This document shows positions 1 to 64,000 of a stretch of 64,000 nt of DNA, in pieces. The notes below the pieces were generated by a model. It worked only from the letters and a program-made list of their open reading frames with translations, had not been told where the DNA came from and ran no database searches. The translations under genes were made by a program, and so were the position numbers. Source of the stretch: Solibacteraceae bacterium (GTDB lineage: Bacteria > Acidobacteriota > Terriglobia > Bryobacterales > Bryobacteraceae); NCBI GenBank assembly GCA_026984795.1, contig JALSRK010000024.1, positions 248,001 through 312,000 of the forward strand, read 5' to 3'. Every line of letters begins with the position of its first letter. Position 1 is the first letter of the stretch.

Positions 1-91
1 TACGGCCGAGGAGCGTGTGCCGAAGCGCGAGCTGGTGGAAGCCGTCGGGTGTTATCAGCGCCTGGTCGAGCGTTTGCAGGCGCAAACGTGA
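1..91 (+). CDS. C-terminal end of an unidentified protein (partial)
   Basis: An open frame enters from the left edge and stops at TGA 89-91, giving 29 residues rich in Glu, Arg and Leu that would form an amphipathic helix. The stop lies 64 bp before asd on the same strand, so the gene may be the first part of the lysine operon. Too little remains to name a family. Confidence 0.4.
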   Translation, partial: TAEERVPKRELVEAVGCYQRLVERLQAQT

Positions 92-155
92 CAGGGCTGA
101 AGCATGAGTCTGAGAAGCAAAAAGACAGCACCAGAACAGCAACCAAGAGGCAAAC

Positions 156-1205
156 ATGGCTGACAGAATCCAAGTGGGTATTTTGGGCGCCACCGGCATG
201 GTGGGCCAGCAGTTCATTAGCTTTCTTCAGGGACATCCATGGTTCGAGATCGCCTGGCTGGCGGCCAGTGACCGCTCTGCGGGCAAACCGTACGCCGAAG
301 CTACTACCTGGCGCCTGGACGGGGAAATGCCCGGGAACGTGAGCGGCCTCGTGGTGCATGAGTCCAAACCCGTCCCGGGCGCGCCGAAGCTCGTCTTCAG
401 CGCCATGGACGCCAGCGTGGCCACCGAGATTGAACAGGCTTTTGCCGCCGCCGGCCACATCGTCGTTTCCAACTCCCGGAACCACCGCATGGAGCCGGAC
501 GTTCCGCTGCTCGTCCCCGAGATCAACCCGGATCATCTGAAAATCCTCCCGTTGCAGCGCAAGAGCCGCGGCTGGCCGGGAGCCATCGTGACGAACCCGA
601 ACTGCTCGACCGTCGTGCTGACCATGGCGCTCGCTCCCCTCAAGCCGTTCGGCATCGAGAAGGTGCTGGTCACCACGATGCAGGCGATCTCCGGCAGCGG
701 GTACCCGGGACATTCGGCCTTTGACATGACCGCCAACGTCTATCCGTTCATCAGGAACGAAGAGCCGAAGATGGAGAGCGAGCCGCAGAAGATCCTCGGC
801 GGGTGTTCCGGCGAAGGCTTCACCGCCCACCCGATGAAGGTCTCCGCCGCCTGCAACCGTGTCGAGGTGCTCGACGGCCACACGGAGACGATTTCCATCG
901 AGTTCCGCGAAAAACCGTCGGAAGCCGATCTGCTCGAGGCCTTCCGCTCCTTCCGCGGGCTCCCCCAGGAACGCGGGCTTCCCAGTGCCCCGCCGCACCC
1001 CGTGATCTACATGACGCAGCCGGACCGGCCCCAGCCCCGCCGCGACGTCAACCGCGAGAACGGAATGGCGGTTTTCGTCGGCCGTTTGCGCGAGTGTCCG
1101 GTGCTGCACTGGAAGTTCCTCGCCATGGGGCACAACACGGTGCGGGGAGCCGCCGGGGCGGCGGTGCTGAACGCGGAACTGCTCTCTTCGGAAGGGCTGC
1201 TCTGA
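156..1205 (+). CDS. asd: Aspartate-semialdehyde dehydrogenase
   Basis: This 349-residue enzyme reduces aspartyl phosphate to aspartate semialdehyde with NADPH, the second step towards lysine, methionine and threonine. The N-terminal Rossmann loop GATGMVGQ (residues 11-18) and the active-site motif NPNCST with Cys150 are visible, and GHTETISIEF carries the expected region around the catalytic His. The sequence pattern resembles the archaeal/fungal branch of the family more than the E. coli one. ATG 156 is preceded by AAGAGG. It lies 4 bp before lysC and heads a five-gene cluster. Confidence 0.95.
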   Translation: MADRIQVGILGATGMVGQQFISFLQGHPWFEIAWLAASDRSAGKPYAEATTWRLDGEMPGNVSGLVVHESKPVPGAPKLVFSAMDASVATEIEQAFAAAGHIVVSNSRNHRMEPDVPLLVPEINPDHLKILPLQRKSRGWPGAIVTNPNCSTVVLTMALAPLKPFGIEKVLVTTMQAISGSGYPGHSAFDMTANVYPFIRNEEPKMESEPQKILGGCSGEGFTAHPMKVSAACNRVEVLDGHTETISIEFREKPSEADLLEAFRSFRGLPQERGLPSAPPHPVIYMTQPDRPQPRRDVNRENGMAVFVGRLRECPVLHWKFLAMGHNTVRGAAGAAVLNAELLSSEGLL

Positions 1206-1209
1206 GACG

Positions 1210-2565
1210 ATGATCGTAATGAAATTCGGCGGCTCGTCGCTGGCCTCCAGCGAGGCGATCCGGCGGGTTGCTTCCATCGTGGCCGAAAGACTGCCCCGGC
1301 GGCCGGTCGTGGTCGTTTCGGCGATGGGCAAGACGACCGACCGACTGCTCGAGGCAGCCGATCTCGCCGCCGCCGGCCGGCGGGCAGAGGCGCTGCGGCT
1401 CGTGGGTGAGCTCGAGGAGTTTCACCTCCGCGAGGGCCATCCGTGCAGCGGGCGCACCGAGGAGCTGTTCGCCGAACTGACGGAGTTGATCCGGGGACTG
1501 GCCGTCATCGGCGAGTTGACGCCACGCACCATCGACGCCGTCTCCAGCTACGGCGAGCGCCTCTCGAGCATGATCGTGGCCGAGAAGTTCCGCGCCGCCG
1601 GCATCGACGCCGCCCAGGCCGATTCGCGGGAACTCCTCGTCACCGACAGCCGGCATACCGCCGCGGCGCCGATCTTCGAAGAAACCTACGGCCGTATCGG
1701 GGCCCGCATCCCGCCGCTGCTCGCCGGCCACGACGCCGTCGTCATGGGCGGCTTCATTGCTCGCAGCCGGCAAGGCGTCACCACCACCCTCGGCCGCGGC
1801 GGCTCCGACTTCACCGCTTCGATCGTGGGAGCGGCCCTCGACGCCGAGGAGATCCAGATCTGGACCGACGTGGACGGCATGCTGACCTCAGACCCCCGGT
1901 TGGTGGAGGGAGTGCACCGGGTGAAGGTGATCTCTTTCGACGAGGCCGCCGAGCTGGCCTATTTCGGGGCCCGCGTGCTGCATCCGGCGACCCTCATCCC
2001 GGCCATCGAAAAGAATATCCCGGTCCGGATCCTCAACTCCTACCGGCCGCAGGCCGAAGGCACGCGGATCGTGGCTGAGCGGGTGCCCTGCCGCAACATC
2101 GTCAAGGCGATCTCCTCGAAGCACGGCATCACCATCGTCAACATCCGCTCCACGCGTATGCTCGGGGCCCACGGATTCCTGCGGCGCATTTTCGAAATTT
2201 TCGACCGGCACCGGACCTCCGTGGATATGGTTTCGACTTCCGAAGTGAGCGTCTCGGCCACTATCGACGATGCCCGCGCCCTGGCAGCCATCAAGGCTGA
2301 TCTGGAGGAGTTCTCCACGGTCGAGATCGAATCCGATCAGGCTATCGTCTGTGTCGTCGGCGATAACATCCGTCATACGCCGGGCATCGCCGGCCGCCTG
2401 TTCCGGGCCTTGAACGGCATCAATATCCGCATGATTTCTCAGGGGGCCTCCTTGCTGAACATGGGCTTCGTCGTCGCCGGCTCCGATGTCAAGCGCGCTC
2501 TCCAGGCGCTGCACACGGAGTTCTTCTCGGATCTCGACCCGGCGGTCTTCGATCGGCTAAGGTGA
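1210..2565 (+). CDS. lysC: Aspartate kinase
   Basis: This 451-residue protein phosphorylates aspartate, the committed step of the aspartate family. The aspartokinase signature KFGGSS follows the start (residues 5-10), and the substrate region GRGGSDFTAS is intact. The C-terminal 150 residues look like paired ACT domains, the usual site of feedback inhibition by lysine or threonine. It is a monofunctional kinase with no fused homoserine dehydrogenase. It starts 4 bp after asd, and its stop lies 5 bp before the dapB ATG chosen here, so the genes are very likely co-transcribed and translationally coupled. Confidence 0.95.
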   Translation: MIVMKFGGSSLASSEAIRRVASIVAERLPRRPVVVVSAMGKTTDRLLEAADLAAAGRRAEALRLVGELEEFHLREGHPCSGRTEELFAELTELIRGLAVIGELTPRTIDAVSSYGERLSSMIVAEKFRAAGIDAAQADSRELLVTDSRHTAAAPIFEETYGRIGARIPPLLAGHDAVVMGGFIARSRQGVTTTLGRGGSDFTASIVGAALDAEEIQIWTDVDGMLTSDPRLVEGVHRVKVISFDEAAELAYFGARVLHPATLIPAIEKNIPVRILNSYRPQAEGTRIVAERVPCRNIVKAISSKHGITIVNIRSTRMLGAHGFLRRIFEIFDRHRTSVDMVSTSEVSVSATIDDARALAAIKADLEEFSTVEIESDQAIVCVVGDNIRHTPGIAGRLFRALNGINIRMISQGASLLNMGFVVAGSDVKRALQALHTEFFSDLDPAVFDRLR

Positions 2566-2570
2566 TGAGC

Positions 2571-3260
2571 ATGAATCTCGCCATCGTCGGCTACGGCAAG
2601 ATGGGCCGGATGATCGAACAACTGGCCCCCGAATACGGCTTCGACGTCAAGCTGAAGCTCGATGTCGACAACAACGCCCACCAGAAGGGGCTCACGCCGG
2701 AGAACTTCCGCGATATCGACGTCGCCGTGGAGTTCTCGGTGCCCGACGCGGTGGTCGGCAACCTTCTCCGGCTCGCGGAACTGGGCGTCAACGCCGTGGT
2801 GGGCACCACTGGCTGGACCCATGAGCTCTCCCGCGTCCGCGGGGCCGTCGAGAAACACGGTACCGGCCTGGTCTGGGCCCCGAACTTTTCCATCGGCATG
2901 AACGTCTTCATGCGTCTCGTCTCGGAAGCCGCCCGGCTGCTGGCCGCGCAACCCGAGTATGGCGCCTGGGGGTGGGAGATCCACCACGACGCCAAAGTAG
3001 ATGCTCCTTCGGGCACCATGTTGAAGCTCGTCGAGCTGATGAAGCGCGCCGGCTACGACCGGCGGGTCGACGTCGCGTCCAACCGCGCCGGCAAGATGCC
3101 CGGCACGCACGAGATCGGCTTCGATTCCGCCGCCGACACCATCACTTTGCGGCACCAGGCCCGCAGCCGCCTCGGCTTCGCTTCCGGAGCGCTCACGGCG
3201 GCCCGCTGGGTGGTGGGCAAGAAGGGTTTTTACGAATTCAGCGAAATCCTGTTCGGGTAG
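2571..3260 (+). CDS. dapB: 4-hydroxy-tetrahydrodipicolinate reductase
   Basis: DapB reduces the DapA product to tetrahydrodipicolinate with NAD(P)H. The protein has 229 residues, a little short for the family. It shows the nucleotide-binding loop GYGKMGR and the signature EIHHDAKVDAPSGT, with the catalytic His pair, the binding Lys and the DAPSGT loop. I chose ATG 2571 because AAGGTG lies 6 nt upstream. An in-frame ATG at 2565 overlaps the lysC stop and has no room for a ribosome binding site. The N-terminal half is rather divergent, but the active site is complete. Confidence 0.92.
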   Translation: MNLAIVGYGKMGRMIEQLAPEYGFDVKLKLDVDNNAHQKGLTPENFRDIDVAVEFSVPDAVVGNLLRLAELGVNAVVGTTGWTHELSRVRGAVEKHGTGLVWAPNFSIGMNVFMRLVSEAARLLAAQPEYGAWGWEIHHDAKVDAPSGTMLKLVELMKRAGYDRRVDVASNRAGKMPGTHEIGFDSAADTITLRHQARSRLGFASGALTAARWVVGKKGFYEFSEILFG

Positions 3261-3296
3261 AGCGACTTTGCTAGTCTGTTCCAAGGAGGTGGTTCC

Positions 3297-4202
3297 ATGT
3301 TCACCGGCTGCGGCACGGCTCTGGTGACGCCCTTTCACAAGGACGGTTCTCTCGACGAAGAGACCTTGCGCGCCCTCGTCCGCCGGCAGATCGGCGCGGG
3401 CGTCGATTTTCTCGTCCCTTGCGGCACCACCGGCGAGAGTCCGACGCTGAGCGCTTCCGAGCGGCGCCGGGTGGTCGAGATCACGCTGGAAGAGGCGAAG
3501 GGCAAGTTGCCAGTGTTGGCCGGCGCCGGAGGTTACAACACCGCCGAAGTTGTCGAGGCCGCTAAAGAAGTGGAGGCGATCGGGGCCGATGGCATCCTCT
3601 CGGTCACCCCTTATTACAACAAACCTACTCAGGAGGGCCTTTATCAGCATTACAAGGCCATCGCGGCAGCGGTGAAAATCCCCATCGTCGTTTACAGCGT
3701 CTGGAGCCGCACCGGAATCAACGTCTTGCCCGCCACCTTGAAGCGCCTCGCGCAGATCGACAACATCATCGGCGTCAAGGAGGCCTCGGGCAACATCGGC
3801 CAGATGGGGCAGGTGATTCTGAAAACGCCCGGCGATTTCCTGGTGCTTTCCGGCGACGACTCGATGACGTTGCCTTTGCTCGCCCTCGGCGGCAAGGGCC
3901 TCATCTCCGTCGCCTCGAACGAGATCCCCGCCGAAATGGCCGCCCTCGTCCGGGCCGGCCTCGACGGCGACTTCGCCCGGGCGCGGGGGTTGCATTACAA
4001 GTACCTGCCTCTGATGGAGGTGAACTTCATCGAGTCGAATCCTATCCCGGTGAAGGCCGCCATGGGGCTCATGGGTCTCTTGGAGCCTGTCTGGCGTCTG
4101 CCGCTCACGCCGCCCGAGCCCGACCACCTGGAGAAAATCCAGGAAGTGCTCGCGAACGTGGGAATCCCCGTGAAGCCGGAGGCCGGACAAGAACAGAGAT
4201 GA
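3297..4202 (+). CDS. dapA: 4-hydroxy-tetrahydrodipicolinate synthase
   Basis: DapA condenses pyruvate with aspartate semialdehyde. The 301-residue TIM barrel has the Schiff-base Lys161 in GVKEASGN, Tyr133 and Arg138 in YSVWSRTG (usually YNVPSRTG), and the CGTTGES loop carrying Thr44. TPYYNKPTQEGL is the typical substrate-site strand. A very strong ribosome binding site, AAGGAGGTGG, precedes the ATG. The gene overlaps dapD by ATGA (4199-4202), so the two are translationally coupled. Confidence 0.96.
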   Translation: MFTGCGTALVTPFHKDGSLDEETLRALVRRQIGAGVDFLVPCGTTGESPTLSASERRRVVEITLEEAKGKLPVLAGAGGYNTAEVVEAAKEVEAIGADGILSVTPYYNKPTQEGLYQHYKAIAAAVKIPIVVYSVWSRTGINVLPATLKRLAQIDNIIGVKEASGNIGQMGQVILKTPGDFLVLSGDDSMTLPLLALGGKGLISVASNEIPAEMAALVRAGLDGDFARARGLHYKYLPLMEVNFIESNPIPVKAAMGLMGLLEPVWRLPLTPPEPDHLEKIQEVLANVGIPVKPEAGQEQR

Positions 4203-5035
4203 AAGAGGAGATCGAAGCGCTGTTCAACAAGCCCGCCGGGGCCTATTCGGAAGAGGACTTCGACCTCTTCTGCGCTTTCAAAAAAGCGCTCAATTCGGGC
4301 CGCGTGCGCGCGGCTGAGCCCGATCCCGAGGCGCCCAACGGCTGGCGGGTCAACGGCTGGGTCAAGAAAGGCATCCTGCTCGGCTTCCGCATGGGCAAGA
4401 TCATCGATATGTCGATTGACGCTTCCCGGCAGCCGTGGTTCGACAAGGCTACCTATCCGGTGAGGCGCATTACGGCGGAGATGGGCGTCCGCATCGTCCC
4501 CGGCGGTTCTTCGATCCGTGACGGCGTCTTCCTCGGCCGCGGCGTCACCTGCATGCCGCCGATGTACATCAATGTGGGCGCCTACGTGGGTGACGGCACG
4601 ATGATCGATTCCCACGCTCTGGTCGGCAGTTGCGCTCAAGTGGGGCGTCATTGCCACATTTCCGCCGCCGCCCAGATCGGCGGCGTGCTCGAGCCGGTCG
4701 GCGCCATGCCGGTCATCATCGAAGATGAGGTCTTGCTCGGCGGCAATTCCGGCGTTTACGAGGGCGCCATCGTCAGACGCCGCGCAGTCCTCGGGACCGG
4801 CGTCATCCTGAACCGTTCCACCCCGGTCTATGATCTCGTCAAGGATCGCATCATCGCCGGCTCCGCCGAAGACCCCCTCGTAATCCCGGCCGAAGCCGTG
4901 GTGGTGGCCGGCGCCCGCGCCGTCAAGAAGGGCATCGGGGCCGATCACGGCATCAGCTTGTACACACCGGTCATCGTCAAGTACCGCGACGCGAAGACCG
5001 AAGCCAAGCTCCAGCTCGAGGAGTTGCTGCGGTAG
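4199..5035 (+). CDS. dapD: 2,3,4,5-tetrahydropyridine-2,6-dicarboxylate N-succinyltransferase
   Basis: DapD succinylates tetrahydrodipicolinate and commits the cell to the succinylase route to diaminopimelate. The 278-residue length equals the E. coli type. Hexapeptide repeats of a left-handed beta helix fill residues 95-230 (for example GVFLGRGVTCMPPMYINVGA and the HISAAAQIGGVLEP stretch). ATG 4199 overlaps the dapA stop. The partners dapC, dapE, dapF and lysA are not in the window and must lie elsewhere. Confidence 0.95.
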   Translation: MKEEIEALFNKPAGAYSEEDFDLFCAFKKALNSGRVRAAEPDPEAPNGWRVNGWVKKGILLGFRMGKIIDMSIDASRQPWFDKATYPVRRITAEMGVRIVPGGSSIRDGVFLGRGVTCMPPMYINVGAYVGDGTMIDSHALVGSCAQVGRHCHISAAAQIGGVLEPVGAMPVIIEDEVLLGGNSGVYEGAIVRRRAVLGTGVILNRSTPVYDLVKDRIIAGSAEDPLVIPAEAVVVAGARAVKKGIGADHGISLYTPVIVKYRDAKTEAKLQLEELLR

Positions 5036-5179
5036 CCGCCTCCCCGCACCCGAAAAATCTTGTGCCGCGCGGGCGATCCCCCCGCATCTAACAGACAATG
5101 CTCCTGGCAGAGTCCAAACTAGTACTCGAGTCCGGCGGGTCGCTGCCGGCCGGCGGAGTGAAGAGGAAAGAGGTGTGAA

Positions 5180-5683
5180 GTGAAACTGTCTCTAGCGCTG
5201 ATCGCTGTGCCCCTCGCGCTGTTTCTGGCGGGTTGCACGCACGGGACACAGCAAAAGGCGGTCGAAGCCGGATCTGAGCCGGATACCGCTCCGGTTCTGA
5301 AGGCTGCGCGGGCTCGATTGAAGGCCCTTGCCGCCGGCGACATCGAAGGTTATCTGGCGGCTTACCAGGACGATGCGATCTGGATGCCGGCCAGTGCGGA
5401 AGAAATCGTCGGCAAGCCCGCCGCCCGCCAGCGGCTCCAGGGGACGCTGGCCGACGCAAAAGTCGAGGCTACTCTGAAGCCTGACGAACTCGTCGTCATG
5501 TCCCCCGAGTGGGTGCTCTTGCGCGGCACTTACGTCGTACTGACCACACCCAAAGACGCTGGCGAGCCCAAAGAAGCCGTCGGCAGTTACTTGACCATCT
5601 GGCACCGCCAGGAAGACGGCTCCTGGAAGATCGCTTACGACATCTGGAACGAGGAGCGGCCGGTGGAGATCCCACCGAAGTAG
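5180..5683 (+). CDS. Lipoprotein with NTF2-like (DUF4440/SnoaL-type) domain
   Basis: This 167-residue protein has a lipoprotein signal peptide ending in FLAGC, so Cys19 would be lipidated. Residues 45-160 have the layout of small NTF2-like alpha+beta domains: a helix, GDIEGYLAAYQDDAIWMP, and a final strand with SWKIAYDIWNEE. Many such domains are non-catalytic ligand or partner binders. The start is GTG 5180 after AGGAAAGAGG. A BON-domain protein follows 31 bp downstream, so the two may form a small cell-envelope operon. The substrate is unknown. Confidence 0.75.
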   Translation: MKLSLALIAVPLALFLAGCTHGTQQKAVEAGSEPDTAPVLKAARARLKALAAGDIEGYLAAYQDDAIWMPASAEEIVGKPAARQRLQGTLADAKVEATLKPDELVVMSPEWVLLRGTYVVLTTPKDAGEPKEAVGSYLTIWHRQEDGSWKIAYDIWNEERPVEIPPK

Positions 5684-5714
5684 CCGTGGCCGGAATGCAA
5701 CAAGGAGGAATGAA

Positions 5715-6356
5715 ATGAAAACGAATCGAACCAAACTACTCTGGTCCGCCGCCGCCCTGTCGTTCGTCCTCGCGGCCGCCCCGCTGGGGGCCCAGCAACC
5801 GGACCAGGAACAGATCCTGCGGCTGGCCGGTCAGATCCGCAAGAAGATCGTCACCCTCAACAACTACAGCGTCTTCGATCACATTACCTTCGGTCTCAAA
5901 CATGGCGCCTCAGGCGGCTATGTAGTGGTGGTCGGGGGATATGCCTCCAGGCCCACGCTCAAGAAGTCCATCAGCCGGGTAGTCGGCAAGATCGAGTCCG
6001 TGGAGAGCGTCGTCAACCAGATCGAGGTTCTGCCCACTTCGGGCCACGACGAGGACATACGCTTCGCGACCTACGCCAAGATTTACGGCCACCCCGCGCT
6101 CAGCCGTTACAATCCGAATCGCGGAACGCCGATATATGGATTGCATCGCCGCGTGGCTCTCGGTATCTCGAATGACCCGCCTCTCGGCCCCCACCCGATC
6201 CACATCATCGTAAACAACGGCCACGTCACGCTCGAGGGGATCGTTGACACCGAGAGCGACAAGACGATTGCCGGGCTCCAGGCGAATTCGGTTTCGGGCG
6301 TTTTCTCGGTCACCAACAACCTGCAGGTGCTGCAGGCCCCGAAGAAGAAAAAATGA
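5715..6356 (+). CDS. Secreted BON-domain protein
   Basis: This 213-residue protein has a Sec signal peptide ending in APLGAQQ. Residues 35-105 and 150-210 fit two BON (OsmY-type) domains, each with the conserved Gly/Val strand: GYVVVVGGYASRPTLK, then GHVTLEGIVDTESDK. BON domains associate with lipids or periplasmic partners and often respond to envelope stress. The ribosome binding site AAGGAGGAA is strong. The C-terminus ends in a run of lysines. Confidence 0.8.
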   Translation: MKTNRTKLLWSAAALSFVLAAAPLGAQQPDQEQILRLAGQIRKKIVTLNNYSVFDHITFGLKHGASGGYVVVVGGYASRPTLKKSISRVVGKIESVESVVNQIEVLPTSGHDEDIRFATYAKIYGHPALSRYNPNRGTPIYGLHRRVALGISNDPPLGPHPIHIIVNNGHVTLEGIVDTESDKTIAGLQANSVSGVFSVTNNLQVLQAPKKKK

Positions 6357-6525
6357 AGAAGGGCTGAGGCGGAAACCGCCTTGGGCTCGATCGGTCGCAA
6401 GCGGCCACGGCGCCTGGCCGCAAGAACCGCTGGACGCCGCCGGCCCACCTCACGCCTAGACGCCGGTCTTCGGCTTCTGTGGGCCGAGGCGCTCCGGATC
6501 CGACCGATCTCCTACACTGGTGCAT

Positions 6526-7920
6526 ATGTTTGCCGCTCTGGTGATCTCTGCTGCGCTCATGGCCCAGTGGGTGCCTGCCCGTTGGAACACCGCCGATCCA
6601 GCCTCGCTCGAACTTCTCCAGGGCACTCCGGTCAACTGCCTCCTCGTGGACCGACCCTACTGGTCTGCCGAATTGCGCCGTGAAGCCGCAAAGCAGGAAA
6701 TCGCCGTCCTTGGCGTAGTGAGGCCCGGCGGCGCCCGGGACGCCGTGGCCGCGGCCCAAGAGGTTGGACTGGAGGGGATCGTCATCGAAGGTCCCCATGA
6801 GCGGACAAAGCGCCGAGCGACGGCTGAAGCTGCACGCGCGGCCGGCCTCGCTGTCATCGAACTCCCGCCTCGAGTCGAGATGGACTTGGGATCCCCGGCG
6901 CCGGTCATCGGCACGTACCAGGGCGTCTGGCCCGGCGTTCACACGGCTGAGGACGGCACCGCCAAGGCCGCTCCCACCGGCGCTCCCTGGATCGACAGCA
7001 ACGCCGGCTTCCTGCGCTTCGTGCGCGCGGCCACGGATGCCACGATCTGGATCGGCAACCGCCCGCCCGAGAAAGAGGTCATCCCGCCCGCCCGCTACTT
7101 GCAGGCCGTTTCCGATGCAGCGATGGTAGGGGCGCGCTGGGTGGTCGCGCTCGACCCGGACTTCATGCGCCGTCTGCTCGCCCGGGAAGACGAGGCGCTC
7201 GCCGGCTGGCAGAAGATCGCCGGCGCCCTGCGCTTCTGGGAACAATACCGTGCTTGCACCCTCTACCCTCCCTTCGGCGGACTCACCGTCATCCTGGGTG
7301 TTCCATCCGGCGCGCTGCTCTCCGGCGGCATCCTTGACATGATCGCCGCCCGTCATGTCCCGGTGCGCGCCGTCCCGCCCGGCAGGCTCGACGAGGCGCA
7401 CTTGGCCCATGCCCGTATGGCATTGGCCCTCGATCCAGCCTCGCTGCCGCCTGAGAAGAAAGAAATTCTCCGCGCCTTCGCCCGCCGCGGGGCCACTGTC
7501 CTGAACGCGCCCCCCGGCTGGAGGTTCCCGCCCCAGCGCCGCGACCAGATCACCGTGGACGAGAACGAGGTGGAGACGCTGGACGCCATGTGGCAGGGCG
7601 TGAACTCGGTCATCGGCCGCGCCAATCTCGGCGTGCGGCTCTTCAACGTCGCTACGATGCGTTCCGAGTTGCTGGCCGCCCCCGGCGGCGGCGCCGTTCT
7701 CATTCTGGTGAACTACTCGGACTACCCAGTGGAGAACATCACCATCCGCCCGCTGCGGAAGTACGCAAAGGCCACCCTCTACCGTCCCGGCCGCGACCCC
7801 GTGGAGCTGGAGATCTTCGAGAACGGCGAGTGCGACATCGATATAGTCGAAAGCGCCGCCATCGTCCGGCTGGAAGGGCCCCTGGGCGCATCCGCTGCGG
7901 GAGGGGAACATGGGCACTGA
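6526..7920 (+). CDS. Exported protein of unknown function, glycosidase-like layout
   Basis: The product has 464 residues from ATG 6526; an in-frame GTG at 6520 is possible. A hydrophobic N-terminus suggests export. The body alternates strands and helices like a TIM barrel. The last 90 residues, including a VLILVNYSDYPVENITI strand and RPLRKYAKATLYRPG, resemble the C-terminal beta sandwich found after glycoside hydrolase barrels. I see no recognisable catalytic signature and do not assign activity. It is followed at 84 bp by the convergent amidase gene. Confidence 0.55.
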   Translation: MFAALVISAALMAQWVPARWNTADPASLELLQGTPVNCLLVDRPYWSAELRREAAKQEIAVLGVVRPGGARDAVAAAQEVGLEGIVIEGPHERTKRRATAEAARAAGLAVIELPPRVEMDLGSPAPVIGTYQGVWPGVHTAEDGTAKAAPTGAPWIDSNAGFLRFVRAATDATIWIGNRPPEKEVIPPARYLQAVSDAAMVGARWVVALDPDFMRRLLAREDEALAGWQKIAGALRFWEQYRACTLYPPFGGLTVILGVPSGALLSGGILDMIAARHVPVRAVPPGRLDEAHLAHARMALALDPASLPPEKKEILRAFARRGATVLNAPPGWRFPPQRRDQITVDENEVETLDAMWQGVNSVIGRANLGVRLFNVATMRSELLAAPGGGAVLILVNYSDYPVENITIRPLRKYAKATLYRPGRDPVELEIFENGECDIDIVESAAIVRLEGPLGASAAGGEHGH

Positions 7921-8003
7921 GCCGGGGAATCTTCCCCGGAATCCCTCCGGCAAGAAGACGTTCTTGATTCGCCGTCGGGTCCGGTCGGCCGGCCACGAAC
8001 CAC

Positions 8004-9389
8004 TCAGTTGAAGCTGGGCTCGAGGGACGCGTCCAGGATATCCTCGATGGCCGCGCCGACCTCGAGGATCCGCCTCTCGTGGAACGGCGGGCCAGCGACT
8101 TGAAGCCCGATCGGAAGGCCCCGGCGGTCGCGCCCGCACGGCAGCGACAGCGCCGGCAGTCCCAGCACGTTGAAGCTCCGCACGAAGCGCGTCGTCGCCA
8201 GGCGGACGTCTTCCTGAACCTCGCCCAGCCGGACGGTGTTCTCGCCGATGCGCGGGGCCGTCAGCGGCGTCGTAGGCGTCAGCAGGCAATCGGCCTGCTC
8301 CCAGACCCGCGCGAACTCCTCCATCATCAGCCGTCGCAGCCGCTGCGCCTGAATGTAATCGGTCGCCGGAATCAGCCGGCCCTGGTCGAGCAGCGAGAGC
8401 ACGTCGCCGCCGATCAGCGACCGGTCCGCCATGTGGCGCTCCATGACGGTGGAGGCTTCGGCGAACAGGATCACCCGGCCCACCACATTGATCGCCTCCA
8501 TGTCGGGCACGCGCACGCGGATGATACGGGCTCCAGCTTCCGCAGCGGCCTCCACAGCTCGCTTCACCGCTCCCGCTACGTCTTCTTCCACCCCGTCGAA
8601 AAAGAAGTTCTCCGGCACGCCCACCCGCACGCCTTCGAGGGAAACCTCCGGCGCCGGCGTGTAGTCTTCCGGCGGCTGCCGGCTGGAGGATGGATCGCGG
8701 GGATCATAGCCGGCGATCGCGTTCAGCGTCAGGGCCGCGTCGCGCACCGTACGCGCCAGCGGGCCCATGTGGTCCAGGGTGAAATCGAGCGGTAGCACCC
8801 CGTACCGGCTCACCCGCCCGAGCGTCGGCTTGAGCCCCACCACGCCGCAGTAAGATGCGGGGATGCGGATCGAACCGCCTGTGTCGGTGCCCATCGCCAT
8901 GAAGGCCATCGCCGCCGCCACGGCCGCCGCCGAACCGCCGCTGGAGCCTCCCGGGATGCGCCCGGGGTCCCACGGGTTGCGTACGGCTCCGAAGTGCGGG
9001 TTGTTCGACGTGATGCCGTAGGCGAGCTCGTGCATGTTCGTCTTTCCGAGGATCACCGCCCCCGCCGCTTTCAGCTTCTCCACCACGGCAGCGTCGTGGT
9101 CCGGCACGTAGTCGGCGAACAGCGCCGAGCCGCAGGTGGTTCGCACACCCGCGGTGCAGAAGACGTCCTTCACGGCCACCGGCACTCCGTGAAGCGGCCC
9201 TAGCAGGTTGCCTTGCTCCAGCTCCTGGTCACGCCGCCGCGCTTCTTCGAGCGCCTGCTCGTCGCTCACGGTGATGAACGCATTGAGCTTCGCCGGATCC
9301 TGCGCAATGCGTTGCAGGCAGGCCTCCGTCAGCTCTACTGACGTGACCTCCCGCCGCCGCAGTCGCGCCGCCGCCTCGAGGATTCTCAT
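8004..9389 (-). CDS. Amidase of the GatA/AtzE amidase-signature family
   Basis: This 461-residue amidohydrolase has the amidase-signature Lys-cisSer-Ser triad: Lys in PVAVKDVF, the glycine/serine loop [13 protein letters not shown], and the nucleophile Ser in [10 protein letters not shown]. Family members include GatA of the tRNA-dependent amidotransferase and stand-alone amidases. No gatB lies nearby. The 59-residue gene immediately upstream, with a 4-bp ATGA overlap, looks like a GatC/AtzG-type subunit, so a two-subunit amidase is more likely than a free-standing one. The substrate cannot be read from the sequence. Confidence 0.85.
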
Positions 9390-9565
9390 TCGCCCTCCTC
9401 CGGCTCATGCATCACCAGGAAAGCGGGCTCGGCTTCGAAAGGGATCTTCTCCAGCAACGGCCGGAACAGGGCTTCGACACGACCAAGCGACGAGGCCGCT
9501 CTTTCCAGCTCGGCTTCAGGAATCTCCAGCCCCAGTCCTTCCGCTATGCGCACCCAGTCCTTCAT
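9386..9565 (-). CDS. GatC/AtzG-like small subunit of the amidase
   Basis: This 59-codon frame starts at ATG 9565-9563 and its TGA overlaps the amidase ATG (ATGA, 9386-9389). The protein starts MKDWVRIAEGLGLEIPEAEL and continues with a helix, then RPLLEKIPFEAEPAFLV. GatC and the AtzG-like (DUF4089) proteins that stabilise amidase-signature enzymes share this plan: helix 1, a GL-(E/P) turn, helix 2, then a PL...E.A..F tail that wraps the partner. A TAGAAT -10 element (9574-9579) sits 8 nt before the ATG, so the transcript would have almost no leader. Identity rests on pattern and position. Confidence 0.65.
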   Translation of the reverse strand: MKDWVRIAEGLGLEIPEAELERAASSLGRVEALFRPLLEKIPFEAEPAFLVMHEPEEGE

Positions 9566-9678
9566 GTCCGCCTATTCTACTACCCGGTCGCGAGCCGCCC
9601 CGCCGGCGGCCGCACACAGCCGCTGGTCGCATTCGATAGGGGAAGAAGGAGGCGCCGGCGGGGCCGCGCCGCCGCGCT

Positions 9679-11874
9679 TTACCGTCCGCGACCGCCGCCG
9701 CGCGAAGGCCTGGTATCGCCTTTCGGACCGATGCGCCGCTCACCTCGCGGCACCGATGTCCCGCTCACCGTCGCCGCTCCGCAGGGGCCGAATTTCATCA
9801 CGAAAGCGCTCTGCGTGGCGCGGTGAACTCGCAGGAAGGCGTTCGGCGTGACGGGGAAGTCGGATGAGAGTGTTCCGCCGGCGATATAAATGTTGTCCAG
9901 GCCGTCCACGGCCACCGCCCAGGCGACCTCCGGGCCTGCCCCCCCGACGTATGATGAGCAGGTCAGGCCCGTGCCGTCCGGGGCGTTCGGATCCAGCCGC
10001 AGAAAGAAAGCGTCCACATTGCCGTTCGGCGTGTCGTCGAAGGAATCCCCGGTGATCGGGAAGTCCTCGGACATCGTGTAGCCGGCCATCACCAGCCCGC
10101 CGGCGCTGTCCAGGCCCATTTGATACGGAACGTCGCTGCCGGAACCGCCGACGTAGGTCGAGTACAGAAGCGCTTCACCCCCTGGCCTCGATGGGTCGAT
10201 CCGTGCCAGGAAGATATCCGCACTGCCACCGTTCGTCTTTTGGACCGCCGCCGCGGTCACGGGCAAGTCCTCCGACAGGGTGTACCCAAGCAGGTAATAG
10301 CCCCCGCCAGGCGCCGGCAAGATCGCCTGGGCCTCGTCCAAATCACTGCCGCCGAAGTAAGTCGAGTATCCCAGCGCTTCCAGTCCCGGCTTGGTCCAGT
10401 CGATGCGCGTGAGGAAGGCATCGCCCCCGCCGGCCAGCTTGCCCTGGTACGGAATTCCCTTGATCGGGAAGTCCTCGGAGGCGGTGAGGCCGGTCACGAA
10501 AACCGTACCGGGTGCGGCGATCGTCAGCCCGGAGATCCAATCGCCTTTCGTGCCTCCCAGATATGTCGAGTAGACCAGGCCCCCGGCCACTGTGTCGATG
10601 ATCGAGAAGAAGCCGTCCCCGTCGCCGCGGTTGAAAGCCTGCATCGTATCGCCGCTCATGGGAAAGTCTTCGGAGTCCGTGAAGCCTGCCACGTGAGCCC
10701 GTTGCTGGGAATCGACGGCAAGAGCGGTCGGCAGGTCCCGCTTGTCGCCTCCCAGATACGTGCTGAACAGCATCTTCGGGTCGGCGTCGATGTTGAACTT
10801 CACGACGAAGCCGTTCTGGCTCGCTGTGCTGGTGGAAAACTCTAACGCGTTGTCGGTGGTCGGAAAGTCCGGCGACAACGTCCAGCCCGTCAAATAGACA
10901 TTACCCGCGGCGTCGAACGTCATCGCCGTCGGAGCCTCGTCGCGTTTGCCGCCGAAGTAGCTGGAGTACACCAATCCCCGCCCGGCCCCGGCGAACGGAT
11001 CCAGAACCGTCAGGAACCCATTGAGCTGGCCCCCGCCCCCGGGCTGCAAACCCACCCCGTTGGTCGGGAAGTCGTCCGAGCCGCTCTCGCCGGCGATCCA
11101 GATCCGGCCCATGGCGTCTGCTGCCACCAGAAACGCCTCTTCCCGGAACGTGCCGCTGAAGTAGCTCGAGTACATCAGTACCGGATCGATCACCAGTTTC
11201 CTCGAAGCGTCATACGCGCCGATCTCGAAACGGACCCCGAACTCGCCGATCTTCACGAACCGTGCGGGCACCGGCGTCCTCCTCCCGCTCCCGTCCACCT
11301 GGTACGCATAAGGGCGCGTCAGCCGGAGGGCGGCGTTTCCTGCCCGCACTGCCAAGGCCCCGTCGGCTCCGATGGATATGCCGTCGGCTCCTTCGAACGA
11401 AAGCCGGATGGCACCCGGATCGGCTCCAGGCGCCACCACGAAGTCATGTTCCAGGCGCTGGCCGTTTCCGTAATAGACGACGTCTACTCCCGGGTACACA
11501 CCTTCGAAGCGTACCCGGCGGTAGTGCGGCACATTCGGTTTCCACTCTTGCGGGCGGTCGCCCAGGAAATACCCGCTCGACGACGCCATCCGGCCCATGC
11601 CTTCCACCGCCACCGGGGTAGAAGAGCCCGCCAACCGGAGCCGGATCCTGCCCGCCGGAGTCTGCACCATCGCTCCGTCGTCGGTGAGAAAGACCGCCGA
11701 GTATGGCGACCGGGAGACGAACCGCACCTGATCGCTCCACTGCCCCAGGTTCGGCTCGAAATGCAGGGGCAGTTCCTCGAAGAGTTCCCGGGCCCGCTGC
11801 TCCACCGCCGCTCCAGAAGCGACGCCGGAGGCCAGAAACATCGCCAGTGGCCAGATCGCGCTTCGCAGACTCAT
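9679..11874 (-). CDS. Secreted SBBP beta-propeller repeat protein
   Basis: The product has 731 residues with a Sec signal peptide (MSLRSAIWPLAMFLASGVAS). Residues 30-230 form the conserved N-terminal region that precedes such repeats in Acidobacteria (HFEPNLGQ... and GVDVVYYGNGQRLEHDF). Seven repeats of about 55-60 residues follow, each marked by SxDFP or SEDLP and then YSTYxGG, typical of the SBBP family that folds into beta propellers. The final 30 residues are Gly/Arg/Pro-rich and may not be structured. The role is probably extracellular binding or adhesion. Confidence 0.85.
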   Translation of the reverse strand: MSLRSAIWPLAMFLASGVASGAAVEQRARELFEELPLHFEPNLGQWSDQVRFVSRSPYSAVFLTDDGAMVQTPAGRIRLRLAGSSTPVAVEGMGRMASSSGYFLGDRPQEWKPNVPHYRRVRFEGVYPGVDVVYYGNGQRLEHDFVVAPGADPGAIRLSFEGADGISIGADGALAVRAGNAALRLTRPYAYQVDGSGRRTPVPARFVKIGEFGVRFEIGAYDASRKLVIDPVLMYSSYFSGTFREEAFLVAADAMGRIWIAGESGSDDFPTNGVGLQPGGGGQLNGFLTVLDPFAGAGRGLVYSSYFGGKRDEAPTAMTFDAAGNVYLTGWTLSPDFPTTDNALEFSTSTASQNGFVVKFNIDADPKMLFSTYLGGDKRDLPTALAVDSQQRAHVAGFTDSEDFPMSGDTMQAFNRGDGDGFFSIIDTVAGGLVYSTYLGGTKGDWISGLTIAAPGTVFVTGLTASEDFPIKGIPYQGKLAGGGDAFLTRIDWTKPGLEALGYSTYFGGSDLDEAQAILPAPGGGYYLLGYTLSEDLPVTAAAVQKTNGGSADIFLARIDPSRPGGEALLYSTYVGGSGSDVPYQMGLDSAGGLVMAGYTMSEDFPITGDSFDDTPNGNVDAFFLRLDPNAPDGTGLTCSSYVGGAGPEVAWAVAVDGLDNIYIAGGTLSSDFPVTPNAFLRVHRATQSAFVMKFGPCGAATVSGTSVPRGERRIGPKGDTRPSRGGGRGR

Positions 11875-12028
11875 GGTCGCGTGCTAACCCTCGCTTCAGG
11901 TGTCCAGAGGACGCGTCCCCGCAAAAGCCAAATCCTATTATCTAACGCTTCGCCCGGCGTTTGCGTTTCGCCATCCGTGCTGAGTTTACCCTTGACACGG
12001 CATCGCCCGGCAATGCCGGCCTGCCTGC

Positions 12029-13213
12029 CTACGGCCGCGACAGGAAGACCGGCAGCCCGATCTTGCGGTCGTAGCGCGGCCGGTAGCGATCGGTGTCGTA
12101 CATCGTCGCGACATCCACCGAACGCGGTCCACGCTTCGGATCGGGGATCTCTGCGAGTTGATAGACGCCGTTTACGATGGCCGTCATCAGCCCGCTCTTG
12201 CCCTCTTCGACGGCATCCATCGCCATGTTGCCGAACGTGATCGCCACCATGGAATCGGTGAAGTCCGGCGTGCCGCTGCGCAGTTCGTATGTCAAGTCGC
12301 TCACCAGCGTCTCCTCACCGGTGCGGCTCTTGATCTCGTTGGCGAGATCCTCCGCCACGCTCAGCTTCTTGCGGTGACCATAGGCGTCCGGTTCCCCGTA
12401 TTCCTTCACCTGGTAGCCTTCCCACTCCGCGCCTTCCGAGAGCACGACAATCGAGTAGTTGCTCGGGTTCTCCCTCTTGTCCTGGAGCAGCAGGTCGATC
12501 AGCTTCTCCAGCTTCACTTTGAACTCGGGGATACAGCAGCGGATGTTCTGGACATAGGCCGTGTACAGGGACGTGTAACCTGCGTCGCGCCCGAACACCC
12601 GGAAGATGCCGATCCGCTCATGGGAACCGATCGTGCTCCGCTGCCGGCTGATCGCGTCTGTGGCCCGGGTGATCGCTGTGGAAAATCCGATGCAGTACTC
12701 GGTATTGCGGACGTCGTTGTCCATCGTCTTCGGAATACAGACCACCGGGAAGCCTTCCTTGTCCAGCCGGGCCGCGTAACTCAGCGTGTCGTCGCCTCCG
12801 ATCGCTACCAGATAGTCCAGCTTGAGCCGGCTGAGGTTCTTCTTGACGTGCTCGGTGACATCCCAGACCTCGAACGTCTCGCCCTTCTTCGTGATTTCGG
12901 ACTTCGGGAAATCGTCCGGGTTCAGGAAATCCGGCAGCTTTCTCATTCTCTGGGGGTTCGTCCGGCTCGTGTGCAGGAACGTCCCGCCGGTCCGGTCCAC
13001 GGTGCGCGTGTTGCTGCGGTCCAGCGGCTTGATGTACCGGTTCCGGCTCTCCTCGTCGTCCATGTTCAGGTGGGTGAGCCCTTCCCAGCCGCGCCGCAAG
13101 CCGACCACTTCGTGGCCGATCTCCGTGGCCCGGTATACGAATGCCTTGATCGCATGGTTCAGCCCGGGGACGTCGCCGCCGCCGGTGAGGATTCCGATCC
13201 GTTTGAATGCCAT
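12029..13213 (-). CDS. 6-phosphofructokinase, PPi-type active-site residues
   Basis: This 394-residue enzyme would phosphorylate fructose 6-phosphate. The motifs are GGGDVPGLN (donor loop), GGDDTL and PKTMDND, then RDAGYTSLY. ATP-dependent enzymes of the E. coli type have GGDGS and PGTIDND. An Asp after GGD and a Lys after the Pro are the residues that favour pyrophosphate as donor, so a reversible PPi-dependent enzyme is likely. A TATAAT-like -10 lies at 13258-13263 and AACAGGAGAACC precedes the ATG. It is a single gene, flanked by an SBBP protein and an OsmC gene. Confidence 0.88.
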   Translation of the reverse strand: MAFKRIGILTGGGDVPGLNHAIKAFVYRATEIGHEVVGLRRGWEGLTHLNMDDEESRNRYIKPLDRSNTRTVDRTGGTFLHTSRTNPQRMRKLPDFLNPDDFPKSEITKKGETFEVWDVTEHVKKNLSRLKLDYLVAIGGDDTLSYAARLDKEGFPVVCIPKTMDNDVRNTEYCIGFSTAITRATDAISRQRSTIGSHERIGIFRVFGRDAGYTSLYTAYVQNIRCCIPEFKVKLEKLIDLLLQDKRENPSNYSIVVLSEGAEWEGYQVKEYGEPDAYGHRKKLSVAEDLANEIKSRTGEETLVSDLTYELRSGTPDFTDSMVAITFGNMAMDAVEEGKSGLMTAIVNGVYQLAEIPDPKRGPRSVDVATMYDTDRYRPRYDRKIGLPVFLSRP

Positions 13214-13257
13214 GGTTCTCCTGTTGTTTGGGTGGTCTTTCTCGAGTTTTCTTAACG

Positions 13258-13263
13258 ATTATA
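13258..13263 (-). promoter_or_regulatory. -10 element upstream of the phosphofructokinase gene
   Basis: The - strand reads GGATATAATCG, a perfect TATAAT hexamer 45 bp before the start codon. No convincing -35 hexamer is visible at the proper distance. Confidence 0.5.
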
Positions 13264-13331
13264 TCCAGATGCCCGGGTCCGGAGCCCGCGGGCCGCCGCC
13301 GCACGAACTGCTGGCGAAAAAACCCCTCCGT

Positions 13332-13769
13332 CTAGATCCCCTCGACCCGCACCTCCACGTCGAGCCCCTGGCGCACGCTCGCCGTCACCGTGCAGAAGTC
13401 CTCGAACAGGCCGAGGCACCGCTTCGCCCGCGGCCGGTCGTCTTCCGGCATCTCAACCTCGAGGGTCACCACGGCTTTGCCCACACGGAGCCGCCGCTGC
13501 TCGTTACGCACCATCTGCACCGTTACTTTCGCGCCGATCTTTTCCACTCGGACCCGGCTCTTGGTGAGGCAGAACAGTAGACTCATCGACAGGCAGCCGC
13601 CCAGCGCCGCCCCCAGCACCCGCGCCGGATTCGGACCTGTATCGGTACCCAACGGCGGCGGCTCGTCCATCACCAGCGGTGGGAGTCCCGGACGATCGAA
13701 GTCCGCCTGGAACCGGTAACCCTCCACTTGCTCCACGCTGATGGTGAATTCACCCACGATCTCGCTCAT
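13332..13769 (-). CDS. OsmC family protein
   Basis: This 145-residue protein has the two OsmC cysteines, one in AALGGCLSMSLL and one in LFEDFCTVTASVRQG, which form the thiol peroxidase active site in Ohr/OsmC proteins. Such proteins reduce organic hydroperoxides or act in sulfur and redox homeostasis. The first motif is GGC rather than the Ohr-type ACF, which points to the general OsmC/YhfA branch rather than Ohr. It lies 36 bp downstream of the antiporter gene and may be co-transcribed with it. Confidence 0.85.
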   Translation of the reverse strand: MSEIVGEFTISVEQVEGYRFQADFDRPGLPPLVMDEPPPLGTDTGPNPARVLGAALGGCLSMSLLFCLTKSRVRVEKIGAKVTVQMVRNEQRRLRVGKAVVTLEVEMPEDDRPRAKRCLGLFEDFCTVTASVRQGLDVEVRVEGI

Positions 13770-13804
13770 GATCTTTCCAGCCTACGGCTGCGGGCGGGCG
13801 CCGC

Positions 13805-15436
13805 TCAAGCGTGCCCTTCGCGCTCCCGGCGGCCTACGAGGCCCAGCACCCGCCGCGCCAGCTCCTCGCCCACGTAGGCTTCCTCGTCCACGATCTGGTC
13901 CGCGCCGGCCTCCCGGAGCGAGGGTGCGTAGATGTGGTAACGTGCCCGCGCCACTACCGGGACATGGGGCGCCAACTGCTTCGCTTGCCGCACCACGGCT
14001 CTGGCGGCGCCAGGATCGGGCAGCGTCACCACCAACGCCCCCGCCCGGCGCAGGCCCGCGTGTTCCAGGATCTCCCGCTGGGCCGCGTCTCCGACCTGGA
14101 TCGGCAGGGCCACCCGGTAGACATTGACGGTCTTCGGATTCAGTTCCAACACCAACACGGGCACCCCGCTCTGCTGGAGCGCCTCGACCACTGCGCGGCC
14201 GGCAGGGCCAAACCCTACCACCACCACGCCCGGCCCCTCTCCTGCCTCCTCAGCCTCTCTTTCGGCGCCGATCCCCTGCCCTATTTGCTTCCGGGGCCGG
14301 CCGGCCACCGCGATCAAGTACGGCGTGGCGAGCAGGGTCAGAAGCGAAGCCGCAAGCAATAGTTGGAAAGTCGCCTCGTCCATCAGCCCTTGCCGCCGCC
14401 CCAGCGCGCTGAGCACGAACGAGAACTCCCCGATCTGCCCCAACACCAGCCCGGTGCGGATCGACTGGCTCCATGGTCCGCCGAAAACCTTCACCGAGAC
14501 CGCGGCCACCGCTGTTTTCGCACCCACGATCAGTACCGCCAGGCCGGCCGCCGCAGCGATCGTCCCCGGCCCCGGCATCTCGACGAGCATTCCGATCGAG
14601 GTGAAGAAGATCGTGACGAACAGCGCCCGGAACGGCGTGACGTCGGCGCGGATCTGTTCGGCGAACGGGGTTTCCGCCAGCACCATTCCGGCCACGAAGG
14701 CTCCCAGCACCGGCGAGAGCCCGATCGCGTGAGACGCCCACGTGGCGGCCAAGAAGACCGTGAAGGCCAGCAGCACCGGCAGGTCGCGGTTCCGGAACGA
14801 GGAAACGCTCGCCAGCAGGCGCGGCAACAGATGCCGCGTCACCACGATCACCAGGAAGACCAGGATCCCGCCCTCGAGCGCCGCCGCTGCGAAACGCCGC
14901 ACCGCCTCCCGACCGCCTTCGCCTCCCAGCACGTTCAGCATCAGAATCAGCGGTACGACCGCAATGTCCTGCAGTAGGAGCATCCCCAGGGCATTCCGGC
15001 CGTGCGGACTCTCGAGTTCCGTCCGGTCAGTCAACACGCGCAACACGACCGCTGTGCTGCTCAGGGCCACCGCCGCTCCCGCCACTAGGGCTTCGGCCGT
15101 CGCCAGCCCCGTTAACCGGCAGGCCAAGGCCGCCAGCAAGACGGTGCCGGCCACCTGAAGGATTCCTCCGCCGAGCGCTACGCCGCCGAGCCGGCGCAAC
15201 CGTTGCCAGGAAAATTCCAGACCGATCGTGAACAGCAGCAGCGCCACCCCGAGCTCGGCGATCGTCTCGATTGGTTTGCCGCGCTCCACCACGCGGAGGC
15301 CGGCCCGGCCAAGTATTACCCCGGCCAGCAGGTAACCGACGATGGCGTTCTGCCGGAACTTTTCCAGCGCCAGCCCCGCCGCCGCCGAGGCGGCAAGGAT
15401 GACGAGGATATCCAGGAGGAGTAGCCAGTTGTCCAC
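13805..15436 (-). CDS. KefB/CPA2-type monovalent cation:proton antiporter with RCK domain
   Basis: This 543-residue inner-membrane protein has about 12 membrane helices (residues 1-385), with the characteristic AVALSSTAVVLR and LLLQDIAVVP segments of the CPA2 family. A cytoplasmic TrkA-N/RCK domain follows (residues 400-520) with the Rossmann loop VVVGFGPAGRAVVEAL. Members exchange K+ or Na+ for protons and are gated by nucleotides or thiol adducts. The neighbouring OsmC gene is compatible with a redox or electrophile stress role, which is inference. Confidence 0.88.
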   Translation of the reverse strand: MDNWLLLLDILVILAASAAAGLALEKFRQNAIVGYLLAGVILGRAGLRVVERGKPIETIAELGVALLLFTIGLEFSWQRLRRLGGVALGGGILQVAGTVLLAALACRLTGLATAEALVAGAAVALSSTAVVLRVLTDRTELESPHGRNALGMLLLQDIAVVPLILMLNVLGGEGGREAVRRFAAAALEGGILVFLVIVVTRHLLPRLLASVSSFRNRDLPVLLAFTVFLAATWASHAIGLSPVLGAFVAGMVLAETPFAEQIRADVTPFRALFVTIFFTSIGMLVEMPGPGTIAAAAGLAVLIVGAKTAVAAVSVKVFGGPWSQSIRTGLVLGQIGEFSFVLSALGRRQGLMDEATFQLLLAASLLTLLATPYLIAVAGRPRKQIGQGIGAEREAEEAGEGPGVVVVGFGPAGRAVVEALQQSGVPVLVLELNPKTVNVYRVALPIQVGDAAQREILEHAGLRRAGALVVTLPDPGAARAVVRQAKQLAPHVPVVARARYHIYAPSLREAGADQIVDEEAYVGEELARRVLGLVGRREREGHA

Positions 15437-15515
15437 CGTGGATGTTCCGCCTCTCTAGACGGTACCTTAATCGTCCCTTGGGCCGAGACCCGAAGCCCGC
15501 AGTCGGCTGCCGTTT

Positions 15516-16082
15516 TCAGCCCCGCGGGATGCCGCTCCAGGCCTTCCAGGCCAGCGCCGCCAGACCGGCCAGGTAGCCCAGCAGCGCCCTGTACTCCTCG
15601 TTGCGGCGGTACAGCGACCAACGGAAGCGTCCCCGCGCCACCGGCCGTAATCGGGGCGCCAGCGGCGGCACCTCGGCCGCGTAGCGCTCGAACTCCGGGA
15701 ATAATTCCCGCAGGTGTTTCTCCTCCTCTTGGATCACGGGCAGGTACAGGAACACGAAAAACAACGCGAAGCCTGCGGCCAGCCACGCTTCTCGGGCCCC
15801 GATCGCCAGTCCCGCCGCCACCAGCACGGTCCCCGCGTACAGGGGGTTGCGCAGGTGGGCATACGGTCCTGTCATCGCCAGGCGTTCGTTCTTCTCGAGG
15901 TGGCCTGCCGCCCAAGCGCGCAGCAGCAGCCCGGCGGCTGAGATCGGCGCCCCCCAGGCCAGCGATGCGGGCGTCGGTCGCGAGAACCAAAGGAAAAGCC
16001 CGGCCAGCACGAAGCCCGCTGGCACGCGCAACCGCGCCGCCACGTCTGCGTACCGCTTCGGGAACCAGTAGCGCCGCCTCAC
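15516..16082 (-). CDS. Isoprenylcysteine-type membrane methyltransferase family protein
   Basis: This 188-residue integral membrane protein starts at GTG 16082, whose bases overlap the stop of the upstream glycosyltransferase (GTGA). Four to five hydrophobic segments are followed by the family signature: GPYAHLRNPLYAG near residue 90, then EEKHLRELFPEFERYAAEVPPL. This is the SAM- and substrate-binding core of the ICMT/PEMT-like family. The bacterial substrates are mostly unknown; its place at the end of a heptosyltransferase cluster suggests modification of an envelope lipid or glycan. Confidence 0.75.
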   Translation of the reverse strand: MRRRYWFPKRYADVAARLRVPAGFVLAGLFLWFSRPTPASLAWGAPISAAGLLLRAWAAGHLEKNERLAMTGPYAHLRNPLYAGTVLVAAGLAIGAREAWLAAGFALFFVFLYLPVIQEEEKHLRELFPEFERYAAEVPPLAPRLRPVARGRFRWSLYRRNEEYRALLGYLAGLAALAWKAWSGIPRG

Positions 16083-17182
16083 GGCGTCCCCCCGGCCGCC
16101 ATCTCCAGCCGCGCCTCGAGGGCCGCAAATACCTCGTCGGGCGTCAGCGCCCGCATGCTGGCATCGATCTCCTTCCGCCGCTTGTACGAAGTTACTGCAC
16201 TCGGAGCCCGGAGGACCGCGAAGCTCTCCCCGTACGGCCCGTTCCGCTCCGGGTCCGTGGGGCCGAACAACGCCACCCCGGGTTTGCCCATCGCTGCGGC
16301 CAGATGCAACGGGCCGCTGTCGATCCCTACCACGGCGAGCGCCCGGCGCGTCGCGTCGATCAGGCCCGCCAGCGACGGGCAGTGCACCCGGCAGCCCTCG
16401 ACGCTCTCCAGCAGAGCCCGCTCTTGCGGCGGCCCGTTCAGCACCAGTGGCACTCCAAGCCGTTCTCTCAGGAGCCGCGCCAGCGCCGCGTAGTTCTCGA
16501 GCGGCCACTGCTTCGCCTTCCAGCCCCCCAGCGGTGAAGCCAGCACGAACTCTCCTCCCGGCAACTCCCCTTCCGGCCGCCCCGGCGGCAGGGGAAACGT
16601 GCGGAGGGTGTTACGGGCGCCCGCCGCCCTCGCCAGTTCCAGGTTCCTGTCCACCACGTGCCTACTAGTCACCCGGACCCGGTGGGAGTAGAACAGCGCC
16701 GCCGGTTTCTCCCGGAGCTGCGACTGGTGGAAGCCATAAATCGAGTGCGCTTTCGCCAGTGCCGCCACCAGCGCGGACTTGATCAGCCCCTGAAAATCGA
16801 CCACGGTGTCGAACGCTCTGCGCCGCAGCTCGCCTACTGCGCTCCAGACGCTCCGCAGCCGTCTCCGGTCGAACGGAATCACCTCGTCAACGTACGGGTT
16901 CCCCTCCAGCAGGATCGCCCACTTTGGGGCGATGAGCCAGGCAAGATGACACCCGGCCAGGCTTTGCTTGAGGCTGGCCGCCGCCGGAAGGGTGTGGATG
17001 ACGTCGCCCATGGAGCCGATCCGGACCACCAGCACCCGCCGGCTTCGTCCGGCCCCGGGGCCGTGTCTCCGGGGCCCGGCGCCTGTCGCCACGCCCCCAC
17101 GCCGGCCGCCAGGAGCCGACACGGAGACTCTCCGGCTCTCGTGCGGCCCGTAGCCCGGCTGGCTTGCGTGGGTGTCGTTCAT
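16079..17182 (-). CDS. waaC: Glycosyltransferase family 9, heptosyltransferase I-like
   Basis: The longest frame has 367 residues, but family similarity begins around residue 47 (VLVVRIGSMGDVIHTLPA). The preceding stretch is a Gly/Arg-rich, low-complexity sequence, so the GTG at 17035 (318 residues) may be the true start. The C-terminal domain has the GT9 donor site: VGIDSGPLHLAAAMGKPGVALFGPT. This pattern fits lipopolysaccharide heptosyltransferase I, acting on the inner core at the cytoplasmic membrane face. It lies between a degenerate HldE-like gene and the methyltransferase gene. Confidence 0.82.
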   Translation of the reverse strand: MNDTHASQPGYGPHESRRVSVSAPGGRRGGVATGAGPRRHGPGAGRSRRVLVVRIGSMGDVIHTLPAAASLKQSLAGCHLAWLIAPKWAILLEGNPYVDEVIPFDRRRLRSVWSAVGELRRRAFDTVVDFQGLIKSALVAALAKAHSIYGFHQSQLREKPAALFYSHRVRVTSRHVVDRNLELARAAGARNTLRTFPLPPGRPEGELPGGEFVLASPLGGWKAKQWPLENYAALARLLRERLGVPLVLNGPPQERALLESVEGCRVHCPSLAGLIDATRRALAVVGIDSGPLHLAAAMGKPGVALFGPTDPERNGPYGESFAVLRAPSAVTSYKRRKEIDASMRALTPDEVFAALEARLEMAAGGTP

Positions 17183-17216
17183 GGCCGATGGGAGCAGCTC
17201 GGACCCGGAGAGCTCC

Positions 17217-17597
17217 TCACGAGGCCGCCCGGCTTTGCACGCGGCGCATGAACTCTTCGGCCAGGCGTGCGTCGCCGGCCTGCATCGACTCCACCGCCTG
17301 CTCCGGCACGATCGCGAACAGCTCCTGAAGGCGGTCCGCCGGCAGCGTGGTGACCATCTCCACGCATTCGAGGGCGGCCACCAGCACCGCGCGGGCCTCC
17401 GCCTCCAGAATCGGCCGCGGCGGCGAAGTCACCACCACGCTGATCTTGCCGCTGCCCGCCGTCTTCCGAAGGCGGCGGGCATGGGCGGCCAGCAGCGGAT
17501 CGAAATACCCCACCGCCACTTTGCCGCCGGCCGCCACCCCGCGCTTCAGCCGCTCGGCCGCCGCCGGCCAGTCCACGATCTTGCTGCGAGTGTCCAC
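17217..17597 (-). CDS. Degenerate HldE/RfaE C-terminal-type nucleotidyltransferase domain
   Basis: The product has 126 residues from a GTG start. It follows the outline of the HldE adenylyltransferase domain: KIVDWPAAAERLKRGVAAG, then GKVAVGYFDPLLAAHARRL, RPILEAEARAVLVAALECVE and a final helix. The catalytic HxGH motif of the family (FDILHAGH) reads FDPLLAAH here, so the first His and the Gly are lost. The gene sits between two heptosyltransferases, where an ADP-heptose biosynthesis gene is expected, but it is probably inactive as an adenylyltransferase. It could be a scaffold or a decaying copy. Confidence 0.55.
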   Translation of the reverse strand: MDTRSKIVDWPAAAERLKRGVAAGGKVAVGYFDPLLAAHARRLRKTAGSGKISVVVTSPPRPILEAEARAVLVAALECVEMVTTLPADRLQELFAIVPEQAVESMQAGDARLAEEFMRRVQSRAAS

Positions 17598-17603
17598 GGT
17601 TTC

Positions 17604-18641
17604 CTATTTCAGCAGTTGGAGGGCAGCCTCCGCCACCCGGGCCGCTTCCACCCGAGTCATGCAGCGGTGATCGATCGGGCACTCCCGGAGCTTGCACGGG
17701 GCGCAGTCCACCGGCTCCCGGATGATCCTCGTGTGTTTGCCCAGAGGTCCGGTCGCCTCCGGGTCGGTCGAGCCGAAGACCGCCACTGTCGGGACCCCCA
17801 GCGCCGCCGCCACGTGCATGGCGCCGGAGTCGTTGGTCAGAAACAGGCGGCAGGCGGCGGCCAGTTCGATGAATTCGGCCAGCGACGTCCGTCCGGCGAA
17901 GTTGCGCACCGGGATCCTCGCCGCCCCCAGTTGCCGGGCCACCGCTTCACAGATCGCCCGCTCGCCCGCCGCGCCGAATATCGCCACGGCAAGTCCCGCT
18001 CGGCGGGCCGCCTGCGCCGCCGCTTCCGCGAACCGTTCCGGAAGCCAGCGCTTGGCGCTGCCGAAGGCAGCCCCGGGGCTGACGCCGATCACCCCTGATC
18101 CCAAACCTTCAGCCTCCAGCCTTGCCTGTCCCTGCACCCGGGCCTTCCCGGCCCCGTCCAGGCGGATCTCTTCCACCACCGGCAGCTCCTCGATCAGCCC
18201 GGCGCGCCGCAGCATCTCCAGGTAGTAGTAGCTTTCGTGACGCGGAATTTCACCGGGAGCCGGCCTCGGTATCGGATCGGTCAGCAGCGGCCCGCGCGCG
18301 TCTCGCCGGTAGCCGATCCGCCTTGGAATCCGCGCCAGCCACACCACCAGGGCCGCCTCGAAAGAGTTCGGCAGCAGAATGGCGGCGCCGAACCCCCCAG
18401 CGTGCAACGCCTGAGCGGCTTTCCACTTGCCTCGCCAGTCCCCCGCCCCCGGCCGCGCTTCGTACAACAGCACCCGGTCGGCAAACGGTTCCCGGCGGTA
18501 CAGATCCGCCACCCAGGGACGTGCCAGCACGGTAATCTCAGCCCGGGGGTGGCGCCGCCGCACCGCTTGCAGCGCCGGCAGCGACATTACCGCGTCGCCG
18601 ACCCAGTTCGTCGCCCGGATGAGAATGCGCTGCCACGCCAT
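17604..18641 (-). CDS. waaF: Glycosyltransferase family 9, heptosyltransferase II-like
   Basis: This 345-residue protein opens with RILIRATNWVGDAVMSLPAL, the WaaF acceptor-domain signature. It ends with the donor-binding FLTNDSGAMHVAAALGVPTVAVFGSTDP and the Cys-rich CAPCKLRECPIDHRCM tail typical of WaaF. It transfers the second heptose to the lipopolysaccharide inner core. The 5' coding segment 18590-18630 recurs almost unchanged at 19835-19875, the other side of a small insert, which suggests that an integration or duplication event hit the start of this gene. Confidence 0.9.
   Translation of the reverse strand: MAWQRILIRATNWVGDAVMSLPALQAVRRRHPRAEITVLARPWVADLYRREPFADRVLLYEARPGAGDWRGKWKAAQALHAGGFGAAILLPNSFEAALVVWLARIPRRIGYRRDARGPLLTDPIPRPAPGEIPRHESYYYLEMLRRAGLIEELPVVEEIRLDGAGKARVQGQARLEAEGLGSGVIGVSPGAAFGSAKRWLPERFAEAAAQAARRAGLAVAIFGAAGERAICEAVARQLGAARIPVRNFAGRTSLAEFIELAAACRLFLTNDSGAMHVAAALGVPTVAVFGSTDPEATGPLGKHTRIIREPVDCAPCKLRECPIDHRCMTRVEAARVAEAALQLLK
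18590..18630. repeat. 41-bp direct repeat, left copy (inside waaF 5' end)
   Basis: This segment matches 19835-19875 at 40 of 41 positions (G at 18623, A at 19868). It encodes the start of WaaF (RATNWVGDA on the - strand). The two copies are 1245 bp apart and bracket the TIR-like and HU-like genes. Confidence 0.85.
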
Positions 18642-18808
18642 GCCTGAAAGATCCTACCCATGAATCGTAACAGCGTAGCTGCCGCCCGCCTCTTAGGGTG
18701 AGGTGGAAGGGGACTGCGGACGGCGCCCGCTCGCCGCCCCCGTCTTCCTGGCCGGGGAACGGCCGGGGGAGTGCTGAACGGCGTGCGGCTACAAAACGGA
18801 ACCGGTCT

Positions 18809-19426
18809 TCATCTTCGCTGGCTCGACAGTTCCAGCCGGGCGTACTCTGATGCGACCACGACCAGCCCGCGGAATACGCTGGCCTCGAACATCGAAGTTG
18901 CGCCCCGATACTTCATCACCAGCGGCACAGCGCGCCAGCAGTGGGAGTAGACGCGGTACATCTGTGGCAGCGACGGCTGGTGCTTGCTCTTGACCAAGGC
19001 GTTGCTCAACTGCCGGAATACGCCTCTCACCCTGCCCCCGTGGATGTAGGGATCGGTACCGTCAAGGTCGCTCAGCGATTTCTGGAGCCGCCGCTCCTCG
19101 GCCTCGAAGACGAACCAGGTATGTCTGACTTTGCGATCCGTCTTCAGCCAGCCCAACAGGAGTCCCAGCTCGAACGGCATGTTGAACCGTGGCGTGCGCG
19201 GCGGTCTGGTGTCGAGCTGAACCCGGGAGAGATCGTGGATCGAGTACCGGCAGCTCGTCATCAGCCGGAAGATCCGGTCCAGACGCCTCTCGCCGCCCGG
19301 AATCTCGAGCGTGGCCCGGGGCGTCAGCCCGTATGCGCACAGCCCGGAGATAAAAGCCAGGTATAGTTTTTCGTACCGAGCATCGTAGGGAACGTTCAGA
19401 AAGACACTGTCGGGAGAGGTCGGCAC
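18809..19426 (-). CDS. TIR-like / nucleoside-hydrolase-like protein
   Basis: The product has 205 residues. The N-terminal 120 resemble a widespread family of TIR-like, Rossmann-type small proteins: FLNVPYDARYEKLYLAFISG, a glycine turn (GGERRLDRIFRLM), SCRYSIHDLSRVQLD and NMPFELGLLLGW. The Glu of FELG occupies the place of the catalytic Glu in TIR and deoxyribosyltransferase folds, so NAD or nucleotide cleavage is possible but unproven. The rest is helical and unassigned. It follows the HU-like gene at 34 bp on the same strand and lies inside a repeat-bounded insert, the context of a mobile defence or stress gene. Confidence 0.55.
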   Translation of the reverse strand: MPTSPDSVFLNVPYDARYEKLYLAFISGLCAYGLTPRATLEIPGGERRLDRIFRLMTSCRYSIHDLSRVQLDTRPPRTPRFNMPFELGLLLGWLKTDRKVRHTWFVFEAEERRLQKSLSDLDGTDPYIHGGRVRGVFRQLSNALVKSKHQPSLPQMYRVYSHCWRAVPLVMKYRGATSMFEASVFRGLVVVASEYARLELSSQRR

Positions 19427-19460
19427 AATTCTATCGGCGCCCCGCCGCGGGGAACAGGTC

Positions 19461-19733
19461 TCAACTAGCCTTGACGAACCTGACGAAACGGAAGCGCGGC
19501 TCCCGCTTGGCGAGGGTCTTCTTTGAGTTCCGCTTGGCCGAGGCCGGCCGTACGCAGGCCAGGCTCTTCACTCGCACCAAGCGGCCAAAGCCGGGGATGT
19601 TGTACTCGCCCGTCTTCCAGGAGCGCTCGGCTAGCGTGGAGAGGTCTTCGGCGACTTTTTTCGGCACGCCGAGAATCCGGGCCGCCTTCGCGGCGGACGG
19701 CAGCCCGGCGGTTACCTTCGCTTTGCGCTGCAT
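19461..19733 (-). CDS. HU/IHF-like DNA-binding protein (divergent)
   Basis: The product has 90 basic residues. A helical N-terminus (SAAKAARILGVPKKVAEDLS) is followed by the HU-type core: LAERSWKTGEYNIPGFGRLVRVKS, where GEF-x-IPGFG-K-L is the HU beta-sheet signature, and a Lys/Arg-rich tail in place of the DNA-binding arm and final helix. The arm does not keep the canonical RNP motif, so DNA contacts may differ from HU. It precedes the TIR-like gene in a probable two-gene transcript and could be its regulator or partner. Confidence 0.6.
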   Translation of the reverse strand: MQRKAKVTAGLPSAAKAARILGVPKKVAEDLSTLAERSWKTGEYNIPGFGRLVRVKSLACVRPASAKRNSKKTLAKREPRFRFVRFVKAS

Positions 19734-19834
19734 TCGCCTGCCTTCAGGATGTCACCATGGCGGTCGAGCTGTCAACGGCGGCGGCTTTTAAGCCCTTCCT
19801 ACGCATGGGGTTGGCGGTCCCGCTCTGGAAACCG

Positions 19835-19875
19835 CCGCGTCGCCGACCCAGTTCGTCGCCCGGATGAAAATGCGC
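19835..19875. repeat. 41-bp direct repeat, right copy (orphan waaF 5' fragment)
   Basis: On the - strand this copy sits in a frame beginning GTG-GAG-CCG and encoding RIFIRATNWVGDA before diverging and terminating. The residues before the repeat differ from those of the intact waaF, as expected if this is the displaced original 5' end or a truncated second copy. Confidence 0.8.
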
Positions 19876-19983
19876 CCCGGCTCCACCGCCTCAGCTCCCA
19901 CCGGACGATAGTACCAGCCCCCGCCGCCCCCCACCCTTTTTCGTGCAACCTTCTGCGCCTTGGTACAATCAATCTAGGCATGA

Positions 19984-20049
19984 GGGGAACGCTCCCCATC
20001 GAATCTATGGATCCGGTAGCGGCTCGCTGAGCCCCCTCTCTGCTACCGG
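19984..20049 (+). promoter_or_regulatory. Structured leader before the glucosaminidase-like gene
   Basis: Two hairpins follow the TACAAT element. The first is GGGG-AACGCT-CCCC (19984-19997). The second is CCGGTAGC (20013-20020) paired with GCTACCGG (20042-20049), and its loop contains a nested GGCTC-GCT-GAGCC hairpin. The structure lies 64 bp before the start codon. It could be a cis-regulatory RNA, but I cannot match it to a known riboswitch class. Confidence 0.4.
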
Positions 20050-20112
20050 TGCATTTTCGAGTATCGACACGGAATACGCATTCTCTGGTTAGACGAGGGT
20101 TGGAAGAACGCC

Positions 20113-20613
20113 GTGCTGAGGAAACTACTGCTTCGCGGTTTCGTGTTGTGTCTCGGCGTATTTCTCACGCCGGAGATGATGCATCCGGAACAGCACGACA
20201 TTAGCAAGCTGACCTACCACGACGACCCGCGGTACCTCAGGCTGAAACAGTACCTAGAAGAGCGGGGCAGCCCGGCGGCCCAGTGGGCGGCGGACTTCAT
20301 CGCCGCCGCTGACCGCTACGGCCTGGACTGGCGGCTGCTGCCCGCAATCGCTGTCATCGAGTCCGGCGCCGGACAGCGGTACAAGAACAACAACATCTTC
20401 GGCTGGGACTCTTGCCGGGTGCGGTTCCCGACCGTCCGCGACGGAATTCACCGGGTGGCCTACCGGTTGGCTACGTCGCGGCTATATCGAAACAAGGATC
20501 TCGACGGGATCCTGCGGACCTACAATCCATACCCCCACTATCCGCGCCGGATCAAGTACGTGATGCGCCGCCTTGGGCCGGCAGCCCTGAGCGGTCAAGC
20601 CATTGCGAACTAG
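20113..20613 (+). CDS. Exported peptidoglycan hydrolase-like protein (glucosaminidase/lysozyme-like fold)
   Basis: The product has 166 residues and starts with GTG 20113. A hydrophobic signal sequence (MLRKLLLRGFVLCLGVFL) is followed by residues 55-155 with DFIAAADRYGLDWRLLPAIAVIESGAGQ and NNNIFGW. That pattern is seen in bacterial beta-N-acetylglucosaminidases and small lytic transglycosylases, with Glu of IESGAG as the likely acid. DGIHRVAYRL and the TYNPYPHYPRRIKYVM tail are family features. It would trim cell-wall glycan in the periplasm. A structured leader lies upstream. Confidence 0.75.
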   Translation: MLRKLLLRGFVLCLGVFLTPEMMHPEQHDISKLTYHDDPRYLRLKQYLEERGSPAAQWAADFIAAADRYGLDWRLLPAIAVIESGAGQRYKNNNIFGWDSCRVRFPTVRDGIHRVAYRLATSRLYRNKDLDGILRTYNPYPHYPRRIKYVMRRLGPAALSGQAIAN

Positions 20614-20631
20614 GGGTCCTCTTGGCCGCCT

Positions 20632-20778
20632 TCACTCCATCAACTGGATCGCCATGTAAAGGCCACCGAACACCAGCACCGACACTACGGCCACCGCGGC
20701 CCACTTGAAGAGCCGCTCAGCCTTCGTGCTCTGGACCTCCTCATCTCGCTTCATTTGTTCGTCGAGGCTGTCGAACAT
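20632..20778 (-). CDS. 48-residue single-pass membrane protein
   Basis: This frame starts at ATG 20778 after an excellent ribosome binding site (GGGAGGAGGTGT on the - strand). The protein begins MFDSLDEQMKRDEEVQSTKA, a charged cytoplasmic segment. It continues with one hydrophobic helix of about 20 residues and ends QLME. The strong translation signal and the amphipathic-plus-helix design argue that it is real. Function unknown. It is convergent with the peptidoglycan hydrolase gene. Confidence 0.65.
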   Translation of the reverse strand: MFDSLDEQMKRDEEVQSTKAERLFKWAAVAVVSVLVFGGLYMAIQLME

Positions 20779-20915
20779 GGGAAGTGACACCTCCTCCCTT
20801 CCTTCGGCGCTCTGCGCCGTCCCGACTCCTCCACTGGGTCACTTCTATTCTACGGATGCCGGCCGCCAAAATCACGCAAAATCGACATGCCTGGTCCCGG
20901 AGTCCCGCCCGGCAG

Positions 20916-21884
20916 TCATCCTGCTCCTCCGCTGGAGCGCCGCCGCCACCCCACTTCTTCCAGACATTCCGCCGCCGCCACGACTGTATTGACGTGAATC
21001 CGGACGGTATCTTCCAGCTTCAGCGCGTAGCCCCCGGCCAGCGTCACCGCCACCCCCACACGGTGGCTCAAAGCAGACTCGAGCACAAGGCGGTCCCGCT
21101 CCTTCAGCCCTTCGATCGTCAGCCCCAGGCCACCGAGCTGGTCTTCATAATATGGGTCCGCCCCCGCTACGTAGACCATCACGTCCGGCCTGAAACCGGT
21201 GACCGCCGCCAGGAGTGGATCGTGGAGCCGCTTCAAGTACTCCTCGTCTCCTATGCCGTCCGGCAAGTGGATGTCGACCGAGGAGGGCGGCTTCTCGGCC
21301 GGGTAGTTCGCATACTGGTGGATCGATAGCGTGAAGACGTCAGGATCGCCAGCGAAGATCACCGCGGTCCCATTGCCCTGGTGCACGTCGCAGTCCACGA
21401 TGAGCGCTCTCTCGATCCGGCCTCGATGCATCAGGCTGCGGACGGCGACAGCAATGTCATTGATCGCGCAGAAGCCTTCTCCGTGGCCGGGAAAGGCATG
21501 ATGAAAACCTCCTCCCAAATTGAACCCGACGCCGTCGGCCAGCGCCAGTTCTCCGGCGAGGGTGGTCCCGCCGGCGGCGAGGATGTAAGCATTGACCATC
21601 TGCCGCGAATACGGCACTTCGAGAGTGCGGATCTCGTGAAAGTCGAGCGTTCCGGTCCGCAGCCGCTCGATCCAGCCGGGCTCATGCACGAGCAGCAGAT
21701 CCTCGAGGGGCGCCGGCTCCGGCTCGAGGAAGTCTCCTTCCCGGGCGATGCCCTCCCTGAGCAGGCGCTCGCGGATCAGCCGGTACTTGTGGGACGGGAA
21801 AACATGGGAGCCGAAGTTCAGGTCATAGCCCTCGTGGTAGATCACGCGGAATGGCAGGGCGCGGCTAGCGGATGGAATCTCCAT
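20916..21884 (-). CDS. Histone-deacetylase-family (AcuC-like) deacetylase
   Basis: This 322-residue zinc hydrolase of the arginase/deacetylase fold shows [20 protein letters not shown] (the catalytic His pair), the Zn ligands in [10 protein letters not shown] and the distal Asp in [17 protein letters not shown]. Bacterial members remove acetyl groups from lysines, as AcuC does for acetyl-CoA synthetase, or from polyamines. The start codon lies 20 bp inside the 3' end of pta, so acetyl-phosphate metabolism and deacetylation are translationally linked here. The substrate is not determined by the sequence. Confidence 0.85.
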
Positions 21885-22881
21885 TCGAGACAGCCTCGAG
21901 AGCGGTCACCACCGCCACCCCGTAGATATCTTCCGCCGAGCAGCCCCGCGAGAGTTCGTTGGCCGGCTTCGCCAGGCCTTGCAAGAACGGACCCAGCGCC
22001 GCCGCTCCCGCCAGCCGCTCCACCAGTTTGTAGCCGATGTTGGCCGCCGCCAGGTCAGGAAAGATCAGCGTATTCGCCCGTCCGGCCACCGTCGAGCCGG
22101 GAGCCTTCGACCGCCCCACCGCCTCCACCAGCGCCGCGTCGGCCTGCAGCTCGCCATCGACGTTCAGCTCCGGCGCCCGCTCCCGGACGATGCGCAAGGC
22201 CTCGACGACCTGGTCGACTTCGCGGTGCCTGCCGCTGCCCTTCGTCGAAAACGAGAGCAGCGCCACCACGGGTTCGGTCCGCAGCAATCGCCGCGTGCTC
22301 GCCGCCGTGGCAATTGCGATCTCGGCCAACTGCACCGGCGTCGGCTGTATCACAATCGAGCAATCGGCGAAGCTCAGCAAACCACGGCACCCGAACCGGC
22401 GGTCCGGCAGGGCCATGATGAAGACGCTGGAAAGCGTCCGCACCTCCGGCCGGGTGCCGATCACGTGCAGCATCGCCCGCAGCGTCTCCCGCGACGTGTA
22501 GTGGGCGCCCCCGACGAAGCCGTCGGCGTCGCCTGCCGCCACCCTCAGGAGCGCGAAATAGAGCGGATGCCGGGCGATCTCCAGCGCCTCCTGCTCGGTC
22601 ACCCCCTTGGCCCGCCGCCGCTCCAGATAGATCGCCGCGTATTTGCGGAGAGCGTTGGAGTCCTCGGGACGCGCCACCGTCACACCGGCTCCGCCGCCAC
22701 CCCCGACCAGGATGGGATCGGCCAGCTCCTCCCGCGCCAGCCGCCCGGCCGCCTCGACCACCCGAGGGTCTTCGCCTTCCGGGAATACGAGGCGGGGCCG
22801 CTTGCGGGACCGGCGGAGCTGCTCGGCTTGCGAGGCGACGAACTCGATGGCGGCTTCCGGCACCGGCATGGAATCTCTCAT
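21865..22881 (-). CDS. pta: Phosphate acetyltransferase
   Basis: This 338-residue enzyme interconverts acetyl-CoA and acetyl phosphate. It has the compact single-domain PTA form, with [17 protein letters not shown] at the start, [20 protein letters not shown], and the [20 protein letters not shown] and [18 protein letters not shown] motifs of the CoA site. No acetate kinase gene is next to it. It overlaps the downstream deacetylase gene by 20 bp. Together they could set the level of acetyl phosphate, the main non-enzymatic protein acetylating agent, and reverse its effects. Confidence 0.93.
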
Positions 22882-22973
22882 TGTAGCCGAGCGCCGGCGT
22901 CGCAGCTTTGGACACCTTCAGCGGACCCGCGAGACCCGCCGCGACGTCCTGCGGCGCCGCTCTGCTGCGACGT

Positions 22974-25900
22974 TCAGAAGCGGTATCGGAGGACGATCTG
23001 CAGCGAGCGCGCCCCGCCGGTCTGGAACACCGGCGTCAACCCGCTCGCCGGGCTTCCCGTCCCCAGCATCCGGTTCAGCATGGAGGGCGATTCTCCAAAC
23101 AACGGGCTGGAAAGGAATGGCGTCGGATCCGCGAAGTTCGGGTGATTGAAGACGTTGAAAGCCTCCAGCCGCAGGAGCAGCGTCCGGCCCTCGCCCAGCG
23201 GGAACTGCCGCCGTACGGCGACGTCTACCTGGTGCATACCAAAGCCGCGGACCGCATTCCGGCCCAGGTTCCCTTGTCCGTAACCGGGCTCCGGCTGGAA
23301 CGCTTCACGGTTCAGGCGCCGCCCGCCGGCTACCGACGGATCCCGAATCCAGACGGGCGCCCCCGGCGCCAGATTCGGCCGGTAGGCGTTGGCGAATCCC
23401 AGACCCATCGCATATTCGGACGTCAATACGTTTACCGGGAATCCGGTCCGGGCCCGGACGATGCCGTCGATCGACCAGTTGCGCAGGAGCCGCGCCACCG
23501 CCCCCTGTCCTTTGCCAAGGCCCGTTTGGTAAGTGAACGCCGCGCTCAGGTTGTGCCGCACGTCGAAGTCCGACGAGCCTCGGTCTCCGGCCGCCGTCAT
23601 GCCTGGACCGATTCGGTGCAGCAGCGAGTCGCTCGAGCTGTTGTCCAGTGAGTGCGCCCAAGTGTAGGAAACGATCGCTTGCAGCCCTTTGGCCATTGCC
23701 CGGCGGAATTGCGCCTGGAGCCCCTGGTAATCCGAGGCCCCGTTGCTTGTGGCCAGGGCCAGCCACAGCGTCTCGCTGTCCCCGAAAGTCCCGAATTCCC
23801 GGCGCAGGAGCTGGCGGCCTGCCGCCCCGACGTAGCTCACCGTCAACGTTCCCACACTGCCCAGCCCGCCTTCCACCGTGGCGTTCCATTGCTGGACGGC
23901 GGGTAGCCGCAGGTTCGGGGCGAAGGCGAAGCTCAGCAGTGTCGAGAACGGCGCGTTGCGTCCGTTGAGGAACTGAGTAATGCTGAAAGGCCCCCCGTTG
24001 ACCACGTCGGTCGCCACGCTCAGCGTCGAGTCGTAATAGAGTCCCCACCCGGCGCGAAGCACGAGCCGCCCCTTGTCCAGGAGCCGGTAGGCGATTCCCA
24101 CTCGTGGAGCGAAGTATCCCGCGGCGGAATCCCAGAGCACGGCTTGCTCAGGGAGCCCGTACACGGGCTGCTCGCTATTTGTCTGGTCGGCGCCGAGGCC
24201 GGGTCCCCGGGTATACTCCCAGCGGAGCCCGTAAGTCGCCGTCAGCCGCGGATGAATCCGGTAAGTGTCCTGGACGAAGGCTGACGTTTCCCCCAGCCGG
24301 GTCTCGATCTGTTGTGGCGCGCTCGAGGCCACCCAGAGGTTGCGGCGTACGAACAGATCGTCGAAATCTTCGGCGATCACGCTCAGGCTTCCCATCCGGT
24401 CCCGCCGCCGCGGCTCGTACCGGCGGTAATCGAATCCCACCCGCAGTTGATGGGCGCCCAGGGCCAGCACCGCGGTGGGAAGAACGTGCCATTGGATCTG
24501 CCGGTGGTCGGGTTCCTCGCCGGCCACCACCTGCCCGACGCCGCCGACTGAAAACCGCATCAGTTGGTTGCACGGCGCGCTGGCCCGGATCAGGTAGGCC
24601 GCCACCGGCGCCAGATGGCAGGCCGGCAGACCTCCCGGCATCCGCCACTCGGACCGGCCGCGGGCGTCCGAGCGGTTCAGCTTGAAATCGACCACGATTC
24701 TCGGACTCACCTGATAACCCACTCCCAGCGTCAGGCTGTCGGACTGAATCCGGAGGTCGTTCACCTGGGTCGTCGTGTACTCGTTCCGCGAGAGGGCGAA
24801 GTTGTAGCGGGCGAACAGCGTCAGCCGTGAAGCCGCCACGTGATCCAGCCGGATCGACCCGACCTGGAAGCCCGCGTGCCGCCGATAGCTCCCGCGCCAC
24901 TCCGCCAGCGATTCCCCGAGCGCCCGCCCGTTCGGCCGTGGAAACAGCTCCAGCACCGGACGCGACCACTCCGGGGCCGCCTGCCGGGCTTGCTCGGTCG
25001 GCGAGGCGGCCTGCCAGGCAAACGGCTCCCGCAGGTTCATACCTTCGTAGGAGAGAAAGAAAAAAGTCCGGTTCCGCCGCACCGGTCCGCCCAGCGTCGC
25101 CCCGAAATCGTGCATCTGCAGCCCGTGGTTGTCGGAGACTCCGTTGCGGTTGGCAAGCCAACTGTTGGCGTCGATCGCGCCGTGCCGCTGATACCAGAAG
25201 ACCGAGCCGTGGAACTCGTTGGAGCCCGAGCGGCTGCTCAGCAACACGTGCGCTCCGGGCAGCTTGCCGAATTCGGGAGCCGCCGTCGAAGTCTGCACCC
25301 GGAACTCCTCCAGCGCTTCCAGCGACACCAGCCCATGCAGACTTCCGATGGCTGTCATTCCCGGAAGGGATCCCCCCATGGAACGGGCCGGCAGCCCCCC
25401 GCCCCCAACGCCCGTGTTCGCACTCACCCCGTCCACCACGAAGTAGTTCGTGTTCGGCCGCTGCCCATTCACTGAGAACTGGCCCGGCTCGCCCCGCGTG
25501 GCCGGCGTCACCACCGTCCCCGGCGCCAACTCCAGCAACCCGAGCAGCCCCCGGCCGTTCAGCGGTAGTTTCTCGATCCAGTCCCGCCCCACCACCGTCC
25601 CCAGGCTCGCGTCTTCGGCCTGGATCGAATCCCGCCTCCCCGACACTGTGATCACTTCCTGCACGCTGCCCAGCACCAACCGGAAATCCAACTGCACTGG
25701 TTGCCCGGCGTCCAGCTTCACCCCGTACCGGATCAGCGTCCGGAACCCCGGCTTCCGCACAGTGATCTTGTACAGGCCCGGCTGCAGGAAGGCCACCACG
25801 TAGCGGCCGTTGGATTGGGATCTTACAACCCGGCGAAACCCGGTGTCCTGGTTGACGACGGTGACAGCCGCCCCGGGCGCCACCGCCCCGGAAGGATCGC

Positions 25901-26012
25901 GGATCAAACCCGACAGGTGTGTATACTGCTGGGCCGGCGCCAACCACACCCCCGCCAGCCCGGCCATAAGCAGGCGACACCAGCCTCCGAGCCGCATCGG
26001 TCCGGCCCTCAT
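22974..26012 (-). CDS. Oar-like TonB-dependent outer-membrane receptor
   Basis: The product has 1012 residues with a signal peptide ending near APAQQ. A carboxypeptidase-regulatory-like beta sandwich occupies residues 30-110 (GLIRDPSGAVAPGAAVTVVN and YKITVRKPGFRT). A plug-like region with GRGLLGLLELAPG follows, then a large beta barrel ending in LRYRF, with the terminal aromatic residue expected of outer-membrane barrels. Such proteins are abundant in Acidobacteria and probably bind or import glycans or peptides. The start overlaps the anti-sigma stop (ATGA), placing the receptor under a dedicated sigma/anti-sigma pair. Confidence 0.88.
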   Translation of the reverse strand: MRAGPMRLGGWCRLLMAGLAGVWLAPAQQYTHLSGLIRDPSGAVAPGAAVTVVNQDTGFRRVVRSQSNGRYVVAFLQPGLYKITVRKPGFRTLIRYGVKLDAGQPVQLDFRLVLGSVQEVITVSGRRDSIQAEDASLGTVVGRDWIEKLPLNGRGLLGLLELAPGTVVTPATRGEPGQFSVNGQRPNTNYFVVDGVSANTGVGGGGLPARSMGGSLPGMTAIGSLHGLVSLEALEEFRVQTSTAAPEFGKLPGAHVLLSSRSGSNEFHGSVFWYQRHGAIDANSWLANRNGVSDNHGLQMHDFGATLGGPVRRNRTFFFLSYEGMNLREPFAWQAASPTEQARQAAPEWSRPVLELFPRPNGRALGESLAEWRGSYRRHAGFQVGSIRLDHVAASRLTLFARYNFALSRNEYTTTQVNDLRIQSDSLTLGVGYQVSPRIVVDFKLNRSDARGRSEWRMPGGLPACHLAPVAAYLIRASAPCNQLMRFSVGGVGQVVAGEEPDHRQIQWHVLPTAVLALGAHQLRVGFDYRRYEPRRRDRMGSLSVIAEDFDDLFVRRNLWVASSAPQQIETRLGETSAFVQDTYRIHPRLTATYGLRWEYTRGPGLGADQTNSEQPVYGLPEQAVLWDSAAGYFAPRVGIAYRLLDKGRLVLRAGWGLYYDSTLSVATDVVNGGPFSITQFLNGRNAPFSTLLSFAFAPNLRLPAVQQWNATVEGGLGSVGTLTVSYVGAAGRQLLRREFGTFGDSETLWLALATSNGASDYQGLQAQFRRAMAKGLQAIVSYTWAHSLDNSSSDSLLHRIGPGMTAAGDRGSSDFDVRHNLSAAFTYQTGLGKGQGAVARLLRNWSIDGIVRARTGFPVNVLTSEYAMGLGFANAYRPNLAPGAPVWIRDPSVAGGRRLNREAFQPEPGYGQGNLGRNAVRGFGMHQVDVAVRRQFPLGEGRTLLLRLEAFNVFNHPNFADPTPFLSSPLFGESPSMLNRMLGTGSPASGLTPVFQTGGARSLQIVLRYRF

Positions 26013-27697
26013 TCTACGGCATAACGGAGATACTCCGCAGCCTGCAGGCGTAATTGCGCCGTGGCCGTGAGCGCTTCGGCCGCTGTTTCCTCGACTCCTT
26101 TCTCCGGCGCCGCCCCGCCGAGCAGCACCGCCGTGAGGTAGTCCGTGCGCCGCGCCGTATTCACCAGGACTTCTGTCGCTTCCTGCCAGGACGCCGCCGG
26201 CAGCCCTGCGGCAGCGCCGGGAGCGGGCCCCAGTCCCTCGAGCGCGGGCCGCACCTGCTCCTCCAGCGCCGCCGCCAGGCCCGCCAGCGGAACGGCGTGA
26301 TCCCGCCGCAGCTTGGCTAGCAGCCTCCGGTCCTCTGGGGCCAGTTGCGCCTCTTTCCCCGGAGGGAAGTGCTGGGCCAGCCGGTGCAAGGCATAAGCTC
26401 GCGCCATCAGTTCCTCATTGATGCCCAGCAGTCCTTCGCTGAACTGCTCAAAGGCGGTTGGTCCGCCCAGCCGCTCCACTATGGCTTCCTGCAGCGGGTT
26501 CACTTCGACCGCCGCTTCCCGCCCGGCGCTCGTCCCGGCGTCGAGCGTGCCGGCCGGGGCGTCTCCAAGGCGCACCACCACGCCGGGAACTCCGGCCAAT
26601 TGCTGCTGGATCCGGGCCGCGATCTCAGGGCTCACCCCATAGCCGCTCACTGCGATTCGGTCCCCTTCGCGGCTCACCTCCACCGGCTCCCCCAGGTCGG
26701 CGCCGAGCTCGTGAAGCACCGCCAAGACCATGAGCTCCTCAGCCGGGGTCGCCGGCTCGATGATCTCCCGCGAAGCCGGTTCCCCGGTCGTTGCGGGCTT
26801 GACGGTCGCCGGCGCCGCCGGCCGCCGTGGCAGCTCCGCCACCGGCGCCGGGATCTCCGCCGCAGCCAGTTCCCGCATTTGGACCCACTGGTTGTCTCGG
26901 AACCGCATCGTTCCTTCCACCGGCCGGAGTTCGGCCACCGTGAGGTTCAGGATGGCCTCCACCAGCACGCTGGAGTTCGTCGTCGTACGGATCCGATAGC
27001 ACTTTCGGCCCGGGACGAAGCGGTCCCGGACCGTCATGACCTCGTCCCGCTTCTCGGCGAGGGAATTGCGCCACCGGGCGAAGGAGACGGCGCTCAACGG
27101 GTCGCGCCAGTCGTAATGCGCCTGTTCGAACAGCGGCCGCAGCGTGGCCAACGCCGCTTCGGCCTCCCAGTCCGCCGACCCTTGGGCGCCCACTACGCGC
27201 GTCAGCGTGGCTGAGGCCGTGCGGAATTCGATATGCCGCCGCCCCGGCGGCTGTGCTTGTTCCGCCGCCGCCGCTTTGCGGAGCAGCTCCGCCGCCTTCA
27301 CCGACGGGGCGTTTCCAAGCTGGTTCACGACCAGTAGGGTGGCCGCGAGAACCGCCGTCGCGGGCACCCACCGCCGCGGTCCTCCGGCGAGGGCCCGCAG
27401 CCCGCCCCCCAGCCGCCTCCACCACGCCGGGCCCGGCGAAGCCTCGTCGATCTGCCCAAACTTCCGGTAAATGTCGAACCAAGGCGCCGGCGGTTCCGGC
27501 AAGTGCCCCTGCCGCACGGCTTCCTGGTACCGCACATACTTCTGAATCGTCTGCTGGATCTCAGCCAGCTCGGTCGAGCAACGCCAACAGCTCGCCAGAT
27601 GGGTCCGGACACGCTTGGCCTCGCCGGCCGGAAGTTCCCCGTCCGCGTATCGGAGCAGGACCGCGTCGCTCAGATGCCCTTGCTCCCGGCTATTCAC
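26009..27697 (-). CDS. Zinc-finger anti-sigma factor with large extracytoplasmic region
   Basis: The product has 562 residues. Residues 10-50 form an anti-sigma zinc finger (HLSDAVLLRYADGEL, then HLASCWRCSTEL with the HxxxCxxC ligands). A single membrane segment lies near residues 125-145. About 400 residues follow, with NLTVAELRPVEGTM and Pro/Ala-rich linkers, exposed outside the cytoplasm. It starts with GTG 27697, which overlaps the sigma factor stop by 8 bp, and its own stop overlaps the receptor start. It should hold the sigma factor at the membrane and release it on an envelope signal. Confidence 0.82.
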   Translation of the reverse strand: MNSREQGHLSDAVLLRYADGELPAGEAKRVRTHLASCWRCSTELAEIQQTIQKYVRYQEAVRQGHLPEPPAPWFDIYRKFGQIDEASPGPAWWRRLGGGLRALAGGPRRWVPATAVLAATLLVVNQLGNAPSVKAAELLRKAAAAEQAQPPGRRHIEFRTASATLTRVVGAQGSADWEAEAALATLRPLFEQAHYDWRDPLSAVSFARWRNSLAEKRDEVMTVRDRFVPGRKCYRIRTTTNSSVLVEAILNLTVAELRPVEGTMRFRDNQWVQMRELAAAEIPAPVAELPRRPAAPATVKPATTGEPASREIIEPATPAEELMVLAVLHELGADLGEPVEVSREGDRIAVSGYGVSPEIAARIQQQLAGVPGVVVRLGDAPAGTLDAGTSAGREAAVEVNPLQEAIVERLGGPTAFEQFSEGLLGINEELMARAYALHRLAQHFPPGKEAQLAPEDRRLLAKLRRDHAVPLAGLAAALEEQVRPALEGLGPAPGAAAGLPAASWQEATEVLVNTARRTDYLTAVLLGGAAPEKGVEETAAEALTATAQLRLQAAEYLRYAVE

Positions 27698-28244
27698 CGC
27701 TCAACCTCCTCAGCCGCGCGATCGCCCGGCGCATGAATTCCCCCACCGTGGACGCGCTGATCCCTAGTGCTTCCCCGATCTCTGGATACCGCAAGCCTTG
27801 CATCCGCAGGAACAGACAGCGCCGCTGCTGTTCCGAGAGGTTTTCCACCGCCCGATGGAACCGGACCATGCGATCCCGCTCGACGGCGCTCATCTCGGGG
27901 GAAAGATCGGAGGCGGCCAGTCGCGCTTCCAAGTCCGGATCGAAAGGCTGGAGCGCTTTCTCCCGCGCCCTCACCTTCAAGCCGTAATTGTGCGCGACCC
28001 GGAAGATCCACGCCCTCGGGTTCTCCACTGTCTCGTTGCGCCGCAACGTGACGTAGAGCCTGAGGAAGACCTCCTGGGCCGCCTCCTGCGCTTGCGGCGG
28101 GTTGAGGCCCAGTGTGAGAAGGTAATGGTAAACATCCTCGCGAAGCTCTTCGAACAGCTCGGCGACCCGGTCCTGGACAGGCGTCGTGCGGCGCCCTAGG
28201 CGAAGGGCTCCCATCGCTGCCTCGCCTGCCGGTTCGAGCGACAT
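27690..28244 (-). CDS. ECF-type RNA polymerase sigma factor
   Basis: From ATG 28244 the protein has 184 residues; ATG 28214 is a possible later start, and an in-frame extension to 28352 lacks family similarity. Region 2 (VYHYLLTLGLNPPQAQEAAQEVFLRLY, PRAWIFRVAHN) and region 4 (LSEQQRRCLFLRMQGLRYPEIGEALGIS, then a helix-turn-helix) are complete. It overlaps the anti-sigma gene. This three-gene unit resembles ECF control of a surface receptor, so the receptor or its ligand may be the signal. Confidence 0.88.
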   Translation of the reverse strand: MSLEPAGEAAMGALRLGRRTTPVQDRVAELFEELREDVYHYLLTLGLNPPQAQEAAQEVFLRLYVTLRRNETVENPRAWIFRVAHNYGLKVRAREKALQPFDPDLEARLAASDLSPEMSAVERDRMVRFHRAVENLSEQQRRCLFLRMQGLRYPEIGEALGISASTVGEFMRRAIARLRRLSGE

Positions 28245-28442
28245 CGAATGCCTTGGTGCTGAAATCCACTCTACACCAGGACGCCCCCCGGCCCCCCGTC
28301 GGACGCTTCGAGCCGACAGGGACGGGTCCGGACAATGAGCCGTCACGAACAAAGACCGGTCTCGGGGCTATTCCAACTACACTGACAGGGATTTTTTTGC
28401 CGCAGGTGTAAGAGAACCGCCCTCCAGCGGGTCATTAATAGA

Positions 28443-29513
28443 GTGGAGCCGCCGCTGGTCAGCGTCACCATCGTCACTTGTAACAGTCTCCGTTTCCTCG
28501 CCGCTTGTCTGGATTCCCTGTTTCGGCAGACTTACCGGCCGCTGGAGCTCGTCGTCCTCGACAACGCTTCCGCCGACGGCACCTGGGAGTTCCTGCAGCG
28601 TCATGCGGACCGGCTACGGCTCCGCCGCTCGCCGGTGAACCTGGGCTTCGCCGCCGGGCAGAACGAAGCGATCCGGCGCAGCCGCGGCTCCTGGGTGCTC
28701 ACCCTGAATCCCGACGCCAGGCTGGAGCCGGACTTCGTCGCCCGGCTCGTCGAAGCCGGGCACTGGGACGATCGGGTGGGGGTCGTCTGCGGCAAACTGC
28801 TCCGCGCCGCTGCCGACCTCGGCCCGCTGCCCGAGCGCCGCATCGATTCGGCCGGCATCTACTTTACGCCCTCGCTGCGCCACTTCGACCGCGGCTGGAA
28901 TGAACCTGACGATGGCCGCTACGACCGGATCGAGTACGTCTTCGGAGCCAGCGCTGCGGCGGCGCTCTACCGGCGCGAGATGATCGACGACGTGGCCTGC
29001 GCCGACGGCTTCTTCGACCCGGACTTCTTCGTCTATCGCGAGGACGCCGACGTGGCCTGGCGGGCCCAGTGGTTGGGCTGGAAGTGCCTCTATGTGCCGC
29101 AGGCGGTGGGCTATCACGTCCGGCGGATGGTGGCCCGGCGGCGACGGGGCGCCCCGGCCCTGGTGCGGATGCACTCGGTCAAGAACCGGTTCCTGATGCG
29201 GATGAAGAACATGACGCCGGGTCTGCGCCGCCGCTGCGCGCTGCCCGCCCTCGCCCGCGACCTGGTCATCCTCGGTGGGGCCCTGCTGCTCGAGCCCGGG
29301 TGCCTGCCCGCCTTCTGGCACGCCGCTTCCCTGCGCCGCCGCGCCCTGGCCAAACGACGGGAGATCGCCGCCCGCAGAAGGGTTGGCGACGAGGAGCTGT
29401 TGGCTTGGTTCTCGTGGAGGCCGGTGGCCGTGGCGTTTCCATCGCCTGCCGGAGAACTCACCCCTTTGGCGGCCCATGCCGCCGCTTTGGCCGGCGATAC
29501 ACCCTCACCCTGA
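28443..29513 (+). CDS. Family 2 glycosyltransferase (rhamnosyltransferase-like)
   Basis: The product has 356 residues from GTG 28443. The GT-A core shows VSVTIVTCNSLRFLAACLDS, VVLDNASADGTWE, a NPDARLEPDF variant of the DxD region, and FFDPDFFVYREDADVAWRAQ. Enzymes with this pattern add rhamnose or related sugars to surface polysaccharides from nucleotide sugars at the cytoplasmic membrane. The C-terminal 80 residues contain a hydrophobic patch. It stands alone on the + strand between the sigma factor and rpmE. Confidence 0.82.
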   Translation: MEPPLVSVTIVTCNSLRFLAACLDSLFRQTYRPLELVVLDNASADGTWEFLQRHADRLRLRRSPVNLGFAAGQNEAIRRSRGSWVLTLNPDARLEPDFVARLVEAGHWDDRVGVVCGKLLRAAADLGPLPERRIDSAGIYFTPSLRHFDRGWNEPDDGRYDRIEYVFGASAAAALYRREMIDDVACADGFFDPDFFVYREDADVAWRAQWLGWKCLYVPQAVGYHVRRMVARRRRGAPALVRMHSVKNRFLMRMKNMTPGLRRRCALPALARDLVILGGALLLEPGCLPAFWHAASLRRRALAKRREIAARRRVGDEELLAWFSWRPVAVAFPSPAGELTPLAAHAAALAGDTPSP

Positions 29514-29558
29514 GGGGAAAACTGGAATCTGGGAACCGGAAGCTCGCCGCCACGGCTT

Positions 29559-29822
29559 TCACCGCCGGGAGCGTTCTCTCTTGCGCCGCTGCCGCTCTTC
29601 GTGTTCAGCCGCCAATTGCTTGGAACGGGCGTATTTGCGCTGGAATCGATCCACCCGGCCCTCGGTGTCCACCAGCTTCTGCTTGCCCGTGAAGAAGGGG
29701 TGGCAATGAGAGCAGATCTCCACGCGCATGTCACCCTTGTGCGTCGAACGCGTCTTGAAACTGAACCCGCAGGCGCAAGTCACGGTGATCTCTTCGTACG
29801 CCGGATGAATCCCTGCCTTCAT
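29559..29822 (-). CDS. rpmE: 50S ribosomal protein L31
   Basis: The product has 87 residues from ATG 29822, the start matching the family ([16 protein letters not shown]). Four zinc-type cysteines are present: CAC, then CSHC followed by [20 protein letters not shown], so this is the C+ form. The 20-residue Arg/Glu-rich tail is longer than in E. coli. GGAAAGGAAC precedes the ATG, and an extended -10 (TGCTATACT) lies 64 bp upstream. A second, stronger promoter with a structured transcript lies further upstream on the same strand. Confidence 0.95.
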
Positions 29823-29885
29823 TGCGTGGGAAGTTCCTTTCCTGATCAGCCTTGCCCGGCCCCCCGGGTGCGGCTTACTCCACTC

Positions 29886-29894
29886 AGTATAGCA
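29886..29894 (-). promoter_or_regulatory. Extended -10 promoter element of rpmE
   Basis: The - strand reads TTTGCTATACTGAG, which has TGn directly before TATACT, the extended -10 form that can work without a good -35 box. It would start transcription about 55 nt before the rpmE ATG. Confidence 0.55.
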
Positions 29895-29917
29895 AACCCC
29901 CTCTCTACACATACGTA

Positions 29918-30089
29918 GCCCCCGGACTGAGCCTTTTCTCTCCGTCCGGGGGCCGGGTAGCCGTATGCAGCTTCGATGGACCCAGGCTACACAAGGTTAT
30001 GAGTCCATCTGAACCCGATGTGAGTGACCGGTCCGCAGGAACCCGGACTCGTCACTGATCGAGTCCAACCGCTCTATTGAACCCGAACT
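29918..30089 (-). ncRNA. Highly structured untranslated RNA between the micro-ORF and rpmE
   Basis: Read on the - strand, this 172-nt stretch has a series of stems (positions on +): 30045-30051/30060-30066 (7 bp), or an exclusive alternative 30023-30028/30051-30056 plus 30031-30035/30044-30048 (6+5 bp); 30006-30009/30017-30020 (4 bp); 29957-29962/29985-29990 (6 bp); and 29918-29927/29944-29953 (10 bp, GCCCCCGGAC). The module GAGTCCA...TGAACCCGA occurs twice (30001 and 30061). Two mutually exclusive stems next to a short reading frame resemble an attenuator or regulatory RNA. No known RNA family was recognised. Confidence 0.5.
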
Positions 30090-30143
30090 CTAGCCGTCGG
30101 CCACCTCACACATGGGTTGCGTGTTACTACTACCAGATGTCAT
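30090..30143 (-). CDS. 17-codon reading frame with an anti-16S-tail ribosome binding site
   Basis: ATG 30143-30141 opens MTSGSSNTQPMCEVADG and stops at TAG. The upstream sequence AGAAAGGAGGTGGTCC plus AGGCG matches the complement of the 16S rRNA 3' end over 19 of 22 positions, one difference being a G-U pair. The extended pairing is exceptional even for this genome. It lies 29 nt downstream of a -10 hexamer of a canonical promoter. It may be a leader peptide, a short secreted or modified peptide, or a ribosome loading site. I do not recognise the peptide. Confidence 0.55.
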   Translation of the reverse strand: MTSGSSNTQPMCEVADG

Positions 30144-30179
30144 TCGCCTGGACCACCTCCTTTCTTCAGTGATGCCTCC

Positions 30180-30209
30180 ATCCTACGGACGCGCCGCGAC
30201 ATTTGTCAA
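30180..30209 (-). promoter_or_regulatory. Canonical sigma70-type promoter
   Basis: On the - strand TTGACA (30204-30209) is separated by 18 nt from TAGGAT (30180-30185). Transcription would begin near 30173, just before the extended ribosome binding site of the 17-codon frame. This is the best matching -35/-10 pair found in the window. Confidence 0.75.
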
Positions 30210-30218
30210 GACAAATGT
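30199..30218. promoter_or_regulatory. Perfect palindromic operator over the -35 box
   Basis: ACATTTGTC-AA-GACAAATGT is a perfect inverted repeat with 9-bp arms. It covers the TTGACA hexamer of the promoter above, so a dimeric repressor bound here would block polymerase. The ACA...TGT half-sites resemble BlaI/MecI-type operators, but no such regulator gene is in the window. Confidence 0.6.
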
Positions 30219-30292
30219 TCCCCGCCGGGGGCATCGTCCCTTGACACCCTGCCCGCGGATGTCTCGCCGAAAGTCGGCGGAAGGATGGGGCC

Positions 30293-30319
30293 AAAAAAAA
30301 GCCCCGCGCCTGGCGAGGC
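30293..30319 (-). terminator. Rho-independent terminator (minus strand)
   Basis: The - strand reads GCCTCGCCAGGCGCGGGGC followed directly by eight T. It forms a 7-bp GC-rich stem (one G-U pair) with a 5-nt loop. It ends a minus-strand transcript that comes from the region 30320-30560, where no coding gene is present on that strand. Confidence 0.7.
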
Positions 30320-30335
30320 GAGGGACAGTCACCGC

Positions 30336-30364
30336 GAGGCAACTGCCACCAAAGGAGAAACCTC
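30336..30364. repeat. Intergenic conserved element, copy 1
   Basis: The + strand reads GAGGCAACTGCCACCAAAG, then GAGAAACCTC. It shares 18 of 19 bases over its first part, and the closing AACCTC, with 55399-55430. GAGG and CCTC can pair to close the element. It lies upstream of the MFS gene on + and upstream of a terminator on -, so its orientation is uncertain. Confidence 0.5.
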
Positions 30365-30475
30365 TGCAACCCCGGTCCTTCTAAGGGCAATCCGCGTACC
30401 AAACACAATTGGTTGTTTCTCCATAGCTTACGGTTCCGCGGCTACAGGAATCCGTAGTCCCGCTCATTGCGCGAT

Positions 30476-31780
30476 ATGGCTTTATGGAATTCTCGGGTCT
30501 CCCCCGAAGGCCCGCTCCCGAAAAGTTGTTGCAGTTACAATACGAAGGTGACGGCAACGCGGCCCAAGGCCGGCTCCGCCCTCCCTTTGGCCCAGCCCGA
30601 AGACGGTCTGGACGCCCGCACTGCCCGAACGGCTTTCGCCGGCTTCTTCCTGGCCGGCCTGCTCATGTCTCTGCTCGGGGCCATCCTGCCGGCCTGGGGC
30701 TATACGCTCCGCTCGGATTTCAGCGCCGCCGGCCGGCACTTCTTCGCCATGGCCGCCGGCATCCTCGTTTCGGTCTCCCTCTCGAACCGGATCGTGCCGC
30801 GAAGAGGAGCCTCTTTCGCCTTGGCCCTGGGCTCCGGCATCGCCTGCGCGGCGTTGTTCTACCTGGCCGCCGTTTCTCCCCCTGCCGCTTCGGGCTGGAG
30901 GAGCGTCGGCCTCTTCCTCCTGGGCGTGGCCTCCGGCATGCTCCTGAACGGACTCTTCCATGCCGTCTCCCCCCACTACCGCCACAACCCCGCTGCCACG
31001 GTCAACATCGCCGGCGCCCTCTTCGTCCTCGGCGGCCTCGCCGCAGCGCTGTTCGTCGCCGGCGCCTTCTACGTTTACACGGTCGCCAGCACCGTCTTCC
31101 TGCTGGCCCTCGTCCCCGGGTTCTTCACGGTCGCTTTCAGCCGGCGGGCCTTCCCCCACCGCGCCGGTCCCCGGGAGGTGAACTGGCGGGTCGCCCTGGA
31201 GGATTTCCGCAGCCCCAGCGCCGTCCTGTTCGCCCTGCTGTTGTTCGTTCAGTCCGGAAACGAGTGGTCGCTGGCCGGGTGGCTGGCAATCTTTCTCATC
31301 CACCGGATCGGGGCCAACCCCGCTTCCGCCCTCCTGCTCCTCGCGCTTTACTGGTTCTCACTCCTCGCCGGCCGCGTCACCGCTCAGGCGTTCCTGCCCC
31401 GGATCTCGCACGCCCGGATGTTGCTTCCAAGCGTTCTCGCCGCAATGTTCGGCTGCCTCATCCTCAGCTTCACCAACAACTGGTTCGGGGCCGTTCTCGG
31501 CGTGCTCTCCGTCGGCGGCGGATTCGCCACCATCTACCCTCTGGTGGTCGAGAAGATCGGCATCCGTTTCCCTTACTTCCACCCCACTTTGTTCAACGGG
31601 ATCTTCTCGCTGGCCATGGCCGGAGGACTACTGGCCCCCTGGACGCTGGGACTCGCGGCAGACCGCTGGGGGATCCGTGTCGCCGTACTGCTCCCCTTAG
31701 CGGGGACCGTGCTGGTGTTTCTCGTTCTCGTCTTGATCTGGTTCGAGGCCCGCGTCAGCGGCCGCGTCGCCCCTACCTGA
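30476..31780 (+). CDS. MFS transporter
   Basis: From ATG 30476 the protein has 434 residues; TTG 30467 and GTG 30548 are alternative starts, and membrane sequence begins only near residue 45. Twelve hydrophobic segments fit the major facilitator fold, with a loop after helix 2 (SNRIVPRRGASF) and a conserved FNGIFSLAMAGGLLAPW near the C-terminus that recalls the sugar-transporting FHS family. The substrate is not predictable. The 3' end overlaps the convergent gene by 8 bp. Confidence 0.8.
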   Translation: MALWNSRVSPEGPLPKSCCSYNTKVTATRPKAGSALPLAQPEDGLDARTARTAFAGFFLAGLLMSLLGAILPAWGYTLRSDFSAAGRHFFAMAAGILVSVSLSNRIVPRRGASFALALGSGIACAALFYLAAVSPPAASGWRSVGLFLLGVASGMLLNGLFHAVSPHYRHNPAATVNIAGALFVLGGLAAALFVAGAFYVYTVASTVFLLALVPGFFTVAFSRRAFPHRAGPREVNWRVALEDFRSPSAVLFALLLFVQSGNEWSLAGWLAIFLIHRIGANPASALLLLALYWFSLLAGRVTAQAFLPRISHARMLLPSVLAAMFGCLILSFTNNWFGAVLGVLSVGGGFATIYPLVVEKIGIRFPYFHPTLFNGIFSLAMAGGLLAPWTLGLAADRWGIRVAVLLPLAGTVLVFLVLVLIWFEARVSGRVAPT

Positions 31781-32444
31781 GCCGGATCACGGCGCCCCCC
31801 TCCGGGCCGTTGTAGAAGAGCTCCAGCTTCTTGATCTTCTTGATCTTGCCCTGGTACGGGAAGTAGAGGTAACCGGCCACCGGCAGGGTCCGCTTGCCCG
31901 AGGGCAGCGCCGCCTCCTCCACGAACCTCGCCGGACTCACTTTGGGACCAGCCGACTGCACTCCCGGTTCCTGTCCCGGCGGCTCGGGCCGCGGATCGGT
32001 GCGCGGAGCCCGCGGGTCCCCCGGAAACCGCGCCGCCGCCTCGGGTCCGCCGAAGACCACCCGGCCCCCTTGCGCCGCCACGGTCAGCGAAGGCCGGCTT
32101 CCCCACTTCTCCTCCGACATCACCACTCCCGGCGGAAGCGGCAACAGCGCCGGCCCCTTCCCGTTGATCCGCAGCGTGAACCGGCCCGGCGAAACCGTCG
32201 CCGCCTTTCCCATCGGACCGAAGATCCCCACCTCGACGGCGATGGCGTCCCGCAAGAAAAACCAGTCCCGGCCCCGGCTCACCGTCCGGTAATCGAATTC
32301 CGCCCCGATCTCCAGCCCGCCGGCTTTCGCGTGGGCCGGGTACTGTTCCGCGTTTCCCCGCGGCGCCAGCTCTCCCCAGGCAGGCAGGACGAGCAGGAAC
32401 GCCGCCGCCAAAGGTCCCGCTCGAAAAGTGGCGGTCACGCCCAC
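31773..32444 (-). CDS. Exported protein of unknown function
   Basis: From GTG 32444 the product has 223 residues with a signal peptide (GPLAAAFLLVLPAWGELAP). The mature part is mostly beta strand, with FRLRINGKG-like segments, a proline-rich linker, and a conserved final block AGYLYFPYQGKIKKIKKLELFYNGPEGGAVIRL. The block resembles proteins often seen in Acidobacteria without assigned function. TATACT (32445-32450 on -) directly abuts the start, so GTG 32438 on a leaderless mRNA is equally possible. It is transcribed divergently from the PBP4-like gene. Confidence 0.6.
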   Translation of the reverse strand: MGVTATFRAGPLAAAFLLVLPAWGELAPRGNAEQYPAHAKAGGLEIGAEFDYRTVSRGRDWFFLRDAIAVEVGIFGPMGKAATVSPGRFTLRINGKGPALLPLPPGVVMSEEKWGSRPSLTVAAQGGRVVFGGPEAAARFPGDPRAPRTDPRPEPPGQEPGVQSAGPKVSPARFVEEAALPSGKRTLPVAGYLYFPYQGKIKKIKKLELFYNGPEGGAVIRLR

Positions 32445-32452
32445 AGTATAAT
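32445..32452. promoter_or_regulatory. Overlapping divergent -10 elements
   Basis: The sequence AGTATAAT contains TATAAT for the + strand gene (32447-32452, 10 nt before ATG 32463) and TATACT for the - strand gene (32450-32445). The two -10 boxes share four bases, so one AT-rich core could serve both directions. -35 boxes are poor on both sides. Confidence 0.6.
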
Positions 32453-32462
32453 TCGAACGACC

Positions 32463-33950
32463 ATGCTCGCTTTGGCGCTTCTCTTGCTCGCCGGCGCGTG
32501 GCCTGCGTTCTCCGCCTCCCTCGACGCCCGCATCGCCGAGCTGGAACGCGGTTCGCCCGCCGCCCTCCATGGCTTCTGGGGCATGCAGGTCATGGATCTC
32601 GAGACCGGCAAGATTGTCTACCAGCGCAACGCCGGCAAGCTCTTCGTCCCGGCCTCCAACCTGAAGCTCTTCACCGCCGCCCTCGCCCTTTTCCGTCTCG
32701 GCCCCGACTACCGCTTCCACACCCGGATCCTCGCCTCCACACCTCCCGGTGACGACGGCGTCCTCCGCGGCGACGTTTACTTCGTCGGCGGCGGCGATCC
32801 GACTTTGTCGGCCCGGAAGTTCCCCTACGAACCCGGGCCGGTCCGGGGCGATCCCTTGCGTCCGCTGGCGGAGCTCGTGGACCAGATCGCCGCCCGCGGC
32901 ATCCGCCGCATCGAAGGCGACATCGTCGGCGACGACAGCCTCTACGTTTGGGAACCCTATCCCCAGGGTTGGGACCAGGATGACACGGCCTGGGAATATG
33001 CGGCGCCGGTCAGCGCCCTGACACTGCACGATGGCGCCTTCCGCCTCTCGGTCATCGCCGGTTCGGAACCCGGCGCGCCGGGGCGTATCATCCTCAAGCC
33101 GCCGCTTGAGTACTACACCATCCACAACCACGTCATCACCGTCTCCCGGGGCGAATCGCGGATCTGGGTCGAATGGCCTCTCGGCTCGAGCGAAATCCAT
33201 GTCTGGGGCAAGGTCCGCCCAAGGGCCGGCCGCGCCCGGCTCCTCGCGGTGCGCGATCCGGCCCATTACGCCGCGTGGGCCCTTGCCCGCGCCCTCCGCG
33301 AACGAGGCATCGCGGTGACCGGCCGCGTGCGCGTGCACCACCGGTGGATGCACGAGGTGAAGGACTTCAAGCGAGGCGACGGCGCTCCGCCCCGGGAGGG
33401 TTTCCTCCTCGCCGAGCGCCCTTCCCCGCCCCTTTACGAGATCTTGCAGTACGCCAGCAAAGAGAGCCGCAACCTGGACATGGAACTCGTCGCCCGCCAG
33501 ATTGCCCTCGTCCGCCGCGGCATCGGCTCCCGGGCCGCCGCACTCGAAGAAATGAAGGAGTTCCTCGCCGAAATCGGTATCGCCGCCGACGAGTACCGCT
33601 TCTTCGATTCCTCCGGACTCTCCTCGCTGAATCTGGTCACCCCTCGGGCTATCGTCAAGCTGCTCTCGTTCATGTACCTTTCCCGCGAGCGCGACGGATG
33701 GCTCGATCTGATGGCTGTGGGCGGCGGCGACGGCACCCTCCGCTACCGCTTCCGCAGCCGTGCCCTCCGCCACCGCGTCCTCGCCAAAACCGGCACCCTC
33801 ACCGGGGTCAGCGCCCTCTCCGGCTACCTCGAGCTCCGGCCCGGCCGCCTGCTCGCCTTCTCGATTCTCCTGAACAATTACGGTACCCGCACCAGACCCG
33901 CCAGGGAATTCATCGACGGCTTGGTCAGGATTCTCCTCACCCCGCGCTGA
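32463..33950 (+). CDS. dacB: D-alanyl-D-alanine carboxypeptidase/endopeptidase (PBP4, family S13)
   Basis: The product has 495 residues with a signal peptide ending at FSAS. The three penicillin-binding motifs are present: SxxK in PASNLKLFTAA (nucleophile Ser), SLN in SGLSSLNLVTP, and KTG in VLAKTGTLTGVSA. The insert between the first two motifs is the PBP4-type domain. It cleaves D-Ala-D-Ala bonds and cross-links of periplasmic peptidoglycan. A TATAAT box lies 10 nt before the ATG. It follows a divergent exported protein. Confidence 0.92.
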   Translation: MLALALLLLAGAWPAFSASLDARIAELERGSPAALHGFWGMQVMDLETGKIVYQRNAGKLFVPASNLKLFTAALALFRLGPDYRFHTRILASTPPGDDGVLRGDVYFVGGGDPTLSARKFPYEPGPVRGDPLRPLAELVDQIAARGIRRIEGDIVGDDSLYVWEPYPQGWDQDDTAWEYAAPVSALTLHDGAFRLSVIAGSEPGAPGRIILKPPLEYYTIHNHVITVSRGESRIWVEWPLGSSEIHVWGKVRPRAGRARLLAVRDPAHYAAWALARALRERGIAVTGRVRVHHRWMHEVKDFKRGDGAPPREGFLLAERPSPPLYEILQYASKESRNLDMELVARQIALVRRGIGSRAAALEEMKEFLAEIGIAADEYRFFDSSGLSSLNLVTPRAIVKLLSFMYLSRERDGWLDLMAVGGGDGTLRYRFRSRALRHRVLAKTGTLTGVSALSGYLELRPGRLLAFSILLNNYGTRTRPAREFIDGLVRILLTPR

Positions 33951-33971
33951 AGGCGGGCGAGTTTCTCTGGA

Positions 33972-34021
33972 CCCACGAATTATGGCGCCCATATTTGGTG
34001 GGCTCCACAATATTTCGTGGG
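33972..34021 (+). repeat. Long imperfect hairpin after dacB
   Basis: CCCACGAA (33972-33979) pairs with TTCGTGGG (34014-34021). Inside, ATTATGG pairs with CCACAAT with one mismatch, and GCCCA/TGGGC (33987-33991/33999-34003) forms the tip. It lies 22 bp after the dacB stop but lacks a T run, so it may be an mRNA-stabilising or Rho-assisted 3' structure. Confidence 0.5.
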
Positions 34022-34232
34022 CAGCCCCGCCTCCGCCTCTTCGGTCTCCGCGCCGCCGGCCGCCTAACTCTCTGTAGGATCAATACATTACGACCGGCAG
34101 GTACTAACCCGAGCAGTTTGGTAAGTGGATTGCCACGGGCCGGATTAAGACATTGGAACTCGGTCCTGCCAATCGCTTTTTCTCTTCTGTTTGGTGGGAG
34201 AAACGTTGGAGAGAGAAGGAGGAAAGGACCTC

Positions 34233-35009
34233 ATGGCATCAGTGGCGGCTCCAGATCTGGCACGTGTGAACCCTCGAGTTCGGGACGAGTTGATACTGAA
34301 GCATCTTCCCTGCGTCAGGCAAATGGCCTACAGTCTCCGCCGGCGGCTCCCGGTCCACGTCGATCTGGACGATCTGATCGACGCCGGTACTTCCGGGCTG
34401 GTGAGCGCCGCCCTGAAGTATGATCCGGGCAAGGGGGTTTCTTTCCAGACCTATGCCCGACACCGGATCCGCGGCGCCATGTTGGACGTGCTCCGCGAAG
34501 CCGACGTCGCCACCCGCGAGCAGAGACGCCAGGAAAAGAATATCGCCCGGGCCGCGACCGTGCTGCGGGCGCATCTGAAACGCGACCCCGACCGTGCGGA
34601 GATCGCTTCGGAACTTGGAATCAGTGAGCGGCGACTCGAGCGGATCTTGTTCCAGATACCCCGGGGCGCTGCCGTCTCGGCGAGCGAGATCCTGCTCGAT
34701 GGCGATGAGGCTGTGCCCCGGACGATCCCCGACCAGGCGGGCCAGAGTCCTGAGCAGCTCGCCGTTCGCCAGCAGCTCCGCGCGGTGCTCGAAGACTCGA
34801 TGAGCGTCCTTCCCCCGCGCTACCGGAAACTGTTGGAGCTCTATTATCTGGAGGGGCTGACGCTGAGACAGATCGGTGAGCAGATGGGCTTCCGGGAAAG
34901 CCGGGCCTCCCAGATCCATTCGGCCGCTCTGCGGAAGCTGAGGAAAGCCCTTTCCGAGCGGGGCATCTCTTCGGCGGCGGCGTTTGAACTCCACCAGGCG
35001 GTCGCCTGA
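34233..35009 (+). CDS. FliA/WhiG-type RNA polymerase sigma factor
   Basis: From ATG 34233 the protein has 258 residues, preceded by AAGGAGGAAAGG; GTG 34191 is a weaker upstream start. Regions 2 (DLDDLIDAGTSGLVSAALKYD, FQTYARHRIRGAMLD), 3 (AEIASELGISERRLERILFQ) and 4 (LPPRYRKLLELYYLEGLTLRQIGEQ, then RASQIHSAALRKLRKAL) are complete, in the arrangement of sigma28. No flagellar or chemotaxis gene is in the window, so its regulon is unknown. The divergent-end neighbour is the sigma54 activator. Confidence 0.9.
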   Translation: MASVAAPDLARVNPRVRDELILKHLPCVRQMAYSLRRRLPVHVDLDDLIDAGTSGLVSAALKYDPGKGVSFQTYARHRIRGAMLDVLREADVATREQRRQEKNIARAATVLRAHLKRDPDRAEIASELGISERRLERILFQIPRGAAVSASEILLDGDEAVPRTIPDQAGQSPEQLAVRQQLRAVLEDSMSVLPPRYRKLLELYYLEGLTLRQIGEQMGFRESRASQIHSAALRKLRKALSERGISSAAAFELHQAVA

Positions 35010-35077
35010 TCGCCCGCCGCTTCCCGGGCGCCGCTGGAGCCATGCTGGAGGGCCCCGACGGGGCGCCGGGATCCGAT

Positions 35078-36844
35078 TCATTCGAGCATTTCCCGCCGGG
35101 GCCTCTGGATGCCCAGTTTTCGCATCCGGTAGCGCAGCGTGTTCGGATGCAGGCCTAACAGAGTGGCGGCGCCCCGGGGCCCTTCGATCACCCAATTCGT
35201 CTTCTCCAGCACCCGGAGAATGTGTTCGCGCTGGACATCGGCGAGCCTGGCGGGCCGCGGGCCCCCGCCGGCCAGGCTCCCTTCCTGCAGTTCCGTGATC
35301 TCCAGGTACGGGCCTTCGGACAGAATCGCGGCCCGCTCGATCACATGCTGCAGCTCGCGGACGTTCCCCGGCCAGTCATACTCCATCAGGCGCCCCATGC
35401 CTTCCCGTGTCACCCCACGCAAGCGCTTGCCGAGGCGTCCAGCGATCCGGCGTACGAAATAATCGACCAGCAGCGGCACATCTTCCTTCCTCTCACGCAG
35501 CGGCGGCACCGTGATCGGGAAGACGTTGAGCCGGTAATAGAGATCCTGGCGGAACTTGCCCATCCGAACAGCCTCGGCGAGATCGCGGTTGGTGGCCGCA
35601 ATGACCCGCACGTCCACCTTCAGGGTCCGGTTCCCCCCCACTCTCTCGAATTGTCCCTCCTGCAGCACGGCCAAGAGCTTCACCTGGAGATCCGGAGGCA
35701 GGTCGCCGATCTCGTCGAGGAAGATCGCTCCGCCGTCCGCCAGCTCGAAGCGCCCGGCCCGGCGCGTGACCGCCCCGGTGAACGCCCCCTTCTCGTGCCC
35801 GAAGAACTCGCTCTCGATCAGCCCCGGAGCCAGGCCGGCGCAGTTCACCGTCACCAGCGGTCTGTGGCTGCGCAGGCTGAGCTGATGGATCAGCCGGGCC
35901 ACCACGCCTTTACCGGTGCCCGTCTCCCCTTGGATCAACACCGTCGTGTCGGTCGGCGCCACCGCCCGAACCTGCGCGAGCAGGCGTCGCATCGCCGGAC
36001 TTTCCCCCACCAGTTCTTCGAACGGCCGCTCCGCCCGCAGGATCTCCCGGAGATTGCGGTTCTCCTCCTCCAGGGCTGACCGGAGCCGCGCCACTTCCGC
36101 CACCCTCGCCGCCAGCTCGTCGTTCAGCCGGCGGAGTTCGAGCTCCAACTGTTTGCGTTCCGTGATGTCCCGCAGCAGAGCAACCCGCGCCGGTTCGCCC
36201 TTCCAGAGCACTTCCGCCACCCGCATTTCCACGTGGGACCGGGAGCCTTTCCTGGACGGGATCACCAGTTCGGTCACTTCCCCGGACACCACCGGCCTGC
36301 CGAACTGCGATCCCACCAGCTTCGTTGCCTTCGTCCCGAAAAGCCGCTCGCTCGCCGGATTGGCGTACCGCACCACGCCGGAGCTGTCCACGACCACCAC
36401 GCCGTCCGGACTCACGTGAATCAATTCATGGAAATCGTCGCCCGCTTCCGCCGGCCCCGGGCGCGCCCCTCGCGCCGCCTCCAGGAGCCGCCTCAGCGAA
36501 GAGCCGCTGAGCTCACTCTGCAGGACGTAACCCTTTGCTCCTCGCCTCACCGCCTCGGCCCCCGCGGTTTCATTACCTTCCCGGATCACTGCGACGACGG
36601 CACAGCCGACCCCGAGCGCACGGAGTTCCGAGATGATCGCCAGCTTGCGCTTCGCGTCGGCGAAAAGCGGTACGAGCAACAGGCACATGCCCTCCCGGCA
36701 CCGGGCAATCACTTCGTCGGCGTTTCGGACAACCCGGCAAGGAATCCTTTCGGCGGCCGCGGCAAGCTCATTGCGGAGCTGCTCCGCTTCCGCCGGCTCC
36801 GGGGCCAGCAACATCACTGCGTGCGTGGAGAATCCTTCTTTCAT
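35078..36844 (-). CDS. Sigma54-dependent activator with pseudo-receiver and PAS domains
   Basis: The product has 588 residues. Residues 8-125 look like a receiver fold, but the acidic pair, the phosphorylatable Asp (LLLVPLFAD at the third strand) and the final Lys-Pro are missing. A PAS domain (HVSPDGVVVVDSSGVVRYANPA...) and a coiled coil follow. The AAA+ domain has Walker A GETGTGKG, the sigma54-contact loop GAFTGA and FLDEIGDLP. A Fis-type helix-turn-helix closes (ATLLGLHPNTLRYRMRKLGI). The gene starts 32 bp after kaiB on the same strand, so it is the likely output regulator of the KaiBC module. Confidence 0.88.
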   Translation of the reverse strand: MKEGFSTHAVMLLAPEPAEAEQLRNELAAAAERIPCRVVRNADEVIARCREGMCLLLVPLFADAKRKLAIISELRALGVGCAVVAVIREGNETAGAEAVRRGAKGYVLQSELSGSSLRRLLEAARGARPGPAEAGDDFHELIHVSPDGVVVVDSSGVVRYANPASERLFGTKATKLVGSQFGRPVVSGEVTELVIPSRKGSRSHVEMRVAEVLWKGEPARVALLRDITERKQLELELRRLNDELAARVAEVARLRSALEEENRNLREILRAERPFEELVGESPAMRRLLAQVRAVAPTDTTVLIQGETGTGKGVVARLIHQLSLRSHRPLVTVNCAGLAPGLIESEFFGHEKGAFTGAVTRRAGRFELADGGAIFLDEIGDLPPDLQVKLLAVLQEGQFERVGGNRTLKVDVRVIAATNRDLAEAVRMGKFRQDLYYRLNVFPITVPPLRERKEDVPLLVDYFVRRIAGRLGKRLRGVTREGMGRLMEYDWPGNVRELQHVIERAAILSEGPYLEITELQEGSLAGGGPRPARLADVQREHILRVLEKTNWVIEGPRGAATLLGLHPNTLRYRMRKLGIQRPRREMLE

Positions 36845-36876
36845 CTCACTGCGTCGTTGGAAGCGAACGTAGACTG

Positions 36877-37218
36877 CTAGAAATCGTTCCCCCCTGCCTG
36901 ACCAGCCGCAACCGCAATCCCAAGGACGGTAAGCACCCGCGCTGGATCGTCGAGACTCCCCACGATCCGCTGGCTCTGTTTCCCCCTGGAGACCACCAGC
37001 GTGGGCGTCGCCAATATCTCATGGACGGCCGCCGCCTGGGGATCTTCTTCCACGTCGATCACTGCGGCGCTGCAACGCCCTTGCAAGTACTTGTCGCGAA
37101 TCAGTTCCAGTGTCCGCTGCGCCGTTGACGAGGCTGGCGCCGAGCCGAATATGAAGAGCTGAAAGACGAACTCTTCCGATTCCTCCCGAGCTCTTGTCCC
37201 TTCGATGGATCGCGTCAT
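36877..37218 (-). CDS. kaiB: KaiB-family protein
   Basis: From ATG 37218 (AGGAG 7 nt upstream) the protein has 113 residues; an upstream TTG at 37260 is less likely. After a charged N-terminus it shows the KaiB thioredoxin-like domain: FVFQLFIFGSAPASSTAQRT, AAVIDVEEDPQAAAVHEILA, TPTLVVSRG, RIVGSLDDPARVLTVLGI. These match the family positions for the partner-binding face. In cyanobacteria KaiB binds the KaiC ring after a fold switch. It lies between kaiC (168 bp away) and the sigma54 activator. Confidence 0.85.
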   Translation of the reverse strand: MTRSIEGTRAREESEEFVFQLFIFGSAPASSTAQRTLELIRDKYLQGRCSAAVIDVEEDPQAAAVHEILATPTLVVSRGKQSQRIVGSLDDPARVLTVLGIAVAAGQAGGNDF

Positions 37219-37386
37219 GCGCTGCTCCTCATCTTCGACACCTCCCTCTTCACTTCCCAACGGTCCGGCAAGCTTGCATAGCGTCCCGCAGACACCCGCC
37301 GTCGAACGGTTCGGCCGCCGTCCGGCGGACCGGACTTTTCTCCGTCACATTGGTCAGCCCCCGGTGGACAAGAGCCGGGCCGCAGA

Positions 37387-38853
37387 CTAGCGGGTGCGGA
37401 TCACCCGATCCGGCGGCCGCGCCCCCACCGGAGCCAGCCCTTTGCCCGTGATCTCATATTCCTGCGAGTCCGTAGAGTGAGCCGACCCCCGGGACCGCAA
37501 CACACGCAGGATCCTGCGGTATCCCTGCCCACCCTGCTCGTACCGGCAGACGAGCACCGTATCGGCGATTGACGAAAGGTACGCGATGCTGAGCGACCGG
37601 GCACCCAGCTCTCCCGTCAGTTCGCTCAGAAACAGAGCTGTGATCCGCCGCTGCCGGCAAATGTTCCCCAGGCGGATCAAGTAGTCGTGTGCGCCCTGAA
37701 ACGATCCCATGCGAAGGAAGGCCGAAACAGCGTCCACGACAATGTGCTTCGGTTGGAATTCAGCCGTCAGGGCGACCGTCTCGGCCAGATGCTGCTCCAC
37801 GCCCACCGACTCCGGCACCACCGCTCGGAACAGCAGCTTTCCTGCCCCGACTGCGGGGCGCAGATCGACCCCCACACGGCGCAGGTTCCGTAGAAGACTG
37901 TGCTCCGGCTCTTCGAAGCTCAAGTAGAGGACCTTCTCGCCGCGCTCACAGGCCGCCCTCGCGAAGGTCGCCGCCAGCGTCGTCTTCCCCGTTCCGGGCT
38001 CGCCGGCAATCAGAATCTCGGCCCCTACGCAGAATCCGCCCCCCAGGAGCGCGTCCAGCCAGCGGTACCCGCTCGTCACCTTACGCGCCATGGGGCCCTG
38101 GCCCAGGCCGACGATCGCTACCGGTATGACGCTTAGGCCGCGCTCCGTTATGACAAACGGACACTCGTTGGGAATGAATCCGGAACCCCGGTACTTCAGC
38201 ACCCTCAGCCGCCGGGTCGTGATCTGCGCCTCCACGCGCTGGTCCAGCTCCAGGAGACAATCCGCCGTCTCAGCCATGAGATGCAGCAGCGGGCTCCAGG
38301 CCGCCCCTGGGGTCCAATGGGACGTCTTGGCGGTGAGCACCAACGTAATCCCGCGCTGGCGAAGCGTCCGGTGGATCCGGAACAGTTCCCGGCGCCCGGC
38401 GGCTGGATCTTCGTACAGCCGCAGGAGCAGATCGAGTTCATCGATGGCGATCCGTCGCACGCCCCGGCTCTGCACCACCCTCGAGATCCGTTCCAGCAGG
38501 GGGTCAAACCGAAAATCGCCGATGATTTCCGAGTCAGCTGGGAACTCCGCCGGGAGCAGCGTGAGCGCTCCTTCGTTCTCCAGACTCTCCAGGTCGAGCC
38601 CGATCGAGAGCGCATCGGCGCGCAGCGCCTCTACGGGCTGATCGCAACTGACAAACAGTCCCGGCTGCCCGTTCGAGGCCCCTTCACAGAGGAACTGCAA
38701 ACAGAGGATGCTCTTGCCGGTGCCCGGTGAACCGACCACCACCGTCGTGCGGTTCTCCGGCAGGCCCCCGTGGAGGATCTCGTCCATGCCCCGGATGCCC
38801 GTGGGGACTTTACCGATGCCGGGGCCGGCGGCCCCCACACTTCTCGGTTCCAT
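37387..38853 (-). CDS. kaiC: KaiC-family double-RecA ATPase
   Basis: The product has 488 residues with two RecA-like domains. CI has Walker A GSPGTGKS (41-48), but the paired catalytic glutamates are replaced by Asp71-Gln72 (FVSCDQP). CII has Walker A GEPGTGKT (284-291), Glu314-Glu315 (LSFEEP) and the phosphorylation segment AYLSSIADT, with Ser427-Ser428 in place of Ser-Thr. The C-terminus stops 13 residues after TGKGL, so the tail that binds KaiA in cyanobacteria is absent, and no kaiA is present. It heads an operon with kaiB and a sigma54 activator. Confidence 0.93.
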   Translation of the reverse strand: MEPRSVGAAGPGIGKVPTGIRGMDEILHGGLPENRTTVVVGSPGTGKSILCLQFLCEGASNGQPGLFVSCDQPVEALRADALSIGLDLESLENEGALTLLPAEFPADSEIIGDFRFDPLLERISRVVQSRGVRRIAIDELDLLLRLYEDPAAGRRELFRIHRTLRQRGITLVLTAKTSHWTPGAAWSPLLHLMAETADCLLELDQRVEAQITTRRLRVLKYRGSGFIPNECPFVITERGLSVIPVAIVGLGQGPMARKVTSGYRWLDALLGGGFCVGAEILIAGEPGTGKTTLAATFARAACERGEKVLYLSFEEPEHSLLRNLRRVGVDLRPAVGAGKLLFRAVVPESVGVEQHLAETVALTAEFQPKHIVVDAVSAFLRMGSFQGAHDYLIRLGNICRQRRITALFLSELTGELGARSLSIAYLSSIADTVLVCRYEQGGQGYRRILRVLRSRGSAHSTDSQEYEITGKGLAPVGARPPDRVIRTR

Positions 38854-39478
38854 TCGGTGACTCCCTCCCGCAGACCTCGGCGCCCGGATAGTGGAGTCAG
38901 CGGATATTGCTGCTGCGCCTGGCTCGAAATGTGTTCTTGCGCCAGCCGTCCCGGGTGTGGCTACACCCTGCGGCCGTCCGGGCGGAAACGCAGTTTGCGC
39001 CGCAACAATGCTGGCTTAAGCTTATCCTAATTACCTATGGCGCCGCAAGACTATTTGTAGTTACCCGGAGTTACACTGCCACGGTAGCGCGTGCGCCAGG
39101 AAACCAAACGGCAAAGAACCTGAGGTCACGACCTTCGAGCCTGCGCCCACGCGGTTCCCTTCCGCAGCCTCGAACGCCACTTCGTCAGGCCTTACTCCTA
39201 ACTGCCTTCCGTGACTTTGGCGTTCCGCCGCCGCCCCGTAGCAGCGCCACGGTTCGCCCTGCTCCTTCCCGCACTGGCGATATCCATCCGCTCGCCACGA
39301 ATTTTCGTGGCGTGTACCAAATAGTCTCCGAAAGTTTTCGGCAAACATCCCCCGACGCTGCCGCGTTTCAGCCACCCGCTGGCCGGAAAAAATCGGCTCG
39401 GCCCGTCAATCGGTCCCCAACGCCCCTAAAGGATTGTAGGAAACCTGCGATTCCCAGGGTGAAGGAATACGCGTTCGA
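38854..39478. other. Intergenic region between kaiC and the hybrid kinase
   Basis: This 625-bp stretch separates the divergent kaiC operon and the kinase gene. It holds one perfect palindrome (39293-39312). The open frames that cross it have biased, low-complexity translations and no ribosome binding sites, and I see no gene in it. No sigma54-type -24/-12 pair with correct spacing was found. Confidence 0.6.
39293..39312. promoter_or_regulatory. Perfect palindrome in the kaiC-kinase intergenic region
   Basis: CGCCACGAA-TT-TTCGTGGCG has 9-bp arms around a TT centre. It could be an operator for a dimeric regulator or an RNA hairpin. The CCACGAA/TTCGTGG arms recur in the hairpin after dacB (33972-34021). 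Confidence 0.5.
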
Positions 39479-41923
39479 GTGACGGGCATGAGGAGACCGT
39501 TCGCCTTCGAGCCGGGAGATCGCGGTTGGCGGCGCAAGTTTGTCCGCTGGTGGCCGGTGTCTTCGCTCTCCGCCGCAAAGCGCTCCGGCGGCGGCCCGCC
39601 CGGCGGCTCCGAAGGGGCTCGCGCGGAGGCCGATGTAAACTGTTGCCCTTCCTGGGGGAGTGGCGCGCCGCCCGAGAGTTCGGGTCTCGGTGGGATGGCG
39701 GCGTGCGGTCCCCCTTCGCCATACTCGGACCCTTCGCCGCCCGACGGGCGCGCCGTGCCCGTAGCTGGTGGGATGGAAGAACTCTGGGAACGCATCCGTG
39801 GGCTGGAACTGAGCAACTCGGTGCTGGAGGCCCTGGCGCACCAGTCTGGCTGGGAGGCTTGCTCCAAGGTGTTGGAGTTGCTTCTCGAGGCGAGCGGCAG
39901 CCGTCTGGGTTACCTCGGGCGCCTTGAAGAGAGTGGGGCGCTTCTCTGTGCGGTCGCGGGGCTGGAGGCCCGCGGCGCGGACTTGCCGGACGGCCGCGTC
40001 GCGCCGATCCCCAGGCAGGAGTGGCCTGCCGTCTGGCGCTCGTGCCTCGAGCAGGGCGAAGTGGTCTGTCACAACTCTCTTGCCGCGCCCGCCCCGGCGA
40101 TTCCACGAGCGATTCGCCGCGCGATCGTCATCCCGCTTCGCAACGATGGAAACTGCGTCGGGCTCGTGTGTCTGGCCAACGGGGAGAACGCCTACAGCCA
40201 GGTTCAGCTCTGTCGCATCGCCGCTGCCGCCGAACCTTTGGGCCCGGCGCTTTGCTCGTGGCGCGAACAAGAACGCGCGGAGACCCACCGGCGCGAACTA
40301 GAGCGCCGGTGGAAACTCACTCAGTTCGCGATCGATCACTCTCCCGGAGTGGTATTGACCCTCGACCCTTCGGGAAGGGTCGTCTACGCCAACAAGACAG
40401 CCTGCCGGACCTTGGGCTATGGCGCTGAGGAATTGACGCTCAAGAGCATTCGGGATCTCTTGGACAGCCACTCCCGGGAATCTTGGGACGAGCTGTGGAA
40501 GGAACTTTTGAGGCGGCGGTCCTTGGAGTTCGAGGCGCGGTTCCAAACCAGCGCCGGCTCCTCTATTCCCTTCTCCGTCCTCGCCGGTCACCTGGAGTTC
40601 GACGGCCTGGAGTTCATAGCTTTGGTCTGCCGTGACATCTCCGACTATGTCGCCGCGCGGGAAGAACTTCTCGAGGCGCTCGAAAAGGAGCGCGAAGCGG
40701 CGAGACTGAAGTCGGAGTTCCTGGCCAACGTCAACCATGAGCTCCGCACGCCCTTGAATGCCATCATCGGGATGACCGATCTCCTGCTGGAGTCGCCGCT
40801 TTCGGAAGAGCAGCGCGAATACGTCAAGACCGTCGACCGCGCCTCCCATGACTTGCTGAAGATGATCGAGGACATCCTGGACCTCGAGAAGGTGGAAGCC
40901 GGAAAGCTGGAACTGCGCCAGGAAGCCTTCGACCCGGGCAAGCTGTTGGACAATGTGGCCGGGCTGTTCACCAAGGGAGCCCGGGAGAAGGGAATTCAGG
41001 TCTCCGTTGTCTGCGACCCGGCGCTGCCCCTCTCATTGGTCGGAGACGCCGGCCGGATCCGGCAGGTGCTGGTGAACCTCGTGAGCAATGCTGTGAAGTT
41101 CACCCCTTCGGGAGGCGTCACGATCCGGGCCGAGCCCCTGGAACGGAAAGGTTCCCGCGTGCGGGTGCGCTTCGCCGTGGAGGATTCCGGCATCGGCATA
41201 CCCGACGACAAGCGGGAAATGATCTTCGAGCGATTCTCGCAGGTGGACGGTTCACCCACCCGCGAACACGAGGGCGTCGGCCTTGGCCTGGCGATCGTGA
41301 AGGATCTGGTGGAGTTGATGGGCGGTGAACTCGGCGTGGATAGTCAAGTGGGCCGGGGATCGACCTTCTGGATCACACTATGGCTGCCGGCCGGTCCAGG
41401 CGGCCACCCTGTCCGCACCCACCGCGGACCTGCCGCGCCGGAGTCCGCTACCAGCCGCCGTTGGACCCGCGCTCCCCGCGTCCTCGTGGCCGAGGATAAT
41501 GCCGTCAACCGCAAAGTCGCCGTGCGCATGCTCGAGCGCCTGGGTTGCGCCGTCGATGCGGCCGCCGATGGGAGTGAGGCGGCGGACCTCGCCCTGAGAG
41601 GGGACTACGACCTTGTTTTCATGGATTGCGAAATGCCCGTGATGGACGGTTGCCAGGCGACCCGGCGCATCCGCCAGGGGGCGGGTCCGAGATCGCAGGT
41701 GCCGGTCATTGCCATGACCGCCCGGGTCATGAAAGGCGATATCGAAGCTTGCCTGGCCGCCGGTATGGACGACTACGTCCGCAAGCCCGTTCACTTGGAA
41801 GACTTGCGGCTCGTTCTGGAAAGGTGGGTGCGGCGGGAGGGCGGTCTCTCCGCCGTGCCGGGGTCCGCAGCGAGTGGGCAGGGACGTGCCCCCGGCCCGG
41901 TGGAGCAGGCCGGCCCAGGATAG
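39479..41923 (+). CDS. Hybrid histidine kinase / response regulator
   Basis: The longest frame has 814 residues from GTG 39479. Domain similarity begins at about residue 99 (MEELWERIRGLE), so ATG 39773 may be the true start. A GAF domain (105-260), a PAS domain (275-385), HisKA with His420 in NVNHELRTPLN, an HATPase domain, and a C-terminal receiver with Asp near residue 716 (LVFMDCEMPVMDG) follow. It has no membrane segment, so it is cytoplasmic. It is divergent from the kaiC operon and is a plausible input or output kinase of that module. It is co-oriented with the PAS membrane protein 18 bp downstream. Confidence 0.88.
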   Translation: MTGMRRPFAFEPGDRGWRRKFVRWWPVSSLSAAKRSGGGPPGGSEGARAEADVNCCPSWGSGAPPESSGLGGMAACGPPSPYSDPSPPDGRAVPVAGGMEELWERIRGLELSNSVLEALAHQSGWEACSKVLELLLEASGSRLGYLGRLEESGALLCAVAGLEARGADLPDGRVAPIPRQEWPAVWRSCLEQGEVVCHNSLAAPAPAIPRAIRRAIVIPLRNDGNCVGLVCLANGENAYSQVQLCRIAAAAEPLGPALCSWREQERAETHRRELERRWKLTQFAIDHSPGVVLTLDPSGRVVYANKTACRTLGYGAEELTLKSIRDLLDSHSRESWDELWKELLRRRSLEFEARFQTSAGSSIPFSVLAGHLEFDGLEFIALVCRDISDYVAAREELLEALEKEREAARLKSEFLANVNHELRTPLNAIIGMTDLLLESPLSEEQREYVKTVDRASHDLLKMIEDILDLEKVEAGKLELRQEAFDPGKLLDNVAGLFTKGAREKGIQVSVVCDPALPLSLVGDAGRIRQVLVNLVSNAVKFTPSGGVTIRAEPLERKGSRVRVRFAVEDSGIGIPDDKREMIFERFSQVDGSPTREHEGVGLGLAIVKDLVELMGGELGVDSQVGRGSTFWITLWLPAGPGGHPVRTHRGPAAPESATSRRWTRAPRVLVAEDNAVNRKVAVRMLERLGCAVDAAADGSEAADLALRGDYDLVFMDCEMPVMDGCQATRRIRQGAGPRSQVPVIAMTARVMKGDIEACLAAGMDDYVRKPVHLEDLRLVLERWVRREGGLSAVPGSAASGQGRAPGPVEQAGPG

Positions 41924-41941
41924 CAGCGAGGTGGTTCGAAC

Positions 41942-42565
41942 ATGAATGCTTTGCCCTCGATTGCCATTGTTCTTGTCCTGGTGGCCCTATGCTGGGCCAT
42001 CGTTCTCCTTCAAAAGGTCACCCGTGACCATTCGCGATTTCTCGTGGGCATGATCGGGTTGATGGCGACCTTCCATGGCTTGCGACAGTTGAAGTATTTG
42101 AACGTCGCCCCTCCCAAGATGGCCGAGATTGGCGGCCAGATCACCGACGTGCTGGTGGCCCTGCTGCTGTTCATCGCTCTCGTCATTCTCGACGGTGAGG
42201 TTGCCAGCCACCAGTCGGCTAAGATCCAGTTGCGGCTCTCCCAAGCCATGTTGCCTCCGTCACCTGTTTTCGACGGGAAGGTCGTTGCCCAGGCCATCGG
42301 CGCCCCGATCCAGGAAGCGCCCAGTACCGGCCTTCCCCGGAACAATACGCTCAGAAGGTTGATCGATGGGGCGCCAGTGGCCATAGTGGGCTTCGACCAG
42401 GGACGCCGGGTGATTCTCACCAATGGCGCCGCGGCGAAGCTCTTCGGGCTCGAGCAGGATCAGTTGATCGGTAAGGATCTGGCCGCGCTCAGCGCCGCCG
42501 TCGCTGGGTCGAAACCGGCCTGCGACGCCGGCAACGGCAGAAGCGCCTCCTCGGTCTCCGGCTGA
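41942..42565 (+). CDS. Membrane protein with a PAS domain and no kinase
   Basis: The product has 207 residues with a GAGGTGG ribosome binding site. Two membrane helices lie at residues 5-25 and 50-75, with a charged turn between. A short linker leads to a PAS core (LIDGAPVAIVGFDQGRRVIL, TNGAAAKLFGLEQDQLIGKD) that ends after about 55 residues, so the domain is truncated, and a disordered tail follows. No catalytic domain is present. It follows the hybrid kinase by 18 bp and could act as its membrane anchor or signal subunit. Confidence 0.7.
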   Translation: MNALPSIAIVLVLVALCWAIVLLQKVTRDHSRFLVGMIGLMATFHGLRQLKYLNVAPPKMAEIGGQITDVLVALLLFIALVILDGEVASHQSAKIQLRLSQAMLPPSPVFDGKVVAQAIGAPIQEAPSTGLPRNNTLRRLIDGAPVAIVGFDQGRRVILTNGAAAKLFGLEQDQLIGKDLAALSAAVAGSKPACDAGNGRSASSVSG

Positions 42566-42725
42566 ATCGGCGCCTGCGCTTGCGACGAGAGGCTGGCGGA
42601 CCGCCAGCGTCCGGGGCCGTCGCCTCTGTGTCGTTGCCGGCGCTCGCGGCGCCGAATCGAACGTTTCAGAGACCCGCTACTCACGGCCTTCTCCCAGTCC
42701 CGCCATTCCGATAAGCTGATCCTGT

Positions 42726-43727
42726 ATGTCTGAGAAGCTTCGCGGAGCCATCGTCGGGTGCGGCTACTTCGGCGGCATCCAGCTCGAAGCCTGGAGCCGT
42801 ATCCCCGATGCGGAAATCGTCGCCGCCTGCGATCTCGACCTCGCACGGGCGAAGGCCGCCGCCCCCCACGCCTATACCGACGCCGCCCGGATGCTCGACG
42901 AAGTGAAGCCGGACTTCCTCGACATCGCCACCCGGCCCGATTCGCACCTGCCCCTCGTCCGCCTTGCCGCCGAGCGCGGCGTCGCCGTCATCTGCCAGAA
43001 GCCCATGGCTCCGGACTGGCAACAGGCCGTCGAGATGGTCCGCACCGCCGAGCAGGCGGGCGTTCGGCTCATGATTCACGAGAACTGGCGCTGGCAACCC
43101 TGGTACCGGCAGGCGAGGCGGCTGATCGAGGAGGGCGCCGTCGGCCGCCCGCTCTTCTACCGCCTCGAAATGCGCCAGGGCGACGGCCTGGGCCCCAAGC
43201 CCTACCCGAAGCAGCCCTATTTCGTCGAGATGCCCCGGCTCATCATCTACGAGGCCGTCGTCCACCCCATCGACACCGCCCGCTTCCTGTTCGGCGAGAT
43301 CGAGGGCGTCTTCGCCCGCGCCCGGAAGGCGAACCCCATCATCGCCGGCGAAGACGGCGCCTTGCTCATCCTCAGCCACGCCCAGGGCCTGCACGGCTCC
43401 GTCGAGGGCAACCGCTACGTCGATCCCATCCCGCCCGGCCCCGCCATGGGCTGGGCCCAGATCGACGGCGAAGGCGTCTGCCTGCGCATCTCACCCAGCG
43501 GCGACGTCTACGTCGGCGAGCGTCTCGCCTGGCGCAACACCGTCAGCGAGGGCTACCGCGGCGATTGCGTCCGCGCCACCCAGCAGCACTTCATCGACTG
43601 CCTCCGCGAAGGCAAGCCCTTCGAGACAGGCGGCCGCGAGTACCTGAAGACCTTCGCCGCCGTCGAGGCCGCCTACGCCAGCCTGGAGCGCGGCTGCCTC
43701 GTCGATCCCCGCGAATGGAGCGCATGA
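42726..43727 (+). CDS. Gfo/Idh/MocA family oxidoreductase
   Basis: This 333-residue NAD(P)-dependent dehydrogenase of sugars or inositols has the Rossmann loop GAIVGCGYFGGIQLEAW, the strand DFLDIATRPDSHLP, and the catalytic Lys region VAVICQKPMAPDWQQAVEM, where the usual EKP is CQKP. The C-terminal domain contains HENWRWQPWYRQAR. Its stop overlaps the ATG of the next glycosyltransferase gene, so the pair may act on one sugar pathway. Confidence 0.86.
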   Translation: MSEKLRGAIVGCGYFGGIQLEAWSRIPDAEIVAACDLDLARAKAAAPHAYTDAARMLDEVKPDFLDIATRPDSHLPLVRLAAERGVAVICQKPMAPDWQQAVEMVRTAEQAGVRLMIHENWRWQPWYRQARRLIEEGAVGRPLFYRLEMRQGDGLGPKPYPKQPYFVEMPRLIIYEAVVHPIDTARFLFGEIEGVFARARKANPIIAGEDGALLILSHAQGLHGSVEGNRYVDPIPPGPAMGWAQIDGEGVCLRISPSGDVYVGERLAWRNTVSEGYRGDCVRATQQHFIDCLREGKPFETGGREYLKTFAAVEAAYASLERGCLVDPREWSA

Positions 43728-44635
43728 GCGGTCCCGCCGTCAGCATCGTCACCCCCTGCCTGAACATGGCCGGCTTCCTCGAGCAGGCCATCCGCAGCGT
43801 GCTGGAACAGGACTACCCGGCCATCGACTACATCGTCGTGGACGGCGGCTCCACCGATGGGACCCTCGAGCTGCTCCGCCGCTACGGGGGCCGCCTGCGC
43901 TTCGTCTCCGAGCCGGACCGCGGGCCCGCCGACGCCATCAACAAGGGGTTCCGCCTCACCGAAGGCGGGATCGTCGCCTGGCTGAACGCCGACGACTACT
44001 ATCTTTCCCGTTCGGCGGTCTCCGAGGCCGTGCGCGCCTTCACGGAGCACCCCGAGGCCGCCGTCGTCTATGGCGACGGCGTCTGGGTGGACGAGGCCGG
44101 CGGCGAGATCGGCCCCTACCCGGTGGCTGAGTTCGACCCCGCCCGCCTGGCTCAGGAATGCTTCCTCTGCCAGCCCGCCGCCTTCATCCGCCGCAGCGCT
44201 TTCGAAGAGGCCGGCGGTCTGGACCCCGATCTGAAATACGCCTTCGACTACGATCTCTGGATCCGCCTCGCCCGCCGCCACCGCTTCGTTTACGTCCCCC
44301 GCCGCTGGGCCGCCTCGCGCATGCACCGCGCCACCATCACCCTGGGGGCCCGCGGCGGCGTCTTCCGGGAAGTCTTGGCGTTGCTGCGCCGCCACTACGC
44401 CTATGTGCCGTTCCGGTGGGTCTACAGTTATTGCTGCTTCCTTATCGACCGCCGCGACCAGTTCTTCGAGCCCCTGCGCCCCGGCTTCGGCAAGTATCTC
44501 CTGAGCCTCCCCGCCGGACTCTGGCACAACCGCCGCCACCCGCTCCGCTACTGGAACGAATGGCGGCGGGTCATGACCTGGGCCGGCTTCCTCCGCCGCC
44601 TCCGCGGGAGCCCCCTCGGCCGCCTTTTCGGCTGA
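43724..44635 (+). CDS. Family 2 glycosyltransferase
   Basis: The product has 303 residues from ATG 43724, which overlaps the upstream TGA; ATG 43715 would add three residues. The GT-A fold shows SIVTPCLNMAGFLEQAI, VVDGGSTDGTLE, and WLNADDYYL, with the DD of the metal site. FLCQPAAFIRRSAFEEAGG and LKYAFDYDLWIRLARRH are the acceptor-side motifs. It transfers sugar to a surface glycan at the membrane. It is coupled to a sugar dehydrogenase gene. Confidence 0.85.
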   Translation: MSGPAVSIVTPCLNMAGFLEQAIRSVLEQDYPAIDYIVVDGGSTDGTLELLRRYGGRLRFVSEPDRGPADAINKGFRLTEGGIVAWLNADDYYLSRSAVSEAVRAFTEHPEAAVVYGDGVWVDEAGGEIGPYPVAEFDPARLAQECFLCQPAAFIRRSAFEEAGGLDPDLKYAFDYDLWIRLARRHRFVYVPRRWAASRMHRATITLGARGGVFREVLALLRRHYAYVPFRWVYSYCCFLIDRRDQFFEPLRPGFGKYLLSLPAGLWHNRRHPLRYWNEWRRVMTWAGFLRRLRGSPLGRLFG

Positions 44636-44888
44636 GCGCCCGGCTTCCCCAGCCGTCGAAAAGGCGAACACCGATCATCCCGAGAAAGACCGGCTAAAGT
44701 CCGGACGTCTCACGAACTACAAAGGACCCTTGGAAGCTTCGTTCGCCGGACTGCGCCTGCTCTTCGCGTCGGCGAAAATTAGCCGCTGCGCCAATACCGC
44801 AATATGTAACAGAGCTGCGGGAAGCGGGTGAAGAACCTCGGCCGCCTCGCCGATGAAGATTCCAGAGGCCCGCCAGGAGAGAGGAGCC

Positions 44889-45329
44889 ATGGCCGCCCAC
44901 ACTGTTCCCGTCGAGGACCTCCGCAAAGTCGGCCGCCTAGCGAAAGCCTTGCAGGATTACCCATTCCGGTCCGCTTGGCCGCTACTGGTCTTGCGCTATT
45001 TCCATCTGCCCAAGGCGCTAAGGGGGATCACGGAAGCGCTCTCCGGAGCCAGGACCGCCGAGCTGACGGCGGAAGAGACACAAGACCTCTACGAATCATT
45101 GCTCGCGCTGCACGAGGAGCTTGAAGACGTGCTGAGACGGTTGCGCGGCAGGCGAGCCTGCCGATTGTTGGCGTACCGGTGGCTGAACCGTCTCGAGGAA
45201 CAGGTGGAGGACCTCACCGACGTTCTGGAGACACTCGCCTGGGGTTTCGATCCGGATCTCCAGCAGTTCATGGACGAAGCGATTTCGAAGCTCGAAAGGC
45301 GCCCCATCAGCCAGTGCCAATCCGGATAG
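44889..45329 (+). CDS. Helical protein, possible antitoxin partner
   Basis: The product has 146 residues from ATG 44889, with GAGAGGAG immediately upstream. It is almost entirely helical, rich in Leu, Glu and Arg (EETQDLYESLLALHEELEDVLRR). It has no known motif. The stop overlaps the GTG of a RelE-like toxin gene by 16 bp, the arrangement of toxin-antitoxin pairs, but it does not resemble a known antitoxin with an N-terminal DNA-binding domain. The neutralising role is inference. Confidence 0.45.
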   Translation: MAAHTVPVEDLRKVGRLAKALQDYPFRSAWPLLVLRYFHLPKALRGITEALSGARTAELTAEETQDLYESLLALHEELEDVLRRLRGRRACRLLAYRWLNRLEEQVEDLTDVLETLAWGFDPDLQQFMDEAISKLERRPISQCQSG

Positions 45330-45712
45330 ACGATTCCGCCAGCCCGCAACTCCGGAGGGCCGTCGGCAAGCTGAGAAAGAAGTACCCTAACATGGATCAC
45401 GACCTCCAGCGAGCCTTCACGGAGATCTCCGTGGCTCCCCAGCTGGCGTGCCACGCCCGGAAGGTCAAGAAGACGGGCCATTCAGTCTGGAAGTACAGAG
45501 CCAGGAGCAGCGACATGAAGCGGGGAAACCGCGGGGGATTTCGGATTCTCGCCTACTACTCCGAGGCCGAACAGGTCCTGTACCCGTTTCTGGTGGATAC
45601 CCACGAGCAGTACCCCGACCAGCCGCCGCGAGAGAAGATCAAAAGCGCATTGGAGGAGTTGCTGGACGAGCTCGTAACACGGCAGCGCCGCCTGTTCGAC
45701 GATCAGGAGTAA
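45314..45712 (+). CDS. RelE/ParE-family toxin-like protein
   Basis: The product has 132 residues from GTG 45314. The fold pattern is RelE-like: a helix (SPQLRRAVGKLRKKYPN), a strand (HSVWKYRARSSDMKRGNRGG, with the conserved basic residues) and FRILAYYSEAEQVLYPFLVDTH. It is followed by a helix and a C-terminal acidic tail (FDDQE). Members cleave mRNA in the ribosome or poison gyrase. The gene overlaps the preceding helical protein, and an IS3 remnant follows, consistent with a mobile pair. Confidence 0.65.
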   Translation: MPIRIDDSASPQLRRAVGKLRKKYPNMDHDLQRAFTEISVAPQLACHARKVKKTGHSVWKYRARSSDMKRGNRGGFRILAYYSEAEQVLYPFLVDTHEQYPDQPPREKIKSALEELLDELVTRQRRLFDDQE

Positions 45713-45828
45713 TCCTGCTCAGGACGGTGGAGGGTTCGTCGGGGCGTCATCGTCCCGCGCCGGGTTCCTTTTCTCCGCTGGCCGGCTCCTGTTCGCAATT
45801 TCGGAAAATCCCGGTGACAGAATTGGTC

Positions 45829-46172
45829 TGGACCCCAAAGTTGAGACAAAGTAAACAGGGACCCCTTACAGGGAATGGGAGGGACTCCTGGATGCGGGAA
45901 GACGACAACAAAGAAGGCGGATCTGGTACCGTGTGGCCATCGCGGCACTCGGTCGAGTCCAAGGGGGAGATCGCTGGGCGGGCAACCCCTACGACAACGC
46001 ACTGGCCGAGAGCCTTCTGCGGACGCTGAAGTGCGAGGGGATCTACCTGACCGGCTACCGGAACGCGGCCGATGCCCGGGCTCGAATCGCCCGTTTTCTG
46101 GAGGGCTGCTACAACCGGCGGCGGCTACACTCCTCGCTGGGTTATCGGCCGCCGGGGCAGTTCGAAACCAAG
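45829..46172 (+). pseudogene. IS3-family transposase remnant
   Basis: Sequence resembling an IS3-type end (TGGACCCCAAAGTTGAGACA, 45829-45848) is followed within 135 bp by the 3' part of the transposase OrfB frame (45933-46172). That part holds the last catalytic region GNPYDNALAES (with the Glu), LLRTLKCEGIYL and CYNRRRLHSSLGYRPPGQFE. The first two catalytic Asp regions and OrfA are missing. The frame runs on without a normal stop, so the element has an internal deletion and is dead. No second end was found. Confidence 0.75.
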
Positions 46173-46392
46173 GCGGCGGCCGGGCCGGCGGTCCCTTGGC
46201 CGGTTGCCCTCCCGCAGGGCTTGCCTGCGTCCCGCCGACCGCTGCTCGTATGGGTTCATCCGCTGGCTGAGACAAGGAGACCTCAGCGAGCGGCCCGAAT
46301 CGGGATTTGCGTAGCCCACCCCCGCATTGGTGCGGTAGAGTGTACGGAGGCGAAAACGCTCAAGAATTCTCACGAACGAGGAAAGGACACGC

Positions 46393-47538
46393 ATGCGCAA
46401 GATCAAGACCGCGGTCATTGGAGCCGGATTCATGGGCAAGGTGCACACCGAAGGGATCCGGCGGTTGGGCAATGTCGAGGTGGCCGGCGTGGCGGCGGTA
46501 TCGAAAGAAGAGGCCGAGCAGTTCGGCAGGACGATGCACGTCGAGCGCACCACCGACAACTACATGGAACTGATCGAAGATCCCGAAATCGAGGCGGTGC
46601 ACGTCTGCACGCCGAACGTGCTGCACGCGCCGGTCACGAAGGCGGCTATCGAGGCCGGCAAGCACGTGCTCTGTGAAAAGCCGCTGGCGATGAACGCCGC
46701 CGAGGCCGAGGAGATGCTGAAGCTGGCCCGGAAGAAGCGGATCGTCCACTGCGTGAACCACAACCTGCGTTACTACCCGGTGCTGCAGCACGTGCGGCAG
46801 ATGATCGCCGCCGGCGAGCTGGGCGAGATCCTCGTCGTTCAGGGAACCTACTCGCAAGACTGGCTGCTCTACGACACGGACTACAACTGGCGGCTGGAAT
46901 CGAAAGAGAACGGCCCGCTGCGGGCGCTGGCCGATATCGGCTCGCACTGGATGGACCTGGTGCAGCACCTGACCGGGCTGAGAATCACCGCGCTCTGCGC
47001 CGACATGGAGACCTTCCACAAGAAGCGCAAGAAGCCGAAGCGGGCGATCGAGACCTTCGCCGGCAAGAAGCTCAAGCCGGAGGACTACAAGGAGGTCCGG
47101 ATCGACACCGACGACTTCGGGATGGTGCTGCTGCACCTGGGCCGGCGGGCCCGGGGCGCCTACACCGTCAGCCAGGTCAACGCCGGCTGCAAGAACCGCT
47201 TCCAGATCGAGATCTTCGGCACCAAGGCCGGGGTGATCTGGAACCAGGAGATGCCGGACCAGCTCTGGATCGGGCATCGCAACGAGCCGAACGAGTGGCT
47301 GGTGAAGGATCCGGCGCTGCTGATGGGTCCGGCGGCGGGATTCGCCGACCTGCCCGGCGGCCACAGCGAGGGCTACGACGACGCGCACAAGCAGGTCTAC
47401 AAGCGCTTCTACGCCCGCGTGGCGGATCCGAAGGCCCCCGTCGACTACCCGACCTTCGAAGACGGTCTGTGGGGCATGAAGCTGCTCGACAAGATCCTCG
47501 AGAGCTACAAGACCCGGAGTTGGGTGAAAGTCAAGTAA
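46393..47538 (+). CDS. Gfo/Idh/MocA family oxidoreductase
   Basis: The product has 381 residues with GAGGAAAGGA before the ATG. The Rossmann loop is VIGAGFMGKVH, the catalytic Lys motif VLCEKPLAMNAAEAEEM is intact, and the second domain contains NHNLRYYPVLQHVRQ and the DIGSHWMDLVQHLTG signature with its conserved His. It probably oxidises or dehydrates a sugar or cyclitol with NAD(P). The residues after the second domain (KAPVDYPTFEDGLWG) are typical of the family. No operon partner is adjacent. Confidence 0.9.
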   Translation: MRKIKTAVIGAGFMGKVHTEGIRRLGNVEVAGVAAVSKEEAEQFGRTMHVERTTDNYMELIEDPEIEAVHVCTPNVLHAPVTKAAIEAGKHVLCEKPLAMNAAEAEEMLKLARKKRIVHCVNHNLRYYPVLQHVRQMIAAGELGEILVVQGTYSQDWLLYDTDYNWRLESKENGPLRALADIGSHWMDLVQHLTGLRITALCADMETFHKKRKKPKRAIETFAGKKLKPEDYKEVRIDTDDFGMVLLHLGRRARGAYTVSQVNAGCKNRFQIEIFGTKAGVIWNQEMPDQLWIGHRNEPNEWLVKDPALLMGPAAGFADLPGGHSEGYDDAHKQVYKRFYARVADPKAPVDYPTFEDGLWGMKLLDKILESYKTRSWVKVK

Positions 47539-47615
47539 CGGCCTGCCCCGGGCGGGGCAAGGAATTCGGTAGGCCGGCGCCGCGGGAGTGCGCCGGCTTT
47601 TTTCTTTTCCCGAGG

Positions 47616-48308
47616 TTATCCGCGGCCCGGCGCAAGGCGGGCGGAGAGGGCGGCGGCGCGGTCCGGATCGAGCAGCTCACGGGCCAACTCGGCGAGTGAG
47701 TCCACGAGGATGTCGGGCGGATACTGGCCGAGGGTCTCCGGCTGCAGGCCGTAGGTGACGGCGGCCACGGGGACGCCGGCGTTGCGGGCGGTGAGGACAT
47801 CGACGGCGCTGTCGCCGATCATGAGCGTCTGCTCCGGACGCGCCCCGGCCTCCCGCATCAGCGTCTCAATGCCCAGCGGGTGGGGCTTCTTCTCGGGCAG
47901 GCTGTCGCCGCCATAGACCTGAAAGAAACGATTCTCCCAGCCGAGGCCGCGGACCAGCTCCCGGGAAAAGCGCTCGGGTTTGTTGGTGAGGACGGCCATC
48001 GGGATGCCGGCTTCGGCGAAGCGGCCGAGGGCCTCGTCGACGCCGGGATAAGGACGGGTGTTATCGAGCAGGTGTTGGCCGTAGCAGTCGAGGAAGTGCC
48101 CGAGGGCGCGATGAACGTCTTCTTGCGGCGCTTCGGGGCCCATGGCGCGGCGCAGAAGCGTGGGCGCGCCGTCGCCGACGTAGGAATAGATGCGCTCGTT
48201 CGGAAGCGGAGCGCGTCCCATGCGCTGGAGGGCGGCGTTGACGGCGTTGGCCAGGTCGAGCCTGGAGTCGATGAGGGTGCCGTCGAGGTCGAAAATGAGC
48301 AGTTTCAT
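47616..48308 (-). CDS. gph: Phosphoglycolate phosphatase (HAD superfamily)
   Basis: The product has 230 residues from ATG 48308. The HAD motifs are LLIFDLDGTLIDS (nucleophile Asp and acid Asp), AVLTNKPE (Thr/Ser motif), KKPHPLGIETL (Lys) and MIGDSAVDVLTARNAG (acidic motif). This layout with a helical cap (residues 20-80) fits phosphoglycolate phosphatases that detoxify 2-phosphoglycolate. A close paralogue on another phosphosugar is possible. It is 97 bp after the cvpA-like gene on the same strand. Confidence 0.85.
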   Translation of the reverse strand: MKLLIFDLDGTLIDSRLDLANAVNAALQRMGRAPLPNERIYSYVGDGAPTLLRRAMGPEAPQEDVHRALGHFLDCYGQHLLDNTRPYPGVDEALGRFAEAGIPMAVLTNKPERFSRELVRGLGWENRFFQVYGGDSLPEKKPHPLGIETLMREAGARPEQTLMIGDSAVDVLTARNAGVPVAAVTYGLQPETLGQYPPDILVDSLAELARELLDPDRAAALSARLAPGRG

Positions 48309-48404
48309 GTCGGGTTCGGGGCCAATGACGTTCACGCGCCGGGCCCATAGTTCCATTGTAGGCGCCGCCGGGTAAGGACCCCGGGGCGGCGGCCGGCGGG
48401 GGGC

Positions 48405-48977
48405 TCAGATCTCGACCTCCGGCAACCGGATCTTTTCCTGGGCGCCGGCCTTCTCCCAGAACTCCTTGAGCTTCTCGTAGCTGGCGAGGAAGCCGTCGCG
48501 GACCTCCCGGGGGGCAAACTCGACGATGACTTCCGCTGCACCGATCAAATGAGGGGCGTAGCGGGACCCGGCCACCGACTTGGGCGGCGGCTTCGAGCTG
48601 AAAGCCATCAGGATGAGGACGAGGGCGATGGCGCCGAGCAGGCCGCGGACGAAGCCGAAGCCCGCCCCCAGGGTGCGGTCCATCCAGGTGAGACCCGCCC
48701 ACTTGAAAAGGGCAGCCAGCAGTTTGCCGGTGAGCGCGCCGACGGCAAGGCAGCCGGTGAAGATGATCAGGAAGCCGATGAAGTTGGCGATCCCCTTGGA
48801 GCTGACGTAGGGCAGGAAGTAATAGCCGATGGCTCCGTAGAACCAGATGCCGAGCACGATTCCGGCGACAGCCGCCGCCAGGCCCACGCCGACACGGGCG
48901 AAGCCCTTGGCGATGCCCTCGATGGTCGAGACGCCCACCAGGGCGACGATGACGATGTCGAGCCAGTTGAGCGTCAT
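48405..48977 (-). CDS. CvpA family membrane protein
   Basis: The product has 190 residues. Four membrane helices spread over residues 5-140, starting with LDIVIVALVGVSTIEGIAKGF and the GLAAAVAGIVLGIWFYG segment, match the CvpA family (colicin V production, envelope stability). The C-terminal 50 residues are cytoplasmic and basic. It lies 33 bp after the end of purC. In E. coli cvpA precedes purF, so the link to purine genes is familiar. Confidence 0.8.
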   Translation of the reverse strand: MTLNWLDIVIVALVGVSTIEGIAKGFARVGVGLAAAVAGIVLGIWFYGAIGYYFLPYVSSKGIANFIGFLIIFTGCLAVGALTGKLLAALFKWAGLTWMDRTLGAGFGFVRGLLGAIALVLILMAFSSKPPPKSVAGSRYAPHLIGAAEVIVEFAPREVRDGFLASYEKLKEFWEKAGAQEKIRLPEVEI

Positions 48978-49010
48978 AGGCTCCGTATGCCGGGCCGGCC
49001 GCCGGGCTTG

Positions 49011-49916
49011 CTAGAGATCCTTTCCGCTGAGCCGCCGGTAGGCCTCGAGGTACTTTTCGCTGGTGTTGCGGGCGACCTCCGGGGGCAAGGCCGGGGCCGG
49101 GGGCTTCTTGTCCCAGTGGATGGACTCGAGGTAGTCCCGCACGTACTGCTTGTCGAAAGAGCGTTGCGGGCGGCCGGGCTCGTACTCGTCGGCGGGCCAG
49201 AAGCGCGAAGAATCGGGGGTTAGAACCTCGTCGGCGAGAATGAGTTCGCCGTCCACGAGACCGAACTCGAACTTGGTGTCGGCGATGATGATGCCGCGCT
49301 CGCGGGCATATCCGGCGGCGCGGGAGTAGATGTCCAGAGCGAGGTCGCGGACCTTCTCGACGACGTCGCGGCCGATCATCTCGGCGGCCTCCTCGAAGGA
49401 AATGTTGATGTCGTGGCCGCTGGTGGCCTTGGTTGCCGGGGTGAAGATGGGCGCGGGCAGTTGACTGCTCTCCAGGAGGCCGGGGGGAAGCTGGATGCCG
49501 CAGATGGCGCCGGTCTGCTGGTAGTCCTTCCAGCCGGAGCCGGCCAGGTAGCCCCGGACGACGCACTCGACCGGCAGCATCTCGGCGCGGGTGACGAGCA
49601 TGGAGCGTCCGGCGAGCTGGGCGCGGAACTGGGGCAGCGGCTCGGGGTAGGTATCGACGTCGGCGGTGATGATGTGCGTGGGGACGATGCCCTTCAGGAA
49701 GTCGAACCAGAACAGGGAGAGCTGCGTCAGCACCTCGCCTTTGCGGGGGATGCCGGTGGGCAGGATGTAGTCGAAGGCGGAGATGCGGTCGGTGGCGACG
49801 ATCAGCAGCTCGTCGCCGACTTCGTAGATGTCGCGCACCTTGCCGCGAGAGAGCAGCCTGATGCCGGGGAGGTTGGTTTCCAGGATGACGTTGGGTTCGC
49901 TTATGGTTTCAGACAT
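49011..49916 (-). CDS. purC: Phosphoribosylaminoimidazole-succinocarboxamide synthase
   Basis: This 301-residue SAICAR synthase ligates aspartate to CAIR in purine synthesis. It is of the long type. The motifs are RGKVRDIYEVGD (ATP site), ATDRISAFDY, PVECVVRGYLAGSGW, and the catalytic TKATSGHDINISFEE with IIIADTKFEFGL. The start codon lies 16 bp inside the end of the hemerythrin gene. No other pur genes are close. Confidence 0.95.
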   Translation of the reverse strand: MSETISEPNVILETNLPGIRLLSRGKVRDIYEVGDELLIVATDRISAFDYILPTGIPRKGEVLTQLSLFWFDFLKGIVPTHIITADVDTYPEPLPQFRAQLAGRSMLVTRAEMLPVECVVRGYLAGSGWKDYQQTGAICGIQLPPGLLESSQLPAPIFTPATKATSGHDINISFEEAAEMIGRDVVEKVRDLALDIYSRAAGYARERGIIIADTKFEFGLVDGELILADEVLTPDSSRFWPADEYEPGRPQRSFDKQYVRDYLESIHWDKKPPAPALPPEVARNTSEKYLEAYRRLSGKDL

Positions 49917-50353
49917 ATGCGCACGGCCTTTTTGCCAATGTCGGCGCCTATCTTGTCCAGGATATCGCGGGAGATTTCGCGCTGGGCCTTCTCGAAGAGC
50001 TCGTTCTCTTCCAGGCGGATGTGGCGGCGCAGCAGGGCGGTGAAATCACGGAGGGTCTTCTCGTCGGGCTTCCGGCGAAGGCGCTCGACGAGTTCCCGGA
50101 CAAGGCGGTGTTCTTGGAGAAGTTGTTGGACCAGCGCGGAGAGATTAGCTGGGCAGGCGGGGAAGAGGATCTGCTCTTCCATCTCGAAGTGGTTGGTGAG
50201 CTCGACGTCCCAGACGCCGACGATGCGGTCGGCCAGGCGCACGATGGCTTCCCGGTCGGCGCCGGCGTCGAGTTCCCGGTCCGTGAGCACGCACAGGGCC
50301 AAGCCGTTGTGGTGCTGCTGGGAGAGGGGAATGAGGGCTGGGTCACGCTTCAT
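49901..50353 (-). CDS. Hemerythrin HHE-domain protein
   Basis: The product has 150 residues from ATG 50353; an in-frame extension to 50452 has no family similarity. The four-helix bundle ligands are visible: SQQHHNGLA, NHFEMEEQILFP (HxxxE), QEHRLVRELV and RHIRLEENELFEKA (HxxxE). It probably binds a non-heme diiron centre and could sense or scavenge oxygen or nitric oxide. The 3' end overlaps purC by 16 bp. Confidence 0.85.
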   Translation of the reverse strand: MKRDPALIPLSQQHHNGLALCVLTDRELDAGADREAIVRLADRIVGVWDVELTNHFEMEEQILFPACPANLSALVQQLLQEHRLVRELVERLRRKPDEKTLRDFTALLRRHIRLEENELFEKAQREISRDILDKIGADIGKKAVRICLKP

Positions 50354-50405
50354 AAAGAGATTTGCGAGGCAGCGTCCGGCTCGGGCCGGACGGCGCCGGA
50401 ATGGA

Positions 50406-51533
50406 TCAAGCCTGCAGGATCTCCTCCCAAGTGTAGGGCCGGTCCCGGACACAGGACCACAGCGCCATGACGGCGGTCAGGGTGCTTTCCGCGGCGGCGA
50501 CGCCGGCGTTCTCGATCTTGCCGGTGCGGGCGCCCTCGATGAACTCGTTGACGGAATCCTGGGTGATATCGTAGCGCGTCTCGATGCGCTCGGGCTCCTT
50601 GCCGGGCCGGTGAATGGTGATGCCTTTTCGGGAGGTGGTGACGACGCCGTGCTCGCAGATGAACGTCTCCGAGACATCGCGGTAGCCGGGGCTGCGGAAC
50701 TGGTTGGCGGCGTAGGAGAAGATGAGGCCGTCGTCGAACTCGAAGGTGCAGGCGACGTTGTCGAAGACATCGCCGTAGAAGCGGATGGCGTTGCCGCCGT
50801 AACCGGTGACCTTGACTGGATGCTTGCCGGTGAACCAATTGACGACGTCGAGGTTGTGACAGTCCTGCTCGACGAGGATGTCGCCGGAAAGTTCGCGGTA
50901 AAAGTACCAGTTGCGGATACGCTCTTCACTGGCCGGGTGGCCGCTCCTGATGCGGGGTCCGCCCCCGAACCAGGAGGCGCGGACCATCTTGATGGCGCCG
51001 AGCTCGCCGGAGCGAACGAGGTGGTAGGCTTTGCAGTAGTCCTTGCCATAACGCTGCTGGAAGTCGATGGTGACGCGCTTGGTGGGATCGGCCTTGAGGG
51101 CGGCGGCCTTCACCCGGCGGCAACCCTTGGGATCGACGGCGGCGGGCTTCTCCATGAAGATGTGCTTGCGAGCTTCCACCGCGGCTTCGAACATCTCCGG
51201 ATGGAGGTAGGCGGGGGTGGCGATGAGGACGGCGTCCACGTCGGAGGCGAGCAGTTCTTTGTAGTCCCTGAAGACTTTGGCTCCAGAGTAGCGCTCGCGG
51301 GCGGCCTGGATGCGGTCGTCGTAGATGTCGCAGATGGCGGCGATTTTGGCGAACTCGTTCTTGGCGAAAATGCCGCTGTCGTACATGCCGCGGTTGCCGC
51401 ACCCGATGAGGCCGACCGAGAGGGCGGAATTGGCCTGGGTGGCGCGGACGAGTTCCGGCTTCAGAATCAGGAAGGCCGCGGAGGCGCCGGCGGTGTTATG
51501 CAGGAAGCTGCGGCGGTCACAGGAATCGGACAT
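50406..51533 (-). CDS. Tat-exported Gfo/Idh/MocA oxidoreductase
   Basis: The product has 375 residues. A twin-arginine leader (SCDRRSFLHNTAGASAAFLI) precedes the Rossmann loop GLIGCGNRGMYDSG, the catalytic motif FMEKPAAVDPKGCRR, and WYFYREL with a conserved DCHNLDVVNWF. Exported members with bound NAD are common in Acidobacteria and Planctomycetes and may act on sugars in the periplasm. It is one of three family members in the window. No adjacent transporter or hydrolase gene defines the substrate. Confidence 0.88.
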   Translation of the reverse strand: MSDSCDRRSFLHNTAGASAAFLILKPELVRATQANSALSVGLIGCGNRGMYDSGIFAKNEFAKIAAICDIYDDRIQAARERYSGAKVFRDYKELLASDVDAVLIATPAYLHPEMFEAAVEARKHIFMEKPAAVDPKGCRRVKAAALKADPTKRVTIDFQQRYGKDYCKAYHLVRSGELGAIKMVRASWFGGGPRIRSGHPASEERIRNWYFYRELSGDILVEQDCHNLDVVNWFTGKHPVKVTGYGGNAIRFYGDVFDNVACTFEFDDGLIFSYAANQFRSPGYRDVSETFICEHGVVTTSRKGITIHRPGKEPERIETRYDITQDSVNEFIEGARTGKIENAGVAAAESTLTAVMALWSCVRDRPYTWEEILQA

Positions 51534-51612
51534 GAGATACCTCCTCAGAATGATGACGACTTGCGCGTGACGGATAGCGTCTGAATCGCTTTCATTATAC
51601 TGGGGAATTCCG

Positions 51613-53058
51613 ATGAAGCTTTCCGTTCTGGTGCCGGTCTACAACGAGCGGACCGTAGTGGAGCAGAGCCTGACGCAGGTGCTGGCGGCGCCGCTGCCGG
51701 AGCAGATAGAGCGGGAGCTGATCGTGGTGGACGACTGCTCGACCGACGGCACCGGGCAGATTCTCGAGCGGCTGGCTGAGCGGGAACCGGCGATCCGGCT
51801 GGTGCGGCACGAGAAGAACCAGGGCAAGGGGGCGGCGATCCGGACGGCGATCCAGTATGCGACCGGGGACTTCTGCGTCGTCCAGGATGCGGATCTCGAG
51901 TACGACCCGCGGGAATACCCGGTGCTGCTGAGGCCGCTGCTCGACGGGCGGGCGGACGCGGTGTTCGGCTCGCGTTATCTGGCGGCGGCGCAGACCCGGG
52001 TGCTGCCATTCTGGCACTCGATGATCAACAAGGCCCTGACGCTGGTCTCCAACGTCTTCTCGAACCTGAACCTGACCGACATGGAGACCTGCTACAAGGT
52101 GTTTCGCACGGATCTGCTCAAGAGCATCCCGATCCGGTCGAACCGCTTCGGCTTCGAGCCGGAGATCACGATGAAGTGCGCCAAGCGCCAGTTCCGCATC
52201 TACGAGGTGCCGATCTCCTACCACGGCCGCAGCTACGAAGAGGGCAAGAAGATCGGCTGGAAGGACGGCATCCAGGCGCTGGCGACGATCCTGAAGTTCT
52301 GGCTGATCGATGATCTCTACACCAAGCCCTTCGGCCGGGGCGTGGTGCACACGCACCTGGGCACGCCGCGCTACGTGGACTGGCTGACAGAGGTGATCCG
52401 GCCGTACCTGGGCGATTCGGTGCTCGAACTGGGCGCCGGGCTGGGGACGCTCAGCGGGCGGCTGATGGCGCGGCGGCTGCGGTACGTAGCGGCCGAAAGC
52501 GACTCACTGAATCTGCACGCGCTCAAGAACCGTTTCCTGCGGACCCCGAACGTGGAGGTCGTGGAGCTGGATCCAGAGCAACCGGAGCACCACGGCCGCC
52601 TCGGGCAGCCGGTGGATTCCGTGCTGTGCCTGAACATTTTGGAGTACTCGGCCGACCCAGAGGCCACGCTGCGGAACGTGGTCGGGTTGTTGAAGCCCGG
52701 CGGGACGCTGATCATCCTGGCCCCACAGGGTGAGGGGCTCTACAGCGAGCTGGACCGGGCGCTCGGTTTGAAGCGGCGCTTCAGCCGCGAGAAGCTGCAG
52801 CGGATGTTGGCAGATTGCGGGCTGGAGCCGGCCTGCGTACACCAGCTCAACAAGGCGGCGGCGCCGGCCTGGTGGTTTCAGGGGAAGGTGTTGCGGCGGC
52901 GGCAGTTGCGCAAGCCGCTGCTGAAGTTCTTCGACTGGACGGTGTGGCTGTGGCGAGCGCTCGATCACGTGCTGCCGTGGCGGGGGCTGTCGATGATCGT
53001 AGTGGCGCGGAAACGGCGGGACGGGGGAATGTTTCAGCGAGATACCGTCCGGAATTAG
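51613..53058 (+). CDS. Glycosyltransferase family 2 fused to a SAM methyltransferase
   Basis: The product has 481 residues. Residues 1-240 are a DPMS-like GT2 domain: SVLVPVYNERTVV, VVDDCSTDGT, DADLEYDPREYPVLL, and the GFEPEITMKCAKRQF motif. Residues 265-470 are a class I methyltransferase: SVLELGAGLGTLSGRL, AAESDSLNLHALKNRF, DSVLCLNILEYSADPEATL and LLKPGGTLIILAPQG. The final 40 residues include a hydrophobic patch. One enzyme could glycosylate a lipid carrier and then methylate it, or the two parts act in one surface-glycan complex. Confidence 0.85.
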   Translation: MKLSVLVPVYNERTVVEQSLTQVLAAPLPEQIERELIVVDDCSTDGTGQILERLAEREPAIRLVRHEKNQGKGAAIRTAIQYATGDFCVVQDADLEYDPREYPVLLRPLLDGRADAVFGSRYLAAAQTRVLPFWHSMINKALTLVSNVFSNLNLTDMETCYKVFRTDLLKSIPIRSNRFGFEPEITMKCAKRQFRIYEVPISYHGRSYEEGKKIGWKDGIQALATILKFWLIDDLYTKPFGRGVVHTHLGTPRYVDWLTEVIRPYLGDSVLELGAGLGTLSGRLMARRLRYVAAESDSLNLHALKNRFLRTPNVEVVELDPEQPEHHGRLGQPVDSVLCLNILEYSADPEATLRNVVGLLKPGGTLIILAPQGEGLYSELDRALGLKRRFSREKLQRMLADCGLEPACVHQLNKAAAPAWWFQGKVLRRRQLRKPLLKFFDWTVWLWRALDHVLPWRGLSMIVVARKRRDGGMFQRDTVRN

Positions 53059-53150
53059 GCGGAACCACGGATTGGCGGCCCGCTGCCGAAGCCTTAGAAT
53101 GGGCCTCTAGTGAAAACTTCAGGCGACAGGTTAGTCACATCGTCCCGTCC

Positions 53151-53396
53151 ATGATCGGTACCAAGAAGCGACTCCCCATGGTGACACGTACTGCAAGCAG
53201 AACCCACTATTCGGAATCGGAGGCGGCCAGAAGACTCGGGATCACAACCGAACAGTTGCGGGAGCTGATCCAGAGCCACATCCTCAACGAAGGCGAGACG
53301 ATGCGCGCCACCAGGCGGGCGATCTTCCATCCCTCGGATTTGATCATCCTTCAGCATCTTGCCGGCTCTCGGAACGGCTCCACACCTCGGGATTGA
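53151..53396 (+). CDS. Small MerR-like helix-turn-helix protein
   Basis: The product has 81 residues from ATG 53151; ATG 53178 would give 72. Residues 24-80 form a winged helix-turn-helix of the MerR/excisionase type: YSESEAARRLGITTEQLREL, then a basic turn and HPSDLIILQHL. It has no effector domain, so it may be a DNA-binding regulator or chromatin-like factor. Its 3' end overlaps the convergent dehydrogenase gene by 53 bp. No mobile-element gene is adjacent. Confidence 0.6.
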   Translation: MIGTKKRLPMVTRTASRTHYSESEAARRLGITTEQLRELIQSHILNEGETMRATRRAIFHPSDLIILQHLAGSRNGSTPRD

Positions 53397-54348
53397 CGAG
53401 CGTTGGCGGTTTGCGGCCCTGGAGAGCGGCGCTGACGTTCTCGGCGGCCAGCATGCACATCTTCAGCCGGGTGGCCACCGTGGCGCTGCCGATGTGGGGT
53501 ACGAGGACGGCGTTCGGCAGCTCGAGCAGACCGGGGTGAACCTTGGGTTCGTTCTCGAAGACGTCGAGGCCGGCGCCCCAGATGGTGCGGTTACGGAGAG
53601 CTTCGACCAAGGCGGCTTCATCGACGACGGGTCCGCGCGAGGTGTTCACCAGGATGGCGGTGGGCTTCATCAGGCGTAGCTGCTCGGTCCCGATGAGATG
53701 GCGGGTGGACTCGGTGAGCGGGGTGTGAATGCTGACAATGTCGGACTCCCGCAGCAGGTCCTCCAGTGGGACGTAGACGGCGCCGAGTTCCTGCTCGACC
53801 TCTTCTGGGGCGCGGCGGGCGTCGCTGTAGAGGATGCGCATCTGGAAGCCCCGGCCCCGGCGGGCCACGGCGCGTCCGATGCGGCCCAGGCCGATGATGC
53901 CGAGGGTCTGGTGGTGGACGTCCTGGCCGACGAGCAGGTCGATGGCCCACTTGTTCCACTTGCCCTCCATCAGGAACTTGTTCGCTTCGAAGAGCCGGCG
54001 GGCGGTGGCCAGGATCAGGGCGAAGGCGAGGTCGGCGGTGGTGTCGGTGAGGACATCCGGGGTGTTCGAGACGAGGATGCCGGCGCGGGTGGCGGCGGGG
54101 ACGTCGATGTTGTCATAGCCGACGGCGACGTTGGCGATGATCTTGACGCCGTCGAGCTGGGCGATGACCTCGGGGGTGAACTTGTCGGTGAGCTGGGCGA
54201 CGACGGCCTGCTTGCCCTTGACGCGGCGAAGCAGCTCCTCGGCGGGAAGGCCGTCGTCAGTATCGTGATATTCGACGTCGAAATGCTGCCGGAGCAGCTC
54301 TACGGCTTCGGGGAAGATGCGCTTGGTGATCAGTACGGATGGCCTCAC
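53344..54348 (-). CDS. D-glycerate / D-2-hydroxyacid dehydrogenase
   Basis: The product has 334 residues. Its substrate region is NVAVGYDNIDVPAATRAGI, followed by the NAD loop GIIGLGRIGRAVA and the catalytic Arg, Glu and His in LVNTSRGPVVDEAALV, DVFENEPKV and LVPHIGSAT. The layout suits GyaR-type glyoxylate/hydroxypyruvate reductases or phosphoglycerate-type enzymes. It faces the 3-hydroxyisobutyrate-type gene divergently. Confidence 0.88.
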   Translation of the reverse strand: MRPSVLITKRIFPEAVELLRQHFDVEYHDTDDGLPAEELLRRVKGKQAVVAQLTDKFTPEVIAQLDGVKIIANVAVGYDNIDVPAATRAGILVSNTPDVLTDTTADLAFALILATARRLFEANKFLMEGKWNKWAIDLLVGQDVHHQTLGIIGLGRIGRAVARRGRGFQMRILYSDARRAPEEVEQELGAVYVPLEDLLRESDIVSIHTPLTESTRHLIGTEQLRLMKPTAILVNTSRGPVVDEAALVEALRNRTIWGAGLDVFENEPKVHPGLLELPNAVLVPHIGSATVATRLKMCMLAAENVSAALQGRKPPTLVNPEVWSRSESRQDAEG

Positions 54349-54440
54349 GGGGGCGATTGTCGCACAGAGGCCCGCGGCCGTACAATGGCGGGGTCGCCCC
54401 GGCGGCGGGCTTTGACCGGGGGCGCAGGAGAGGAGAAACA

Positions 54441-55337
54441 GTGGCGAAACTTGGTTTCTGCGGACTGGGCATCATGGGCTATCCGATGGCGCGGAACCTG
54501 CGCCGGGCGGGCCACGAGCTGTGGGTGTGGTCGCACACCCGGGCCAAGGCCGAGCGGCTGGCGGCCGAGGAAGGGGCGACGGCTTGCGCGACGCCCCGGG
54601 AGGTGGGCGCCGCGGCCGAGGCGCTGTTTCTGTGCGTGGGCGACACGCGAATGTCGAAGGAGGTGATCCTGGGCGCGGACGGGATCGCGGCGGGCGCAAG
54701 GCCGGGAACGGCGGTGATCGATGCCAGCACCATCTCGGCACTCGAGAGCCAGAAAATCGCCAGGTCGCTCGAGCAGCAGGGGATCCACTACCTCGACGCG
54801 CCCTGCACGGGCTCCAAACTGGGCGCCGAGCAGGGCAAGCTGGCCTTCATGGTGGGCGGGGACCCGGCGGTGTTCGAGAAGGTGAAACCGTGGTTCGAGC
54901 CTATGGGGCGGCAGATCTTCTACTGCGGCCCTCAGGGCATGGGGCTGCGCGTGAAGCTGGCCCAGAACCTGATTCAATCCAACATCTTGCAGGCGTTCGT
55001 CGAGGGCATTGTGCTGAGCACGAAAGCGGGGGTGGACCCGAAGCTGATGCTCGAGGTCATCAACTCGACGGCGGCCAGGTCCGGGCTGGTCGCCTTCAAG
55101 GCGCCCTACATCTTCCGGCGGGACTTCGCCACTCACTTCTCGACGAAGTGGATGCACAAGGACATCGGACTGGCGCTGGAGCTGGCCGAGGCGGCCGATG
55201 TCCCGGTTCCCATAACCGGGCTGACGCGGCAGCTCTTCCAGGCGGCTCTGGCCCAGGGCCTGGGGGAAGAGGATTTCTGTAGCGTTATCAAAGTGTTAGA
55301 GGGTATGGCCGGGGTGGAGGTGAAGACGGAGTTGTAG
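54441..55337 (+). CDS. 3-hydroxyisobutyrate dehydrogenase-like NAD(P)-dependent oxidoreductase
   Basis: The product has 298 residues from GTG 54441 with GAGGAG upstream; the frame extends to 54339 without similarity. The Rossmann loop is GFCGLGIMGYPMARNL, the substrate loop APCTGSKLGAEQGKLAF, and the catalytic Lys lies in VKLAQNLIQSN. Members act on tartronate semialdehyde, succinic semialdehyde or hydroxyisobutyrate. With the glycerate dehydrogenase divergent from it, a glyoxylate or hydroxyacid role is plausible. Confidence 0.85.
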   Translation: MAKLGFCGLGIMGYPMARNLRRAGHELWVWSHTRAKAERLAAEEGATACATPREVGAAAEALFLCVGDTRMSKEVILGADGIAAGARPGTAVIDASTISALESQKIARSLEQQGIHYLDAPCTGSKLGAEQGKLAFMVGGDPAVFEKVKPWFEPMGRQIFYCGPQGMGLRVKLAQNLIQSNILQAFVEGIVLSTKAGVDPKLMLEVINSTAARSGLVAFKAPYIFRRDFATHFSTKWMHKDIGLALELAEAADVPVPITGLTRQLFQAALAQGLGEEDFCSVIKVLEGMAGVEVKTEL

Positions 55338-55794
55338 AAAATTGCAGATTTTGCTTGCACTCCGCATCTTCATATTCTATTATTGGAAGTAAGCCGGGGA
55401 GGCAACTCCCACCAAAGCGAGACTAACCTCACAAAAAGACCCCTGAAGCAATAACCTCCCCGGCACCCCGGAACCCCCCTCGGTAGAACCTCCCGCCACG
55501 CTGTGTCTGCGTCCCGCCGGAGCGGTTGTGAGGTTTGATAACCTATTGAAACAATGCCAGTTGTATCCCTCTCCGGGCGCTCTTCACCCCGGAGCGGGGC
55601 GGCTGGACGCTGCGGGGGAAACCGGGCTCGAACCGGGCGCGGGACGGGGAATTTGCCCCAGTTGGATGGATTGGACGGCCGAGCTGCGCTCCAGCAGACG
55701 ATCATTGGGTCAAACGCCCCACCCTTGGACCCTTAAGTTGCTGATTCGATGGAGGCGCAGGGGCTGGAACGCCAAGTGCTTCCCAGAATGCACC
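55338..55794. other. Long intergenic region before the radical SAM gene
   Basis: This 457-bp stretch holds the second copy of the conserved intergenic element with a long hairpin, and otherwise GC-rich sequence with short palindromes such as CCGGGCTCGAACCGGG (55622-55637). A frame continues upstream of the radical SAM start without family similarity. No tRNA could be folded from it. Confidence 0.5.
55393..55464 (+). repeat. Intergenic conserved element, copy 2, in a long hairpin
   Basis: GCCGGGGAGG (55393-55402) pairs with CCTCCCCGGC (55455-55464). The core inside (55399-55430) reads GAGGCAACTCCCACCAAAG then CGAGACTAACCTC and matches the element at 30336-30364. In this copy GGGAG-GCAA-CTCCC forms a GNRA tetraloop hairpin. 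It starts 55 bp after a stop codon and precedes the radical SAM gene, so it may be a terminator-like 3' structure or a 5' regulatory element. Confidence 0.55.
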
Positions 55795-56904
55795 ATGCAA
55801 GCACACGGCAAGCCTGGGACTTACCGGCCGCGGCTGGTCTTCTGGGAACTGACGACCGGGTGCAACCTCCGGTGCATCCACTGCCGGGCGAGCGCGACGG
55901 AGCTGATGTCGCCAGATGACTTGACGTACGCCGAGTGCACCGGGATCATCGATCAGCTCGCCGAGTTCGCCCCCTTCATCCTGGTGCTGTCGGGCGGCGA
56001 GCCGCTCTGGCGCCGGGACGTCTTCGACATCGCGAAGTATGCCCGGGACCGGCGGATCCGCGTGGCGCTGGCCACCAACGGGACGCTGATCGACGAGGCG
56101 ATGGCGCAGCGGATCGCGGACGCGGGCATCGAGCGGGTCTCGATCAGCCTGGACGGGGCCGATCCGGTGACCCACGACACGTTCCGGGGACACAAAGGGG
56201 CTTTCGCCGCGGCGGTGAAGGGCATCGAGCTGCTCAAAGAGCTGGGGGTCTCGACGCAGATCAACACCACGGTTTCCCGGCACAACGCCCACGAGCTGCC
56301 GCGGATCCTGAAGCTGGCCGAGGAGCTGGGCGTACAGGCGTTCCACATGTTCTTGCTGGTGCCGGTGGGCTGCGGGCTGACGATCAAGGACGAGCAGGCG
56401 ATTCAGGGCGAAGAAGCCGAAGAGATACTCGAATGGTTCTACGAGCAGTCGCTGGCTTCGAAGCTGGAGCTGAAGGCCACCTGCGCGCCGCACTACTACC
56501 GGATCATGCGGCAGCGGCGGGCCGAGGCGCGCCGGGCGGGCGAGAAGGTGCCGGAGCTGGCCAAGGAAGGCATGCACGCGGTGACGAAAGGCTGTCTGGC
56601 GGGTACGGCGGTCTGTTTCATCTCGCACCAGGGCGAGGTCTTCCCTTGCGGCTACCTTCCAGTCTCGGCCGGCAGCCTGCGCGAGACGCCGTTCCGGGAG
56701 ATCTGGGAGAAGGCGCCCATCTTCCAGGACTTGCGGGATACCGAGAAGCTGGAAGGCAAGTGTGGTATTTGTGAGTTCAAGAATGTCTGCATGGGCTGCC
56801 GCGCCCGTGCTTATGGAATGACGGGAGACTATCTGGCCGAGGAGCCCTTCTGCGTCTACGAACCCAGGAAGTTGCATGCCGACCCACGTCCAGGAGTCCA
56901 GTAA
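55795..56904 (+). CDS. SPASM-type radical SAM protein (AhbD-like)
   Basis: The product has 369 residues from ATG 55795. The radical SAM cluster motif CNLRCIHC (CxxxCxxC) lies at residues 22-29, followed by LSGGEPLWRRD and the TNGTLIDEAMAQRI strand. The C-terminal SPASM region carries cysteines in CGYLPVSAGSLRE and CGICEFKNVCMGCRARA for extra iron-sulfur clusters. Relatives include heme-modifying AhbD and NirJ. The gene overlaps hoxE by 29 bp and shares its strand, so it is in the hydrogenase operon. The substrate is unknown. Confidence 0.85.
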   Translation: MQAHGKPGTYRPRLVFWELTTGCNLRCIHCRASATELMSPDDLTYAECTGIIDQLAEFAPFILVLSGGEPLWRRDVFDIAKYARDRRIRVALATNGTLIDEAMAQRIADAGIERVSISLDGADPVTHDTFRGHKGAFAAAVKGIELLKELGVSTQINTTVSRHNAHELPRILKLAEELGVQAFHMFLLVPVGCGLTIKDEQAIQGEEAEEILEWFYEQSLASKLELKATCAPHYYRIMRQRRAEARRAGEKVPELAKEGMHAVTKGCLAGTAVCFISHQGEVFPCGYLPVSAGSLRETPFREIWEKAPIFQDLRDTEKLEGKCGICEFKNVCMGCRARAYGMTGDYLAEEPFCVYEPRKLHADPRPGVQ

Positions 56905-57385
56905 ACCTCGAGCCGCGGCCGTGAGGGACAACCGGGCGAAGTTTCTCGAGCGCGCGATGTCGCGCCACCACTACTCCGGCGACGCCCTCATCGAAGTGCT
57001 GCACACCGCCCAGGAGCTCTACGGGTACCTCACTCCGGAGCTGCTGAAGACCATCGCCCGGAAGCTGAAGCTGCCGCCGAGCCGCGTGCTGGGGGTGGCG
57101 ACCTTCTATCACTTCTTTTCCTTGGAGCCGAAGGGCGAACATTCCTATATTGTTTGTCTGGGCACGGCCTGCTACGTGAAGGGGGCGCTGGGCCTGCTCG
57201 AAGTGCTGGAGCGGCGCTGCGCCATGGCGGGCTCGACCAGCCCGGACGGCAAGGTGAGCGTGAACTCGGCCCGCTGCATCGGGGCCTGCGGCCTGGCCCC
57301 GGCGATGATCCGCGACGGGGAGATCCTGGGGCGGATGACGCCGGAGAAGCTGAACGAAGACCTCGACAGGATCGGTGTCGAATGA
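56876..57385 (+). CDS. hoxE: Bidirectional hydrogenase subunit E (NuoE-like)
   Basis: The product has 169 residues. The thioredoxin-like [2Fe-2S] domain has the ligands in [11 protein letters not shown] and CIGACGLAP. The N-terminal helical part ([28 protein letters not shown]) is typical of NuoE and HoxE. It passes electrons between the diaphorase and hydrogenase modules. It starts inside the radical SAM gene and overlaps hoxF by ATGA. Confidence 0.9.
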
Positions 57386-59037
57386 CGATCGAGGAACTCT
57401 ACGAGACCCAGAGCGCCGAGCTGGACCGCCGGAAGCGGCTGGAGAACCGGATCTACTGCTGCACGGCGGCCGGCTGCATCTCCTGCGGGGCCGAGAGCGT
57501 CAAGAAGGCGATCGCCGACCAGATCCGCTCCTCGGGGCGCGAGGGCAAGCTCGAGGTCTGCGGCTCGGGGTGTCTGGGGCTGTGCAGCCGGGGGCCCCTG
57601 GTCTACAGCGAGCGCGACAACGAACTCTACGGCGAGGTGGCGCCGGAGGACGCCCCGGCGCTGATCTCCTCGAACCCGGTGGACCGCGAGCAGTTGCGTT
57701 TCAAGCGCGCCGACCTGGAGGCGCCGTTCTTCGCCAAACAGCACAGGATCGTGCTGGCCAACTCGGGCCGGGTGGATCCGGAGAACGTGACCGACTACAT
57801 TGCCGCCGGCGGCTACCAGGCGCTGGCCAAGGCGCTGACCGAGATGACGCCGGCGGAGGTGATCGCCGAGATCCGCACCAGCGGCCTGCGCGGCCGGGGC
57901 GGCGCCGGCTACCCGACGGGCTTGAAGTGGGAGCTGGTGGCGCGGCAGCCGACGGACACGAAGTACGTGGTCTGCAACGCTGACGAAGGGGATCCGGGGG
58001 CGTTCATGGACCGCTCGGTGCTCGAGGGCGATCCCCACCGGGTGCTCGAGGGCATGGCGATCGCGGCCTATGCGGTGGGAGCGCAGCAGGGCTTCATCTA
58101 TGTGCGGGGCGAGTACGGGCTGGCGATCCAACGGCTGCAGTCGGCGATCCGGCAGGCCGAGCGGGAGCACCTGCTGGGCAACCGGATTCTCGAAACGGGC
58201 TTCCAGTTCCGGATCGATCTGCGGATCGGCGCCGGGGCCTTCGTCTGCGGCGAGGAGACGGCGCTGATCGCCTCCATCGAAGGCAAGCGGGGCCAGCCGC
58301 GCCAGCGGCCGCCGTATCCGCCGGAGTCGGGTCTCTGGGGCAAGCCGACGCTGATCAACAATGTCGAGACCTTCGCCAACGTGGCCCGGATCATCGAGCG
58401 CGGCGGCGAGTGGTTCGCCTCCATCGGCACCGAGCACTCCAAGGGGACGAAGGTCTTCGCGCTCGCCGGGCGGATCCAGAACACGGGCTTGATCGAGGTC
58501 GAGATGGGCACGCCGCTCAGGGAGATCATCTTCGACATCGGCGGCGGCGTCCCCCGGGGCGGCAAGTTCAAGGCGGTGCAGACGGGCGGGCCGTCGGGCG
58601 GCTGCATTCCGGAAGAGCTGCTGGACACGCCGGTGGACTACGAATCGCTGGCGGCGGTGGGCTCGATCATGGGCTCGGGCGGCATGATCGTGATGGACGA
58701 AACCTCCGACATGGTGGACGTCGCCCGGTTCTTCATGGAGTTCTGCATGGACGAGTCCTGCGGCAAGTGCATCCCCTGCCGCGCCGGGACGGTCCAGATG
58801 CACGACATCCTGGCCCGGCTCACCCGCGGCGAGGGAACGCCGGCCGACATCGACATGCTGGAGCAGCTCTCTTCCCTGCTCAAGGAAGCCAGCCTGTGCG
58901 GGCTGGGGCAGAGCGCGCCGAACCCGGTGCTGACGACGCTGAAGTATTTCCGGCACGAGTACGAGGCGAAGTTGAAGGAACCGGCCGGGGCGGGCGCCGG
59001 AGACTCCGCCGCGGCGGCGGGAGGAGAGGAGCGGTGA
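57382..59037 (+). CDS. hoxF: Bidirectional hydrogenase diaphorase subunit F (NuoF-like)
   Basis: The product has 551 residues from ATG 57382. An N-terminal thioredoxin-like [2Fe-2S] domain ([32 protein letters not shown]) precedes the NuoF core: [14 protein letters not shown] (NADH/FMN site), [32 protein letters not shown], and the [4Fe-4S] ligands in [14 protein letters not shown]. It binds FMN and NAD(H) and exchanges electrons with the hydrogenase dimer. The stop overlaps the hoxU GTG. Confidence 0.95.
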
Positions 59038-59750
59038 GCGTCAAGACACTCACGATCGACGGCAAGATGGTGACCGGGGCGGCCGGCGAGTCGATCTTCA
59101 ACGCCGCCTGGAACGCCGGCATCCACATTCCGCGGCTCTGCCACATCGGGGGGCTCTCCGACGTCGGGGCCTGCCGCTTGTGCCTGGTGGAGATCGAAGG
59201 GCAGCCGAAGCTGGCAGCCTCGTGCCTGACCCCGGTGGAAGAGGGCATGGTGGTGCGCACGAACACGCCGCGGCTGCAGGCGCACCGCAAGCTGATCGTC
59301 GAGCTGCTGCTGGCCGAGCGCAACCACATCTGTTCGGTCTGCGTGCAGAACGGCAACTGCGAGCTGCAAGACCTCGCCGAGGGCCTGGGCATCGACCACG
59401 TGCGGCTGCGTTACCAGTTCCCGCGGCTGGGAGTGGACACCAGCCACGAGCGGTTCGGCATCGACCACAACCGGTGCGTGCTCTGCACTCGCTGCGTGCG
59501 GGTCTGCGACGAGGTGGAAGGCGCGCACACCTGGGACGTGAAGGGCCGGGGGCGCAACTCGATGGTGATCACCGATCTGGACGAGCCGTGGGGCCAGTCC
59601 GAGACCTGCACCTCCTGCGGCAAGTGCGTGCAGGTCTGCCCGACCGGGGCGCTGTTCGAGAAGGGCAAGACGGTGGCCGAATCGCGCAAGGACCGGCGGT
59701 TCCTCAAGTACATCGTCACGGCGCGCAAGGAGCACCAATGGATCCGGTGA
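59034..59750 (+). CDS. hoxU: Bidirectional hydrogenase subunit U (NuoG N-terminal-like)
   Basis: The product has 238 residues from GTG 59034. It carries a plant-type [2Fe-2S] domain ([19 protein letters not shown], then ASC), the His-Cys cluster region ([15 protein letters not shown]), and ferredoxin-type 4Fe-4S motifs ([14 protein letters not shown] and [20 protein letters not shown]). It wires HoxF to HoxYH. The 3' end overlaps hoxY by 13 bp. Confidence 0.93.
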
Positions 59751-60283
59751 AGGAAAACAAGCCCCGGATCGCCACCGTCTGGCTGGGCGGCTGCTCGGGG
59801 TGCCACATGTCGTTCCTGGACCTCGACGAGCGGCTGCTCGAGCTGGCGGCCCGGGCCGACATCGTGGCCTCGCCGATCGTCGATACCAAGGAGGTTCCCG
59901 AAGCCGACATTACCCTGGTCGAAGGGGCGGTGGCCAACGTCGAACACCTGGAGCAGATCCGGGAGATCCGCGCCAAGACGAAGATCCTGGTGGCCTTCGG
60001 CGACTGCGCGGTGACCGGCAACGTGACGGCGCTGAGGAACCTGTTCGACGTCGAGGACGTGCTGAACCGCTCTTACAAAGAGACGGCGCTGCCGGTGATC
60101 GGCGTGCCGGCCGGGAACCCGATCGTGCCGGCGCTGCTCGAGCGGGTGCGGCCGGTGCACGAGGTGGTGCCGGTGGATTACTTCCTACAAGGGTGCCCGC
60201 CGTCGGCCGACGAGATCTGCCGGTTCCTCTTCGACCTGCTCGACGGCAAGCAGGAGCCGGCCAAGCCGGGGAGGTTCGGTTGA
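59738..60283 (+). CDS. hoxY: Bidirectional hydrogenase small subunit
   Basis: The product has 181 residues from ATG 59738. It has the small [NiFe]-hydrogenase form with one proximal [4Fe-4S] cluster: GGCSGCHMSFLDLDE, GDCAVTGN and GCPPSADEICRFL. There is no Tat leader, as expected for the cytoplasmic NAD-linked type. It starts inside hoxU, and hoxH follows 3 bp after its stop. Confidence 0.94.
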   Translation: MDPVKENKPRIATVWLGGCSGCHMSFLDLDERLLELAARADIVASPIVDTKEVPEADITLVEGAVANVEHLEQIREIRAKTKILVAFGDCAVTGNVTALRNLFDVEDVLNRSYKETALPVIGVPAGNPIVPALLERVRPVHEVVPVDYFLQGCPPSADEICRFLFDLLDGKQEPAKPGRFG

Positions 60284-60286
60284 GCC

Positions 60287-61711
60287 ATGGGCGAGCGGAT
60301 CGTCATTAGTCCGGTTACGCGCATCGAGGGCCACGCCAAGATCTCCATCTACGTGGACGACGAGGGCCGGGTGGAGAGCGCCCAGTTCCACGTGGTGGAG
60401 TTCCGGGGCTTCGAGAAGTTCTGCGAGGGGCGGCCCTTCTACGAGATGCCGGGCATCATGGCGCGGGTCTGCGGCATCTGCCCGGTGAGCCACGTGCTGG
60501 CGAGCTCGAAGGCCGGCGACGCGATCCTCGGCGTCGAGATCACCCCGGCGGCGAAGAAGGCCCGGCGGCTGATGAACTACGCCCAGGTGCTGCAATCGCA
60601 CGCGCTGAGCTTCTTCCACCTCTCCTCGCCGGACCTGCTGCTGGGCATGGACGCCGATCCGGCCAGGCGGCACATCTTCGGCGTGGCGGCCGAGGACGAA
60701 GACTTCGCCCGGCGGGGCATCCGGCTGCGGCAGTTCGGCCAGCGGGTGATCGAGCTGCTGGGCGGCAAGCGGATTCACCCCTCCTGGGGCGCGCCGGGGG
60801 GCGTGCTGAAGGCGCTCACCGAGGAGGAGCGCCAGGAGGTGGCCGGCTGGATCCCGGAGGCCTACAAATCGATGGAGATCGCCCTGGAGCGGTTCAAGGC
60901 GATCCTCGACGGCTTCGAGCAGGAGGTGCGCCACATCGGCAACTTCCCGTCGCTGTTCATGGGCACGGTGGACGAGGACGGCTACATGGAGTTCTACGAC
61001 GGCCGGCTGCGGATCATGGACAGCGAAGGCAACATCGTCGCCGATGGGCTGAAGCCGTGGCGCTACGAGACCTTCCTGGCCGAGGCGAGCGAAGAGTGGT
61101 CCTACATGAAGTTCCCCTACTACAAGCCGATGGGCTACCCGGCGGGGATGTACCGCGTGGGGCCGCTGGCGCGCTGCAACGTGGTCCACGCCATCGGCAC
61201 GCCGCTGGCGGACCGGGAGCTGAGGGAGTTCCGGCAGCGAAAGTGGGTGGTGCGCAACGAGTCGTTCCTCTATCACTGGGCGCGGCTGATCGAGATGCTG
61301 CACTGCGTGGAGCGGATCGAGGAGCTGATCGACGATCCGGACATCGTCAGCGAGCACGTGCGGGTGAAGGCGGACCGCAACCACGAGGTGGGCATCGGCT
61401 CCTGCGAGGCGCCCCGGGGCACCCTCTTCCACCACTATGAGGTGGACGAAGACGGGCTGATCCGGAAGGCGAACCTGCTGATCGCCACGGCGCAGAACAA
61501 CCTGGCGATGAACAAGACCGTCGAGCAGGCCGCCAAACACTTCGTCAACGGGCGGCGGCTGGAGGAGGGGATGCTGAACCGGGTGGAGGCCGGCATCCGC
61601 TGCTACGATCCGTGCCTGTCGTGCTCGACCCACGCCATCGGCCAGATGCCGCTCGTCATCGAACTGCGCGGCCGGGACGGCGAGCTGCTCGACCGGCTGG
61701 CGCGCAACTGA
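60287..61711 (+). CDS. hoxH: Bidirectional hydrogenase large subunit
   Basis: The product has 474 residues. The two Ni-Fe ligand motifs are intact: [10 protein letters not shown] in the first third and DPCLSCSTH near the C-terminus. The 25 residues after that His would be removed by the maturation protease once nickel is inserted. The enzyme reversibly oxidises H2. It overlaps hoxW by the TGATG junction at 61709-61713. Confidence 0.96.
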
Positions 61712-62160
61712 TGGAGACGCTGCTCATCGCGGTGGGGAACCCTCTGCGGCGCGACGACGGCGCGGCCCGCCGGGTCATCGAACTCCTCGAACCGCTGCCG
61801 CCGGGCGTGGAAGCCCTGGAAGTCCACCAGCTCACGCCGGAGCACGCCGACGAGATCCTGCCGTATTCGACGGTCGTGTTCCTCGACGCCATGGTAATGG
61901 CGCCGGAGTGCACGTCGAGTGACGTCTTTCTCGACGAGATCGTGCGGCCAGCGGTCCGCTGGCCGGGGGCGGTCATTCACGAGTCGTCGCCCGCGGAGAT
62001 CGTCGCGCTTTCGCGCCGCGTGTTCGGTTTCGAAGGCCGCGCCTGGGTGTGCGGAATCCCGGGCGTGGACTTCTCGATGGGCGAGGGGCTGAGTCCGCTG
62101 GCCGAATCCTGCGCCCGCAAGGCCGCCCAAGCGCTGCGGGAGCTGCTGCTCGCCGGATAG
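61711..62160 (+). CDS. hoxW: HoxW-type hydrogenase maturation protease
   Basis: The product has 149 residues. Its signature is VGNPLRRDDGAARRVI, with the nickel-sensing acidic residue in DDG, and it continues with FLDAMV and VIHESSPAEIVAL. It cleaves the C-terminal tail of HoxH after nickel insertion. The operon order hoxEFUYHW is complete. The hyp genes for cofactor assembly are not in the window. Confidence 0.9.
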   Translation: METLLIAVGNPLRRDDGAARRVIELLEPLPPGVEALEVHQLTPEHADEILPYSTVVFLDAMVMAPECTSSDVFLDEIVRPAVRWPGAVIHESSPAEIVALSRRVFGFEGRAWVCGIPGVDFSMGEGLSPLAESCARKAAQALRELLLAG

Positions 62161-62216
62161 AGCCTTCCGAACCAGCGCGCGCCGCCGGTGTACACTGGAC
62201 GCCGAGGTCTCCAACC

Positions 62217-64000
62217 ATGGCGCAACCACGCGGCAACGCAACTCGACTGTGGACCCGCCGGGGCGTTCTCGGTCTCGCCGGCCTGGCGGCGGTTCCGGCG
62301 GCATTCTCCCGTCCCCAAGCGGCTGCTGCCGCCGCCGGGCAGGAACGGACGTTCCACGCGCTCAACCGGCTCCCGCACATGGTCCAGGAATACTTCGTGC
62401 GGCAGGTCCGCGAGGTCTACGAGCGGCGCCTGGCCCGCCTGGAACAGCTTTCGACGAAAGCCGACGCCGAGCGCTACGTGCGCGAGGTGCGGGAGAAGAT
62501 CCGCCGCTCGTTCGGGCCGGCGCCGGAGAAGACGCCGCTGAACGCCCGGATCACGGGCGCCGTCGAGCGCGACGCCTACAAGATCGAGAAGGTTATCTTC
62601 GAGAGCCGGCCGGGCTTTCTCGTCACCGCGAACCTCTATGTGCCGAAGAACCGGAAGTTCCCGCTGCCGGGCGTAGTGGGCACGTGCGGGCACTCGGCCA
62701 ACGGCAAGGCGGCCGAGGCGTACCAGTCCTTCGCCCAGGGGCTGGCGCGGCAGGGCTACGTGGTGCTGATCTACGATCCCATTGGCCAGGGCGAGCGGCT
62801 GCAGTACGTGGACGAGCAGTTCCGGCCGCGGCGCGGTACGGGCACGCGCGAGCATCTTCACGCGGGCAACCAGCAGTACCTGGTGGGGGAGTTCTTCGGC
62901 GCGTGGCGGGCCTGGGACGGGATCCGGGCGCTCGACTACCTGCTCTCGCGGGAGGAAGTGGACCCGAAGCACGTGGGCGTAACGGGCAACTCCGGCGGCG
63001 GCACGATGACCACCTGGCTGTGCGGCGTCGAGCAGCGCTGGACGATGGCCGCGCCGAGCTGCTTCGTCACCGAGTTCCGCCGCAACCTGGAGAACGAGCT
63101 GCCCGCCGATACCGAGCAGTGCCCGCCGCGGGCGCTGGCGTTGGGGCTGGATCACGAGGACTTCCTGGCGGCGCTGGCGCCGAAGCCGGTCATCATCCTG
63201 GGCAAAGAGAAGGACTATTTCGACGCCCGGGGAACCGAGGCCGCCTACCACCGCCTCCGCCGGCTCTACCGGCTGCTCGGGGCTGAAGACAATATCGGCC
63301 TCTACATCGGACCGTCCTACCACGGCTTCTCGAAAGAGAACCGCGAGGCGATGTACCAGTGGTTCAACCGCTGCACGGGCGTCTCGGATTTGCGACACGA
63401 GCCGGAGCTGACCATCGAGGAAGACGAGACGCTGTGGTGCACGCCCCACGGCCAGGTGGCGGAGCTGAAATCGCGGACCGTCTTCTCGTTCACCAAGGAG
63501 CGCTCGAAAGAACTGGCCCGGCGGCGGGTGCGGCTGGACGGAGCGGCGCTGAGACGTACGGTGGCCGAGGTCTTGCGGCTGCCGGCCGAGCGGGCGGCGG
63601 GACCGGTTCCCTACCGCATCCTGCGGCCGCTGCCCGAGCGGGGCTATCCTCTCCCCCATGCCTTGCCCTATCTCGTGGAAACCGAGCCGGGCATCCTCGC
63701 CGTCGTCTACCGGCTCTCGCGGGAGCGGCTGCTGTCGCGCCCGCCGCGGGGAGTGCGCCGGGCGGTGCTCTACGTGGCCGACCGCTCGAGCGACGCCGAG
63801 CTGCGCGAGGAGCCGCTCGTCCGGGAGCTGATCGAGGCGGAACCCGAGGCCGCCTTCTACGCCTGCGACGTGCGGGGCATCGGCGAGTCGCGGCCGGAAA
63901 CCTGCAACCTCGGCAGCTTCGAGAAGCAGTACGGCAGCGACTACTTCTACGCCGCCCACGCGCTGATGCTCGACCGCCCGTACGCCGGCCAGCGGACCTG
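62217..64000 (+). CDS. Tat-exported alpha/beta hydrolase (partial, runs off the window)
   Basis: At least 594 residues are encoded. The N-terminus has a twin-arginine-like leader (LWTRRGVLGLAGLAAVPAAF). The hydrolase core has VVLIYDPIGQGER, the nucleophile elbow GVTGNSGGGTM (Ser) and a late His in GPSYHGFSKENREAM. It resembles large acetyl-xylan-esterase-like family members with an extra C-terminal region. A TACACT box (62190-62195) lies 21 bp before the ATG. It starts 57 bp after hoxW and may be unrelated to the hydrogenase. The 3' end lies outside. Confidence 0.8.
   Translation, partial: MAQPRGNATRLWTRRGVLGLAGLAAVPAAFSRPQAAAAAAGQERTFHALNRLPHMVQEYFVRQVREVYERRLARLEQLSTKADAERYVREVREKIRRSFGPAPEKTPLNARITGAVERDAYKIEKVIFESRPGFLVTANLYVPKNRKFPLPGVVGTCGHSANGKAAEAYQSFAQGLARQGYVVLIYDPIGQGERLQYVDEQFRPRRGTGTREHLHAGNQQYLVGEFFGAWRAWDGIRALDYLLSREEVDPKHVGVTGNSGGGTMTTWLCGVEQRWTMAAPSCFVTEFRRNLENELPADTEQCPPRALALGLDHEDFLAALAPKPVIILGKEKDYFDARGTEAAYHRLRRLYRLLGAEDNIGLYIGPSYHGFSKENREAMYQWFNRCTGVSDLRHEPELTIEEDETLWCTPHGQVAELKSRTVFSFTKERSKELARRRVRLDGAALRRTVAEVLRLPAERAAGPVPYRILRPLPERGYPLPHALPYLVETEPGILAVVYRLSRERLLSRPPRGVRRAVLYVADRSSDAELREEPLVRELIEAEPEAAFYACDVRGIGESRPETCNLGSFEKQYGSDYFYAAHALMLDRPYAGQRT

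Follow-up and report, generated by a model that had tools for sequence, protein, structure and literature searches.

The 5′ end of waaF occurs twice in the window (the whole 64,000-nucleotide stretch of Solibacteraceae DNA analysed here, from contig JALSRK010000024.1 of assembly GCA_026984795.1), and the two copies, a 41-bp direct repeat, bracket a TIR-like gene and the gene of a small HU-like partner. One copy is the start of the intact waaF gene, and the other is an orphan with a start codon of its own. DNA that carried the gene pair together with its own waaF start may have integrated by one crossover in the 5′ end of waaF, with a recombinase acting in trans or with the insert as a remnant; we give this reading about an even chance. 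The features are collected in Table 1.

Table 1. Features of the waaF locus (positions in the window).
Feature	Position	Strand	Basis or remark
waaF (lipopolysaccharide heptosyltransferase II), intact; presumed regenerated start ATG 18639-18641	17604..18641	-	ORF; PF01075; TIGR02195
Repeat copy 1	18590..18630	-	waaF codons 5-17 plus one base each side; candidate attachment core
Presumed new waaF leader: AGGA Shine-Dalgarno-like motif, ATG plus three codons, intergenic DNA to TIR-like gene	18631..18808	-	
TIR/deoxyribosyltransferase-fold protein, 205 aa, GTG start	18809..19426	-	ORF; AlphaFold2 model; fold matches
HU-like small basic partner, 90 aa, 34 nt upstream of TIR-like gene	19461..19733	-	44% identity to L002 partner
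Insert end without accepted gene, between partner and orphan repeat	19734..19834	-	
Repeat copy 2	19835..19875	-	orphan (putatively displaced) waaF 5′ end, 1 mismatch
Orphan leader: GTG (19884-19886) plus codons in waaF register; GGAG motif upstream	19876..19886	-	
Glucosaminidase-like (lytic-type) gene next to orphan waaF start	20113-20613	divergent	

The repeat, which the initial annotation had assigned to the 5′ end of waaF with a spacing of 1245 bp, was recovered at the same coordinates. Its copies are 41 nt long, are identical at 40 of 41 positions and lie 1245 nt apart from start to start. When the whole window was scanned for direct repeats with mismatches allowed, this pair (score 38) was the only one to score at least 24, and the best scores in three block-shuffled control windows were 16, 17 and 21. 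The 22-nt core of the repeat has two exact sites in the 5.23-Mb assembly (77 contigs, with the window in one of 448,705 bases), both of them here, and no third copy was detected across that assembly at up to 3 mismatches. Furthermore, BLAST of positions 18575-20115 against the same assembly gave nothing else better than E 0.155, and the 31-nt repeat core was absent from IMG/VR. The similarity between the copies ends sharply, with 36 of 100 positions identical upstream and 14 of 50 downstream. Both the direct-repeat bracket, unique in the window and in the genome, and the unrelated edges of the insert count for integration.

The product of waaF was recognised as heptosyltransferase II by NCBIfam (TIGR02195, E 5.5e-70) and by Pfam (PF01075). 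The repeat takes in codons 5-17 of waaF whole, with the last base of codon 4 ahead of them and the first base of codon 18 behind; it marks the 5′ (start) end of the gene, and both copies translate as starts. The minus-strand sequence is ATG GCG TGG CAG CGC ATT CTC in the waaF copy (protein M-A-W-Q-RILIRATNWVGDA) and GTG GAG CCG GGG CGC ATT TTC in the orphan copy (protein V-E-P-G-RIFIRATNWVGDA). Each start codon stands four codons ahead of the common Arg, and each is preceded by a Shine-Dalgarno-like 4-mer, a combination found at 0.0053 of positions on the minus strand when counted after the fact. Among related waaF loci, 76 of 80 had a recognisable motif, and in 27 of these 76 a start codon lies exactly at this register, which is the modal one. 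Outside the 41 bp, the leaders and the DNA after the repeat are unrelated between the two copies. Because the start codons share a register and both have Shine-Dalgarno-like motifs, yet the leaders are unrelated, the orphan has the look of a genuine waaF start that was displaced, and the simplest reading of the sequence is that of two real waaF starts, one of them displaced. Since the argument from the start register was made after the sequence had been seen, it is support and not proof. The intact waaF start and the orphan with different preceding residues, as the initial annotation had described them, correspond to M-A-W-Q and V-E-P-G under unrelated leaders. waaF has a new in-frame N-terminus in M-A-W-Q ahead of the shared core, if, as we infer, it is the newer of the two.

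From this arrangement we infer the crossover, its direction and the recombinase as follows. DNA of ∼1.2 kb that carried the HU-like/TIR-like pair and a 41-bp waaF start of its own would have entered the 5′ end of the native waaF by one crossover in the core. The incoming molecule would have been circular, with its waaF start as the second one. This would have stranded the old leader and start (the orphan, 19835-19886) beside the divergent lytic-type gene. waaF would have gained a new leader, a start codon and three new residues before the common core, so that it was kept in frame. Since the insert is without a recombinase, the enzyme would have acted in trans, or the insert would be the remnant of a larger element.

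The apparently genuine but displaced start of the orphan supports integration in a 5′ end with a regenerated N-terminus, a layout published for elements at dusA and prfC. According to excerpts of PMC8409611, the element at the dusA start (IMEVchUSA3) integrates via an integrase and supplies a new promoter and an altered N-terminus, and SXT at prfC is cited as doing likewise; elements of the SXT/R391 family measure 79-110 kb (excerpts of PMC8409611 and PMC4542580). As far as these excerpts describe such elements, the window insert resembles the dusA element and SXT in lying in the 5′ end of a coding gene, with a putative new leader, an altered N-terminus and the frame kept (PMC8409611; PMC4542580). 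It is unlike them in being ∼1.2 kb long, with two genes, no integrase and no recurrence. As to a new promoter of the dusA type, a sigma-70 consensus scan of 18500-20150 returned 0 sites, hence none of the sigma-70 type in either leader. A CIME is defined, in an excerpt of PMC5704250, as an element that retains its att sites after the loss of its genes for integration and transfer. Like a CIME, the insert has candidate attL/attR-like 41-bp repeats at both ends and no integrase or transfer genes, its two small genes being without family match; unlike a CIME, it has no related element with the same core in its own genome or in IMG/VR. If the integration reading is true, this is a very small, integrase-free insert that rebuilt its target gene's start, in a pared-down version of the strategy known from larger elements.

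The TIR-like and HU-like ORFs were taken as the sole genes between the copies, since the other listed ORFs overlap them in other frames; here the ORF list agrees with the initial annotation, as it does, together with Pfam, on the absence of an integrase from the insert. The genome has 5 Phage_integrase hits, all on other contigs, and the 22-nt core lay beside none of these 5 genes at up to 3 mismatches. No match was found for either window protein in Pfam, NCBIfam or PADLOC, and nothing in 17000-22000 reached the gathering score of an Rfam family. A tRNA as integration target was rejected, there being no tRNA in the window; 20 pair-bearing regions held one tRNA in all by ARAGORN, about 7.5 kb from the pair. 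Terminal inverted repeats of at least 12 nt, as in an insertion sequence or transposon, were not found at the insert ends: 0 of 14 inverted pairs in 17500-21500 have arms at both ends. The glucosaminidase-like protein has matches in 66 of the 81 genomes of the family set, its own included, and its gene stood beside waaF at 0 of 80 loci and, in a separate check, at 0 of 29 other waaF loci.

The initial annotation had read the bracket as integration at a coding end, and this reading stood in part. In its favour are the sharp bracket, the regenerated and displaced starts and the patchy cargo, the best TIR-like match among 60 other genomes (67%) being in a different family; against it are the lack of recurrence at waaF, of brackets elsewhere, of an empty site and of a sigma-70 promoter in either leader, and the integrase-free insert speaks against a self-mobile element. 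The TIR-like protein had matches in 9 of the 61 genomes in the relatives set and in 56 of the 399 in the class set; both counts take in the genome of the window as well as copies that are distant or broken. Nearly all of the closest named WaaF relatives come from Bryobacteraceae, Bryobacterales or other Acidobacteria records. One WaaF, 60% identical to that of the window, belongs to a record titled Bordetella parapertussis (L137), probably a mislabelled metagenome bin. An empty-site comparison was abandoned, as the closest WaaF found, 65% identical, gave no alignable empty site. Recurrent occupation of the waaF start, looked for in relatives, was not borne out: a displaced start or the two genes were seen at 0 of 80 named waaF loci, checked over up to 6 kb of upstream DNA (less for some).

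Brackets were likewise sought at other pair-bearing regions. None of 19 regions of 13-20 kb reached a score of 20, as against 38 for the window, where the 41 nt were recovered; 2 of 13 control regions reached 20. With flanks of ∼1.5 kb (43 loci, 41 of them with enough flank, the window included; L014 and L015 overlap), L062 (66 nt) and L009 (36 nt) alone exceeded 20 among the 40 non-window loci. Since the same kind of pair occurs elsewhere without repeat brackets, the repeat looks like the scar of a single event, not a property of the element. The 66-nt direct repeat around the TIR-like gene of L062 (G209:C21) may be a dispersed intergenic repeat. Within-genus DNA comparison, by match tables, covered three other pair-bearing loci. 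At the G182 locus the two flanks match different contigs in several genomes (e.g. G326, G332 and G474, among the matches listed), so that gene order may be broken where this pair lies. Next to the pair of L193, a short stretch (10560-10785) recurs in many genomes of its genus, and ARAGORN found no tRNA in it.

The same topology would arise without any site-specific recombinase if a circular fragment that carried the pair along with a short stretch resembling waaF had recombined, in the Campbell manner, by ordinary short homology. Such an event would account for the missing integrase, for the lack of other occupied waaF sites and for the lack of brackets elsewhere. Counting against it, 41 bp is short for efficient homologous recombination; moreover, a donor with a near-identical waaF core should share the leader too, but the leaders are unrelated. 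We regard it as fairly unlikely, but our preference for a recombinase in trans over simple recombination by short homology is not a firm one. The one-off nature of what was observed would also fit a templated patch, in which waaF already had the pair beside it and break repair copied 41 bp of the gene to a place upstream, so that the orphan never was a start. No mobile element is required for this, but a GTG with a Shine-Dalgarno-like motif at the modal waaF register is unexpected of a random patch (a point judged post hoc), and we hold the patch to be unlikely.

That both ends resemble real waaF starts would equally be expected of a tandem waaF duplication, the first copy of which was lost bar its start and into which the pair came later or in between. 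The 40/41 identity alongside unrelated leaders speaks against this, as does the lack of positional waaF similarity past the repeat (14/50), and such a remnant seems very improbable. We give still less credence to an assembly artefact that joined two templates at their common core. The assembly consists of 77 contigs, and the search for an independent contig from the same organism gave none. Even a chimera, however, presupposes templates that have the core next to each end of the insert, and the copies differ by one base and are both within the 448,705-base contig.

The TIR-like protein was modelled by AlphaFold2 from the window sequence and 11 viral-contig relatives, with a pLDDT of 83.1 for the best model and of 60.5-73.6 for the other four. 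Foldseek gave no match in the PDB at E 0.001 or better; its ranking placed a plant TIR first and a SPARTA TIR-APAZ chain second, and flavodoxin-type chains were also listed. VIA-align returned Z 10.9 with DNPH1 (rmsd 2.7, 121 aligned), Z 10.2 with a SPARTA TIR chain (rmsd 4.4, 155 aligned) and Z 9.1 with a deoxyribosyltransferase (rmsd 3.1, 124 aligned). Across DNPH1, SPARTA TIR, plant TIR and deoxyribosyltransferases the model thus scores Z 9-11, and these differences are too small to choose between DNPH1, TIR and deoxyribosyltransferase. Residues N11, D65, N82, E86, D120 and D125 are invariant, D65 and E86 in both alignments (25 and 12 sequences), and the placement of these two is compatible, by numbering only, with the mutated D62 and E88 of deoxyribosyltransferase entries. 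In its predicted fold and in having an invariant Asp and Glu at compatible places the protein is like TIR, nucleoside deoxyribosyltransferase and DNPH1. It is unlike them in an added helical C-terminal part (residues 153-204) and in its own FLN-x-PYD and RFNMPFELG signatures, and unlike known TIR families in that no Pfam, NCBIfam or PADLOC family fits it. A profile search of the family against PDB sequences gave nothing convincing (at best phosphopantetheine adenylyltransferase, with E 0.014). Run on 25 members, Pfam gave one weak CAP12-PCTIR_TIR match (E 0.015), and distant members matched at E 0.0069, 0.11 and 0.29. Judged from fold, invariant residues and gene order only, the cargo is most likely an N-glycosidase of the TIR/deoxyribosyltransferase fold that acts on NAD or nucleotides, with a small DNA-binding partner that would trigger or restrain its activity. 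One genome has two TIR-like copies about 19 kb apart (G093:C1:1377986-1378534 and 1396987-1397535).

Among the 43 loci read, 33 form a close group (L001-L004, L010 and L048-L075) whose sequences are without the NCPFD signature. In 31 of the 33, the TIR-like gene is preceded on the same strand by a small basic ORF with a related N-terminal motif (by eye), the end of which falls between 80 nt past the TIR-like start and 76 nt short of it. L061 has the partner-type sequence within a longer frame, and in L056 no partner was recognisable upstream of the TIR-like gene. The consensus over 26 partners includes TPxPTxEExAxxLGVSK. Pfam Bac_DNA_binding was matched by 1 of the 26 aligned partners (E 1.2e-11), which we attribute to L002. 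The L002 partner (G037), a clear HU relative, has matches among HU and IHF chains. With 44% identity to this protein over 86 aligned positions, the window partner is, by this resemblance, homologous to an HU-family protein. Unlike HU/IHF, the window partner on its own has no Pfam match, Bac_DNA_binding included, and deviates from the HU signature in its arm region; no convincing PDB match was found either. In 6 of 296 other genomes of the phylum it has weak matches (E 1e-4 to 1e-3), of which four (L267, L269, L270 and L271) read as plain HU proteins and two otherwise. A single-sequence model of the HU-like protein was set aside (pLDDT 46). The partner at L064:2225-2581 seems to have an Xre-like helix-turn-helix ahead of the usual motif (by eye), hinting that the partner may be a DNA-binding regulator.

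Distant TIR-like relatives (22-30% identity over the alignment) occur in viral contigs and on plasmids, the latter in 17 records, all from alphaproteobacterial genera, with the copies annotated as hypothetical protein wherever the gene is annotated. Nine small ORFs directly upstream of such relatives were scanned, 8 from viral contigs and 1 from a relative's genome, and 6 of the 9 matched DUF2188 (E 8.7e-7 to 3e-24). These stand directly upstream of the TIR-like gene in the viral contigs L181, L182, L173, L169 and L171 and in L014; L180 and L184 were added by eye. The partner type varies, being HTH-like, HU-like or, in distant relatives, DUF2188. A literature search on DUF2188 with TIR found no description of a recurring DUF2188/TIR-like pair, and searches on DUF2188 alone and on TIR-like proteins with Acidobacteria or defence gave no title or abstract opening that names the pair; the excerpt of PMC10214605 holds nothing bearing on an HU-like/TIR-like pair. 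The cargo is a two-gene family with no description in the libraries and literature searched, and is apparently undescribed. The pair is found in Acidobacteriota, with distant relatives on alphaproteobacterial plasmids and viral contigs, and is a more general lead than the repeat scar. That HU-, HTH- and DUF2188-partnered TIR/deoxyribosyltransferase-fold enzymes make up a partner-swapping effector system, which would spread as an integrase-free minimal cassette via host gene starts and give the host a new start, is a speculation that we consider distinctly doubtful.

The tests above confirmed the repeat and partly supported the integration reading. The anti-phage role that the initial annotation had suggested received no backing, with no PADLOC match for either protein and no clear enrichment among neighbour families. 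Among six TIR-like relatives, PADLOC gave one weak TIR-effector match (L002, E 0.028). For neighbours of 19 pairs, 108 of 117 listed ORFs were used (7 own-genome and 2 overlong dropped), and for controls 74 of 86 (9 own-genome and 3 overlong dropped); no enrichment in defence genes was evident among the families shown, although a weak one may exist. The 25 families shown, out of 48 for the pair neighbours, were for the most part kinase-related models with 2 members each, and a single member had an AbiTii match in Pfam; control neighbours gave 7 families. A defence role for the pair is possible, and plausible from the predicted fold alone. With regard to Thoeris, no ThsA-type family was among the 7 found for 49 window ORFs. 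Of these 49 ORFs, one has a match to RtcR-type regulators (E 7.7e-109) and one to viperin models (E 3.5e-21); each may be an ordinary relative of its family.
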